From Candidatus Uhrbacteria bacterium (GTDB lineage: Bacteria > Patescibacteriota > Patescibacteriia > UBA9934): 41,789 nt of DNA. The DNA lies in contig CALRGY010000008.1 of NCBI GenBank assembly GCA_943358395.1, positions 1-41,789 on the forward strand. Reading direction: 5' to 3'. Below the pieces are notes generated by a model. That model did no database searches. It saw nothing but the letters and a program-made list of their open reading frames with translations, and was not told the DNA's origin. Shown here in pieces: positions 1-41,789 of this stretch. The position numbers were made by a program, and so were the translations under genes. Position 1 is the stretch's first letter; the number at the start of each line of letters is the position of its first letter.

Positions 1-100
1 GGCTCACCGCGCCATCCAGGGCTCTGGAAAGTCCCGTCGCGGTCGTTTGTGAAAATGAGGAGATGAGATAGTCGGTGTAGAGGTCGAGATGTTTTTCCAT
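1..100 (-). CDS. Transposase, N-terminal fragment (cut by window edge)
   Basis: The reverse strand from 100 reads M-E-K-H-L-D-L-Y-T-D-Y-L-I-S-S-F, then a segment ending T-A-T-G-L-S-R-A-L-D-G-A-V-S, open to the window edge (33 codons). This N-terminus matches what I recall of DDE transposases of the IS4/IS701-like group, in which the catalytic residues lie further on. The bases between its ATG and the neighbouring gene end (101-153) would contain the insertion-sequence end. The IS family is inferred from memory of the N-terminal motif only. The element probably lies outside the window to the left. Confidence 0.65.
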   Translation of the reverse strand, partial: MEKHLDLYTDYLISSFSQTTATGLSRALDGAVS

Positions 101-153
101 ACAGCCTCAAGCATAGCAGGAAGAGTGAGGGACTGCGTAAGGTGAGTTATTTA

Positions 154-1338
154 CTATCCCAAAATAATTCTCCAAATTCCTGTTATTCCATCAACGGTAC
201 CGAAGAATGTCAGATGTTTGCCGTTTGCGTCGGGCCAGATGGCGGTGATGGATGCGTTTTCGAGGAGTGTGGTGGTGTTGCGGGTGGTGTACTTTTCGCG
301 TTCAATGGCAGTGATGCTTGAGGGGGTTGCAAAGAAGAGGGCGTGATTGCTGGTGTGCCACGCCAGGGCAATGATGGGTTCGCTTTGACGGGTAATAAGC
401 GTGCGTTCGCCGGTGCTTGGGGTGTAGATGTCGATTTCATTGCCGTCGGATGCGGCAAGAAGAGTTTCGTCGGTGCCTGTGGCGAGGAGTGTGGTGGGGA
501 TGTCGATGTGCGTAACGGTTTGTGTGCGCAGGTTGAGTGCGTACGCGCGGTTACGGGTATCGGTGAAGAGCGCAAGATCGGTGTTTCGGAACATGGGGGT
601 ATATGTGCTGAGCGGTAGGAGTGTGATGAGAGTATTGGTGCTGAAAAGCCGAAGCTCGACATTGGAGCCATTATTGACGAACGCATATTCGGGAAGCATG
701 GCGATTGCCTTTGCAGCAGCCTCTTCATCGAGAAGTATCCCACCGTCGACGGGAATTGCGGCGGTGACTGTGGTGGAATCATCGGCGCTCAAGAGAAGAA
801 CAGATTCATCGTTGTTGAGCGCAATGTGTGTGATTGCGGTTCCAACATCGTCAGAAAGTTTTCGCTGCAACCGGGTAACGGTGTCGTATCGCCAGATGTG
901 ATGCGCGCTCGCAGAAGGTACTAAGAGATAGATAAATCGCCCGCTGCGATCTCCGGTAACAGAAAGTGCAGTTTCTTCGAGAAGAAGCTCTGGTGCGGTT
1001 TGAGCAAAAAGCAATGCGGTAATGTACGTTGTTGACCCGCTGTTCACGGTAACGTGCTGGTTCCAGGGCTGATAGCCTTCTTTTTCAAGAAGCACAGTGT
1101 ACTCTCCGGGGGTAAGCCGCTGTGCAACGTATGGTGTTTTTTCTGCTACCTGTACGTTTTGAATGGATGCTTTTGCTCCTCGGGGCAGGGTTGTTATGGC
1201 AATAACCCCTGTGCGCTGTACGCGCCAGGTATTCATGTTTAAGCGATAGCCTGCGGTATATAAAACGACACATGGCGTGCCAACCACAAAAAACCCAAGA
1301 AACAGGAGAAAAATTCCATTTCGAATCTTTCGGTGCAT
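154..1338 (-). CDS. PEGA-domain membrane-anchored surface protein
   Basis: This is a 394-residue protein with a basic start (M-H-R-K-I-R-N), one hydrophobic anchor at about residues 5-28 and then an extracellular part. Residues of about 45-105 form a PEGA domain: I-T-T-L-P-R-G-A-K-A-S-I, T-P-Y-V and L-x-P-G-E-Y-T-V-x-L-x-K-E-G-Y are the family's landmarks. The rest (about 110-394) has repeated short beta-strand blocks with WD/propeller-like character (for example I-A-L-A-W, I-W-R-I-I-L-G at the end). PEGA domains are surface beta-sandwiches of unclear binding role. I chose the ATG at 1338, not 1413, because the hydrophobic anchor follows it directly and a TACACT box lies 6 nt upstream. It is divergent from ctp with only 44 bp between the start codons. 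Confidence 0.8.
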   Translation of the reverse strand: MHRKIRNGIFLLFLGFFVVGTPCVVLYTAGYRLNMNTWRVQRTGVIAITTLPRGAKASIQNVQVAEKTPYVAQRLTPGEYTVLLEKEGYQPWNQHVTVNSGSTTYITALLFAQTAPELLLEETALSVTGDRSGRFIYLLVPSASAHHIWRYDTVTRLQRKLSDDVGTAITHIALNNDESVLLLSADDSTTVTAAIPVDGGILLDEEAAAKAIAMLPEYAFVNNGSNVELRLFSTNTLITLLPLSTYTPMFRNTDLALFTDTRNRAYALNLRTQTVTHIDIPTTLLATGTDETLLAASDGNEIDIYTPSTGERTLITRQSEPIIALAWHTSNHALFFATPSSITAIEREKYTTRNTTTLLENASITAIWPDANGKHLTFFGTVDGITGIWRIILG

Positions 1339-1344
1339 AGCCAG

Positions 1345-1374
1345 AGTGTAGCACGCCCATGCCTGTGTTACTAT
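1345..1374. promoter_or_regulatory. Divergent -10 boxes for the PEGA gene and ctp
   Basis: On the minus strand TACACT (1350-1345) lies 6 nt before the PEGA-gene ATG. On the plus strand TACTAT (1369-1374) lies 8 nt before the ctp ATG at 1383. Neither gene has a Shine-Dalgarno sequence. Transcripts would start at or next to the ATG, so both are probably leaderless. No good -35 hexamer is visible for either. Confidence 0.55.
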
Positions 1375-1382
1375 GCTCGTAT

Positions 1383-2615
1383 ATGAGTGTTTCCCGTTCG
1401 CCTTTGGCACCACCGGTGCGTGCGTTTGGTGCGATTATGGTTGCGGTATTGTGTGTGACGTTTGGGTACATGGTTGGTGAACAGCGTGCCACGCGTGCTG
1501 CTGTGCCTGCCGGCGAAGGGCGTGTGCTTGGGCAGGGCATTACGCCGCCCGATGTGAGTAACGATGCAGATTTTTCTACGTTTTGGAATGTATGGACGTT
1601 GGTGCGTAGCGCATACGTCGATCAACCAGTTTCTGAAAAGAATCTGTATTACGGTTCTATTGGCGGCATGGTTGCTTCGTTGAACGATCCATACTCCACG
1701 TACTTTACGCCAGAAGATGCCCAAGCATTTGGTGAAGAATTAGCAGGAAGCTTTTTTGGCATTGGTGCGCAGCTCGATACGAAGGATAATCAGATTGTGG
1801 TGGTGGCACCCTTGCCTGGCACACCTGCGGAACGGGCTGGCCTTCGAACGGGTGACGTGATTGCTGCGGTGGACGGTACGGGAACAGAGGGAATGGCAAT
1901 TGATGAAGTGGTGCACCGTATTCGTGGAGCAAAGGGCACAACGGTAACGGTGAGCATTCTGCGTGCCGATGATGAGAATCTTCGCGATATCGCTATCGTA
2001 CGAGACGAAATTTCTATCGATAGCGTGACGTATGCAATGAACGACGATTCCGTTGCGACGATTGTTGTTTCGTTGTTTAACGAAGATACGTCTTCGTTAT
2101 TTGCTCAAGCCGCGGAACGTGCGTTGGCAGACGGAGCAACGAGCATGGTGCTTGATTTGCGGAATAATCCGGGTGGTTTACTTGAATCTGCTATCGATTT
2201 AGCAGGGTACTGGATTCCTCGTGGCGGCACTGCGGTTATTGAGGACGTTCGTGGAGTACGAACGGAGTACCCAACGTCTGGATCGGGGAGTCTTTCTACG
2301 ATTCCGACCGTTGTGCTGGTGAATGGCGGATCTGCATCGGCATCGGAGATTCTTGCAGGCGCACTGCAAGATGCGCAAAAGGCAACGGTGATTGGCGAAC
2401 AAACATTCGGTAAAGGATCGGTTCAGGAATACCACGATCTTCCCGATGGTGGTGCGGTAAAGATTACTGTAGCGCGATGGCTTACACCGCTTGGGCGGTC
2501 GATCGACAAACACGGCATTACTCCAGACAGTGTGGTTTCTCTTACTCTTGAAGACGTTCATGCAAACCTCGATCCCCAACGCACCGCGGCGCTCGATTTC
2601 CTCCAGAAGAAGTAA
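1383..2615 (+). CDS. ctpA: S41-family carboxy-terminal processing protease
   Basis: A 410-residue serine protease of the Ctp/Prc family, which cleaves proteins near their C-termini outside the cytoplasmic membrane. There is an N-terminal membrane anchor (about residues 14-32), an S41 N-terminal helical part (D-F-S-T-F-W-N-V-W, about 60-110, with D-P-Y-S-T-Y-F), a PDZ domain (about 125-200; P-G-T-P-A-E-R-A-G-L-R-T-G-D) and the catalytic domain (about 205-395). The expected catalytic Ser is Ser319 in S-A-S-A-S-E and the general-base Lys is Lys344 in F-G-K-G-S-V-Q; their spacing of 25 is that of Prc. Start 1383 is preferred over 1359 because of the -10 box 8 nt upstream. The 3' end overlaps the Nudix gene by 56 bp. 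Confidence 0.93.
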   Translation: MSVSRSPLAPPVRAFGAIMVAVLCVTFGYMVGEQRATRAAVPAGEGRVLGQGITPPDVSNDADFSTFWNVWTLVRSAYVDQPVSEKNLYYGSIGGMVASLNDPYSTYFTPEDAQAFGEELAGSFFGIGAQLDTKDNQIVVVAPLPGTPAERAGLRTGDVIAAVDGTGTEGMAIDEVVHRIRGAKGTTVTVSILRADDENLRDIAIVRDEISIDSVTYAMNDDSVATIVVSLFNEDTSSLFAQAAERALADGATSMVLDLRNNPGGLLESAIDLAGYWIPRGGTAVIEDVRGVRTEYPTSGSGSLSTIPTVVLVNGGSASASEILAGALQDAQKATVIGEQTFGKGSVQEYHDLPDGGAVKITVARWLTPLGRSIDKHGITPDSVVSLTLEDVHANLDPQRTAALDFLQKK

Positions 2616-3177
2616 GGGGGAAGAAGAACGCCATCGTATTGAGGTCTCTGCAGGAGGCTTAGTCTTTAAGCGTGTCAACGGGCTGGTATACTTTGCAATG
2701 GTAAAGGACTCGTACGGTAAATGGGCGTTCCCCAAAGGTCATGTGCGGCAGGGCGAATCGTATCGTGACGGTGCGGTGCGAGAGATTCACGAAGAAATGG
2801 GATTAACGGGTTTGCGGATGGTGTGCCGTTTAGACACCATCGACATCTGGTTCCGTGACCGTTTCGTGCATAAGGGCAAGCTCGTCCACAAGTACATTCA
2901 CTATTTCTTGTTTGAAGCCGATGCTCGTGCAGCGGTTCGCCGGCCATCGCCGCAAGAGCAAGGGGAAACCATTCGTGCCGTGGGCTGGGTGCCGGCACGG
3001 GACTTGCTTCGCAGATCCAGTTACCGTGACATGGTGCATATCATTAAGAAAGCGTTGCGATTATGCTCGTCTCCCTCCTCAGCGATGTCCGTTCCCTTGG
3101 CCCCAGCGGCGCCATTGTTGACGTCCCAGACGGATACGCCCGAAGCTTCCTCTTCCCTGAACACCTTGCGGTTTTAG
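2560..3177 (+). CDS. Nudix hydrolase
   Basis: The Nudix box is complete: G-H-V-R-Q-G-E, seven residues, then R-E-I-H-E-E-M-G-L, matching GX5EX7REUXEEXGU. These enzymes hydrolyse nucleoside diphosphate derivatives with Mg2+ held by the box glutamates. The substrate here is unknown; a general (di)nucleotide-cleaning role is typical for this size class. The domain itself starts near R-I-E-V-S-A-G-G at 2635, so the true start is uncertain: ATG 2560 lies inside ctp, and a rarer start nearer 2635 after the purine-rich stretch at 2614-2626 is possible. The last 38 residues are encoded in a second frame of rplI and look low-complexity, so the functional domain ends at about 3062. Confidence 0.85.
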   Translation: MQTSIPNAPRRSISSRRSKGEEERHRIEVSAGGLVFKRVNGLVYFAMVKDSYGKWAFPKGHVRQGESYRDGAVREIHEEMGLTGLRMVCRLDTIDIWFRDRFVHKGKLVHKYIHYFLFEADARAAVRRPSPQEQGETIRAVGWVPARDLLRRSSYRDMVHIIKKALRLCSSPSSAMSVPLAPAAPLLTSQTDTPEASSSLNTLRF

Positions 3178-3494
3178 CCACAACGCATGCAGTTGCGGCA
3201 GATAAAGCGCTCGATGATCGACCAAAAGAAACGAAAGCAGAACGCGAAGAGCGTCAGCTCGCCAGCGAAATCGACGGCCTTGAAGTGGTGATTCCTATGA
3301 AAGCAGAGAAAAATCTTCCTGCTCAAGCCGTTACTGCCGATGATGTGCGAAAAGGATTAAAAGAGCTTGGGTTTAAGATTCCGCGTGAGTATTTGAAAAT
3401 GGATTCCCTTACCGATTTTGGTGCCGTCGACGTACCAGTGGTGTTCCCATCGGGGTTTGAGTCTCAACTTTCCGTCATTATCGAAGCAGCCTAA
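3063..3494 (+). CDS. rplI: 50S ribosomal protein bL9
   Basis: This 143-residue protein has the bL9 N-terminal RNA-binding domain (L-L-S-D-V-R-S-L-G-P-S-G, then D-V-P-D-G-Y-A-R-S-F-L-F-P), a long connecting helix rich in K, E and R (about 50-80) and the C-terminal domain ending in V-I-I-E-A-A. bL9 binds 23S rRNA near the L1 stalk and supports reading-frame maintenance. The start at 3063 fits the family length exactly. The first 115 bases overlap the end of the Nudix ORF in another frame. Some CPR lineages are reported to lack bL9, so its presence is mildly informative for placement. Confidence 0.95.
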   Translation: MLVSLLSDVRSLGPSGAIVDVPDGYARSFLFPEHLAVLATTHAVAADKALDDRPKETKAEREERQLASEIDGLEVVIPMKAEKNLPAQAVTADDVRKGLKELGFKIPREYLKMDSLTDFGAVDVPVVFPSGFESQLSVIIEAA

Positions 3495-3508
3495 ACAGCT
3501 GCTTTTTT
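3485..3508 (+). terminator. Hairpin plus T-run between rplI and pyrG
   Basis: AGCAGC (3485-3490) and GCTGCT (3498-3503) form a 6-bp stem with a 7-nt loop, followed by a run of T. The hairpin contains the rplI stop codon and ends 2 bp before the pyrG ATG, so it could be a weak terminator or attenuator that sets pyrG expression. Confidence 0.5.
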
Positions 3509-3510
3509 CT

Positions 3511-5145
3511 ATGCGCCATCGATATATTTTCATTGTTGGGGGAGTGATGAGTGGTGTTGGGAAGGGGACGAGTAGTGCAGCGCTTGGGCTGACATTGAAA
3601 GCGCGCGGTTTTTCTGTGACTGCCGTAAAGATTGATCCGTATGTGAATGTGGATGCGGGAACGATGAATCCCGTAGAGCATGGTGAAGTGTTCGTCACAA
3701 TCGACGGTGACGAAACGGATCAAGACATTGGCAACTACGAGCGATTCTTGGACGAGGACATTACGTCGCTGAATTACATGACCACGGGCCGTGTATATCA
3801 ATCGGTGATTGAGCGCGAACGACGGGGTGATTATCACGGGAAATGCGTTGAAGTTGTTCCTCGCGTTCCGGAAGAAGTCATCGACCGCTTGGAGAAAGCG
3901 GCAAAGAACGCAAAGGCGGATTTCGTGCTGGTCGAAATCGGTGGCACAGTGGGGGAGTACGAAAACATTCTTTTTCTCGAGGCGATTCGCATGATGAAGC
4001 TGAAGAATCCCGATGATGTTCGCACAGTACTCGTGAGCTATCTCCCCGTTCCACCATCCATCGGTGAAATGAAAACAAAGCCCACGCAGCATGCGGTTCG
4101 TGAAGTGAACCGTATTGGGATCAATCCAGAATTCCTTATCTGCCGATCAGAAGTTGCGCTCGATGCCCCACGTCGTGAAAAGCTGAGTCGATTCTGTGGC
4201 GTGCATCCTTCCCACATTATCACTGCGCCAAATGCGCGATCGATTTATGAGGTGCCAAAACTGTTCGATGAACAAGGATTTGCAGACTCGATGCTGAAAT
4301 CGTTTCGTATGAAATCGCGAATGATTCCCGATCTTACCGCGTGGAATTCGCTTGTGAATATTATCGAAACGGTCGATCGCCCCGTTCGCATCGGTGTCAT
4401 CGGAAAATACTTCTCAACTGGCGATTTCGTGTTGTCTGACGCGTATCTTTCTGTGCTTGAGGCTATTAAACATGCCGCATGGAGCATTCATCGGAAACCA
4501 GTGATCGAATGGCTGAACTCTGAGGCGTATGAGCAGGATCCTTCAAGGCTCAAGGAGCTTGATGATTTCGATGGCGTTCTTGTGCCGGGTGGATGGGGTT
4601 CGCGGGGCATTGAGGGGAAAATCGCTGCGATTCGTTATGTCCGTGAACACAACATCCCGTACTTTGGCATCTGTTACGGTATGCAATGTGCGGTGATCGA
4701 GTACGCACGGTCGGTGCTCGAGCTTACCGATGCACATACCACGGAGATTGCGCCAAAAACCCAGAACCCCGTTATTCACCTGATGAACGATCAAGCGAAG
4801 AAACTCAAGGAAACCGGTATCGGCGGAACGCTGCGATTAGGATCGTATCCATGTGATCTCAAGACGGGATCGATTTCTCGTACTGCCTATGGGTCCAATT
4901 CGACCGATGAACGCCATCGCCACAGATACGAATTCAACAACGACTATCGTCAACAGCTTATCGATGCTGGACTCATCATCGCCGGCACGTCACCAGACAA
5001 TCGTCTTGTTGAAATTATCGAAATCCCCAATCATCCATTTTTCGTCGGCGTACAATTCCACCCCGAATTCCAATCCCGACCACTTCGTCCGCACCCGTTG
5101 TTTGTGGGTTTCCTGAAGGCGGCATCGATACGTAAGAAGAAATAA
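3511..5145 (+). CDS. pyrG: CTP synthase
   Basis: A 544-residue, full-length CTP synthase, which aminates UTP to CTP using ATP and glutamine in the cytoplasm. The N-terminal synthetase domain has the P-loop G-G-V-M-S-G-V-G-K-G (about 10-19), the D-P-Y-x-N-V-D-A-G-T-M-N-P and G-E-V-F-V-T-x-D-G motifs and E-I-G-G-T-V-G. The C-terminal class I glutamine amidotransferase domain has nucleophile Cys388 in G-I-C-Y-G-M-Q and His517/Glu519 in F-H-P-E-F. ATG 3511 follows directly on a hairpin and has no Shine-Dalgarno sequence; it is the only start that gives the family N-terminus (M-R-H-R-Y-I-F-I-V-G-G). A strong hairpin follows the stop codon. Confidence 0.97.
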   Translation: MRHRYIFIVGGVMSGVGKGTSSAALGLTLKARGFSVTAVKIDPYVNVDAGTMNPVEHGEVFVTIDGDETDQDIGNYERFLDEDITSLNYMTTGRVYQSVIERERRGDYHGKCVEVVPRVPEEVIDRLEKAAKNAKADFVLVEIGGTVGEYENILFLEAIRMMKLKNPDDVRTVLVSYLPVPPSIGEMKTKPTQHAVREVNRIGINPEFLICRSEVALDAPRREKLSRFCGVHPSHIITAPNARSIYEVPKLFDEQGFADSMLKSFRMKSRMIPDLTAWNSLVNIIETVDRPVRIGVIGKYFSTGDFVLSDAYLSVLEAIKHAAWSIHRKPVIEWLNSEAYEQDPSRLKELDDFDGVLVPGGWGSRGIEGKIAAIRYVREHNIPYFGICYGMQCAVIEYARSVLELTDAHTTEIAPKTQNPVIHLMNDQAKKLKETGIGGTLRLGSYPCDLKTGSISRTAYGSNSTDERHRHRYEFNNDYRQQLIDAGLIIAGTSPDNRLVEIIEIPNHPFFVGVQFHPEFQSRPLRPHPLFVGFLKAASIRKKK

Positions 5146-5152
5146 ACGCGAA

Positions 5153-5180
5153 GAACCGCGCCTTTTCGTAGGCGCGGTTC
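5153..5180. terminator. GC-rich hairpin between convergent genes
   Basis: A perfect 10-bp stem (GAACCGCGCC at 5153-5162 with GGCGCGGTTC at 5171-5180) and an 8-nt loop lie between pyrG and the convergent cysteine-repeat gene. A clear T-run is missing on either strand, so it may be a bidirectional terminator or a 3'-end stabiliser. Confidence 0.6.
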
Positions 5181-5186
5181 GCGTCG

Positions 5187-5426
5187 TTACTGGCCGGCCC
5201 ACTTCACCGGACCGTCGCCTCCGAAGCAGCACCAGGAACATTCACAGCCTGAAGAGTGCGCTCCTGCAGCGGTTGCGATGCTGCCTGCATCGGATGGGTA
5301 GTCGTTGTCAGACCATTGAACGGGTCCATCCCCACCGAAGGTGCAGTATTTGCACTCGCAGTTTGATGCGTGATTTCCTGCGCCTGTCGTGATAGTTCCT
5401 TTGTCTTCCGGCATGATTTTTTCCAT
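5187..5426 (-). CDS. Small protein with two CECxxC-FGGDGPVxW repeats (unknown family)
   Basis: This 79-residue protein consists of two near-identical units with a 38-residue period: G-x-I-x-T-x-A-G-x-H-x-S-x-C-E-C-x-x-C, then a short stretch and F-G-G-D-G-P-V-x-W. Copy 1 spans about residues 10-38 (Cys23, Cys25, Cys28) and copy 2 about 48-76 (Cys61, Cys63, Cys66, plus Cys67). No signal peptide or membrane segment is visible. The C-x-C-x-x-C sets and one His per unit suggest metal binding or disulfides. I do not recognise the family. Start could be Met1 (5426) or Met5 (5414). It is convergent with pyrG and divergent from the TrmB-like regulator. Confidence 0.7.
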   Translation of the reverse strand: MEKIMPEDKGTITTGAGNHASNCECKYCTFGGDGPVQWSDNDYPSDAGSIATAAGAHSSGCECSWCCFGGDGPVKWAGQ

Positions 5427-5557
5427 GTGTCGTGTATCGGAAGCATTCCGGTACGTGAGAAGTAGAGCATAAACACATTTGAAATGGAGGATTATCGGCT
5501 ACTTCTTTATAGTCATCGATAAGCGGCTTTATTTGTAGCAGATTCTGAGAATATATT

Positions 5558-5584
5558 TTGACGAGAAAGTCGTCATATTATAGA
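5558..5584 (+). promoter_or_regulatory. Promoter and palindromic operator of the TrmB-like gene
   Basis: TTGACG (5558-5563) and TATAGA (5579-5584) make a -35/-10 pair with a 15-nt spacer. A perfect inverted repeat, TGACGA-N5-TCGTCA (5559-5575), covers the -35 and the spacer, exactly where a repressor would block RNA polymerase. The regulator encoded 10 nt downstream is the obvious candidate ligand, which suggests autoregulation. The rest of the 5427-5594 intergenic stretch is AT-rich with nothing else I can name. Confidence 0.6.
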
Positions 5585-5594
5585 GTTGTTTGTT

Positions 5595-6416
5595 ATGAAC
5601 GATATTCAAGCATCATTGCGTAGTCTTGGGCTCACGAAAAAAGAGAGCGAGATTTTGTTGTCTTTGTATGTTCTCAAGAAAACAACGGTCGCTGGATTGG
5701 CGCGGGAAAGCAAAATGCCTCGGACAACGATCTATACTGCATTAGCAAGTCTTCTCGAAAAACAGATGGTGATGCGGGTGAAGATTGGAAAGCGTGAACT
5801 CTGGGAGGCGATTACGCCGCAGCGACTCCTCGCTATGCAGCAGGAGCAGGTTGTGAATTTGAAGGCAATTATTCCTGATCTTGAAAAACTTACACGCATA
5901 CCGGAGGCAACGAAGAAATCGACAGTTGTTCAATATAAGGGGACGCGAGGGTTGCAGCGCGTATATGACATGATTCTCGACCTTGGAAAAGGCGAGCGAG
6001 CTCTTGGTTTTGAGGGTGGCCGTTCATCGGAGAAAAAGATGAGTATCTTTCCGGAAGAATATTCACGATCGTGGCAAGCTGATATTAAACGAAAAGGCAT
6101 TATTCTGGAGAGTGTTGTGAGCGAAAAGCTGCTCGATGTTATCAAGAGCGCGACTCCAGAAATGCTGAAGGCAGCACATGGGCGTGCGGCGATTACATAC
6201 GTCTTACCGGACGACGTGATGGATTTTCAATCAGATATTCTCGTCTTTGGTCACCACGTTGCAATCATCACGCCGAAATCATTAACCGCTGTAGTTATCA
6301 CCGATTACGTCACAAGTATCGCGTTTAGACACCTTATTCATGCTGTGTGCACGACGGGAGAGAAAATCGATCTCAATACATATATCTCACAAACTTTAGA
6401 AAAGATTCGTCAGTGA
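5595..6416 (+). CDS. TrmB-family transcriptional regulator
   Basis: A 273-residue protein with an N-terminal winged helix of the TrmB type (about residues 5-75: L-G-L-T-K-K-E-S-E-I-L-L-S-L-Y, then P-R-T-T-I-Y-T-A-L-A-S-L as recognition helix and a basic wing), a short coiled linker (about 80-110) and a C-terminal effector domain (about 110-273; Y-K-G-T-R-G-L-Q-R-V-Y-D-M-I). TrmB-like proteins usually sense sugars or other small ligands; the ligand here is unknown. ATG 5595 is chosen over TTG 5586 because of the -10 box 10 nt upstream. It probably binds the palindrome in its own promoter. Confidence 0.8.
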   Translation: MNDIQASLRSLGLTKKESEILLSLYVLKKTTVAGLARESKMPRTTIYTALASLLEKQMVMRVKIGKRELWEAITPQRLLAMQQEQVVNLKAIIPDLEKLTRIPEATKKSTVVQYKGTRGLQRVYDMILDLGKGERALGFEGGRSSEKKMSIFPEEYSRSWQADIKRKGIILESVVSEKLLDVIKSATPEMLKAAHGRAAITYVLPDDVMDFQSDILVFGHHVAIITPKSLTAVVITDYVTSIAFRHLIHAVCTTGEKIDLNTYISQTLEKIRQ

Positions 6417-6468
6417 TTGTAATGTGGATTCTTTCGTCGCATTTTTTGTTCCTCGATGATATGATACT

Positions 6469-6503
6469 TCTCGTCTTCCCCCACGAGACGCTAATATTTT
6501 TTT
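6469..6503 (+). terminator. Small hairpin and T-run before the coiled-coil gene
   Basis: TCTCGT (6469-6474) pairs with ACGAGA (6483-6488), and a run of T follows at 6497-6503. A TATGAT box (6460-6465) sits just upstream, so this may be either the terminator of the regulator gene or an early attenuator for the following gene. Confidence 0.4.
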
Positions 6504-6507
6504 GTAT

Positions 6508-6828
6508 ATGAAAAATGCAGAAGTCGTTATGCTCGTGCGGGAAACTGTTGTTGCAGCTATTTCTAGTGCCCTCAAAGAACAGGATGCGCGATTTGATCAA
6601 AAGCTTTGCGATTTTCGATTGGATATTCGGGATGAGATTCATTCCTGCATTGCTGCATCGGAAGTGCGCACGATGAAAAAGTTAGACGAATTGAGGACTG
6701 AAATGCATACAATAAAGGAAGAGATCATTGATGGCATTACGGACGTTTTGGATGAATCTGTTCTTCCGCAGATCGTCGACCTTCGTACGGATGTTGATCG
6801 AATTACTGTTCGGCTTCAGATGGCGTAA
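6508..6828 (+). CDS. Coiled-coil protein of unknown function
   Basis: A 106-residue acidic protein with no signal peptide or membrane segment. It is almost entirely helical with heptad-like spacing (L-x-E-Q-D-x-R-F-D-Q-K-L, M-K-K-L-D-E-L-R-T-E-M, I-x-D-G-I-T-D-V-L). Similar short coiled-coil proteins in CPR genomes have no assigned function. The ATG at 6508 is used, not the TTG six bases earlier. A 125-bp palindromic repeat begins 10 bp after the stop codon. I do not recognise a named family. Confidence 0.6.
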   Translation: MKNAEVVMLVRETVVAAISSALKEQDARFDQKLCDFRLDIRDEIHSCIAASEVRTMKKLDELRTEMHTIKEEIIDGITDVLDESVLPQIVDLRTDVDRITVRLQMA

Positions 6829-6838
6829 GGAAAATTAA

Positions 6839-6963
6839 TAGGACTTCCTCATTTTGTCTATTTTCGACTCAGATCATCGGAAAATCGTTCAACGTACCGT
6901 TAAGTACGTCTCACGAATTTTCCTCGATCTTCATCGAAACTAGCCTAAAATGAGAAAGTCCTA
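6839..6963. repeat. Palindromic repeat A, copy 1 (125 bp)
   Basis: The element is flanked by TAGGACTT and AAGTCCTA and can fold over its whole length: an outer stem of about 20 bp, a middle stem and an inner ACGTAC-N6-GTACGT hairpin. It has the same length (125 bp) as copies at 22886, 23165 and 26038. It sits just after the coiled-coil gene and directly before a terminator. Confidence 0.9.
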
Positions 6964-6967
6964 ACTA

Positions 6968-7003
6968 AAACTCCCGCACCTTTGGCGCGGGAGTTTGTGT
7001 TTT
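6968..7003. terminator. Bidirectional terminator
   Basis: AAACTCCCGC (6968-6977) and GCGGGAGTTT (6987-6996) form a 10-bp stem with T-rich flanks on both sides, between convergent genes. Confidence 0.8.
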
Positions 7004-7010
7004 ATACGTT

Positions 7011-7283
7011 TTACCGACCTCGCACGTATCCCGGCGTGTAGCCCGATGTGTATCCAGGAGTATATCCGCTGGTATAACCGGGGGTGTAACCAGGTGTTCC
7101 GGGGGCATACCCTGGCGTGTATCCTGAGACGTATCCTGCAGTTTTTGGAAACGGTGCAGTCGGTATGTTTCTGTACATGGATGCTACGCCGATGATGGCG
7201 AACGATGCGACGAGTGCCGTACCAGCAAGAAGTGCAATGGTGCTCGTACGTACTTTTGTTTTGGTCACAGTTTTTATTGCCAT
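7011..7283 (-). CDS. Membrane-anchored GYTPG-repeat protein
   Basis: A 90-residue protein with a basic N-terminus, one hydrophobic segment (about residues 14-36, A-L-L-A-G-T-A-L-V-A-S-F-A-I-I-G-V-A) and an exported tail made of G-Y-T-P-G-Y-T-S pentads and octads up to the C-terminus (V-R-G-R). The tail is low-complexity with alternating Gly and Tyr and resembles wall- or surface-associated Gly-Tyr-rich peptides, but I do not know a named family. The start at 7283 is preferred to 7334 because the basic residues and hydrophobic segment follow it directly. It lies 10 bp downstream of the long membrane-protein gene on the same strand. Confidence 0.65.
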   Translation of the reverse strand: MAIKTVTKTKVRTSTIALLAGTALVASFAIIGVASMYRNIPTAPFPKTAGYVSGYTPGYAPGTPGYTPGYTSGYTPGYTSGYTPGYVRGR

Positions 7284-7293
7284 AGTAGGGGAA

Positions 7294-9249
7294 TTATAAC
7301 GTAGATTTTTTTGCTTCTGGAAATCTGTACACAAGCAGGGTGATTGCTCCGTTCTCTATGGAAAGCATTTCGTCGGCTTCTTGTGCGCCGATGCTTACGA
7401 TGTCTTCTGCATAGGGCCAATACTCGTGCACAACAAGGATGACGATTTCGACGTTTCCACGCTGTGCAATGTCTTGTGCGAGTGATCGATGCGGATAACT
7501 ATTCATTTCCATGAACCACGGGTAGAGGACGCCACCAGTGGGGATGGGATAGCGAAGAATCGATTGCCCGTCGAAAAGAATGTTCTGATCGAAGCCGTGC
7601 TGTTCAATAGCTGCTGCAGAGAGCATTTGGTTTGTTAATGCGATGTAGGGTTTGCGTTCGGTAATGGTGGTAATAGTGTCGAGCGCCTCGTAATCACTAT
7701 GACTCACACTTGGTCCGGATGTGAGATTTTTTTCGTTGTAGTGAGGATAAGAGAAATACCACATTATTGTTGCGTGTAATGTGATGATGACGATGATGAT
7801 CTTGATGAGTTTGTTGCGGTGTTCAAGGAAGGATGCGATGGTTTGCATGGCGAGTGGAAGGGGCAAAAGCCAAAGTACGGAAAGAATACGGAAGCAGAAC
7901 TCTTGCTGTTCATACCAAATCACGTCGGCAAATTGGAGATTGGTGGCAATGAGGAATACTCCACCAAAGAGACCAAGGAACAGGGGGATTTGTGCCACGC
8001 CGATAGCGCGAAATTTGCGATGAATGAGGGGCACGATCATTGCGGTGATGCTGAGCATTGGAACTATCCAGTATCGGTAGCTATAAAGAACGTTGAGCCA
8101 CCAGGGGATCGGAACGAGATTCAGCTGATATGGATCGCGAAAGAGATCAAAAAAGCGCGCGGCGTTATGCCAGGGGAATGTTGTCGCGAAGGGTATTGCG
8201 CCTGATTGGAGATTATTGAATGCGAGCATTGCGGGTATGGAAAGAGCGATGAGGAGGGTGCCGCCGATGAGAACGATGTTTTTCCATCGAGTACGGTCAG
8301 AGATAAGAACGATGATCATCCAGAGTACGGTGGGAACTGCCAGAAGGGGGTGAAAGAAGATGGCGAGGATATTGCATGCAAGGAATTGGATCTGTCGGCG
8401 CGAATCGTTTCTCCATGTGTGGATGAACGCTATGGTGGCGATGGTGCAGAGTGCTGTAACGGAAAATGGAATGGAAAACGTGAAGAAGGAATATGGGGCA
8501 AGAAGAAGACCGCACGCTCCTAAAAATGCTGTGACATGGTTTTTGTGGTGTGCGAGGAGCGATCGGTAAAGGACGGCAGGGAGAAGACCGGCAATACCTG
8601 GAACAAGCAGAAGATCGATACATTTTACGGGAAGCGCAAAGAGTACTGAGAGTGATGCGATAAGGCCGTAGTATCCTGAATAGAGAATGCGGATGGGATG
8701 AAGAGAGCCATGTGTGACAAGCTCTTGAATGGCACCTCTATGAAGGAAAGGATCGAATCCAAAGCCGTTGCTAAAGATGATGAGTGCCATGGTTGTGCTG
8801 ACAATGCCGAGGAGAACAATACTCGGGGCGGTGAGGTGAGACTTGTGATATGCGAGTTTTGCTGTTGCAAGCAATCCAAAGAAGAAGAGAAGGAACCAGA
8901 GCGGCGTCGCAATCTGCCAAGGACTTCGAAGTGCTTCACCTGATCGATGAATGATTGCGAGGATGATAAGTGTGCCAAAGCTGAGGGCTGAAATACTGCC
9001 CGTGATGATCTCATCGCGATCGAAGGTTATGGATGGGGAAGGAGGGAGATGATGGTTCCGGCGATGGTGAGTAGTGCCGAGAATGGTGATTCCTCCCATG
9101 ATGGCTATCACAGAAGCGACAGAGAATGGTTGGAGAAAGAATGCAGCGATGCTACCAGTGGTAAAAAGCAATACGACGTTTGTAAGCGAGACTCTTTTTC
9201 TTATCCAAAAACCCCAAAGAACAACAGCGGGAAACAGTATAAAAAACAT
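7294..9249 (-). CDS. Large polytopic membrane protein, possible GT-C glycosyltransferase
   Basis: A 651-residue protein with about 12-14 hydrophobic helices followed by a soluble C-terminal part (about 530-651). After the fifth or sixth helix comes G-F-D-P-F-L-H-R-G-A-I-Q-E-L, an acidic loop motif of the kind seen in the first extracellular loop of GT-C fold glycosyltransferases, which use lipid-linked sugar donors. That assignment is inference from topology and this motif. The start at 9249 places the first hydrophobic helix at the N-terminus (M-F-F-I-L-F-P); the longer ORF from 9300 would include the rpmA terminator. It probably forms an operon with the GYTPG-repeat gene. Confidence 0.55.
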   Translation of the reverse strand: MFFILFPAVVLWGFWIRKRVSLTNVVLLFTTGSIAAFFLQPFSVASVIAIMGGITILGTTHHRRNHHLPPSPSITFDRDEIITGSISALSFGTLIILAIIHRSGEALRSPWQIATPLWFLLFFFGLLATAKLAYHKSHLTAPSIVLLGIVSTTMALIIFSNGFGFDPFLHRGAIQELVTHGSLHPIRILYSGYYGLIASLSVLFALPVKCIDLLLVPGIAGLLPAVLYRSLLAHHKNHVTAFLGACGLLLAPYSFFTFSIPFSVTALCTIATIAFIHTWRNDSRRQIQFLACNILAIFFHPLLAVPTVLWMIIVLISDRTRWKNIVLIGGTLLIALSIPAMLAFNNLQSGAIPFATTFPWHNAARFFDLFRDPYQLNLVPIPWWLNVLYSYRYWIVPMLSITAMIVPLIHRKFRAIGVAQIPLFLGLFGGVFLIATNLQFADVIWYEQQEFCFRILSVLWLLPLPLAMQTIASFLEHRNKLIKIIIVIITLHATIMWYFSYPHYNEKNLTSGPSVSHSDYEALDTITTITERKPYIALTNQMLSAAAIEQHGFDQNILFDGQSILRYPIPTGGVLYPWFMEMNSYPHRSLAQDIAQRGNVEIVILVVHEYWPYAEDIVSIGAQEADEMLSIENGAITLLVYRFPEAKKSTL

Positions 9250-9267
9250 AGTGCTCGCACAATAACA

Positions 9268-9294
9268 AAATCCCCGGCCAAAGACCGGGGATTT
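9268..9294 (-). terminator. rpmA terminator
   Basis: AAATCCCCGG and CCGGGGATTT form a perfect 10-bp stem, followed on the minus strand by a T-rich tract. It separates rpmA from the membrane-protein gene downstream. Confidence 0.85.
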
Positions 9295-9309
9295 GTGCAC
9301 AGGCGGTGG

Positions 9310-9600
9310 TTATGCGGCGACCTCTTCTGTTTTCACGGAAACGAAGGTGCGGAGCTTGAGGGCGCCAGTAAAGTCTGGAACGCGCTTTTTCATGAAGGAA
9401 ACGATTCCGTCCTTTACCGCATAGAGGGTGAAGTCTTTGCCGGCGCGAACGTTCTTTCCTGGGTGAATTTGGGTGCCACGCTGACGCATGATAATTTCAC
9501 CAATTTGTACTGCAGTACCGTCTGAACGCTTCACTCCAAGGCGCTTTGCCTGGGAATCGCGACCATTTCGTGTAGAGCCTTGAGCTAATTTATGTGCCAT
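9310..9600 (-). CDS. rpmA: 50S ribosomal protein bL27
   Basis: A 96-residue bL27 with the conserved N-terminal M-A-H-K[12 protein letters not shown], then R-L-G-V-K-R-x-D-G and I-x-R-Q-R-G-T-x-x-H-P-G. The N-terminal tail of bL27 reaches the peptidyl-transferase centre; no cleavable pre-extension, as found in Firmicutes, is present. rplU, its usual partner upstream, is absent here, so rpmA stands alone between the nfu gene (divergent) and its own terminator. Confidence 0.97.
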
Positions 9601-9697
9601 AAAAGGGTGAAATTGTTGAGGTGAATCCCTGATAGGTTAGCCTAATTCCCGCGGTGCGTCAAGAAAATGCGGTGGGTATATGGTGTGAAAAATAGGG

Positions 9698-9703
9698 TAT
9701 ACT
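9698..9703 (+). promoter_or_regulatory. -10 box of nfu
   Basis: TATACT lies 9 nt before the nfu ATG with no Shine-Dalgarno sequence between them. It probably drives the whole nfu-mraY-ftsW-murG operon as a leaderless transcript. Confidence 0.5.
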
Positions 9704-9712
9704 GCAGGGGCT

Positions 9713-9949
9713 ATGCGTGAAGCTATTCTTGCGGCACTGGAGGATATTCGGGTGAATTTACGCTTGCACAAGGGCGGAATCGATCTTGTTGCCCTTGATG
9801 AGGCAGAGGGAATTGTCACGCTTCAGTTTACTGGCGCATGCGCTGGATGTGCACTTTCGGCAGTTACCATGAAGCAAGGGGTCGAAGTTGTTCTTTGTGA
9901 ACGTGTACCCGGAATACGGAAAATTCTCACCATCAATTCTCATGCCTAA
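9713..9949 (+). CDS. NifU C-terminal-domain iron-sulfur carrier
   Basis: A 78-residue, single-domain Nfu protein. These hold and deliver [4Fe-4S] clusters on a C-x-x-C motif, here Cys43-A-G-Cys46 in T-G-A-C-A-G-C-A-L-S. G-G-I-D-L-V and V-x-L-Q-F-T-G are the usual strands before the motif. It is first in an operon with wall-synthesis genes and overlaps the next gene by 8 bp (ATGCCTAA). Nothing suggests a functional link to mraY beyond cotranscription. Confidence 0.9.
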   Translation: MREAILAALEDIRVNLRLHKGGIDLVALDEAEGIVTLQFTGACAGCALSAVTMKQGVEVVLCERVPGIRKILTINSHA

Positions 9950-10334
9950 AATCATCGTTACTCAGAAAACCCGTTTCGCCGCGCTTATCACTTCGCCATA
10001 CGTTCGGTGGTGCTTTGGAATTGCAGCGCTGTGCATTGCGCTTTCCGTTGCATTGATTCTTTGGCGATTGTTCCCGGAATTGTACGGAAAAGAGGTTGTG
10101 CCGCTACATTATAATATTCACTATGGCGTGGATTGGACGGGGGCATGGTGGCAGATTTTTGTGTATCCTGCCGCCAGCGTGCTGTTGTGTATTGTTCATG
10201 CGGGCATTGCATTGTACGTGGTAAAAACGCAGCCCGTGCTTTTTCGTGTGGTGTGTGTTGCGACGGCGCTTTTTTCCGTGTTCCTTTTTGCGTCAACCGT
10301 CTTCGTTGTTCTTATGAATATGATTTATGGTTGA
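9942..10334 (+). CDS. Small three-helix membrane protein
   Basis: A 130-residue protein with hydrophobic helices at about 20-42, 68-90 and 98-126 and a conserved-looking loop V-P-L-H-Y-N-I-H-Y-G-V-D-W-T-G between helices 1 and 2. Proteins of this pattern are common in CPR genomes, but I know no function. It overlaps nfu by 8 bp at its start and mraY by 8 bp at its end (ATGGTTGA), so translation is likely coupled through all three. The position directly before mraY suggests an envelope role. Confidence 0.7.
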   Translation: MPKIIVTQKTRFAALITSPYVRWCFGIAALCIALSVALILWRLFPELYGKEVVPLHYNIHYGVDWTGAWWQIFVYPAASVLLCIVHAGIALYVVKTQPVLFRVVCVATALFSVFLFASTVFVVLMNMIYG

Positions 10335-11382
10335 TGCCTTTACGTTAACGAAGATTCTTTTTTTAGGTACCGCTTCTTTTGTGGTGGCAATGTGCTGGAC
10401 CCCGCTGCTTACCCATACGCTGTATCGGTTTCGTTTAGGGAAGTCTATTCGGAGCGCCGTCACTGCTCCGATGTTTGCAAAACTGCACGCCAAAAAAGCC
10501 GGTGTGCCTACCATGGGGGGTGTACTTATTTGGGGAACAACCGGAATGCTTGCGCTATTTTTCTCTGTGTATGCCACGGAATTCAATTTTCTTTCTCGTG
10601 CGCAAACGTGGTTGCCTCTTGCGGCATTGATTGCTGCTGGGATGATTGGTCTTGCAGACGACTTCATGAATGTTTTCAAGAAAGGTTCTCACGGTGGCGG
10701 CATTCATATCCGTCATCGATTGGTGCTGTATGCGGCTGTTGCGATTATTGGCGCATGGTGGTTTACCGTGAAGCTCGGCTTTGATTCGCTGCACATTCCT
10801 TTTGTGGGCGACGTGGTGGTTGGCGTAGTTCCGTATGCCGTCTTTTTTGTGTGTGTCATCGTTGGTACATCATTCTCCGTGAATCAAACCGACGGGCTTG
10901 ATGGTTTAGCTGGGGGGACGGTTGCGAGTGCGTTCGGCGCGTATTCGCTGATTGCTGTTATGCAGGGCAGGTACGATTTGGCCGCGTTTTGTGCGGTGGT
11001 GATGGGCGCGCTTTTTGCATTCCTTTGGTTCAATATTTATCCGGCGCGATTTATTATGGGTGATACTGGCGCAATGTCGCTTGGTGTAACCCTGGGTATC
11101 GTCGCTATGCTGACGCACCAGCCGCTCTTGCTGCCACTCATCGGGTTCGTGTTTGTTCTGGAAATGATGACGACGATGATTCAAATTATTTCTAAAAAGC
11201 TTTTTGGAAAGAAAGTCTTTCTCATTGCCCCCATTCATCATCATTTTGAGGCTCTGGGGTGGCCAGAGCCAAAGGTTGTGATGCGGTTTTGGGTGATTTC
11301 ATGGATGACGGCAGCCCTTGGTGTGCTGCTTGCGCTGCTTGATATTGTGGGCGGCTCCTCTCATATCTATGGGGCTTTTTGA
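10327..11382 (+). CDS. mraY: Phospho-N-acetylmuramoyl-pentapeptide transferase
   Basis: A 351-residue polytopic enzyme that transfers phospho-MurNAc-pentapeptide to undecaprenyl phosphate, making lipid I at the inner face of the membrane. The family motifs are present: K-A-G-V-P-T-M-G-G, L-A-D-D-F-M-N-V (Mg-binding Asp pair), N-Q-T-D-G-L-D-G-L-A, F-I-M-G-D-T-G and A-P-I-H-H-H-F-E. About ten hydrophobic helices are visible and the length is normal. It ends in TGA, which overlaps the ftsW start by 14 bp. Confidence 0.97.
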   Translation: MVDAFTLTKILFLGTASFVVAMCWTPLLTHTLYRFRLGKSIRSAVTAPMFAKLHAKKAGVPTMGGVLIWGTTGMLALFFSVYATEFNFLSRAQTWLPLAALIAAGMIGLADDFMNVFKKGSHGGGIHIRHRLVLYAAVAIIGAWWFTVKLGFDSLHIPFVGDVVVGVVPYAVFFVCVIVGTSFSVNQTDGLDGLAGGTVASAFGAYSLIAVMQGRYDLAAFCAVVMGALFAFLWFNIYPARFIMGDTGAMSLGVTLGIVAMLTHQPLLLPLIGFVFVLEMMTTMIQIISKKLFGKKVFLIAPIHHHFEALGWPEPKVVMRFWVISWMTAALGVLLALLDIVGGSSHIYGAF

Positions 11383-12490
11383 AGGAATTCGGCGCGCAGA
11401 CCGTACGTTTCTCGCCTTGTTTGGCGGAGTGCTGCTTTTGGGATTCGTCCTCTTGGCTTCTGCGTCTGGACCAACAGGGTTTGTGAAGTTTCATGACTCG
11501 TATTATTTCTTAAAGCATCAGGTGATTTTTGGATTATTGCCTGGGGCCATGGGCTGTATTGTGGCAAGTCGGGTGCCGTATGGAATGTATCGACGTTTTG
11601 CCGGAGTGATGCTCATTGCTTCTTTAGCGCTTCTGCTTTCCGTGTTTATTCCCGGCCTTGGTACAGATCTTGGCACGTTTGCCCGGCAATGGATTCATAT
11701 TGGCACGTTTACGGTGCAGCCGTCTGAAATTGTAAAGCTCACATTCTTGTTTTATATCGCTGCTTGGATGGAAAAGCGAAGTGAACATGAGCTGCGCGAT
11801 ATTCATAGTGGGCTTATTCCCTTTGTGATTGTGCTCTCTGTAATTATGGGATTACTCCTCTTTGAACGTGATACGGGAACGCTTGGTGTGATTGTTGTTA
11901 TGGCGCTTGCTGTGTATTTTTCCGCGGGTGCACCGTTTCGATATTTTGCGGTGTTTGGCGGGGTTGGCGTTGCGCTCTTTGCGCTGTTGATGAAATTTTC
12001 TTCATATCGCGCTGCTCGTTTAATGACATTCTTGCACCCAGAATTGGACCCGAATGGTGTGGGGTACCACATTAATCAGGCGCTGCTTGCCGTGGGGAGT
12101 GGTGGATTTTTTGGGCGGGGATACGGGCATTCATTGCAGAAATTTCAGTACCTTCCCGAAGTGTCTGGGGATTCTATTTTTGCGGTGATTGCTGAAGAGC
12201 TTGGCTTTTTACTGACAACGGCGTTCTTGCTGCTGTATGTTGGCTTTTTGCAACGGGGTTTGAAAATTGCGGCGTCTGCGCCAGATGCGTTTGGGCGATA
12301 TTTGGTTGTGGGGGTGATGGCGTGGATTGGTGCCCAGGCATTCTTTAATATTGCTGCCATGCTTGGCGTATTGCCAATCACTGGCGTGCCATTGCCGCTG
12401 GTGAGTTACGGCGGCACCGCATTAGCAGTCACTCTTACTGCGCTCGGTGTTGTGCTGAACGTTTCGTCCCATCACGCAAAACACATATGA
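11369..12490 (+). CDS. ftsW: FtsW/RodA-family lipid II polymerase
   Basis: A 373-residue SEDS protein with about ten helices. Conserved SEDS features are visible: F-A-R-Q-W-I-H-I-G-T-F-T-V-Q-P-S-E-I-V-K-L, the extracellular loop with G-V-G-Y-H-I-N-Q-A-L-L-A-V-G-S-G-G-x-x-G-R-G, D-S-I-F-A-V-I-A-E-E-L-G and G-V-P-L-P-L-V-S-Y-G-G-T. SEDS proteins polymerise glycan strands with a class B PBP. I call it FtsW rather than RodA because it lies between mraY and murG as in dcw clusters. Start 11369 lies inside mraY, and the end shares ATGA with murG. Confidence 0.93.
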   Translation: MGLFEGIRRADRTFLALFGGVLLLGFVLLASASGPTGFVKFHDSYYFLKHQVIFGLLPGAMGCIVASRVPYGMYRRFAGVMLIASLALLLSVFIPGLGTDLGTFARQWIHIGTFTVQPSEIVKLTFLFYIAAWMEKRSEHELRDIHSGLIPFVIVLSVIMGLLLFERDTGTLGVIVVMALAVYFSAGAPFRYFAVFGGVGVALFALLMKFSSYRAARLMTFLHPELDPNGVGYHINQALLAVGSGGFFGRGYGHSLQKFQYLPEVSGDSIFAVIAEELGFLLTTAFLLLYVGFLQRGLKIAASAPDAFGRYLVVGVMAWIGAQAFFNIAAMLGVLPITGVPLPLVSYGGTALAVTLTALGVVLNVSSHHAKHI

Positions 12491-13572
12491 GTCATCACAT
12501 CCTTTTGACGGGCGGAGGAACATTGGGGCCAGTAACGCCCTTGCTTGCCGTTGCTGCGGAATGGCGAAAGCGCGATCCACGAGTGAAGTTTACGTGGATT
12601 GGTACACCCGATGGCCCGGAACGTATGATGGTGGAAGCGGCAAAGATTCCATTTCTCGCGCTTTCTGCACCAAAGTTTGATCGAACCCGGCCATGGACGT
12701 GGTGTATTACCCCGATCCATCTTGTGATCAGCACCATTCGCGCCGGAAGAATGCTCGCAAATCTTGAGCCCGTCATGATTATGACTGCCGGTGCATACGT
12801 CAGTGTTCCTGTTGCGTTTGCTGCGGCGATCATGCGTATTCCTTGTTGGGTGCATCAGCTGGATAGGGTTGTTGGTCTTGCAAATAGGCTTATGGCACCG
12901 TTCGCGAAACGTGTGAGTGTGACCTGGGAAGAAAACGCCACAAATTTTGGTGCGCAGAAAACGTTTGTGGTTGGTGCGATGATCCGTCCATTTTTACGGT
13001 TGGGTGATGCACGGATGGCACGGGGATTGTTTGGACTTTCCGCACAGAAGCCGACAGTGCTGGTGATTGGCGGCGGTACGGGATCAGCCCGAATGAATGA
13101 ACGATTTTCGGTCATTGGACCAGAACTCGTTCGCTATGCAAATGTGATCCACATTACCGGCAGGGGAAAGATGCTGAATTCACTAGAGACCATCGGTGAC
13201 GGATATGTGACGAGGGAATTTGTTGGTGAAGGTATGGTGGATATTTTAGCGGTTGCAGATGTGGTGGTGTGCCGTGCAGGCATGGGGACATTAGCGGAAG
13301 TTGTTGCGCTCGGAAAACCGACGATTATTTTGCCATTGGAAGGACAGCAAGAGGCGAATGCAAAAGCGTTTGAGGACCGCGGCGCCGCAGAAGTTATTAC
13401 TCACGTCACCCCGCAAGTTCTTCTGCAATCCATCCTTCGCCTTCTTGAAAACCCATCCCATCGCACAGCATTATCTCAAAAAATACGCACCGTTTTCCCT
13501 ACAAACGGCGATGAACGTATTGTAGACGAGGCGGTGAAGATGTTGGATGGACTGGATAATGTTGGAGCGTAA
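12487..13572 (+). CDS. murG: MurG-like UDP-GlcNAc transferase with altered G-loop
   Basis: A 361-residue GT-B enzyme that should add GlcNAc to lipid I to make lipid II on the cytoplasmic face. The two Rossmann halves and the G-G-G-T-G-S-A-R-M-N and R-A-G-M-G-T-L-A-E-V motifs are present, with E-G-Q-Q-E-A-N-A near the donor site. The N-terminal loop reads G-G-G-T-L-G-P-V-T-P, where the canonical MurG loop is G-G-T-G-G-H-V-x-P; Leu13 and Pro15 replace the Gly and the His. Such variants seem to be common in CPR. It is coupled to ftsW by a 4-bp ATGA overlap and is the last gene of the operon. Confidence 0.9.
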   Translation: MSHHILLTGGGTLGPVTPLLAVAAEWRKRDPRVKFTWIGTPDGPERMMVEAAKIPFLALSAPKFDRTRPWTWCITPIHLVISTIRAGRMLANLEPVMIMTAGAYVSVPVAFAAAIMRIPCWVHQLDRVVGLANRLMAPFAKRVSVTWEENATNFGAQKTFVVGAMIRPFLRLGDARMARGLFGLSAQKPTVLVIGGGTGSARMNERFSVIGPELVRYANVIHITGRGKMLNSLETIGDGYVTREFVGEGMVDILAVADVVVCRAGMGTLAEVVALGKPTIILPLEGQQEANAKAFEDRGAAEVITHVTPQVLLQSILRLLENPSHRTALSQKIRTVFPTNGDERIVDEAVKMLDGLDNVGA

Positions 13573-13590
13573 AGTGAATGACGATTTGGA

Positions 13591-13770
13591 TTACATTTTT
13601 TCTGGGCCGCGATCCTTGTTGAGGTTGGCGAGAAATTCTTCTGTTCGTTTCTCTTCTTCTGGAGTTAGTGGTGTATTCGTTTTCTCTCTAGAGAATTCAA
13701 GGATAGCTGCTATTCGTTTTGCATCTTCTTGTTCTACTGATTTCGGAGTAACAGGATTTTCTTGGGTCAT
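13591..13770 (-). CDS. Small hydrophilic protein (unknown)
   Basis: A 59-residue, highly charged protein (M-T-Q-E-N-P-V-T-P, later L-T-P-E-E-E-K-R-T-E-E-F-L-A-N-L) with no membrane segment. It is transcribed opposite to murG and divergent from the 641-residue orphan. The start at 13770 is chosen over 13791. No named family is recognised and it could be a chance ORF, but its E/K-rich helical composition resembles a real small protein. Confidence 0.4.
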   Translation of the reverse strand: MTQENPVTPKSVEQEDAKRIAAILEFSREKTNTPLTPEEEKRTEEFLANLNKDRGPEKM

Positions 13771-13878
13771 ATTATGCAAAGAGTATGGCACAATGTTTTA
13801 TGATCCGCTCGAACATATACACAGGAAGGATATAGCATTTTCTGTGGAAAATATGCGTTATACTTGGGGATATATACT

Positions 13879-15804
13879 ATGGCGAATTTTGAAGATGTAC
13901 GAACAGTGGCAGGTATCGGGGAACATGCTGGGCTTTCGCTTGAAGATCGGCGAAAGCTGATCCAAGAGCCCCGTTCCGTTATTGGTGGCTTGATGAGGCC
14001 GCCCGATTTCGGTCCAGAGGATTCATTGCAAGAGCAATTTGCGGCGCGTATTTCCCCCAGTGACATTAAGGTTTTTTTGAATGCTCTTTCTGGTGGGCCA
14101 TGTGATGCTGCGCGATTGTGGAAAATAGGGGAAACATTGTATGGGCTTGTTTCTGAGAGTGACGATGAGCGAAGGCGAACGAGAACCCGAAAGATTGCAC
14201 ATATTTCAGAAGGGCAGAAAAAGATTTTAGATTACGCTGTTGCTGCTGTGGAGGAAGCATTGTACAGCGGGAGTCTTGCGCATTTGCATGGTGTGGACGC
14301 TGGAACGTTAACATTCGTTGTGAACCGTTTAGCAAAGATCGCTCACGAGTTTTCAGAAGAAGCCGAAAGGGCATCGCGTCGGGGATATTACGATTTTTCC
14401 AGCCACGATCGTGACGAAAGCAGTCGTCAGCCGTTTGCGTTTAACACGCAACAGTTCCAGCGTTTTGCAGACCGTGTGAATACGTTTGCGCAGCAGCAAT
14501 TCTCGCCGGAAACGTTGCGCAAGAATGTGTTAGAAATATACGCCAAAGAAGAAGAGGTGATGCGTGAGCGTGCTGTTGCTGATGAAATATTGCCTGCCGT
14601 TGCTTCTCTTGACGAAAAGATTGCTTGCGTCGATGTAGCCTTTACCGAAGAGGATGTGGAGCAAGCACAGGCGTCATTACAAGAATATTTTAAAAGAATA
14701 TACGCGCTTCGGGTACAAAAGGAAGATGGTGCTGCGGATCCAAATATTGGTCGGGTATTGAATATGGTTCAGATTATTGCACGTGGAACGAATATCTCTG
14801 GATTTATTGAGCGTGCGTTGTCTGGGAATATGGTGCTGAGTACTACATATAATATTCATGATCCTCGCGATGGTGGTGTGCAGAGCAGTATCGATGCGTT
14901 GCGGCGTCGTGCGGGAAGTGGAAGGAGTAATGGGGGAGATGAAGGAAGGACAAGGAAAAGCATTCCACTTGCTGATTTGCAGAAGCATGCAAAACAAAAA
15001 ATAGCCTCTGATCGCGCCGATGTTTTGGAGGAGTGGCAATCACTATCATTTTTACGGGGAAAGATTGGAGGTGCAGTACAGTGCATTGTTGCGCTCACAA
15101 AAGAACGAGAGGCATTGCTTTCGCGTGTGAAAAATATAAACGATATGCGGTCGCGAAGGTTTGCCTTCCAAACATCGCTTCTTGGGATACAGTCGCGCAG
15201 AGAGGTGTTTGAAGGATCAGTGCGTGAAGTGGTTCGGCGGAATTTGGGGCTGTATTTTGTGAAAACATTTCTGGTTGCTGCAGATCGTGCGGAAAAGGGC
15301 GAGCTCACTCCTGGTGGAGGATGTGTTGAGTTTGATCATTCACGTGAGTATGTTTTTGGGGCATCACCTGTTGGGGCAGGTAGGATCTCGATTCACTACA
15401 TGGAGGGAGAGGTGCCGTTTGCAGAAATGGCAGTGGCGTATTGCCGATCATTACCGCATGCTCGCCGTAAACATACAACGCTTCCTGAAGAGCGCTTCGC
15501 ATTCGCTTCACGTGCGCAAGAACGTGAACAGGCGATGCAGACTTGTTTAAATGATTTGGAACGTCGACCAGATGTTGTTGCTGTATTACGTCCTTTAGCG
15601 GAGCGATTTGCCGATCGTTGCCAGATGGATGCCCGCGAGGGCACCCCGGAAGCATACGAACGCGACAATATATTGCGATCGATGTTGGATGTCTTTTGTC
15701 ACTATCCGGATGTTTTTTCCTCCACACTCTTCTCCCGGCGTTTTCGTCGCAATACCTATTCCTCATTCCACGCCGTGCTTTCTTGGTTGTGGATGCATGA
15801 ATAA
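13879..15804 (+). CDS. 641-residue orphan protein
   Basis: A large soluble protein without signal peptide or membrane helices. It is mostly helical and charged, with many R and E. Visible blocks are an N-terminal helical part (about 1-230), a middle coiled part (about 200-400), a Ser/Gly/Arg-rich hinge (near 340-360) and a C-terminal domain (about 420-641) that begins with D-H-S-R-E-Y-V-F-G-A-S-P and ends in S-F-H-A-V-L-S-W-L-W-M-H-E. No nucleotide-binding or protease motif is apparent. I do not recognise it. TATACT at 13859-13864 could be its -10 box. It breaks the wall cluster between murG and murD. Confidence 0.75.
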   Translation: MANFEDVRTVAGIGEHAGLSLEDRRKLIQEPRSVIGGLMRPPDFGPEDSLQEQFAARISPSDIKVFLNALSGGPCDAARLWKIGETLYGLVSESDDERRRTRTRKIAHISEGQKKILDYAVAAVEEALYSGSLAHLHGVDAGTLTFVVNRLAKIAHEFSEEAERASRRGYYDFSSHDRDESSRQPFAFNTQQFQRFADRVNTFAQQQFSPETLRKNVLEIYAKEEEVMRERAVADEILPAVASLDEKIACVDVAFTEEDVEQAQASLQEYFKRIYALRVQKEDGAADPNIGRVLNMVQIIARGTNISGFIERALSGNMVLSTTYNIHDPRDGGVQSSIDALRRRAGSGRSNGGDEGRTRKSIPLADLQKHAKQKIASDRADVLEEWQSLSFLRGKIGGAVQCIVALTKEREALLSRVKNINDMRSRRFAFQTSLLGIQSRREVFEGSVREVVRRNLGLYFVKTFLVAADRAEKGELTPGGGCVEFDHSREYVFGASPVGAGRISIHYMEGEVPFAEMAVAYCRSLPHARRKHTTLPEERFAFASRAQEREQAMQTCLNDLERRPDVVAVLRPLAERFADRCQMDAREGTPEAYERDNILRSMLDVFCHYPDVFSSTLFSRRFRRNTYSSFHAVLSWLWMHE

Positions 15805-15818
15805 ATAAATTCTCATGT

Positions 15819-16004
15819 ATGCATTCTCCACAAGAAGAGCCGTGCCCAATCTGTAAGAAGGAAGTTTTTGAATGGGGGAAGTTTCGTAATGTTTTGTACA
15901 CAAAAGATCAATCCAGTTGGCTCAAAGATAATTTTTCTTTTGGGAATAAAACGAAAGTACGCCGATGCCTTTCTTGTGAGAATATTCAGATTTTTCTGGA
16001 ATAA
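15819..16004 (+). CDS. Small zinc-ribbon protein
   Basis: A 61-residue protein with two Cys pairs, Cys9-P-I-Cys12 and Cys50-L-S-Cys53, spaced as in a zinc ribbon, with basic residues before the second pair (K-T-K-V-R-R). A DNA-, RNA- or protein-binding role is likely but unspecific. It lies 14 bp after the 641-residue gene and may be cotranscribed with it. The 60-bp stretch up to the SGNH gene holds nothing I can assign. Confidence 0.6.
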   Translation: MHSPQEEPCPICKKEVFEWGKFRNVLYTKDQSSWLKDNFSFGNKTKVRRCLSCENIQIFLE

Positions 16005-16069
16005 GCTTTGAACGGTAAGCTCTAAGGGTTACGAGACACACTTCGCCAGAGGGTGAATAAAACCGTTTA

Positions 16070-16711
16070 CTAAATCCAGGAAACGTTTACGAGTGAATCG
16101 CGCACGATTTCAAAAATCATGGAATGCCCTACGTCATTAGGATGCACGCCGTCTTCTAAAATATGAGTAAAGTCTCTGGCTGAAAGAACGGAGAAAATAT
16201 CAATGAAGGTGACGTGTTCTTTTTTACATACTGCCCGAATCGCGTTGTCGAACTTTTTTACATGTTCATTGATGAATGCTTTTTCTGGCGACCATGGAAT
16301 AGGATTCAACTTAGCGTCGTCCACCGGCGGAAGTCCGACGAAGATAATTTTATCCGTATACTTTCTTGCTTCGGTAATCAAGGTGGAAATGTTTGCGGAA
16401 AATTGTGCTACTGGTGTTTTGTTTTCTTTGTTCGCAAACATGAACTGGCTATCGTTCGTGCCAATCGCGAACACAACGGCACAATCTTTTTCTTTCAAAA
16501 GTCGAGCATTCATCTCGGTATGAAAACGATTGAGTACACCCGTAGAAATGTCTCCTGAAATACCCAAGTTGTAGATGTGATGGTAATAATCGTCCTCTTC
16601 GGGTGCAGAAAGAATTTTGTCGTCAACATACTTGCGTAGTCGCGAAACCCATCCGCCTTCTCTATCCCAAGCTCCGTAAGCAATGCTGTCACCAAAGACA
16701 AAGATTCTCAT
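16070..16711 (-). CDS. SGNH/GDSL-family hydrolase
   Basis: A 213-residue esterase-type hydrolase with all four SGNH blocks: F-G-D-S-I (Ser9 nucleophile), N-L-G-I-S-G-D (block II Gly), G-T-N-D (block III Asn) and D-G-V-H-P-N (Asp187, His190). Enzymes of this group deacylate or deacetylate lipids, sugars or polysaccharides. No signal peptide is seen, so it is probably cytoplasmic. It faces the zinc-ribbon gene tail to tail and has no operon partner. Confidence 0.9.
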   Translation of the reverse strand: MRIFVFGDSIAYGAWDREGGWVSRLRKYVDDKILSAPEEDDYYHHIYNLGISGDISTGVLNRFHTEMNARLLKEKDCAVVFAIGTNDSQFMFANKENKTPVAQFSANISTLITEARKYTDKIIFVGLPPVDDAKLNPIPWSPEKAFINEHVKKFDNAIRAVCKKEHVTFIDIFSVLSARDFTHILEDGVHPNDVGHSMIFEIVRDSLVNVSWI

Positions 16712-16878
16712 ATCATTCGACGTTGAAGATAAGGTGGAAATGATTATAGCCTATTATCGATTCGAGGAGCGATTTCACTATTGGGGCAATCATCAAAAGT
16801 AGAAAGTTTTGGCAACCCGTGGGCAACGCCTCCGAGGGGTGATCGATTGGGTTTTAGAATATTGGTACACGGGTTCAC

Positions 16879-16907
16879 GTGACAAAATGGCAATTTTATG
16901 CTATTCT
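16879..16907 (+). promoter_or_regulatory. Strong sigma70-type promoter with extended -10
   Basis: GTGACA (16879-16884) and TATTCT (16902-16907) have a 17-nt spacer, and TG-C precedes the -10. This is the best-formed promoter in the window and drives the small membrane-protein gene at 16959 with a leader of about 45 nt. Confidence 0.65.
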
Positions 16908-16932
16908 GTAGCGTTCGCTCTTCCAGCGACAT

Positions 16933-16956
16933 CCGGGTTTTTAACCCCGGGAGGTA
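16933..16956 (+). promoter_or_regulatory. Leader hairpin next to a strong ribosome binding site
   Basis: CCGGGTT (16933-16939) can pair with AACC(C)CGG (16943-16950) with one bulged C. The hairpin directly abuts or overlaps the GGGAGG Shine-Dalgarno sequence in front of ATG 16959. It could limit ribosome access, or only be a leftover terminator stem. Confidence 0.45.
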
Positions 16957-16958
16957 CC

Positions 16959-17342
16959 ATGCGCGATTTTGGTTTTTCGGCATTCAAGAACATGCTTTTC
17001 TGGCTCAGCGCACACACCTGTGGTGACAGGCGGTGGTGGATCGTGTTTTCAGTCTCTATCATCGCGATTCTCGTGTGGCTCTCTGCCGCCATGCCCATCT
17101 TTATGCCCTTGCCGGACTGGATCAGCCAGTACGACTGGGAGACGGGCAGCATCACCCTCTGGAGCACGATCACGATCCCTGAGAAGTACGGAAACGCCTA
17201 CTGGTGTCTGATGTTCTTCGCAGGGATCCCCTTCGTAAAGATCGCCTGGATATGGGCTGAGATCAGCCACAATCTCGCCATGGGTCGCCGTTTCGTATGT
17301 CCTCCTCCGGGAGGCATCCTCAACGGCAACTGGGTCAACTGA
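16959..17342 (+). CDS. Small membrane protein with strong RBS (unknown)
   Basis: A 127-residue protein with two hydrophobic helices (about 29-52, W-I-V-F-S-V-S-I-I-A-I-L-V-W-L, and about 88-106, A-Y-W-C-L-M-F-F-A-G-I-P-F) and a C-terminal C-P-P-P-G-G tail. It is Trp-rich. ATG 16959 follows GGGAGG, a true Shine-Dalgarno sequence that most genes here lack. Codon use is richer in C-ending codons (ATC, CTC, TTC, GAC) than in its neighbours. These traits suggest recent arrival or a different expression mode. I do not recognise the family. Confidence 0.7.
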   Translation: MRDFGFSAFKNMLFWLSAHTCGDRRWWIVFSVSIIAILVWLSAAMPIFMPLPDWISQYDWETGSITLWSTITIPEKYGNAYWCLMFFAGIPFVKIAWIWAEISHNLAMGRRFVCPPPGGILNGNWVN

Positions 17343-17379
17343 CTGATTCTGTGTACGCCACCGCTCGCCCTGCGCGACA

Positions 17380-17427
17380 ACGACCCCGTTTCGGGTGGCC
17401 GTCGTCTGACGCGGGGTTTGTTGTTTT
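17380..17427 (+). terminator. Probable terminator of the small membrane-protein gene
   Basis: ACCCCG (17382-17387 region) can pair with CGGGGT (17412-17417), followed by a T-rich tract to 17427. A competing hairpin CGAC-CCCG/CGGG-N5-GTCG lies inside. Confidence 0.5.
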
Positions 17428-17454
17428 AGGGGCAGAAGTGATCTTTGAATATTT

Positions 17455-17486
17455 GAAAAGAAAAAACACCGACCGAAGTCGATGTC
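17455..17486 (-). terminator. Terminator of the decayed tRNA-Lys copy
   Basis: On the minus strand an 8-bp stem with a TTC loop is followed by six T. It stands in the same place relative to the decayed tRNA as the active terminator does after tRNA-Lys at 18261. Confidence 0.65.
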
Positions 17487-17491
17487 TTTTC

Positions 17492-17530
17492 TGGTGCGCC
17501 GAGCGGGGATTGAGCACGCGACCATCGAGA
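17492..17530 (-). pseudogene. Decayed 3' end of a tRNA-Lys gene
   Basis: Read on the minus strand, the last 29 nt (CCCCGCTCGGCGCACCA and the T-loop before it) match the 3' end of the active tRNA-Lys at 18186-18260 almost base for base, including the encoded CCA. The T-stem has a mismatch (GCGTG for GCGGG) and the 5' half is missing. It lies in inverse orientation to the active gene, inside a larger inverted duplication. Confidence 0.75.
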
Positions 17531-17540
17531 ATCCGAACAA

Positions 17541-17675
17541 GAGCAGCCAGATCCTGAGGCTTCGCCGACCTGTCCCTCGAAGCTCGAAGAGCGAAGTGGG
17601 AAGGACCTCGAACGAACCTACTGGTAAACGATTCGGAGCGTGAGGCATGGGAGTCTTTTGAGTAGGTTGTGAATC
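17541..17675. repeat. Left arm of an inverted repeat (tRNA-Lys duplication)
   Basis: The core 17639-17675 is the reverse complement of 17960-17996 with one mismatch in 37 bp. Weaker similarity continues to 17541, where AGCCAGATCCTGAG matches the far end of the right arm. No gene lies inside. Confidence 0.85.
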
Positions 17676-17682
17676 CAGATGT

Positions 17683-17720
17683 GAACTCTCCCCCTGCCAA
17701 GGGGGAGTTGGAGGGGGTCT
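17683..17720 (+). repeat. GC-rich palindrome C, copy 1
   Basis: GAACTCTCCCCCT, a short loop, then GGGGGAGTTGGAGGGGGTC. It has the same plan as the copy inside uvrC at 40575 and the pair at 39223 and 39283. It lies between the two arms of the tRNA-Lys inverted repeat. Confidence 0.8.
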
Positions 17721-17959
17721 TGTTTTAAAAAGCACATGGTCAGATTCTGATGTTCAAAATCGATCACCTCAATTGTCTGTACGCAAAAGAATCGATGAAA
17801 CACGATGTCGATTGACCACGTCGAAATCCTTCTCGCGAACGATGACGACAATCGATCTCCATCGAATTCCGATCACCACCCCATCCTCTACATGCAACTC
17901 AGTTGCATTAGTAGGACCCCTCTTTTCAAAATGCACACTCTCCCGGTCGCAGCCTTCCC

Positions 17960-18060
17960 GATTCACAACCTACTCAAAAGACTCCCATCCCTCACGCCTT
18001 GGACCGTTTACCTGTCGTCTTATTCGAGGTCCTTCGCTTGCGCTCAGGATCTGGGCTGCC
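17960..18060. repeat. Right arm of an inverted repeat (tRNA-Lys duplication)
   Basis: The core 17960-17996 mirrors 17639-17675, and the arm extends to CAGGATCTGGGCTGCC at about 18060. The 17721-17959 stretch between the arms holds no credible gene; it is AT-balanced sequence with only short ORFs. Confidence 0.85.
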
Positions 18061-18109
18061 CTTTCCGTCCCCCACGTCACAACCCCTCCAAAGATTCCCC
18101 TCACGTTCC

Positions 18110-18136
18110 CTTGCCCCCTCCGACTCCTTACTCCTA
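18110..18136 (-). repeat. GC-rich palindrome C, fragment
   Basis: The minus strand reads AGGAGTAAGGAGTCGGAGGG, the 3' half of palindrome C, without its 5' arm. It lies just before the tRNA-Lys promoter. Confidence 0.5.
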
Positions 18137-18165
18137 TTTTCAAAACACCAAAGATCTGATATTCT
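18137..18165 (+). promoter_or_regulatory. tRNA-Lys promoter
   Basis: TTTTCA and TATTCT (18160-18165) with a 17-nt spacer lie about 20 nt before the tRNA. The -35 is weak. Confidence 0.45.
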
Positions 18166-18185
18166 GCGCACGCAATTATCGATAT

Positions 18186-18260
18186 GCGCTGGTAGCTCAG
18201 TGGTAGAGCAAGAGCCTTTTAAGCTCGTGGTCGCGGGTTCGATCCCCGCTCGGCGCACCA
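18186..18260 (+). tRNA. tRNA-Lys (anticodon TTT)
   Basis: The cloverleaf is complete: acceptor GCGCTGG/TCGGCGC, D-stem GCTC/GAGC, anticodon loop CTTTTAA (anticodon TTT), T-stem GCGGG/CCCGC with TTCGATC loop, and encoded CCA. The top anticodon-stem pair is A-G. A decayed inverted copy lies at 17492. Confidence 0.95.
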
Positions 18261-18296
18261 AAAAAGACTGACGGAATTCCCGTCGGTCTTTTTTTT
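18261..18296 (+). terminator. tRNA-Lys terminator
   Basis: AAAAAGACTGACGG and CCGTCGGTCTTTTT form a long stem with an AATT-type loop and an eight-T tail. It begins directly after the CCA. Confidence 0.9.
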
Positions 18297-18304
18297 GCCC
18301 ATGA

Positions 18305-18310
18305 TACAAT
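18305..18310 (+). promoter_or_regulatory. -10 box of murD
   Basis: TACAAT lies 8 nt before ATG 18319 and directly after the tRNA-Lys terminator. It overlaps the alternative start at 18301, which favours the later, leaderless start. Confidence 0.5.
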
Positions 18311-18318
18311 ATCCGTAT

Positions 18319-19776
18319 ATGGACCTCTCCAGTATCCACAATTTTCAGGACGCGGTGGTGACGGTGATGGGATTAGGGCGATATAAGCGGGGGAGTGGGA
18401 TGGGGGCGACGAAATGGCTGGTGCGTCATGGGGCGCAAACGGTGATTACGGATTTGAAGAATGCGGATGAGCTTCAGGAATCGGTGAGTATGATTATGGA
18501 TTGGTATCGACGGTACCGGGAATTGTACCCGGATCGCACGTTGTATCAGCCGGTGTTTGTGCTGGGTGAGCACAGGAAGGATGATTTTGTTGGTGTGGAT
18601 TGTGTGGTGCAGAACCCGGGGGTGCCGAGTGCATCGGAGTTTATTGTTGCTGCAAAAGCGGAGCATGTGCCGATTGAGTCCGACGTGAGCTTGTTCTTCC
18701 GCTTTTATCAGTACCCGGTGATTGCGGTAACGGGAACGAAGGGGAAAACGACGACGACGCTGTTGCTTGGTGAAATGATGAAGCGGTTGGATGAGAAAAC
18801 GGTGATTGCGGGGAATATTAAAGTGTCACCGTTAGAGCATTTGGACGAGCTCATCGAGGAGCCGGGCGCGATTCCTGTGGTGCTGGAGCTTTCTTCGTGG
18901 ATGCTCGAATCTCTTCCGCAGACGTTTATCGATCTTGCTCGTGGGCCAGCGATTGCGATTTTAACCAATGTGTATCCCGATCATTTGGATCGATACCCAT
19001 CGTTTGAGGCATACATTGCCAGCAAGCGCATTATTTTCGAGCATCAAACGCCGGATCAGTACACGGTGCTGAATGCAGATCATGATCTGGTGCGGGGTAT
19101 GGCTCCGGCAGTAAAAGGTCAGCTTTTTTGGTTTTCTTCAACGCCGCGTGATGAAAATGGGTGCTATATCAAAAATGGAAATGTGGTGTTTCTGAACCAT
19201 ACCGTCGAAACCATCGTCATTTCCGTGGCAGACGTGGCGTTGAAAGGCGATCACAACATAGAGAATATTCTTTCTGCCACCTGCGCGGCGATGCTTGCCG
19301 GTGTGGCAGTTGCCGACGTTGCTGATGTTCTCCGTCACTTCGAAGGGGTTGCCGACCGGCAGGAAATGGTTCGGGAGGTGGATGAGATTACGTATATCAA
19401 CGACACCGCGGCAACAGCTCCAGATGCGGTGGTTGCGGCATTACGTCGCTTTGGTGGGGCACAGAAGAATCTCGTCCTTATTGCAGGGGGTGTGAATAAA
19501 AAGCTTGCGTATGAGGCGTTGGGGGAGGAAATTGTGAAGGCGTGTAAGGCGGTGTTTCTTTTCCCGGGCGATGCATCGGATCTGCTGGCTGCTGCGATGA
19601 ATAATCGGATTCCTGTGACATTGGTGAAGAATATGAAAGAGGCGGTGCAGGGTGCGCGGGCCGTAGCGGCGCGCGGCGATACGGTAATTCTTTCCCCGGG
19701 TGCAGCAAGTTTCAACATCTTCCGAAATGAGTTTGAACGGGGAGAGCAGTTCCGTGAAGAAGTTCGTAATCTCTAA
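18319..19776 (+). CDS. murD: UDP-N-acetylmuramoyl-L-alanine--D-glutamate ligase
   Basis: A 485-residue Mur ligase that should add D-Glu to UDP-MurNAc-L-Ala in the cytoplasm. The N-terminal Rossmann domain starts V-M-G-L-G-R; the central ATPase has G-T-K-G-K-T-T-T-T, the MurD-type E-L-S-S-W-M-L-E and N-V-Y-P-D-H-L-D-R-Y; the C-terminal domain has D-T-A-A-T-A-P-D-A and L-S-P-G-A-A-S-F-N-I-F. These are specific for MurD among Mur ligases. It is about 40 residues longer than E. coli MurD, mainly through an insertion in the first domain (Y-R-R-Y-R-E-L-Y-P-D). murE follows after 3 bp. Confidence 0.94.
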   Translation: MDLSSIHNFQDAVVTVMGLGRYKRGSGMGATKWLVRHGAQTVITDLKNADELQESVSMIMDWYRRYRELYPDRTLYQPVFVLGEHRKDDFVGVDCVVQNPGVPSASEFIVAAKAEHVPIESDVSLFFRFYQYPVIAVTGTKGKTTTTLLLGEMMKRLDEKTVIAGNIKVSPLEHLDELIEEPGAIPVVLELSSWMLESLPQTFIDLARGPAIAILTNVYPDHLDRYPSFEAYIASKRIIFEHQTPDQYTVLNADHDLVRGMAPAVKGQLFWFSSTPRDENGCYIKNGNVVFLNHTVETIVISVADVALKGDHNIENILSATCAAMLAGVAVADVADVLRHFEGVADRQEMVREVDEITYINDTAATAPDAVVAALRRFGGAQKNLVLIAGGVNKKLAYEALGEEIVKACKAVFLFPGDASDLLAAAMNNRIPVTLVKNMKEAVQGARAVAARGDTVILSPGAASFNIFRNEFERGEQFREEVRNL

Positions 19777-19779
19777 CTC

Positions 19780-21111
19780 ATGCCAATCGTCAGCCACATC
19801 AAGTCTCTCGTTCCCTTGCCGATGATTGCTTTATATCATCGTGGTTTGGCGATGATTGCTGAAGTGGTGTATGGCCATCCTTCCGATGCGATGATTGTGG
19901 TGGGTGTGACGGGAACGAATGGCAAATCATCGACGGTGAACTTTTTGGCGCAGATATTAACCACCCTTGGCTACACGGTAGGGTACACGTCAACGGCAGG
20001 GTTCAATATTGCGGGCACCGATGTCGTCAACGCCATGAAAATGACGATGCCCGGGCGGTTCACATTGCAGCGACTGCTTCGTCGTATGGCAAACGCCGGG
20101 TGCACAGTGGCGATTGTGGAAACGTCGTCGCAGGGGCTTATTCAGTATCGGCACGTTGGCGTAAACTACGACGTTGCCCTTTTTACGAATTTAACTCCAG
20201 AACATATTGAGGCACATGGGGGATTTGAAAACTATAAAACTGCGAAAGGCATTTTATTCCAGCATTTGACTGCGCGATCGAGGAAATTGATTAATGGCGT
20301 AAGAATTCCCAAGGTCAGCGTGGTGAATGCCGATGATCCGTATGGGGCATTTTACGGATCGTTTGCCGCAGATCGTCATATTCGTTTTGGTGTAAACGGT
20401 ACCCCGTTCGCTGATCAGTTGGTGGCATACGCCGAACATGACGATGCGTCGTGCACATTGACGGTGAACGGCATCGAGACGGTTTTGAGCCTTCATGCCG
20501 ACTTTGAGCAGAAGAATGCGCTTGCGGCGATTGCTGGTGCTGTGGCAGTAGGCGTTTCGTTGCCTGACGCTATGCGCGCAGCATCGGCGTTGCATTCTGT
20601 GCCTGGGCGATTTGAAATCATCGACTGCGGTCAGCCGTTTACCGTTATCGTCGATTACGCCTATGAGCCGTATGCGTTGCTTGCGCTCTACCGTTCATTG
20701 CCTCCCGTTACTAAGCCCGGTCGGATCATTGGTATTCATGGTTCGGCGGGCGGTGGGCGCGATGTTGCGCGGCGGGTGGAGGTGGGGCGCGTTGCCGCGG
20801 AGCATGATGACGTCGTGATTGTTACGAACGAAGATCCATACGACGAAGACCCGCAAACGATTATCGATGCTGTTGCGAGCGGTGCACGTCAGCATGGGAA
20901 AATCGATAATGAAACGCTATTTTGCATTACTGATCGGCAAGAGGCGATCACGTACGCGATCGGTTTGGCGCAAGCGGGTGACGTGGTGTTGGTGACGGGG
21001 AAGGGATCGGAGCCGGTGATGGCGGTTGCTGGGGGGAGTGTGCCGTGGGACGACCGCGTGGCAGTGCGCACGGCATTGCAGGCGCGTGGGTACGGTGCCG
21101 CAAAGGTATGA
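19780..21111 (+). CDS. murE: MurE-like Mur ligase lacking the first domain
   Basis: A 443-residue Mur ligase. The P-loop G-T-N-G-K-S-S-T-V lies at about residue 45, whereas MurE usually has about 100 residues before it, so most of the UDP-binding first domain is absent. E-T-S-S-Q-G-L, T-N-L-T-P-E-H-I-E-A-H-G and I-I-G-I-H-G-S-A-G-G-G-R-D support MurE. The third-amino-acid motif, D-N-P-R in diaminopimelate-adding enzymes, is N-E-D-P-Y-D-E-D-P here, so the added residue (Lys, DAP or other) cannot be named. The next gene overlaps by ATGA. Confidence 0.85.
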   Translation: MPIVSHIKSLVPLPMIALYHRGLAMIAEVVYGHPSDAMIVVGVTGTNGKSSTVNFLAQILTTLGYTVGYTSTAGFNIAGTDVVNAMKMTMPGRFTLQRLLRRMANAGCTVAIVETSSQGLIQYRHVGVNYDVALFTNLTPEHIEAHGGFENYKTAKGILFQHLTARSRKLINGVRIPKVSVVNADDPYGAFYGSFAADRHIRFGVNGTPFADQLVAYAEHDDASCTLTVNGIETVLSLHADFEQKNALAAIAGAVAVGVSLPDAMRAASALHSVPGRFEIIDCGQPFTVIVDYAYEPYALLALYRSLPPVTKPGRIIGIHGSAGGGRDVARRVEVGRVAAEHDDVVIVTNEDPYDEDPQTIIDAVASGARQHGKIDNETLFCITDRQEAITYAIGLAQAGDVVLVTGKGSEPVMAVAGGSVPWDDRVAVRTALQARGYGAAKV

Positions 21112-21584
21112 AGCGAAAGTTTTTTACGTTAGAGCCTGGCGAAGAATTTCTTGGAGTGCTCCGCCCGAGCGTATTGACGTTGATTCCACGGGCGAGTGTG
21201 ATTGTATTGTGTTTGGTGTTCCCTGTATTTTTCTGGGGGCCGTTGCTGCAGTTTGGGCTTTTGCCTGGGCTTGCAATGAGTATTGGGCTTGTGGTGTGGG
21301 GAGCGGTGATGCTGCGAGGCCTTCAGCGGCGATACGTGGAAAATGGCGTGTATCTGACGTCGTATCGTGCACTTGATGTGTATGTTGGGTGGAGAGCGGT
21401 ACGTGTGACAGAGCTGCGATGGGCAAACGTGGAGCAAACAGCTGTGCTACGACGTGGTATAGCATCTCGCTTTGGGTATGGGCATATTTGCGTGCGTGGC
21501 GCAGATCCTGACGGGTATTCTTTGCTGGTGGGGCCGTTGTGGAATCCGGATGCCGTGTGCATGTTGCTTCCTAAGGTATACTGA
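21108..21584 (+). CDS. Bacterial PH-domain membrane protein
   Basis: A 158-residue protein with two adjacent hydrophobic helices (about 27-46 and 50-70) followed by a bPH2-like domain (about 75-155: N-G-V-Y-L-T-S-Y-R, W-A-N-V-E-Q-T and R-F-G-Y-G-H-I). This arrangement is that of YdbS/YdbT-type bPH proteins of unknown function. The start overlaps the murE TGA (ATGA), so it is translated with the wall genes. A role at the membrane during growth or division is inferred from this context. Confidence 0.75.
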   Translation: MKRKFFTLEPGEEFLGVLRPSVLTLIPRASVIVLCLVFPVFFWGPLLQFGLLPGLAMSIGLVVWGAVMLRGLQRRYVENGVYLTSYRALDVYVGWRAVRVTELRWANVEQTAVLRRGIASRFGYGHICVRGADPDGYSLLVGPLWNPDAVCMLLPKVY

Positions 21585-21593
21585 GTAGGATAT

Positions 21594-22001
21594 ATGACTC
21601 ACGATCGCTTACCTGCTCGTCGCACATCGTTTCGTGTTGCCACTGTGCTTCCTGTGATTATTTTTGCCTTGGTTGCCTTTGGGTTTGCGGAAGAATATGT
21701 ACGGAATAATGATATTGAGGCGCAAATTGAACGTATGCAAGCAGAGAATGCTGCGCTTGAAGCGGATCGATTAGCATCACTGCAGCTCATTGATACGCTT
21801 TCGAGCACGTATTACGTTGAAGGTGAGGCGCGAAAAAGCGGCATGGGCAAAGAGGGGGAACAATTGATTATTGTGAGCGATTCCCGTCAAGATGCTGAGA
21901 AAACGTCTGTTGCGGTTCTTCATAGCGATGTACCAAACCCTGTTCGATGGTATGAATACTTTTTTGATCATGAGGCGTTTCTTGCGTTGACGGACGTATG
22001 A
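21594..22001 (+). CDS. ftsB: FtsB/DivIC-type septum formation protein
   Basis: A 135-residue bitopic protein: a short cytoplasmic start, one membrane helix (about 15-34) and a periplasmic or external coiled coil (E-A-Q-I-E-R-M-Q-A-E-N-A-A-L-E). After the coil comes Y-Y-V-E-G-E-A-R-K-S-G-M-G-K-x-G-E, the short segment typical of the FtsB/DivIC family. FtsB works in the FtsQLB complex that activates septal wall synthesis. TATACT stands 11 nt before the ATG, and TAGGA may serve as a weak RBS. It overlaps the next gene by ATGA. Confidence 0.85.
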   Translation: MTHDRLPARRTSFRVATVLPVIIFALVAFGFAEEYVRNNDIEAQIERMQAENAALEADRLASLQLIDTLSSTYYVEGEARKSGMGKEGEQLIIVSDSRQDAEKTSVAVLHSDVPNPVRWYEYFFDHEAFLALTDV

Positions 22002-22888
22002 CAGTGATGTGGCATCACGAACACGGTGTGCATACACGATATGTTGCACCGAATCGTGCACGTATTGCGTTGGCATTGTGCGGGGCAGCGCTTGTTCTTG
22101 GTGTGATTGGTGGGGGCGCATGGTTTTTTTGGACAGGGTGGAAGAGTGGCGCGGTGCCCGTATTCTGCGAGCGATTAGCGTTTGTGCCCGTGGGATATGC
22201 GGATGGGCATGTGTTGTGGTTTGCGGATATTGCGCGGCTTGCGCACGGCATTGCGGCAGCAGATGCTCGGACGCAGGTAACGGAAACGGATTATATGCAA
22301 GCGATTGATGGGATTATTCGCCAGCATGCGCTTGAAGATATTGCACGCGAATATCATGTTGTTGCCGGAGGGAACGATGAGAATGATACGTACACGAGGA
22401 GTGCTCAAGAGTCGTTTCAGGCGTTGGCAGGGTGGAGCGGTGCAGAATATGAAACGTATATTACTGCCCCACTTTTGCTTTCTCGTGCGGTTGAACGCGT
22501 GGTATTGCATGAAGAGGTGTTTCAGCAGCAGGCACGTGCACGGCGTGATGCGTTGCGGGAAAAGCTCAATTCCGGCATTGCATTCGCCGATGTTGCACGA
22601 GAGTATTCGGAAGACCCTGTTACCGCACAAACGCAAGGAAGTTTTGGATACGTGCTTCCCGGGGATGTAGACGCCGCTTTTCTCCCCGTATTTTCCCTTC
22701 CTCTGAACACAATATCTGACGATATTATTACCGATGATGCGTATTGGCTGCTGCGGAGCGAGAGTACGGTACGCGATGAAAGTGGCATGCGTTTCTTGCT
22801 TCGGGGTATTGCGGTAAAGAAAGAAACTCTTGCACACGTTTTAGACGAAAGCGTTGCGAACATTGTTCCCTATGTGTGGGTACGATAG
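21998..22888 (+). CDS. Membrane-anchored parvulin-type prolyl isomerase
   Basis: A 296-residue SurA/PpiC-like protein. It has one N-terminal membrane helix (about 24-48), a helical SurA-N-like region (about 65-165) and a parvulin domain (about 180-265; G-I-A-F-A-D-V-A-R-E-Y-S-E-D-P and G-S-F-G-Y-V-L-P-G-D). These enzymes help fold exported proteins. The stop TAG is the first three bases of a 125-bp palindromic repeat, so the present C-terminus (V-W-V-R) is set by that insertion. It is the last gene of the murD operon. Confidence 0.85.
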   Translation: MTVMWHHEHGVHTRYVAPNRARIALALCGAALVLGVIGGGAWFFWTGWKSGAVPVFCERLAFVPVGYADGHVLWFADIARLAHGIAAADARTQVTETDYMQAIDGIIRQHALEDIAREYHVVAGGNDENDTYTRSAQESFQALAGWSGAEYETYITAPLLLSRAVERVVLHEEVFQQQARARRDALREKLNSGIAFADVAREYSEDPVTAQTQGSFGYVLPGDVDAAFLPVFSLPLNTISDDIITDDAYWLLRSESTVRDESGMRFLLRGIAVKKETLAHVLDESVANIVPYVWVR

Positions 22889-23010
22889 AACTTCCTCATT
22901 TTGTCTCTTTTCGGCTTGCTGCGTCGAAAATGTGCTCACCGTACTATAAAGTACGCCTCGCTCATTTTGCTCCTTGCGCGCCGAAAATAGCCTAAAATGA
23001 GAAAGTCCTA
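22886..23010. repeat. Palindromic repeat A, copy 2 (125 bp)
   Basis: TAGAACTT to AAGTCCTA, with central GTAC-N6-GTAC. It is the copy with the most changes in its middle section and supplies the stop codon of the parvulin gene. Confidence 0.9.
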
Positions 23011-23037
23011 TACGAAAGTCATCGGTGTACTGTTTTC

Positions 23038-23066
23038 TTTACGATTTTGCATCTTCATGATATAAA
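23038..23066 (+). promoter_or_regulatory. tRNA-Gly promoter
   Basis: TTTACG and TATAAA with a 17-nt spacer end 11 nt before the tRNA. The tRNA-Gly, repeat and tRNA-Thr segment is probably one transcript. Confidence 0.6.
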
Positions 23067-23077
23067 AATGCCCGCAT

Positions 23078-23152
23078 GCAGGAGTAGTTCAGTGGTAGAA
23101 TGTCTGCTTCCCAAGCAGAAGGTCGCGGGTCCGATTCCCGTCTCCTGCTCCA
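23078..23152 (+). tRNA. tRNA-Gly (anticodon CCC)
   Basis: Acceptor GCAGGAG/CTCCTGC, anticodon stem TCTGC/GCAGA with loop TTCCCAA (anticodon CCC), T-stem GCGGG/CCCGT region with TCCGATT loop, and encoded CCA. Confidence 0.95.
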
Positions 23153-23164
23153 TGATAATTTCAG

Positions 23165-23289
23165 TGGAACATCGTCATTTGAGGCTATTTTCGATGAACC
23201 AGGAAGAAATATCGTGAGACGTACTTCTTGGTACGTTGAACGAATTTCTGACGCAGTGAATCGAAAAGAGACCAAATGCCGATGTTCCA
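23165..23289. repeat. Palindromic repeat A, copy 3 (125 bp), between two tRNAs
   Basis: TGGAACATCG to CGATGTTCCA, with central ACGTAC-N6-GTACGT. The outer arms differ from copy 1 at several places on both sides at once, so pairing is kept. It lies in the opposite orientation to copies 1 and 2, between tRNA-Gly and tRNA-Thr. Confidence 0.9.
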
Positions 23290-23293
23290 TTTT

Positions 23294-23369
23294 GCCACTT
23301 TAGCTCAGCTGGTAGAGCAATGCTTTCGTAAAGCAGAGGTCCCGAGTTCGATTCTCGGAAGTGGCTCCA
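23294..23369 (+). tRNA. tRNA-Thr (anticodon CGT)
   Basis: Acceptor GCCACTT/AAGTGGC, D-stem GCTC/GAGC, anticodon loop TTCGTAA (anticodon CGT), T-stem CCGAG/CTCGG, encoded CCA. The terminator follows at 23374. Confidence 0.95.
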
Positions 23370-23373
23370 AAAT

Positions 23374-23399
23374 GCCCTCGATCATATCGGGGGCTTTTT
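23374..23399 (+). terminator. tRNA-Thr terminator
   Basis: GCCCTCGAT, CAT loop, ATCGGGGGC (one T-G pair) and TTTTTG. Confidence 0.85.
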
Positions 23400-23407
23400 G
23401 TTTCCGG

Positions 23408-23413
23408 TATACT
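23408..23413 (+). promoter_or_regulatory. -10 box of the exported-protein gene
   Basis: TATACT lies 8 nt before ATG 23422 with no Shine-Dalgarno sequence. It follows directly on the tRNA-Thr terminator. Confidence 0.5.
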
Positions 23414-23421
23414 GTGCCTAT

Positions 23422-24246
23422 ATGAAAAAAGCTTTGCCAAAGAAGAATCGCCGTTCATTTGTGATTCCAATCATCGGTGCGCTTGCGGTTCTTTTGGTGC
23501 TGATTGCTGTTGATATTGTATTGACGTCTCGAACGGTATCATCGGGTGATCACCCGCTTTCTCTTGCGGCGCAACGCCACGTCGCGAATGTGACGTGTAC
23601 TGGCGATTGTACGAACGTGCGTTTGGTGAGCAATCAAGAGCCTGGAGTGAAATATTTTTCTGGGAACGATACCGCGACGTGCTCGGAAGCAATGCTGTGG
23701 GCAAATCAAGGGCGTGAGGATCAGATCATGTTTGGTGGATATATCTTCATCGACGGATACCAGACGAACCTTCCAACGCAAACGCTTGGTATGGAGGCAC
23801 TCGATGGGAGAGCTATTGATTTTACGCTTCCGAATACTGGTGCAAGAATGTTTACCGCGTATGCTAGGGAAACGGGAGAGTGGAATCTGCTCGATCGCGT
23901 TGAGTGCAATGAGCTGGATTGCGGCGCCATTATCCCAACACGGATCTTTACTGATCGTGATACTGGACGTGTAGAGCTCTTCGATTCATGCCTTGGAGAG
24001 ACGGATGCAACAAAGATTTTTACCGTGTATCAATCTCCAGATGTTCACGGACCAGATACGGACGATACGTATTCCGTTGATATTACTCGTCTCGACGGGC
24101 TCGTTACGGGGTCGAACACCGGCGGAACCAATGTCTTCGCGCGTCAATACACGTCTACCGATCTTTCCGCTTCCGTCATTCACGTTGTTGCCGATGTTGG
24201 GGATGCAACATTCGAGTTTGATTTGGTGGCGGAGACGGGTGAGTAA
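23422..24246 (+). CDS. Membrane-anchored exported protein (unknown)
   Basis: A 274-residue protein with a basic start (K-K-A-L-P-K-K-N-R-R), one hydrophobic anchor (about 14-37) and an extracytoplasmic domain rich in Thr, Asp and Gly. Six Cys (for example C-T-G-D-C, near 59-63, and C-N-E-L-D-C, near 160-165) could form disulfides. No catalytic motif is visible. The start is set by the anchor and by the -10 box. Repeat B lies between it and ftsE. Confidence 0.65.
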   Translation: MKKALPKKNRRSFVIPIIGALAVLLVLIAVDIVLTSRTVSSGDHPLSLAAQRHVANVTCTGDCTNVRLVSNQEPGVKYFSGNDTATCSEAMLWANQGREDQIMFGGYIFIDGYQTNLPTQTLGMEALDGRAIDFTLPNTGARMFTAYARETGEWNLLDRVECNELDCGAIIPTRIFTDRDTGRVELFDSCLGETDATKIFTVYQSPDVHGPDTDDTYSVDITRLDGLVTGSNTGGTNVFARQYTSTDLSASVIHVVADVGDATFEFDLVAETGE

Positions 24247-24263
24247 TCGACGGTGTGTCGTGT

Positions 24264-24410
24264 GAGTCGCAGGTGCCAGTGGCGAGGGTGCATGTTTTGC
24301 AGCGAGCTCACCGGATGCCCAGCTGCAGTCGAGCGATAGCGAGACGTTGCAGCGTAGCGTCCTTGAGCACAGCGGAAAAACATGTACCCGAGCCACCAAC
24401 CTGCGATCAC
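24264..24410. repeat. Palindromic repeat B, copy 1
   Basis: The outer arms run from about TCGCAGGTGCCAGTGGC (left) to GAGCCACCAACCTGCGA (right). Inside them come GCATGTTTTGCAGCG and CAGCGGAAAAACATGTACCC, and the centre contains CGAGCGATAGCGAG. It shares this plan and most bases with the copy at 36288. It lies between the exported-protein gene and the ftsE promoter. Confidence 0.85.
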
Positions 24411-24425
24411 GTCATCCCTCCGTGT

Positions 24426-24431
24426 TATACT
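24426..24431 (+). promoter_or_regulatory. -10 box of ftsEX
   Basis: TATACT lies 6 nt before the ftsE ATG without a Shine-Dalgarno sequence. A leaderless transcript is likely. Confidence 0.55.
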
Positions 24432-24437
24432 CCCCCT

Positions 24438-25121
24438 ATGATTACGTTCAAAAACGTAACGAAGGAATATTCACCAAACATTCATGCGTTGAGCGGGGTG
24501 AGTTTTCGCATTGAGGCAGGTGAGTTTGTTTCTATTACGGGGCAAAGCGGTTCTGGAAAGTCTACGGTTGCAAAGCTTATTTTTGCAGAAGAAAAGCCTA
24601 CTACTGGAAATATTCTTATTGGTGATTGGGATGTTTCCCGTGTGCGTCGGTCCGATATTCCTTTGCTGCGTAGGCAAATTGGTGTGGTGTTTCAAGACTT
24701 TAAGCTTCTTCCTCAAAAAACCGTGTTTGAAAATGTCGCGTTTGCATTGGAAGTTGCGGGGGAATCTGGAAAGCGTATTCGCGACATTGTTCCGCATGTG
24801 CTCAAGATTGTTGGCTTAACGGAAAAAGCCGCACGGTACCCTAAGCAGATTTCTGGTGGTGAACAGCAGCGTGTTTCTATTGCTCGCGCTTTGGTGCACC
24901 GGCCAAAAATCATCATCGCCGATGAGCCAACAGGGAACTTAGATGCTATTACTGCACGGGAAATTATTGAGCTTTTCACCCGTATTAATGACTTTGGCAC
25001 CACGGTTATTTTGGTTACGCACGACAGGGATATTGTGAATGGGTTGCATCGCCGCGTTATTACGTTGCGCAACGGCAAAGTGGTTTCCGATGCGCAAAAA
25101 GGTAAGTATATTCTTTCATAA
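24438..25121 (+). CDS. ftsE: Cell-division ABC transporter ATPase FtsE
   Basis: A 227-residue ABC ATPase. Walker A G-Q-S-G-S-G-K-S-T (about 35-43), Q-loop V-V-F-Q-D-F-K-L-L, signature I-S-G-G-E-Q-Q-R, Walker B I-I-I-A-D-E-P-T-G-N-L-D and H-loop V-T-H-D are all present. The Q-D-F-K-L-L sequence is characteristic of FtsE. With FtsX it controls wall hydrolases at the division site by ATP-driven conformational change. ftsX follows 1 bp after the stop codon. Confidence 0.96.
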   Translation: MITFKNVTKEYSPNIHALSGVSFRIEAGEFVSITGQSGSGKSTVAKLIFAEEKPTTGNILIGDWDVSRVRRSDIPLLRRQIGVVFQDFKLLPQKTVFENVAFALEVAGESGKRIRDIVPHVLKIVGLTEKAARYPKQISGGEQQRVSIARALVHRPKIIIADEPTGNLDAITAREIIELFTRINDFGTTVILVTHDRDIVNGLHRRVITLRNGKVVSDAQKGKYILS

Positions 25122-25122
25122 T

Positions 25123-26034
25123 ATGCGATCATTTTTCCGCATTATCCGATTCGCGCTTCAAAGCATCATGCGGAATTTTTGGTTGTCTTTTGTAACGGTT
25201 TCCGTGTTTGTGCTGACGTTGGTCATGATGAATGCCGTTATTCTTTTGAATGTTCTGGCAGATGCTTCCGTAAAAAGTGTAGAAGGGCGTGTGCAGGTAA
25301 CGGTGTATTTTACGCAAGATGCTTCTTTGGACGTTGCAAAGAATACGCAGGCGTATCTGCTTGGGCTATCACAGGTGAAAGAGGTGACGTATGTGCCGGC
25401 CGAAGAAGCGCTTGCGGAGTTTCGTGTCGAACACGCTACAGACCCGGTGATTCTTGGGGCGCTGGATGAAGTAGACGGGAACCCGTTTAGCCAGGCACTT
25501 ACCATTCGTGCATATAACGCTGCAGACTTTCCCTTTATTGTGCAGGCACTCGATGCGCCAGAATATCAGCCGTTTATTCAAGAAAAAAGTTACGATACGT
25601 ATGAATCCGCCTTACGGGTGTTAACGAATGTTTCGGAAAAAGTGCGTTTGGGCTTTTTGGTGCTTGGTCTGTTCTTTGGCTTTATTGCGGTGCTGATTGT
25701 GTTTAATACCATTCGCGTTGCCATTTATGTTCATCGGGACGAAATTGGCATTATGAAGTTGGTTGGTGCAAACGATTGGTTTATTCGTGGCCCGTTTTTT
25801 GTTGAGTCCATTGCGTATGCTTTGACTGCAACACTTATTATGGCAGGCATTGTTGCAGGAACGCTTGCGCTTGCGAACCCAGCGCTCACCGCATTCTTCC
25901 AGGGAGTCGACGTGAACCTGATGGCATATTATTCATCACAATGGCTTCCATTGTTCGGAGCACAGTTTGGTGTTTTGGCATTACTTGGTCTTGGAACCAC
26001 CGTATTTGCAATGCGAAAATATCTTCGAGTGTAA
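25123..26034 (+). CDS. ftsX: Cell-division ABC transporter permease FtsX
   Basis: A 303-residue FtsX with the family plan: first helix (about 22-45), an extracellular domain (about 50-165; V-T-V-Y-F-T-Q-D-A-S, A-L-A-E-F), then three helices (about 180-205, 225-250 and 272-297). E-I-G-I-M-K-L-V-G-A is the cytoplasmic coupling motif that docks on FtsE. No peptidoglycan hydrolase partner is encoded nearby. A 125-bp repeat starts 3 bp after the stop codon. Confidence 0.95.
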   Translation: MRSFFRIIRFALQSIMRNFWLSFVTVSVFVLTLVMMNAVILLNVLADASVKSVEGRVQVTVYFTQDASLDVAKNTQAYLLGLSQVKEVTYVPAEEALAEFRVEHATDPVILGALDEVDGNPFSQALTIRAYNAADFPFIVQALDAPEYQPFIQEKSYDTYESALRVLTNVSEKVRLGFLVLGLFFGFIAVLIVFNTIRVAIYVHRDEIGIMKLVGANDWFIRGPFFVESIAYALTATLIMAGIVAGTLALANPALTAFFQGVDVNLMAYYSSQWLPLFGAQFGVLALLGLGTTVFAMRKYLRV

Positions 26035-26037
26035 AGG

Positions 26038-26162
26038 TGGAACCTTCCCATTTTGCCCATTTTCGGCTTGCATCATCGGAAACTCGCTCAACGTACCGTT
26101 AGGTACGTCTCGCGAGATTTCCTCGATGCGCACCGAAACTGGTCGAAAATGAGAAAGTTCCA
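26038..26162. repeat. Palindromic repeat A, copy 4 (125 bp)
   Basis: TGGAACCTT to GAAAGTTCCA, with central ACGTAC-N6-GTACGT. It begins 3 bp after ftsX and ends 10 bp before the next start codon. Confidence 0.9.
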
Positions 26163-26171
26163 TTCAACATT

Positions 26172-27176
26172 ATGACGGAAAAATTTCCCAAGGTCATCGA
26201 TTTGAAAAAAGCGCGGGAAGCGCGAGGTCTTCCTCTTGTTGTTGTACGCCATTCCGATGGTGTATTTCCTGATAATAATATACCCGAACAACCGCCGATT
26301 TCTTTTGCAGATGCACAGGCGGAAAGAGAGGTCGGACGGAGTTTAGATGATCGTATTTCGCGTGAAGATCAAGAACGCATGCAGAATGTTGCGCAGTTTT
26401 TTGACGCGTTGGGAATCGAGGTTGCGCAAGATTGGTGTGCTGCTGCACGCAATATTGAGAATTTTGCACGGGAATTTTGCAAACCAAAAGAAACGCGAGT
26501 GGCTGATTCTTTGCGGGAGATCATCGAAAGGCCATCCCATGTATTGTCTATTGTTCGAGGGGTTCTCCCCAATGGTCTTTCCTTCACGGCATCAAAAGAG
26601 CAAATCTTCGAAGGGAACCATGAGCTACTCATTCATCTCGTCGATCTGAGTACTCATAGATTGCCTGCGTGTCCAGACGTGTTCCGATGGTTTCTTGCGT
26701 ATTCTGGCTTAGATCGTGTGATGTCGGTGGAGGAGTATAAGGGGGATTACGGGAATCGCATTGCGTTTCATGTGTTGTTCAATCGTATTGCGTATTCTCG
26801 TCTTGCACGAACTACGCTTGAACCTCGGGCATTCACCTATATTTGCGACGCCGCAGACTATCCTTTTGCGCGCAGTGAATCACTCGGGCGCCAAGAGCCA
26901 ATCATCTGGAAACATCATCGTCGGCAAGGATTGCTCGCCATCGAACATCGTTTTGTGCGCGATGATTTGTTCCGTGCGGCGCAAGAAGCTGTTCATGAAT
27001 CCGATCGTAAATTCAGCTTTGCTTGGCGCGCATTCTCTCAATCCATTGCTGATGATTCTCTAGAATGGCGGCACATCGTCGCAATGTCACTCATGTCCGC
27101 CACCGAAAGAGAATCCGCCCTCACTGCCGCAAAGGCTTTTGCCGTGAAGGGGAAGAAGATGCATTCAGGAGAGTAA
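26172..27176 (+). CDS. 334-residue soluble protein (unknown)
   Basis: The protein is charged, without signal peptide or membrane helices. The N-terminal 50 residues look flexible (K-K-A-R-E-A-R-G-L-P, P-E-Q-P-P-I-S-F); the rest is mostly helical, with an Arg-rich segment near 250-270 (K-H-H-R-R-Q-G-L-L-A). No known motif is apparent. ATG 26172 lies only 10 bp after repeat A copy 4, so repeat sequence must form its promoter or leader. Codon use looks like that of its neighbours. Confidence 0.65.
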   Translation: MTEKFPKVIDLKKAREARGLPLVVVRHSDGVFPDNNIPEQPPISFADAQAEREVGRSLDDRISREDQERMQNVAQFFDALGIEVAQDWCAAARNIENFAREFCKPKETRVADSLREIIERPSHVLSIVRGVLPNGLSFTASKEQIFEGNHELLIHLVDLSTHRLPACPDVFRWFLAYSGLDRVMSVEEYKGDYGNRIAFHVLFNRIAYSRLARTTLEPRAFTYICDAADYPFARSESLGRQEPIIWKHHRRQGLLAIEHRFVRDDLFRAAQEAVHESDRKFSFAWRAFSQSIADDSLEWRHIVAMSLMSATERESALTAAKAFAVKGKKMHSGE

Positions 27177-27238
27177 TCGTATATCTTCTTCTGCGTCGTC
27201 AATCCAGAATGTTTTCGGATACGTTTTCAACCTTGTAC

Positions 27239-28081
27239 TCATGATCCGAATGACCCGAGTTTCTTGTATGCACTAAACGGGCCTTCGCCGTTGAGTGTGG
27301 AGTCAAAGTCGCCGTTGTATAGCTCGAATGAATCGGTTTCGCGTACGTAGTGGATGAAGCCAACAGATTCCGTGACTGTTTTGAGGACGTCGGTTTTATC
27401 GATGAGAACATTTGCGTTCACGTCCCATAGGAAAAGCTTGCGAGTATCTTCTTCTTGAGGGCTTGCCCAACCCGTCATAAAAGCAATTTTGGTATTTTCC
27501 CAGTTGTGGCCTGGGCGAGAGCTTACATGTGCCGCATTGATTGATGCGAAGATTTTTCCATCTGCCGTATGTCCCAAAGCGATTTTTGTGTTTTCCGGAT
27601 TCACGGCAAAGAATGTTGTAAGGTCCCATTCGTCCACGATATTTTTCACGCAATAGTCGGTGCGCGATAGTGTGAATTCTGCTTCTTCCATTTTTGTTTG
27701 GTCCAGGTAAAGAATGTTCCGTTGGCATTCGTTCGAATCTGGATCATCAAAAATATGAATGACTTTTTGAGGCGATGCTCCAAGGAGCGCAATGTTCGGT
27801 GCTTTAAAATTGGGGTAACGGGAATCGTCTGACGGGATCGCATCGACCGTTGCGCGAACATCCCAATGTTCTGGATTGTTCAACAAGCTATAGTCGTACG
27901 TATTGTAGATGAGCTCCGTTTTTCCTGTTTCGTAGGTAACGATGGAAAGATCGTACAGTGATGACGCAGAAAGAACTTTTCCTCGCATGACTGCTGGACG
28001 AAGCGTTTGAATACTGAGAGCAGTGATTCCTGCCACTGCAATGAGGAGGGCTGTATGTCTGAGGAATAGTGGTTTTTTCAT
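27239..28081 (-). CDS. Exported or membrane-anchored protein (unknown)
   Basis: A 280-residue protein with a K-K-P start, a hydrophobic segment (about 10-27, A-L-L-I-A-V-A-G-I-T-A-L-S-I) and a beta-rich extracytoplasmic part. The part contains strands with spacing like WD/TolB-type propellers (N-I-A-L-L-G-A-S-P, K-I-A-L-G-H-T-A-D-G-K), but the blades are too few for a firm call. It resembles the PEGA protein's C-terminal region in style only. TAATACT lies upstream on the minus strand next to the degraded repeat A. Confidence 0.6.
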   Translation of the reverse strand: MKKPLFLRHTALLIAVAGITALSIQTLRPAVMRGKVLSASSLYDLSIVTYETGKTELIYNTYDYSLLNNPEHWDVRATVDAIPSDDSRYPNFKAPNIALLGASPQKVIHIFDDPDSNECQRNILYLDQTKMEEAEFTLSRTDYCVKNIVDEWDLTTFFAVNPENTKIALGHTADGKIFASINAAHVSSRPGHNWENTKIAFMTGWASPQEEDTRKLFLWDVNANVLIDKTDVLKTVTESVGFIHYVRETDSFELYNGDFDSTLNGEGPFSAYKKLGSFGS

Positions 28082-28100
28082 ATTGCGATCCTGTTAGTAT

Positions 28101-28210
28101 TAGGACTTTCTCATTTTAGGTTAGTTTCGATGAAGATGATCTTTCTATTCGTCCAAGCGATGAATCGTTGGACAGGATCGAGGATATCGCCAATTCGCAT
28201 AGTCTAAATG
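28101..28210. repeat. Palindromic repeat A, degraded copy 5
   Basis: The first 37 bp (TAGGACTTTCTCATTTTAGG onwards) match the other copies closely. The middle is replaced by an unrelated hairpin, GTCCAA to TTGGAC (about 28155-28178), and only CATAGTCTAAATG near 28195-28207 recalls the right arm. It runs into the end of the C39-like gene. Confidence 0.6.
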
Positions 28211-28863
28211 TGTTTGATCTTCATAATACACGCATCATCGATGCCGCCTTTGGCGCTGGCGTACATGGCGTAGAGAAAGGCATCGCGATCGATTTCGTGT
28301 TTGCCGCCGAATTCGTCTCCCCAATCTGGATCGTTGACCATGACGTTTGCATTATCGATGCCGGTAATGACGTTGAAATGAATGCTGAACCGCGGGGGCA
28401 TGTTTGATTTGTGCAGAAACCAATGGGTAATCGGGGCGAGCACCGGTCGTTTTGCGGCGATTTCTTGTTCGACATCCTCCAGTGTTGGAACGCGCGGCGT
28501 CAGTATGCCGCCGTGATTAATAAAGGCGATGAAATGATCTAACGCAATGGAGTCATCTTCTTTTTTCATACTGTTACGAAGAGACTCAAGATGATTCTTG
28601 AGATCGCTCGTGCTACTGAACTGCATGTGGAGCGAAAAGAGCAGCGGATGCATGGTAACAATTTCCACCGCAAAGCCACGCGTGAGTAAATAGTTTCCCA
28701 ATTGTGGCGTGACGGTGCCCCAAGAATACACACCAAGTTCTTTCTTCATCTTCTCAAAATCGTAATCAATCTTGTAATACTCAAGAATCATCGCCAGCGA
28801 TGCCGGCCCACAATCCGACGATTCTTTCGCCTGGCGAATAAGCGGGACTTGGAGATGGTTCAT
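28204..28863 (-). CDS. C39-like cysteine peptidase-fold protein
   Basis: A 219-residue papain-fold protein of the peptidase C39-like type. Cys18 in S-S-D-C-G-P-A-S-L-A-M, His162 in H-F-N-V-I-T-G-I and Asp178 in N-D-P-D-W-G form the expected triad. Such domains process double-glycine leader peptides when fused to ABC transporters; this one stands alone without a transporter or signal peptide, so the substrate is unknown. TACAAT lies 9 nt upstream of the ATG on the minus strand. Confidence 0.8.
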   Translation of the reverse strand: MNHLQVPLIRQAKESSDCGPASLAMILEYYKIDYDFEKMKKELGVYSWGTVTPQLGNYLLTRGFAVEIVTMHPLLFSLHMQFSSTSDLKNHLESLRNSMKKEDDSIALDHFIAFINHGGILTPRVPTLEDVEQEIAAKRPVLAPITHWFLHKSNMPPRFSIHFNVITGIDNANVMVNDPDWGDEFGGKHEIDRDAFLYAMYASAKGGIDDACIMKIKHI

Positions 28864-28872
28864 AATGCGTGA

Positions 28873-28878
28873 ATTGTA
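28873..28878 (-). promoter_or_regulatory. -10 box of the C39-like gene
   Basis: TACAAT on the minus strand, 9 nt before the ATG at 28863, with no Shine-Dalgarno sequence. Confidence 0.45.
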
Positions 28879-28903
28879 ACAAATTTATATCATTCTTTAA
28901 ACG

Positions 28904-28936
28904 AAAACCCGCATCTCATAAGGAATGTGGGTTTTC
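28904..28936 (-). terminator. Terminator of the 199-residue protein gene
   Basis: AAAACCCGCAT and ATGTGGGTTTT form a stem with an 10-nt loop and T-rich ends, 37 bp after the stop codon at 28973. Confidence 0.7.
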
Positions 28937-28972
28937 TTGGTCACCCTCTGTTGTATACGTTGATCTTGCGTA

Positions 28973-29572
28973 TCAAACTTTTGCCATCTTTTTCATTTTT
29001 GTCCCAGCACTAGTCCCTAATATAGGGGAAACGCTACTTACGTATTTGGCGATACTTGCGATCGGATTATTGGGTTCAAAAGTCGTACTTTCCTTTCTAA
29101 CGAATCCATTAAGAAACTCTTCTTTTTGTTTCATGAACTCTTCTTCTGTAATTCTCTTGCAGTTCAGTTCTGAGTGAAGTTTACCCAACTTTTCATGCAT
29201 GATCTGGGCTTTCATCTTTATCTCTTCTCTGATGAAACTGCGCGTATACTGGAGATCGGTCTCAATCCGATTGCAAGTGTGATAAAAGTTAGAGACTGCA
29301 TTGAATTCGTCTTGGTCTAATAATCCAGCAAAGAGATGAGAATGATGTTGCCAACTGTCGGTGGGTAATACTTCATGTGTGTCATTTAGACCAACCAGTC
29401 GCATGTTGTCTAATGCACTTTCTGCCGATCTAATTTCTTGAAGAATAATCTTTGCTGCATTTGTGCGTTGATCCCTTTTTTGGCCAATGTACACCAACCA
29501 GGCAACCCCACCTGCAAGTAATGTTGCACCGCCGGAGATAATTCCCGAAACAATATTTGAGTCCATATTCAT
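28973..29572 (-). CDS. Membrane-anchored coiled-coil protein (unknown)
   Basis: A 199-residue protein with an N-terminal membrane helix (about 8-29, G-I-I-S-G-G-A-T-L-L-A-G-G-V-A-W-L) and a helical cytoplasmic region with R/E-rich coiled segments (for example F-I-R-E-E-I-K-M-K-A-Q-I). A second weakly hydrophobic stretch near 168-180 is possible. Codon and residue choice (more Asn, Ser, His) differ a little from the wall genes. No named family is recognised; such anchored coil proteins occur in prophage and defence regions as well as in CPR genomes. Confidence 0.6.
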   Translation of the reverse strand: MNMDSNIVSGIISGGATLLAGGVAWLVYIGQKRDQRTNAAKIILQEIRSAESALDNMRLVGLNDTHEVLPTDSWQHHSHLFAGLLDQDEFNAVSNFYHTCNRIETDLQYTRSFIREEIKMKAQIMHEKLGKLHSELNCKRITEEEFMKQKEEFLNGFVRKESTTFEPNNPIASIAKYVSSVSPILGTSAGTKMKKMAKV

Positions 29573-29647
29573 AATATTCTTATGTTACCTGTAAATGCGC
29601 GCGGCGCAAGAAGAGGATCCACAGTTTATCACCGCATTTATTCCAAG

Positions 29648-29691
29648 ACCAACAAAATCCCTACGACCGAGATCGTAGGGATTTTGTTGGT
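29648..29691 (-). terminator. tRNA-Gln terminator sharing the CCA end
   Basis: A perfect 19-bp stem (29648-29666 with 29673-29691) and 6-nt loop. Its 5' side on the minus strand includes the tRNA's discriminator base and CCA, so terminator folding and acceptor-stem folding meet at the same bases. Confidence 0.85.
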
Positions 29692-29761
29692 TCGGGGGAA
29701 TGGAATCGAACCATTATTCACAGCTTCAAAGGCTGCTGTCCTGCCGTTAGACGACCCCCGA
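29688..29761 (-). tRNA. tRNA-Gln (anticodon TTG)
   Basis: Acceptor TCGGGGG/CCCCCGA, anticodon loop CTTTGAA (anticodon TTG) on stem CAGC/GCTG, T-loop TTCGATT, encoded CCA. TACACT at 29780-29775 (minus) is a likely -10 box. Confidence 0.95.
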
Positions 29762-29844
29762 TCGATGCCGGAAAAGTGTAGCGCAGAATGCGAGAATCAT
29801 CAATTTTGTGTTATCCTTCTTGTGAGGATATTTTCATCTTTTTT

Positions 29845-30333
29845 ATGCCGACATGTATTTTTCCTGGGCGATTTCAACCGTTTCATGAGGGGCATTTGCT
29901 GGTGGTGAAGGGGATGATGAAGATTCATGGAAATGCGACGATTGCCATTTGTGACGGAAAGTCTGAGCATGGGGCAGATATGCCGTTTACCGTGGCACAG
30001 CGGCACGAGATGATTAGCGCAGCATTGCTTGCGGCAGACATTACGGAGGCAACGATTGTGGATGTGGTAGATAAACCAGGCGACGAACAGTGGGTAGACG
30101 CGGTGATAGACGCTGCAGGGCACCCACAGGAGCCTCTGGTGTGGAGCGGACGTGATGATATTCGTGCCATGTTTGACGCAAAAGCGATTCCTACAAAGAA
30201 GGTTGTGCCGGTTCCAGGGATCGACGGAGCCGCGATTCGCACGTCGATCGTGAGTGGAGGCGTTGATGAATGGCGGAAGAAGATCCCTGCCGGCGCCATC
30301 GACGTGGTGATGGAGATCGTGAATAGGCGATAA
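29845..30333 (+). CDS. NadM-like nucleotidylyltransferase
   Basis: A 162-residue nucleotidylyltransferase. The nucleotide-binding motif F-P-G-R-F-Q-P-F-H-E-G-H (His14, His17) and the C-terminal I-R-T-S-I-V-S-G-G follow the pattern of NMN adenylyltransferases of the archaeal NadM type, which make NAD from NMN and ATP; W-S-G-R-D-D-I fits too. Related cytidylyltransferases share the fold, so the substrate is not certain. It is followed by a strong bidirectional terminator. Confidence 0.8.
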   Translation: MPTCIFPGRFQPFHEGHLLVVKGMMKIHGNATIAICDGKSEHGADMPFTVAQRHEMISAALLAADITEATIVDVVDKPGDEQWVDAVIDAAGHPQEPLVWSGRDDIRAMFDAKAIPTKKVVPVPGIDGAAIRTSIVSGGVDEWRKKIPAGAIDVVMEIVNRR

Positions 30334-30336
30334 ATC

Positions 30337-30372
30337 AAAAATCGAGTCCCGTTTATTGGAGACTCGATTTTT
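30337..30372. terminator. Bidirectional terminator
   Basis: AAAAATCGAGTC (30337-30348) and GACTCGATTTTT (30361-30372) form a perfect 12-bp stem between convergent genes. Confidence 0.9.
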
Positions 30373-30387
30373 TTATTCATCGATGAA

Positions 30388-31158
30388 CTACATTCCTTTT
30401 TTGAATCCCTCGATTGCTTTGAGGACTTCAAGGGGAACTGCGAAGACAACGGTATTCGATGCATCGGACGAGATGTCGTTGATAGAGTTGAGAGTGCGGA
30501 GATGCAGTGCTCCTGGTGCAGCAGAGAGCATTGCAGCGGCTTTGGAGAGGTTTTCTGCAGCGGCGACTTCACCTTCGGAGTTAATGATGACGGCACGGCG
30601 CTCGCGTTCTGCTTCTGCCTGCTTCGCGATGGTGCGCACCATGTCTGGCGGAAGATTAATGTCTTTCAGCTCAACCGCCGTTACTTGTATGCCCCATTCG
30701 CCGGTTGCTGCCTCGACAAGTTCCTCGATGCGGCTGGAGATTTGCTGACGCTGTGAGAGAAGCTCGTCGAGGGTGACTTCACCGACCACATTGCGCATGG
30801 TGGTTTGCGCAAGCTGGAGCACTGCCCAATGTACATGCTCAACTTCGATAACAGACTTCATTGCGTCGACGACTTTGTAATAAATCACGGCAGTAATCTT
30901 TGCGGAAACGTTGTCTTTGGTAATGGCATCTTGTGGCGGTACTTCCACTGCCTTTATACGAAGATCAACTTTCGTCATGGATTGAAAAATCGGCAATACA
31001 ATGCGCCAGCCGGCATTGACCATGCCAGAATATCGCCCCATGGTGAACGTCACGCCCCGTTCAAATTGATTCACCTGACGAAGGGAGATTAAAAGAATAA
31101 CGCCGATGATGAGGAGAAGAAATATCCACATAATGAAGAATGATGAATAAGGGTTCAT
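30388..31158 (-). CDS. Slipin/stomatin-type SPFH protein
   Basis: A 256-residue membrane-associated protein with an N-terminal hydrophobic helix (about 8-26) and an SPFH (band 7) domain (about 27-190): R-Q-V-N-Q-F-E-R-G-V, G-R-Y-S-G, P-G-W-R-like N-A-G-W-R-I-V-L-P and I-T-K-D-N-V-S-A. The conserved D-I-N-L-P-P-D-M and A-E-A-E-R-E-R-R-A segments are typical of bacterial slipins, which form membrane-microdomain scaffolds. An NfeD partner is not nearby. Divergent from htrA. The start could also be Met10. Confidence 0.9.
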   Translation of the reverse strand: MNPYSSFFIMWIFLLLIIGVILLISLRQVNQFERGVTFTMGRYSGMVNAGWRIVLPIFQSMTKVDLRIKAVEVPPQDAITKDNVSAKITAVIYYKVVDAMKSVIEVEHVHWAVLQLAQTTMRNVVGEVTLDELLSQRQQISSRIEELVEAATGEWGIQVTAVELKDINLPPDMVRTIAKQAEAERERRAVIINSEGEVAAAENLSKAAAMLSAAPGALHLRTLNSINDISSDASNTVVFAVPLEVLKAIEGFKKGM

Positions 31159-31222
31159 CGGAAAGAGTACGCGATTATGAACAAAAGATGAAGGCGGAGT
31201 TTCGGGGAGCGTAAAAACGTTT

Positions 31223-31228
31223 TATACT
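31223..31228 (+). promoter_or_regulatory. -10 box of htrA
   Basis: TATACT lies 29 nt before the ATG. This gene therefore keeps a short T-rich leader, unlike most genes here. Confidence 0.5.
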
Positions 31229-31257
31229 ATGGTGTAGAGATTTTTGATTTTTTGTGT

Positions 31258-32511
31258 ATGAATCGAGAATGGCTTCGTCAACATCGTGCGGCGTTTGTTG
31301 TGGGATTTTTTGGAGCCTTGGTGTGTCAGGTGATCATTGCAGTGGTCGCCGTCGGACTTGTAACGGTCTCGCCGTTGCGAATGGAGGTGTATGCGCAGTT
31401 TCGTTCGATCATTGATCGTGTGGTGCGTGAGCACACCGTTGTTGACTCATCCGGTCAGCATTCGGATGTGGTGAGTGTCGTTGATTCCGCGAATCCTGCG
31501 GTGGTGTCGATTATTATCAGTAAGGATGTTCCAAAGATGGAACAGATTCTCAATGAAGGCAACCAGAATAATCCTTTTGGTATCTTTGGGTTAAGCATTC
31601 CGCAATATCGTCAAAACGGTACGGAGGAAAAAGAGATCGGCGGGGGAAGCGGATTCATTGTTTCCGACGACGGCTACATCGTGACAAATGCCCACGTGGT
31701 GAGCGACAAAGACGCGAAATACACCGTGCTCTTGAACGATGATGAAAGTAAGCATGACGCCACGGTGGTTGCTGCCGATGAAACGCTCGATATTGCGGTA
31801 CTTAAAATCGACGCGTCTCATCTTCCATTTTTGGAATTCGGTGATTCTGATGCTGTGAAGGTTGGGCAATCGGTTGTGGCGATTGGCAATGCGCTGGGAC
31901 AATTCCGTAATACGGTTTCCGTGGGTGTCATTTCCGGATTATCGCGATCGATCACTGCGGGTGATCGGAGTGGATCAGAGGTGTTGCCTGACGTGTTACA
32001 GACTGATGCCGCCATTAATCCTGGCAATTCTGGCGGGCCGTTGCTCGACCTTGCGGGGAGAGTCATCGGTGTGAATGTTGCGACGAGCAGTGGGGGAGAG
32101 AGCATTTCCTTTGCGCTGCCGAGCAATATGGTGCGTGCCACTGTTGACGGTATTCGGGAAAATGGGCGCGTTATTCAAGCGTATCTTGGCGTGCGCTACG
32201 TGATGATCGATGCGGAATACGCAAAGGCAAATGATCTTCCGGTGAATGATGGCGCACTCGTTCGTCGTGGAGATGACGGCAAGACGCTTGCTGTGGTTCC
32301 TGGTTCACCGGCGGATAAAGCGGGTATAGAAGAAAATGACATTATTCTTGCGGTAGATGATGTGTTACTCGATGAAAAGCACCCGCTTTACGTGGTGCTT
32401 CGTCAAAAGGTGGTGGGCGATACGGTAACGTTAAAGGTGTTGCACGATGGGAATGAAACATCGGTATCCGTTACACTCGCAGAGCGTCCAACATCGCCAG
32501 AAGAAGAATAG
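31258..32511 (+). CDS. HtrA/Deg-type serine protease with PDZ domain
   Basis: A 417-residue membrane-anchored protease. Order: anchor helix (about 12-38), trypsin-like domain (about 75-305) and one PDZ domain (about 310-410). The catalytic triad is His146 (T-N-A-H-V-V), Asp178 (L-D-I-A-V-L) and Ser258 (G-N-S-G-G-P). It degrades or refolds damaged exported proteins at the outer face of the membrane. The single PDZ fits the DegS/HtrA anchored type. It is followed after 19 bp by the Gmad2/GerMN gene. Confidence 0.95.
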   Translation: MNREWLRQHRAAFVVGFFGALVCQVIIAVVAVGLVTVSPLRMEVYAQFRSIIDRVVREHTVVDSSGQHSDVVSVVDSANPAVVSIIISKDVPKMEQILNEGNQNNPFGIFGLSIPQYRQNGTEEKEIGGGSGFIVSDDGYIVTNAHVVSDKDAKYTVLLNDDESKHDATVVAADETLDIAVLKIDASHLPFLEFGDSDAVKVGQSVVAIGNALGQFRNTVSVGVISGLSRSITAGDRSGSEVLPDVLQTDAAINPGNSGGPLLDLAGRVIGVNVATSSGGESISFALPSNMVRATVDGIRENGRVIQAYLGVRYVMIDAEYAKANDLPVNDGALVRRGDDGKTLAVVPGSPADKAGIEENDIILAVDDVLLDEKHPLYVVLRQKVVGDTVTLKVLHDGNETSVSVTLAERPTSPEEE

Positions 32512-32516
32512 CAGCG

Positions 32517-32522
32517 TATGCT
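32517..32522 (+). promoter_or_regulatory. -10 box of the Gmad2/GerMN gene
   Basis: TATGCT lies 8 nt before the ATG and would give the gene a promoter of its own apart from htrA. GAGGAT in the gap might act as a weak RBS instead. Confidence 0.4.
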
Positions 32523-32530
32523 GAGGATAT

Positions 32531-33418
32531 ATGAAAAAATCCTCTCGTATCGCGTTCGTCATTGTTGCGGCGCTGTGTGTTGCGGTGTTGGGGGCAGTAT
32601 TCGTTTCTCGTCAGTGGAGTGCTCCGGTGATTCCGAAAGATTGGACAACGAATGAGCCAACGGTGAAGGATGATGACGTTGTTCAGGTTCCCGAAACGAT
32701 CGATCCTGTTCTTGAAGTGGCTTCTGATTCTGGGAATATCGTCGTAACAAGTCCGTTGACGAATGCGGTGATTGGGATGCCGTTGGTGATTCGTGGGAGG
32801 GCACGAGTTTTTGAGAGCGCGTTCAATTACAAGCTTCTCGATGAAGATGGTTCTGTGCTTGTCGAGGGGAACGCGATGAGTGGTGCATCGGACATGGGCG
32901 TTTTTGGTTCCTTTGTGGTGACGACGAGTTATGATGCGCCGTCGGGTACATCTGGAACGTTGCAAGTATTTGATTATAGCGCCAAAGATGGAGCGATGAT
33001 CGATCTTGCATCTGTGCCTGTGCGATTCTCTTCTGTTGTGTCGATGACGGTGAAAACATTTTGGTCTCAGAGTTTTGAAACAACTGCCTGCGCAGCTGTT
33101 ACGCCTTCTGAACGCAGAATCCCCAAGACTCTCGCCGTGGCACATGCGGCGCTCACAGAGCTGCTTGGCGGCACGAACACGCCGGAGAGTATGCAGGGGC
33201 TTACGTCCAGCATTCCCGACGGTGTCACCATCAAAAGCTTAACAATCACCGATGGCGTTGCAATGGTAGAATTCTCTCACGCCCTTGAAACCGGCGGTGC
33301 CTGTCGCGTTGCCGCCATCCGTGCCCAAATCGAATCCACATTAAAACAATTTCCAACCGTCACCTCCGTCATCATCTCCACTGAAGGCAATACCCCAGAA
33401 GAATCCCTGCAGCCGTAA
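32531..33418 (+). CDS. Gmad2/GerMN-domain surface protein
   Basis: A 295-residue exported protein with a K-K-S-S-R start and a signal or anchor helix (about 7-25). A Gmad2 immunoglobulin-like domain follows (about 65-165; V-T-S-P-L-T-N-A-V-I-G-M-P-L-V-I-R-G-R-A) and then a GerMN domain (about 180-290; L-T-E-L-L-G-G and L-T-I-T-D-G-V-A-M-V-E-F-S). These two domains occur together in lipoprotein-like envelope proteins; GerMN is known from spore GerM. No lipobox Cys is visible. It lies next to htrA. Confidence 0.85.
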   Translation: MKKSSRIAFVIVAALCVAVLGAVFVSRQWSAPVIPKDWTTNEPTVKDDDVVQVPETIDPVLEVASDSGNIVVTSPLTNAVIGMPLVIRGRARVFESAFNYKLLDEDGSVLVEGNAMSGASDMGVFGSFVVTTSYDAPSGTSGTLQVFDYSAKDGAMIDLASVPVRFSSVVSMTVKTFWSQSFETTACAAVTPSERRIPKTLAVAHAALTELLGGTNTPESMQGLTSSIPDGVTIKSLTITDGVAMVEFSHALETGGACRVAAIRAQIESTLKQFPTVTSVIISTEGNTPEESLQP

Positions 33419-33430
33419 ACGCATTCAATG

Positions 33431-33463
33431 AAAAAACCACCGGATTCAAATCTGGTGGTTTTT
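33431..33463 (+). terminator. Terminator of the Gmad2/GerMN gene
   Basis: AAAAACCACCGGATT and AATCTGGTGGTTTTT form a stem with one mismatch and a T-run at the end, 15 bp after the stop codon. Confidence 0.85.
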
Positions 33464-33475
33464 GCTTCGGCATTT

Positions 33476-33625
33476 TTAGAGAGAAAATCCACGACCAAGG
33501 CTTTTGAGGCGTTTTATTGCCTCGGTATTTTTTCGCGCCCGAGTGAGACTCAGTCCTTCCATTTTCGAAGATTGCGCCACGGCTTTTCGGATTGCAGCTT
33601 TTGAGATGAGAGCATTCTTTTTCAT
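33476..33625 (-). CDS. 49-residue VbhA-like antitoxin candidate
   Basis: A small basic protein: M-K-K-N-A-L-I-S-K-A-A-I-R-K-A-V-A-Q, then S19-S-K-M-E23-G24, then L-S-L-T-R-A-R-K-N and a basic C-terminal end. The S-x-x-x-E-G stretch after an N-terminal helix is the inhibitory motif of class I Fic antitoxins (VbhA type), which block AMPylation by Fic proteins. No Fic gene lies in this window, so the call rests on this short motif only; a chance match or another small DNA-binding protein is possible. Confidence 0.45.
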   Translation of the reverse strand: MKKNALISKAAIRKAVAQSSKMEGLSLTRARKNTEAIKRLKSLGRGFSL

Positions 33626-33681
33626 AAATCTTTCATAATTTCTTTCCCCGATTATACCATTTTTTCATCGATTCCCCAAAC

Positions 33682-33711
33682 AAAAATCCCACGATTCCTC
33701 GTGGGATTTTT
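33682..33711 (-). terminator. HU gene terminator
   Basis: AAAAATCCCACGA and TCGTGGGATTTTT form a perfect 13-bp stem with a 4-nt loop, 25 bp after the HU stop codon. Confidence 0.9.
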
Positions 33712-33735
33712 TGAATGTGACTGTGGAGAGTAGGA

Positions 33736-34023
33736 CTAGAGAAGCGCTTCCTTCGCAGCCTTGCTCACACCGAACTTCAGAACAGTGCGTGCAGGGATCT
33801 TGATGGTTGCGCCGGTTGCTGGGTTGCGACCCATGCGTGCGGCCCGCTGCTTCTTTACCATCTTTCCAAGCCCAGGGAAGGTGACTTCACCTGCGCGCTT
33901 GATTTCTCCGTACACGAGTTCTACGAAGCTATCGTACATTTCTCCGGTCTGTTTCTTGGAAACTCCCCAGCGTTCGGAAAGCTCTGCAATCATCTGTGAC
34001 TTGGTGAGGCGCTTGGTTGGCAT
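33736..34023 (-). CDS. HU-family DNA-binding protein
   Basis: A 95-residue HU/IHF protein with the family plan: helical dimerisation part (about 1-45), then beta-arm with R-N-P-A-T-G-A-T-I-K-I-P-A-R-T-V (about 65-80), where Pro at the arm tip intercalates DNA, and K-F-G-V-S-K-A-A-K-E near the end. It bends and packs DNA as a dimer. It stands alone with its own terminator. The 115 bp upstream to the LCP gene contain no further feature I can name. Confidence 0.95.
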   Translation of the reverse strand: MPTKRLTKSQMIAELSERWGVSKKQTGEMYDSFVELVYGEIKRAGEVTFPGLGKMVKKQRAARMGRNPATGATIKIPARTVLKFGVSKAAKEALL

Positions 34024-34138
34024 ACACGATTTTTAATGAATAAAACGAATAACGCATGAAAGCGTAGCAATCTTTGCATATCCTCGAAAGCACTTTATTC
34101 ACAGGGGTACCGCGTTGCACGAATGAGCGCTTTGGATT

Positions 34139-35374
34139 ATGAATAAGAAAAGCGAATGTTGTATGTCCTTTTATCACACGTGGAAACGGGAAAAATTGAG
34201 GATTATTTTTTTGGCATTTGCATTGAGTTGCACCGTTATTGGCACAACATACTTTTGGTTTCGTTCTGTGCCGCAGTCTGTTTCTGCAGTAACGTTTCGT
34301 GTGAATTCCGCCGTTGATACGGTGCTTGCCGCACGAAAAGTTGCAGTGAATTCTTCTCAGGATGCTGTGGCATTTGGTGACGATGAAACGGTGAATATTC
34401 TTATTCTCGGGCTTGATTCCCGAAAGGAAGGAAGGGAACAGCATTGCGATGCTATTCACATGGTGTCTATTAATACGCAGGATTGGACGGTGCTCATGAC
34501 GAGTGTTCCGCGGGGAACGTATGCGTATATTCCTCCGGGAACGTATGCAAAGAATGAATATTATTTAGCGAACGCATGTGCCTTTGCTGGCCTGGACTAT
34601 GGCGTGGAGCAAATCGAACACGTGGTTGGCGTGAAGGCGGACTATGTGGTGACGGCAGGGTTTTCCCAGGTGCTTGGCATTTTGCGCACATTGTCCTTGC
34701 CAACAACGGAAAGCTTGCAGTGGCTGAGGAATCGTCAAAGTTATAAACTTGGTGACCCACAACGTAGCCAGAACCAAGCAGTATTTTTGAAAGACGTTGC
34801 ACTGCGATTGCTGGATGGTGACGGTATCCCTGATGTGGTGTTCCATCTTCTGTATTCTTTTGTTGATACGGAGATGAGTGAGGAAACAGCGAAGGCGCTG
34901 TATGACGGCTTACTGCTCCACAGCATCCACAGTCGCCCGAGCGACATTGCACTCACCATGAAGCCGCACTATGCCGTAAAGGACATTCATTTTGATCCTG
35001 AGCATTCCAGTGAGCAAATCGCAACGCTTCTTGCAAAGCTACGGGGTAGGCTTTCTTCATCCGATTTCTCGAGCCGTACGCTTGAGGACGTGCAGAAAGA
35101 TTTTATTGTGTATTTGGAGAATGTGCTTGCAGGAAAAGAAGGATCGGTAGAGGCGGTTATCGATCAGCAGCTATGGCTGCAAGTGGAAGACGACGGCGTG
35201 CGCGAATCGTTGCACTATCGTTTTGTGGAGGTGTATGCAACCGAGATCAACGATGCCGATCACGCTGCCGCCGTTCAGCTCATCGCCGATTATATTTTAG
35301 AAAAGCAGACGTTAGGCATTTTGGTCTGGGAAACAAAGGGGAGGGAATTGTTGGAGGAAGTCCTACGCTTTTGA
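34139..35374 (+). CDS. LytR-CpsA-Psr (LCP) family protein
   Basis: A 411-residue protein with a cytoplasmic start, one membrane helix (about 22-42) and an LCP domain (about 80-300). N-I-L-I-L-G-L-D-S-R, then D-A-I-H-M-V-S-I-N and M-T-S-V-P-R-G-T-Y are the first LCP blocks; Q-R-S-Q-N-Q-A-V-F-L-K-D matches the distal R-x-x-N-Q block. LCP proteins ligate undecaprenyl-linked polymers to the wall. An Arg in the canonical D-S-R-A-D region is changed, and residues 300-411 are a helical extension. Its end overlaps recR (convergent) by 12 bp. Confidence 0.85.
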   Translation: MNKKSECCMSFYHTWKREKLRIIFLAFALSCTVIGTTYFWFRSVPQSVSAVTFRVNSAVDTVLAARKVAVNSSQDAVAFGDDETVNILILGLDSRKEGREQHCDAIHMVSINTQDWTVLMTSVPRGTYAYIPPGTYAKNEYYLANACAFAGLDYGVEQIEHVVGVKADYVVTAGFSQVLGILRTLSLPTTESLQWLRNRQSYKLGDPQRSQNQAVFLKDVALRLLDGDGIPDVVFHLLYSFVDTEMSEETAKALYDGLLLHSIHSRPSDIALTMKPHYAVKDIHFDPEHSSEQIATLLAKLRGRLSSSDFSSRTLEDVQKDFIVYLENVLAGKEGSVEAVIDQQLWLQVEDDGVRESLHYRFVEVYATEINDADHAAAVQLIADYILEKQTLGILVWETKGRELLEEVLRF

Positions 35375-35962
35375 GCGACCGGTCATTGCGCTCGCCAATG
35401 TCACTTCATCCGCATATTCGATATCTGCGCCCATGGGGAGGCCTCGGGCGAGACGCGTCATCGACTTCCCAAGTGGAGCAAGCTGGCGCTGCAGATACAT
35501 AATCGTGGTTTCGCCATGAACGTCGGGGGAGAATGCGAGAATGAATTCGGAGAGTGATGGGGAGTTTTTGACGAAGTCGAGGAGTGCTTTGACGTTTAGC
35601 ATTTCTGGTGTGCGCCCGTCGATAGGGTTGAGCGTGCCGCCGAGCACGAAATACCTTCCCTTGTACACGCTTGTTGCCTCGATGGTGGAAATGTCGCGCG
35701 CTTCTGCAACAATGCAGAGTTTTGTTGCATCTCTTTCTTGGTCTGCGCAAATGTCGCATTGCTCATGTTCGGAAAACGTAAAACAGGTTTGGCAGTGGGT
35801 AATATTTCCAAGTTCAACAATGGCTCGCCCAATGCTTGCAAGGTCGAGTTTGCTGAAATGAAGCAGGGCAAACGCATACCGCAGTGCGGTTTTTGGTCCC
35901 ACTCCCGGAAGGCGGCCTAATGCCGCGGCGGCATTGTGGATTGGGGCAGGAAAGCGTCTCAT
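35363..35962 (-). CDS. recR: Recombination mediator RecR
   Basis: A 199-residue, full-length RecR. Helix-hairpin-helix (L-G-R-L-P-G-V-G-P-K-T-A, about 15-26), zinc finger Cys57, Cys60, Cys69 and Cys72, Toprim domain (about 80-170; V-A-E-A-R-D) and the C-terminal Walker-like segment (T-R-L-A-R-G-L-P-M-G-A-D-I-E-Y-A-D) are present. It loads RecA at gaps with RecO. ybaB follows next to it on the same strand, a pairing seen in many bacteria. Confidence 0.96.
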   Translation of the reverse strand: MRRFPAPIHNAAAALGRLPGVGPKTALRYAFALLHFSKLDLASIGRAIVELGNITHCQTCFTFSEHEQCDICADQERDATKLCIVAEARDISTIEATSVYKGRYFVLGGTLNPIDGRTPEMLNVKALLDFVKNSPSLSEFILAFSPDVHGETTIMYLQRQLAPLGKSMTRLARGLPMGADIEYADEVTLASAMTGRSKA

Positions 35963-35967
35963 GTGTT

Positions 35968-36261
35968 TTAGAGTCCTAAGTTCTTGAACGCGTCGAGCCC
36001 GCCCATTTCCTTCATCTTTTTCATCAGTTCTCCTTGAAGTTTACTGTTTGCATCGGTTAACGCCTCTTTTACACCCTGTGCGATTTTTGATCTGTCGAGT
36101 GTTTCATCAATCTGTACTCCAAGCGTTTCGTGGCTTCCGTTCACGGTAATCATCACTTTGCCTCCCATGCCCTGACCAACGATGATGACTTCATCGAGCA
36201 TCGCTTTCATTTGCTTACTCTGTGTACGGAGGTCGTTGATTTGTTTGAGCTTGTTGAACAT
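35968..36261 (-). CDS. YbaB/EbfC-family nucleoid-associated protein
   Basis: A 97-residue protein starting M-F-N-K-L-K-Q, with the helical N-terminus, M-G-G-K-V-M-I-T-V-N-G, and V-x-I-D and M-K-E-M-G-G-L C-terminal parts of the family. It binds DNA as a dimer. The longer ORF from 36393 would include repeat B and is rejected. It lies 5 bp upstream of recR. Confidence 0.93.
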   Translation of the reverse strand: MFNKLKQINDLRTQSKQMKAMLDEVIIVGQGMGGKVMITVNGSHETLGVQIDETLDRSKIAQGVKEALTDANSKLQGELMKKMKEMGGLDAFKNLGL

Positions 36262-36287
36262 AATTTTGAAAATGATGATGAATGAGG

Positions 36288-36442
36288 AGCGAACGTGTGG
36301 CGAGCGCCAGTGGCTCGGGTACATGTTTTGCAGCGAGAGCCACGATGCACAGCCGTAGCCGAGCGATAGCGAGGCGTTACGGCGTAGCGTCACGGCTCAC
36401 AGCGGAAAAACATGTATCCGAGCCACCAAGCGAGCCCCGCAT
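36288..36442. repeat. Palindromic repeat B, copy 2
   Basis: The outer arms GTGGCTCGGGTACATG (left) and CATGTATCCGAGCCAC (right), with an inner segment GAGCGATAGCGAG and GCCGTA/TACGGC stem. It agrees with copy 1 at 24264 over most of its length. It lies between dnaB and ybaB. Confidence 0.85.
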
Positions 36443-36474
36443 CACCGAGTCACATACTCCGAATAGTATCAATC

Positions 36475-37941
36475 TTATCCTTTCGGCGGAAGCCCGTAGC
36501 CTTTCGGCGGGATGCCGGGAGGTAAACCGACGTTGCTTGGTTTTGGATCTGTGCTTGGTGCGCTGTTCGATGATGAAGGTTGCATCATTGGCGATCGACC
36601 CTCTAGGTTTTTAAAAGAGGCGTGGGTTGCATCCCAGTACAGGGGAACCATCCCGGTTGGCCCGTTACGGTGCTTGGCAATATGCACTTCTGCGCGTGTT
36701 TTTTCTTCTGGTGTGAGTTCTTCCGGTTGGTAGTTACGGTCTGCGGCTTTGCGGTACAGGAACATCACCACGTCTGCATCCTGCTCAATGCTTCCAGAAT
36801 CGCGAAGGTGTGCAAGCTTTGGAATGGCAGGTTTCGTCATTTCCACGGCACGAGAAAGCTGCGCTAGGGCAAGTACTGGCACATTGAGCTCGCGGGCAAT
36901 TTGCTTTAATCCGCGAGAAATTTCTGCCACTTCTTGCACACGATTATCTGTTTTCTTTCGCGCTTCCATCAGCTGCAAGTAGTCGATAACAATCATCGAG
37001 AGCCCGTGTTCGCTTTGTAATCGACGAGCCTTGGTGCGAATGCTCATGATCGTCGCGATCGGCGAGTCGTCAATGAAAATTGGCGCTTCGGAAAGCTTGC
37101 CGAGGGCTTCGCCGATGCGGGGGAAGTCATCAGCGCTTTCGGAGAGTCGGCCAGTACGGAGCTTCCACAGGTCGACGTTTGCTTCGGCAGAAATCATGCG
37201 GTCGACAAGCTGTTCCTTGGACATTTCTAGGCTGAAGAATCCTACAGGCTTATTCGTTTTCAGAGCGACGTTGCGAATAATGTCCATAGCGAACGATGTT
37301 TTTCCCACGGAAGGTCGGGCAGCGAGAATAATCAGATCGGAGTTTTGCAGCCCCGCAAGCAAGTTATCAATACCGACGAATCCCGTTGCTACACCACGGA
37401 GCTTGCCCTTTTCGCGATGCAGCTCGTCGATACGGTCGAATGCTTCTGTCAGAATGCTGTGAAGTGGCGTGAACGATTGCTTGATGAAGTTTTGGGAGAC
37501 GTTAAAGAGTCGGCGTTCTGCTTCGTCTAACAGCACGTCAACATCTTGCGATTCGTCAAAGCCAAGATCGGTAATATCACTTGCTGCCCGAAGGAGCCTG
37601 CGCAATGCGGCTTTTTTTGCCACAATATCGGCATGGTGTGCCACGTGTGCTGCTGTTGTTGTTACATTGGTAAGCTCAACAAGTGCCGTTCTTCCACCAA
37701 TTTGCTTGAGCACGCCCTTTTCCTCTAATCGATTTCCTAATGTGAGCACATCGATCGGCTCGTGGCGATCAACAAGCTCCAGCATGATTTCGTACAGAAT
37801 GCGATGCGAATCCTTATAAAAATCTTCTGCTCGTAAGGCATCACCGATTTTGAGGAGCACATCTTGATCCAAAAGCAGTGCGCCAAGCAATGAGCGTTCT
37901 GCTTCAAGATTATGTGGAGGAATTCTGCCAACGTCAGCCAT
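36475..37941 (-). CDS. dnaB: Replicative DNA helicase DnaB
   Basis: A 488-residue DnaB. The N-terminal collar domain (about 1-115; P-P-H-N-L-E-A-E-R-S-L-L-G-A) and the RecA-like motor (about 180-450) are complete: Walker A A-R-P-S-V-G-K-T-S, Walker B M-I-V-I-D-Y-L-Q-L, Q-L-S-R, and D-S-G-S-I-E-Q-D-A-D. It unwinds DNA at the fork as a hexamer. A Pro/Gly-rich tail (G-L-P-P-G-I-P-P-K-G-Y-G-L-P-P-K-G) extends past the usual end. Start 37941 lies 9 nt after a TACTAT box. Confidence 0.96.
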   Translation of the reverse strand: MADVGRIPPHNLEAERSLLGALLLDQDVLLKIGDALRAEDFYKDSHRILYEIMLELVDRHEPIDVLTLGNRLEEKGVLKQIGGRTALVELTNVTTTAAHVAHHADIVAKKAALRRLLRAASDITDLGFDESQDVDVLLDEAERRLFNVSQNFIKQSFTPLHSILTEAFDRIDELHREKGKLRGVATGFVGIDNLLAGLQNSDLIILAARPSVGKTSFAMDIIRNVALKTNKPVGFFSLEMSKEQLVDRMISAEANVDLWKLRTGRLSESADDFPRIGEALGKLSEAPIFIDDSPIATIMSIRTKARRLQSEHGLSMIVIDYLQLMEARKKTDNRVQEVAEISRGLKQIARELNVPVLALAQLSRAVEMTKPAIPKLAHLRDSGSIEQDADVVMFLYRKAADRNYQPEELTPEEKTRAEVHIAKHRNGPTGMVPLYWDATHASFKNLEGRSPMMQPSSSNSAPSTDPKPSNVGLPPGIPPKGYGLPPKG

Positions 37942-37950
37942 AGTACGAGC

Positions 37951-37956
37951 ATAGTA
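37951..37956 (-). promoter_or_regulatory. -10 box of dnaB
   Basis: TACTAT lies 9 nt before the ATG. The 13 bases TACTATGCTCGTA recur in front of ctp at 1369. Confidence 0.55.
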
Positions 37957-38039
37957 GCGGAGTCTGTGCATCATCGAAAGCGGAAAAAGTGCGTAAGGTG
38001 TGAAGAACCTGTGCGTTCAGAGGGGATAAGAAAAAATGG

Positions 38040-38045
38040 TATCAT
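38040..38045 (+). promoter_or_regulatory. -10 box of the permease gene
   Basis: TATCAT lies 9 nt before the ATG at 38055, with no Shine-Dalgarno sequence. Confidence 0.45.
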
Positions 38046-38054
38046 CTTCGCTAT

Positions 38055-39179
38055 ATGCAGTCTGATATTTCGCGGGTTTGGGCTGGGGCACGGCCATTGA
38101 TTGGCACAATGGTGGGGGTAGGCATGTTGGGCTTGCCGTTTGCGGTGCTGCAGGTGGGGGTGGTGGTTGGTGCTGTAGAGATGATTCTTGCGGCACTGCT
38201 GAGCTATCTTGTGCTCCGCCTGTATGGCGATTTGGTGCTGATGCGTGGCGGAAAAGCACGCTTTATTCATGTGATTGGCAGGGAATTGGGGCATGTTGGC
38301 ACCGGCATTGCTTCGTTTGCATATATTGCATCGATTTTTGGGGCATTGCTGGCATACCTTATTTTCGGCGGGCAATTCCTTCGGGTGCTGCTTTTTTCTG
38401 TGGTGCCGATGACTATCACGCAGTCGACGATGTTCTTTTTTCTTCTTGCAGCGTTTTTGACTATCGGTGGATCGTTATTCGTAGCAAAAGTGCAGAAGGC
38501 TCTGCTTCCATTAGGTTTTGCTCTGCTCTGTGTGTTGATGATTGTGGCGTTTTCGCATATGACCATTGACCGATTCACTGCAATATCCTCGGGCAATATT
38601 GGGCTTTCCTTCGGCATGATGTTCTTTGCGTTTTTCGGCATTGCCGGTGTGCCGGAAGCGCGTGATGCGTTGGGAAGGGGATCGCGACGTCTTCCGCGAG
38701 CCATTATGTGTGCTGCGGCAAGTGTTGCGTGTGTGTATGCCGTGTTTGCCTTTGGCATGGTGGCGACCATGGGTGCGCTCACCACGGAAAATGCTCTTCT
38801 TGGATTATCCACTATTGGTTCTGGTGCGGTGTTTGTGGGAAGCAGCATTGCTTTTCTTGTTACCACGAGTGCGTTTATGAATCTTTCCACCGCCCTCACG
38901 AATACGTTTCTGTACGACGTGCGAATGCGCTTTCTCCCCGCATGGTTGTTGACGATGAGTATTCCTCTTTTCTTCTTTTTCTTTGGTGCCCGCCATATTT
39001 CCACCGTTCTCTCCATCACCGGCGGAGTATTCAGTGCCCTCACCGCCATCATGGTCCTCATCGCCTACGAACGCGCCCGCGTGAGCGCCGATCTCCCGAA
39101 ACACTCGATGCGTGTTTCCCAGTGGGTGGTGGGATTGGCGTTTGTGGTGTTGGTGGGAATGATGATTGGATCGGTGTAG
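38055..39179 (+). CDS. Amino-acid permease (APC superfamily, HAAAP-like)
   Basis: A 374-residue membrane protein with about 11 helices. The first helix has the broken G-T-M-V-G-V-G-M-L-G-L-P-F motif typical of amino-acid/auxin and aromatic amino-acid permeases (HAAAP and AAAP groups), and F-F-A-F-F-G-I-A-G-V-P-E-A occurs near the middle. It probably imports an amino acid by ion symport; the substrate cannot be read from sequence. An auxotrophic lifestyle would fit such an importer. It is divergent from dnaB. Confidence 0.85.
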   Translation: MQSDISRVWAGARPLIGTMVGVGMLGLPFAVLQVGVVVGAVEMILAALLSYLVLRLYGDLVLMRGGKARFIHVIGRELGHVGTGIASFAYIASIFGALLAYLIFGGQFLRVLLFSVVPMTITQSTMFFFLLAAFLTIGGSLFVAKVQKALLPLGFALLCVLMIVAFSHMTIDRFTAISSGNIGLSFGMMFFAFFGIAGVPEARDALGRGSRRLPRAIMCAAASVACVYAVFAFGMVATMGALTTENALLGLSTIGSGAVFVGSSIAFLVTTSAFMNLSTALTNTFLYDVRMRFLPAWLLTMSIPLFFFFFGARHISTVLSITGGVFSALTAIMVLIAYERARVSADLPKHSMRVSQWVVGLAFVVLVGMMIGSV

Positions 39180-39222
39180 GAGTGCCTTGTTCCATTCGGA
39201 TTCCCGTCCCTTTTCGGCTGCA

Positions 39223-39262
39223 GCCCCCTCCTTACTCCCCTATAAATGGGGGGGAGGGTACT
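39223..39262 (-). repeat. GC-rich palindrome C, copy 2 (inverted)
   Basis: Minus strand reads ACCCTCCCCCCC-ATTTATAGGGGAGTAAGGAGGGGG. It is in inverse orientation to the copy at 39283. The two are nested in one larger palindrome with CAGCCCCCTCC and GAGGGGGCT at about 39220 and 39327. Confidence 0.75.
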
Positions 39263-39282
39263 CGGTGATGAATCTTAATTGT

Positions 39283-39322
39283 GAACTCCCCTCCATTTAT
39301 GGAGGGGTCGGGGGAGGCGGGG
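39283..39322 (+). repeat. GC-rich palindrome C, copy 3
   Basis: GAACTCCCCTCC, ATTTAT, GGAGGGGTCGGGGGAGGCGGG. It shows the same order of arms as the uvrC copy. The whole 39180-39436 stretch holds only these repeats and a terminator. Confidence 0.8.
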
Positions 39323-39369
39323 GACTGAGGGGGCTCGGGAGAACCAGCGAATTCGAACAGTCAGTATCT

Positions 39370-39399
39370 AAAAAGTGGAGCCCCGTCGTTGGGCCCCAC
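39370..39399 (-). terminator. Terminator of the 50-residue membrane-protein gene
   Basis: On the minus strand GTGGGGCCC and GGGGCTCCAC pair with one mismatch, followed by five T. The stem has the same GGGCCC/GGGGCTCC plan as the hairpin at 39711. Confidence 0.75.
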
Positions 39400-39436
39400 C
39401 CGTGGGACAGAGTCATTCCTTTCGGAACGCCTCTAT

Positions 39437-39589
39437 CTAGTAAGCCGCTATCACGAGCGCCGCAAATGCGGCAACTCCGATGAGGAGGATTCCGAGACCC
39501 GTTTGGCCTCGCCTCAAAAAGTCTATGCCCGCTAGGGCGGAAAAAAGGGTGACGAACACCGCCCCCATCATTGCCATGACTTGTTTCAT
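39437..39589 (-). CDS. 50-residue membrane protein with strong RBS
   Basis: Minus strand, start ATG 39589, preceded by GGAGG seven bases upstream. The protein has two hydrophobic helices (about 3-20, M-A-M-M-G-A-V-F-V-T-L-F-S-A-L, and about 32-49, I-L-L-I-G-V-A-A-F-A-A-L-V-I-A) joined by D-F-L-R-R-G-Q. The start codon overlaps the stop of the upstream ORF as ATGA. No family is known to me. Its terminator at 39370 and clear RBS support a real gene. Confidence 0.65.
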   Translation of the reverse strand: MKQVMAMMGAVFVTLFSALAGIDFLRRGQTGLGILLIGVAAFAALVIAAY

Positions 39590-39927
39590 GCGTTTCCTCC
39601 AAAAACGCCACCGGGATGATGACGATGTTGTAGGTATACGGTTACAGAAGAAGGAGAAGAATTCAAGGGGTATTGGGGGTGGAATTCTGGGCGGAGAAGG
39701 CTAGAACTAATAACGGAGCCCCGTGGTGGGCCCCGCTCAGATCGATCTACTTTTTTCCCCAGAGCAAAATTAATATCACCCCCCCAGATGAGCACGAACT
39801 CCGCGTGGATGTTCGCAATGGATGTATACACCGGATCGCCTTCGATCTGGTGGTATTCCCAGGCGCATTTCGCGCCCGAGATCATGCCGATTATTGCCGT
39901 TATTGTGACGGCGATTTTTGTTTTCAC
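39586..39927 (-). CDS. Short exported-type ORF with uncertain end
   Basis: GTG start at 39927, six bases after a run of G that could serve as RBS. The first about 57 residues look like a real small protein: a hydrophobic N-terminus (I-A-V-T-I-T-A-I-I-G-M-I-S-G-A), then W-E-Y-H-Q-I-E-G-D and F-V-L-I-W-G-G-D-I-N-F-A-L-G-K-K. The frame then runs through a GC-rich hairpin (39711-39738) into a low-complexity tail of about 45 residues. Dropping one A from the A6 run would end the protein with K-K-stop just before that hairpin, so the tail is doubtful. It overlaps the 50-residue gene by ATGA. Confidence 0.45.
   Translation of the reverse strand: MKTKIAVTITAIIGMISGAKCAWEYHQIEGDPVYTSIANIHAEFVLIWGGDINFALGKKVDRSERGPPRGSVISSSLLRPEFHPQYPLNSSPSSVTVYLQHRHHPGGVFGGNA
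39711..39738 (-). terminator. GC-rich hairpin inside or after the short ORF
   Basis: GAGCGGGGCCC and GGGGCTCC pair around a short loop, followed on the minus strand by TTATTAG. It resembles the terminator at 39370. Confidence 0.5.
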
Positions 39928-40047
39928 GATATCCCCCCAGAAAGACAGCAGGCGTTGCTGTCGATTTCTGTGGGGGAATTTTTGCAGAATAAGGAGGGAA
40001 AGTCAATGGGATTTGGCTGAGATAAGCGAAAAGATTTGGGATTGTGG

Positions 40048-40053
40048 TAGGAT
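40048..40053 (+). promoter_or_regulatory. -10-like box of uvrC
   Basis: TAGGAT lies 9 nt before the ATG. GGGGGAG in the gap is an alternative ribosome binding site, so this call is weaker than the others. Confidence 0.3.
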
Positions 40054-40062
40054 TGGGGGAGT

Positions 40063-41397
40063 ATGATTCCTGAGTCGATCCGCATCCTTCACGGCGAATT
40101 ACCTGATAGTCCGGGGGTGTATTTGTATTACGACGCGAATTATCGACTGCTGTATATCGGCAAGGCAACGAGTCTAAAGAAGCGGGTGGGGTCGTATTTT
40201 ACTAAGGCGCACAACAGCAGGATTGCCGATCTTGTCGCAAATATTGCGAGCATCGAGTACGTCCAAACGCCGACGGTTATCGAGGCATTGGTTCTTGAAT
40301 CGAACCAGATCAGAAAGCATCAGCCGCCGTATAACATTCTGTCGCGCGATGATAAAAGCTTTTTGTATTTGTGCATTACGAATGAAGATTTCCCGAAGCC
40401 GTTGTTTTTCCGGGGTTTAGACCTTGAACGCATGGGCATTCAGCCGTTTAGTCGAGTGCTGTCGCCTGTGGCAAAGAAGAAGTTTCTTGCCGTATTTGGT
40501 CCGTATATCAGTAGTAGATCGTTACGAACGGCGTTGAATTTGGTGAGAAAGTCGATTCCGTGGAGTGTCTGCGAGAACCCTCCCCCTGCAAAGGGGGAGT
40601 CGGAGGGGGTTCCTCGCCCCTGTTTCGACGCCCAGATTCATCGGTGCCCTGGGGTATGCACGGGTTCGATTTCGAAGGTTGATTATCGAAAAATTATTCG
40701 TCAGCTGATGCAGTTCTTTGAAGGGAAGAAGACATCGATTCTCATGCAGATGACGAGGGAAATGAAGCGTGCGGCGATAGCGAAAGACTTCGAGCGTGCT
40801 GCGGGTTTGCGGAATAAGATTAACGCCTTAGAGCACGTCAACGATGTGGCGTTGATTACGCGGGATGATGATTGGGATGGGGGAAGGGAGATCGGAGGGC
40901 TCCAACGCATCGAAGCCTACGACATCGCGAATATCTCTGGGACGTCGACGGTTGCATCGATGGTGGTGTTCGAGCATGGGCAACCTAAGAAGAGTGCGTA
41001 TCGCAAATTCAAGATCAAGAGCGTTGAGGGTGCGAATGACGTTGCCGCGATGGAGGAAGTGATGCGTCGGAGACTTCATCGATTACGCACGTCGCCGATG
41101 ATGTGGCCGCTTCCTGATGTGATGGTGATCGATGGTGGTGAGGGGCAGGTGAATCGGGTGAATGCGGTTCTTGCTGAGCTGGGATTGACTATTCCCGTTA
41201 TTGGCATCGCGAAAGGATTCGATCGGAAGCAGGATCGGCTGGTATACGATGAATCGAATGCCGATCTTCAGAAGATTGCTGCGTCGAGTAAGGAGATTCT
41301 GCAGAAAGCCCGCGACGAAGCACATCGTTTTGCTGGCGCGTATCATCGTGTTCTTCGATCGAAAGCCTCGGGCATTATCTTGAAGCATCATCGTTGA
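40063..41397 (+). CDS. uvrC: Short UvrC-type excision endonuclease
   Basis: A 444-residue UvrC. The GIY-YIG nuclease domain (about 12-95; G-V-Y-L-Y-Y-D, L-L-Y-I-G-K-A, E-A-L-V-L-E-S-N) makes the 3' cut; the Cys-rich segment with R-P-C-F-D-A-Q-I-H-R-C-P-G-V-C (about 185-199), UVR motif (about 210-260) and RNase H-like domain (about 280-440; D-I-A-N-I-S-G, V-I-D-G-G-E-G-Q, D-E-A-H-R-F-A) follow. The C-terminal tandem HhH domain of the about 600-residue E. coli protein is absent. Residues about 172-184 (N-P-P-P-A-K-G-E-S-E-G-V-P) come from an in-frame palindrome C. The 3' end overlaps the next gene by 10 bp. Confidence 0.93.
   Translation: MIPESIRILHGELPDSPGVYLYYDANYRLLYIGKATSLKKRVGSYFTKAHNSRIADLVANIASIEYVQTPTVIEALVLESNQIRKHQPPYNILSRDDKSFLYLCITNEDFPKPLFFRGLDLERMGIQPFSRVLSPVAKKKFLAVFGPYISSRSLRTALNLVRKSIPWSVCENPPPAKGESEGVPRPCFDAQIHRCPGVCTGSISKVDYRKIIRQLMQFFEGKKTSILMQMTREMKRAAIAKDFERAAGLRNKINALEHVNDVALITRDDDWDGGREIGGLQRIEAYDIANISGTSTVASMVVFEHGQPKKSAYRKFKIKSVEGANDVAAMEEVMRRRLHRLRTSPMMWPLPDVMVIDGGEGQVNRVNAVLAELGLTIPVIGIAKGFDRKQDRLVYDESNADLQKIAASSKEILQKARDEAHRFAGAYHRVLRSKASGIILKHHR
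40575..40612 (+). repeat. GC-rich palindrome C, copy inside uvrC
   Basis: GAACCCTCCCCCT, GCAAA, GGGGGAGTCGGAGGGGGTTC; length 38 bp. The frame stays open and adds about 5 residues net over the E. coli spacing between the Cys and R-P-C. Confidence 0.85.
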
Positions 41398-41789
41398 ACC
41401 AGTGGGGGAACGCTTGGATCACGACCGGTTTTGGTGTATGGGTTTACCCCGATGTATTGATGGTTCTCGATGAGCCGATCGAAGAGTGCGTAGCCTTCGC
41501 ACACCGTTTCCCACGGAATGGTGACGGCGCCGAATACTGTTTCATTGAGCGCAAGCATTTCCAGCATGCGTTCCCGGCGTGGATGTTTGAAATAGACGGT
41601 GCTGCGGCGATGTTTCGATGGATCTTCTTGTCGTCGTACTCGGTGCACCGTTGAACGAAACCTGCCACCAGTCATGCCTTGCAGCATGTCGCCAACATTC
41701 ACCATAAAGCCATCTTTGGGAATGCGTACCGGAATCCATGTGCCGTTGAGCATTTGGAGTTCCAGTCCGTTTTCGTCGTCTGAAGCAAG
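41388..41789 (-). CDS. 2OG-Fe(II) oxygenase, isopenicillin-N-synthase-like (C-terminal part)
   Basis: The frame is open to the window edge and covers 133 residues. G-L-E-L-Q, W-I-P-V-R-I-P-K-D-G-F-M-V-N-V-G-D-M-L-Q and G-G-R-F-R-S-T-V-H-R-V are the distal motifs of the isopenicillin-N-synthase-like oxygenase family; the His of S-T-V-H-R-V is the last iron ligand and R-R-S in H-R-R-S-T-V-Y-F binds 2-oxoglutarate. The H-x-D part lies beyond the window. The substrate is unknown; plant and fungal relatives act in hormone or antibiotic synthesis. It converges on uvrC with a 10-bp overlap. Confidence 0.85.
   Translation of the reverse strand, partial: LASDDENGLELQMLNGTWIPVRIPKDGFMVNVGDMLQGMTGGRFRSTVHRVRRQEDPSKHRRSTVYFKHPRRERMLEMLALNETVFGAVTIPWETVCEGYALFDRLIENHQYIGVNPYTKTGRDPSVPPLVQR

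Follow-up and report, generated by a model that had tools for sequence, protein, structure and literature searches.

A REP-like palindrome in frame within uvrC and other core genes of a Candidatus Uhrbacteria genome

The uvrC gene of a Candidatus Uhrbacteria bacterium carries a 38-bp palindrome that is read as part of the coding sequence, which raises the questions of how such a sequence came to lie within a DNA repair gene and whether it is an isolated case. To our knowledge, coding palindromes have been regarded as a curiosity mainly of Rickettsia, and we know of no mover for them. The window analyzed here is the whole stretch of 41,789 nucleotides containing this uvrC, corresponding to contig C8 of a 912-kb genome (G000, 97.6% complete); the genomes to which it was compared are mostly metagenome assemblies.

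The palindrome in uvrC and its counterparts in relatives

The uvrC gene (window positions 40063–41397, plus strand) encodes a predicted protein of 444 residues with a GIY-YIG domain, a UVR motif and an RNase H endonuclease domain (UvrC_RNaseH; Pfam PF01541, PF02151 and PF08459, respectively), with orthologues in 56 of 60 relatives. The palindrome at 40575–40612 (plus strand, GAACCCTCCCCCTGCAAAGGGGGAGTCGGAGGGGGTTC) comprises an 8-bp stem (CTCCCCCT/AGGGGGAG), a GCAA loop, an outer ACCC/GGGT helix and an asymmetric bulge, and belongs to the TGCAAA subtype of the family described below, with a covariance model match at 40570–40615 (48.3 bits, E 8.8e-9). The original prediction held that the palindrome keeps the reading frame and adds a peptide between the first cysteine and the R-P-C of the UvrC Cys segment, and both points were borne out: the ORF is open through the copy, which encodes NPPPAKGESEGVP (residues 172–184), and the predicted peptide spanning the insert contains NPPPAKGESEGVPRPC. 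The insert is closely preceded by Cys170 (codon 40570–40572, plus strand; identified from the sequence and by orthologue comparison) and followed by Cys187, Cys195 and Cys199 (codons within 40621–40659, plus strand), which form invariant columns in 21 UvrC sequences. The resulting motif is C-x16-C-x7-C-x3-C, in which only the first spacing is altered, x7 and x3 being conserved. By analogy with the E. coli enzyme, these cysteines would be expected to bind an Fe-S cluster.

Three UvrC orthologues from the same genus (81–84% identical) read CE[HQEGG]RPC, CE[YQEGG]RPC or CE[SGKK]AC in this region and have no palindrome in the linker, and uvrC is 24 or 30 nt longer than the same-genus orthologues that lack it. 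No orthologue was found with the same residues in the absence of a palindrome at the DNA level. The linker between the first and second cysteine varies freely in length among orthologues, and the exact empty site cannot be reconstructed because the linker differs in further ways as well. In a moderately confident AF2 model of the protein (mean pLDDT 78.8, pTM 0.41), pLDDT was below 50 at residues 94–98, 175–182 and 263–278 and at the C-terminus. The third of these stretches falls in a second permissive linker, located after the UVR motif (40849–40902, plus strand), in which the sister species G002 carries an in-frame copy of the same family (SPPAMGESEGA) and G004 a different repeat; both of the UvrC linkers that receive elements are thus modelled with pLDDT below 50. 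UvrC carrying the insert probably stays functional.

Palindromes of the same architecture and with different sequences were found in the first-to-second Cys linker of UvrC in six genomes (the present one, G010/L050, L063, L082 with two, L088 and L092), and for L063, L082, L088 and L092 the family concerned is dispersed through the respective genome. At the same linker, other inserts were found in L032, L077, L089, L097 and G020. As a separate observation, UvrC of other Uhrbacteria (L023/L052, L389 and L390) contains the in-frame repeats AAAAGTTAAAAGC (giving SEKLKAKS) and NSEQGTGNSEQGTG.

A dispersed family and its in-frame copies

The 20-bp core of the palindrome, CTCCCCCTGCMAAGGGGGAG, is present in 19 exact copies genome-wide, with two more copies having two mismatches, and a reversed-pattern control returned none. 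A covariance model (R1) built from 42 copies and used with a cut-off of E ≤ 0.001 matched 99 copies in G000, 8 to 28 in four genomes of the same genus (G001–G004), and hardly any or none in the majority of the other genomes searched, giving G000 by far the highest copy number among them. The element measures about 38–39 bp and consists of a hairpin followed by a repeat of its 3' arm (GGAGGGGG). A second subtype, with an ATTTAT loop, is represented by about 41 exact copies in G000. This distinction bears on the copies which had been listed as the same palindrome at 17683, 39223 and 39283: the first of these (17683–17720, plus strand, TGCCAA loop, 53.7 bits, outside long ORFs) is indeed of the uvrC subtype, whereas the intergenic copies at 39278–39323 (plus strand, 62.8 bits) and 39219–39266 (minus strand, inverted relative to the former, ATTTAT-like, 36.6 bits) belong to the second subtype of the same family.

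The window also contains other repeats. A separate dispersed repeat of ~126 nt was found at 6838–6963, 22885–23010 and 26037–26162 and, on the minus strand, at 23175–23291 and 28100–28137, two of the copies adjoining tRNA genes. Inverted repeat arms of 76 nt (17600–17675 and 17960–18035, 84% complementary) flank a composite repeat region near tRNA-Lys, and a perfect 19-bp inverted repeat with a 6-nt loop (29648–29691) touches a tRNA-Gln gene.

To assess coding potential, all six frames of the 99 copies were screened for one that is open and flanked on both sides by gene-like codon usage, and the candidates were then compared with the four same-genus genomes. In total, 27 of the 99 copies (26 sites in 24 genes) were found to be in frame with homologous protein sequence on both sides, placing the family in at least 23 genes other than uvrC. 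Besides uvrC, the targets named through NCBIfam are greA, uvrB, mutY, ligA, radA with two copies in tandem, smc, dnaX, ileS at two sites, pheT, an epmA/lysS-like synthetase (genX/epmA), lepA, gatA, mnmA, truB, miaA, and ksgA at two sites. The rest, named by inspection where a name is given, comprise a gene that weakly matches ribulose-phosphate 3-epimerase, a membrane protein resembling O-antigen ligase, two proteins resembling glycosyltransferases and three without a name. Compared to orthologues without a palindrome, greA is 30 nt, mnmA 39 nt and gatA 9 nt longer, all multiples of three as in uvrC. Relative to the gene, 16 of the intragenic copies are sense and 11 antisense, and the element is read in several frames, giving peptides as varied as PPPAKGESEGV, LPLTKGESEGV, SPIYGGVGGG, SPINGGE and LPLQRGSKEG, among others. 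The use of both orientations and the differing peptides indicate that what spreads is a DNA sequence open in most frames, and not one particular peptide. Coding-like copies in grpE, in two secreted proteins (L002 and L014) and at C12:29484 lacked two-sided orthologue support and were not counted, and those lying a short way 5' of the probable topA and rsmI starts were excluded as 5' extensions of the ORF.

When the same sites were inspected in the four sister species, a recognizable palindrome, often of another family or orientation, was present in at least one of them at ~20 of the 25 sites with orthologue data, as judged by eye. The gatA, mnmA and greA sites are occupied in G000 only, and the truB element is common to G000 and G003. 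The smc linker holds a second palindrome family (SGHPREGGDP) in three species and the family of G000 in two, while the uvrB linker holds the second family in two species, two copies of the G000 family in one, and is short in one; the ligA, miaA, pheT and radA linkers follow the same pattern. Every insert observed at the compared sites preserves the frame. These comparisons, made between species and not between near-identical strains, showed no insertion accompanied by an exact empty site and a target duplication. At several sites the ancestral linker seems to have been replaced rather than merely interrupted, and the element copies might be old and decaying. The second family (TCATCCCCGCGAAGGCGGGGATCCAG; peptides SGHPREGGDP and VIPAQAGIH) was seen in frame at the same linkers of sister species in L284, L286, L289 (smc), L290, L292 (uvrB) and L364 (dnaX), and G002 and G004 have genes with an in-frame third family (GACGGCCCGGCGGGCCGTC; L327, L336 (miaA), L317, L318 and L344).

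Comparison to described palindromic elements

The original prediction likened the insertion to the coding palindromes of Rickettsia and noted these as known from that group only. The likeness holds for the mode of action, but not the restriction, as Di Nocera et al. (2013) list palindromic REPs within genes of several bacteria, uvrA, uvrB and truB included (PMC3733652). These intragenic REPs, of the GTAG and CGTC superfamilies, are found in O. terrae, R. conorii, Thauera and other bacteria; many of them lie in DNA repair genes and truB, and RNA modification genes are likewise noted as targets (PMC3733652). The Rickettsia elements (RPEs), which also code in frame, are described as some 150 bp long and as each encoding a conserved peptide (PMC10969869). 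Like RPEs, the element described here is a dispersed palindrome occurring in spacers and in frame in many unrelated core genes, where it adds peptide, and truB and uvr genes are targeted in both groups (PMC3733652, PMC10969869). In contrast to RPEs, it measures 38–39 bp instead of about 100–150 bp, is found in Patescibacteria, which sets it apart from RPEs as these are described, and gives varied peptides from several frames and both orientations, whereas each RPE family has one conserved peptide. With REPs of the GTAG and CGTC superfamilies it shares a length of 20–40 bp, palindromic structure, dispersal, high copy number and occasional location in genes. It differs from them in that its stem flanks are CGNGAACC and GGGGGT, with no GTAG or CGTC tag, in the third arm repeat 3' of the hairpin, and in bracketing DUF559 genes; further, the Pfam family of the REP-associated tyrosine transposases (RAYTs), PF01797, is present in relatives and has no match in G000. 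On the grounds of size, tag, frame use and missing RAYT, the element falls outside the described RPE and intragenic REP families, which it resembles in mode of action and not by family membership. The literature searched, which included few subscription journals, yielded no paper on coding palindromes in Patescibacteria and no relevant one on DUF559 genes with palindromes.

Origin of the palindromes and a candidate mover

The uvrC palindrome belongs to a dispersed family, is inserted in frame in coding sequence and is absent from sister orthologues, and other palindromes recur at the same linkers in sister species. We read it, with a probability of roughly 0.86, as one copy of a mobile REP-like element that has spread to about 100 places in the genome, some of them within genes. 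Copies that landed inside genes would survive where they are in frame, free of stop codons in the frame used, and located in a surface linker tolerating added residues, and the gene product would thereby carry a loop of 10–15 residues rich in Pro, Gly and Glu. The copies were presumably moved by the action of an enzyme.

A candidate for this enzyme is a DUF559 protein. G000 encodes two (C19:801–1121 and C11:17960–18274), each bracketed by two inverted element copies (C19:766–1216 and C11:17922–18364; L225 and L243), and two element copies in this genome run into the DUF559 gene ends; loci of this kind fall in the ranges L224–L246 and L372–L387. In G001 (L232), the bracketing element is of the exact subtype present in uvrC, and in G010 the searched pattern has just two matches, namely the pair flanking the DUF559 gene of that genome. 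Bracketing was quantified as an inverted-repeat score across the DUF559 gene, with the same geometry shifted by 750–900 bp as control. For 24 DUF559 loci at the order level, the median score was 20.5 compared to 9.0 for controls, with scores of at least 18 in 14 loci and in none of 78 controls; for 29 loci at the phylum level, the medians were 14 and 9 and the counts 7 loci and 0 of 110 controls. Among 16 loci from outside the phylum (plasmid-collection records; Cyanobacteria, Deinococcota and Proteobacteria), nine scored 17 or more, with a maximum of 104, compared to 3 of 64 controls, the bracketed genes being from Cyanobacteria, Deinococcota and Alphaproteobacteria. Brackets are weak in Azospirillum brasilense and Synechocystis, and five of the 16 (Photobacterium, Sinorhizobium K101, N. 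gonorrhoeae, Shinella and Methylobacterium) show none. An alignment of 30 DUF559 sequences contains invariant E, D, E-x-D-G, H, D and R-Q. A profile search matched 3hrl (NGO0050; E 4.4e-35) and the homing endonuclease I-Bth0305I (3r3p; E 1.6e-5), and Foldseek with the DUF559 model retrieved the same structures (E 7e-8 and 1.2e-4) as well as Vsr (1vsr; E 0.01).

From this genetic association and fold, we tentatively propose, at somewhat short of even odds, that a DUF559 endonuclease gene set between a palindrome and its inverted counterpart makes up a mobile element of a widespread class as yet undescribed, of which the palindromes represent the non-autonomous form. The nuclease would spread them by cutting either target sites or the hairpin, after which repair would copy the element into place. 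Such a system would parallel RAYT/REP but employ a homing-type enzyme, and the in-frame palindromes in core genes would be its footprint. EDxHD is an accepted family of homing endonucleases (PMC3943268); the DUF559 protein shares the fold of its member I-Bth0305I and of Vsr and conserved acidic and His residues, and differs in being a near stand-alone catalytic domain located outside any intron or intein and bracketed by palindromes. Against a role as mover, the DUF559 protein VsrA of Caulobacter has been reported as a Vsr-like mismatch-repair nuclease (PMC12907096), a DUF559 match is absent from some genomes with many copies (G004, G014 and G017), and the five unbracketed loci outside the phylum likewise count against it.

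The palindromes could also have spread with no dedicated enzyme, the hairpin DNA being copied by template switching or captured in break repair and permissive linkers keeping what arrives. Linkers of relatives, whether the same or others, harbor several unrelated repeat types (two further palindrome families as well as simple repeats like AAAAGTTAAAAGC or GGGAACAGGGAACA), suggesting that the site filters whatever arrives; we nevertheless consider this host-driven origin rather doubtful, as it leaves unexplained both why one conserved 38-bp sequence reaches about 100 copies and why DUF559 genes are symmetrically bracketed across phyla. Spread by a Y1 (HUH) REP-associated tyrosine transposase, since lost from G000 or acting from relatives, would fit the general form of a short dispersed palindrome that is sometimes found in genes (PMC3733652), and a search of 26 genomes found Y1_Tnp genes in 16, the four same-genus species among them, while G006, G009, G011 and G015 lack both Y1_Tnp and R1 copies. 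It is unlikely, however, given that G000 has the most copies yet no Y1_Tnp match, that G026 has six R1 copies and no Y1_Tnp, that the stem lacks the tags of the two REP superfamilies, and that the elements bracket DUF559 genes (in a flank survey of DUF559 genes only).

That the uvrC hairpin is kept for regulation, as a terminator, a translational pause or a protein-binding site, is very improbable: a stable hairpin could form in the transcript, but its fold (-23.8 kcal/mol, z-score -1.3) is by itself unremarkable for the composition, the element occurs in both orientations across many unrelated genes, and sister orthologues lack the element or carry a different palindrome. Chance drift of a low-complexity linker, or an assembly error, could be suspected because this linker is variable in every orthologue, but can practically be dismissed considering the 19 exact cores compared to none in the control, the frame preserved at 26 sites and the same pattern in five independently assembled species.

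A mobile element, possibly of a new kind, would lie behind the palindromes. In this streamlined 0.9-Mb genome of the candidate phyla radiation, coding palindromes are present in no fewer than 24 core genes, and many of these sites hold different palindromes in its sisters. Comparing them offers a way to ask which linkers of proteins tolerate added sequence and at what rate, and the inserts matter both for annotation and for aligning marker genes such as ileS, uvrB, lepA and truB. The association of palindromes with DUF559 over several phyla provides a concrete, testable candidate enzyme for bacterial repeats of a very common class. On a plasmid of Sphingomonas parapaucimobilis (L381), a DUF559 gene with inverted palindromes is situated between sufB and sufC, like an inserted cassette.
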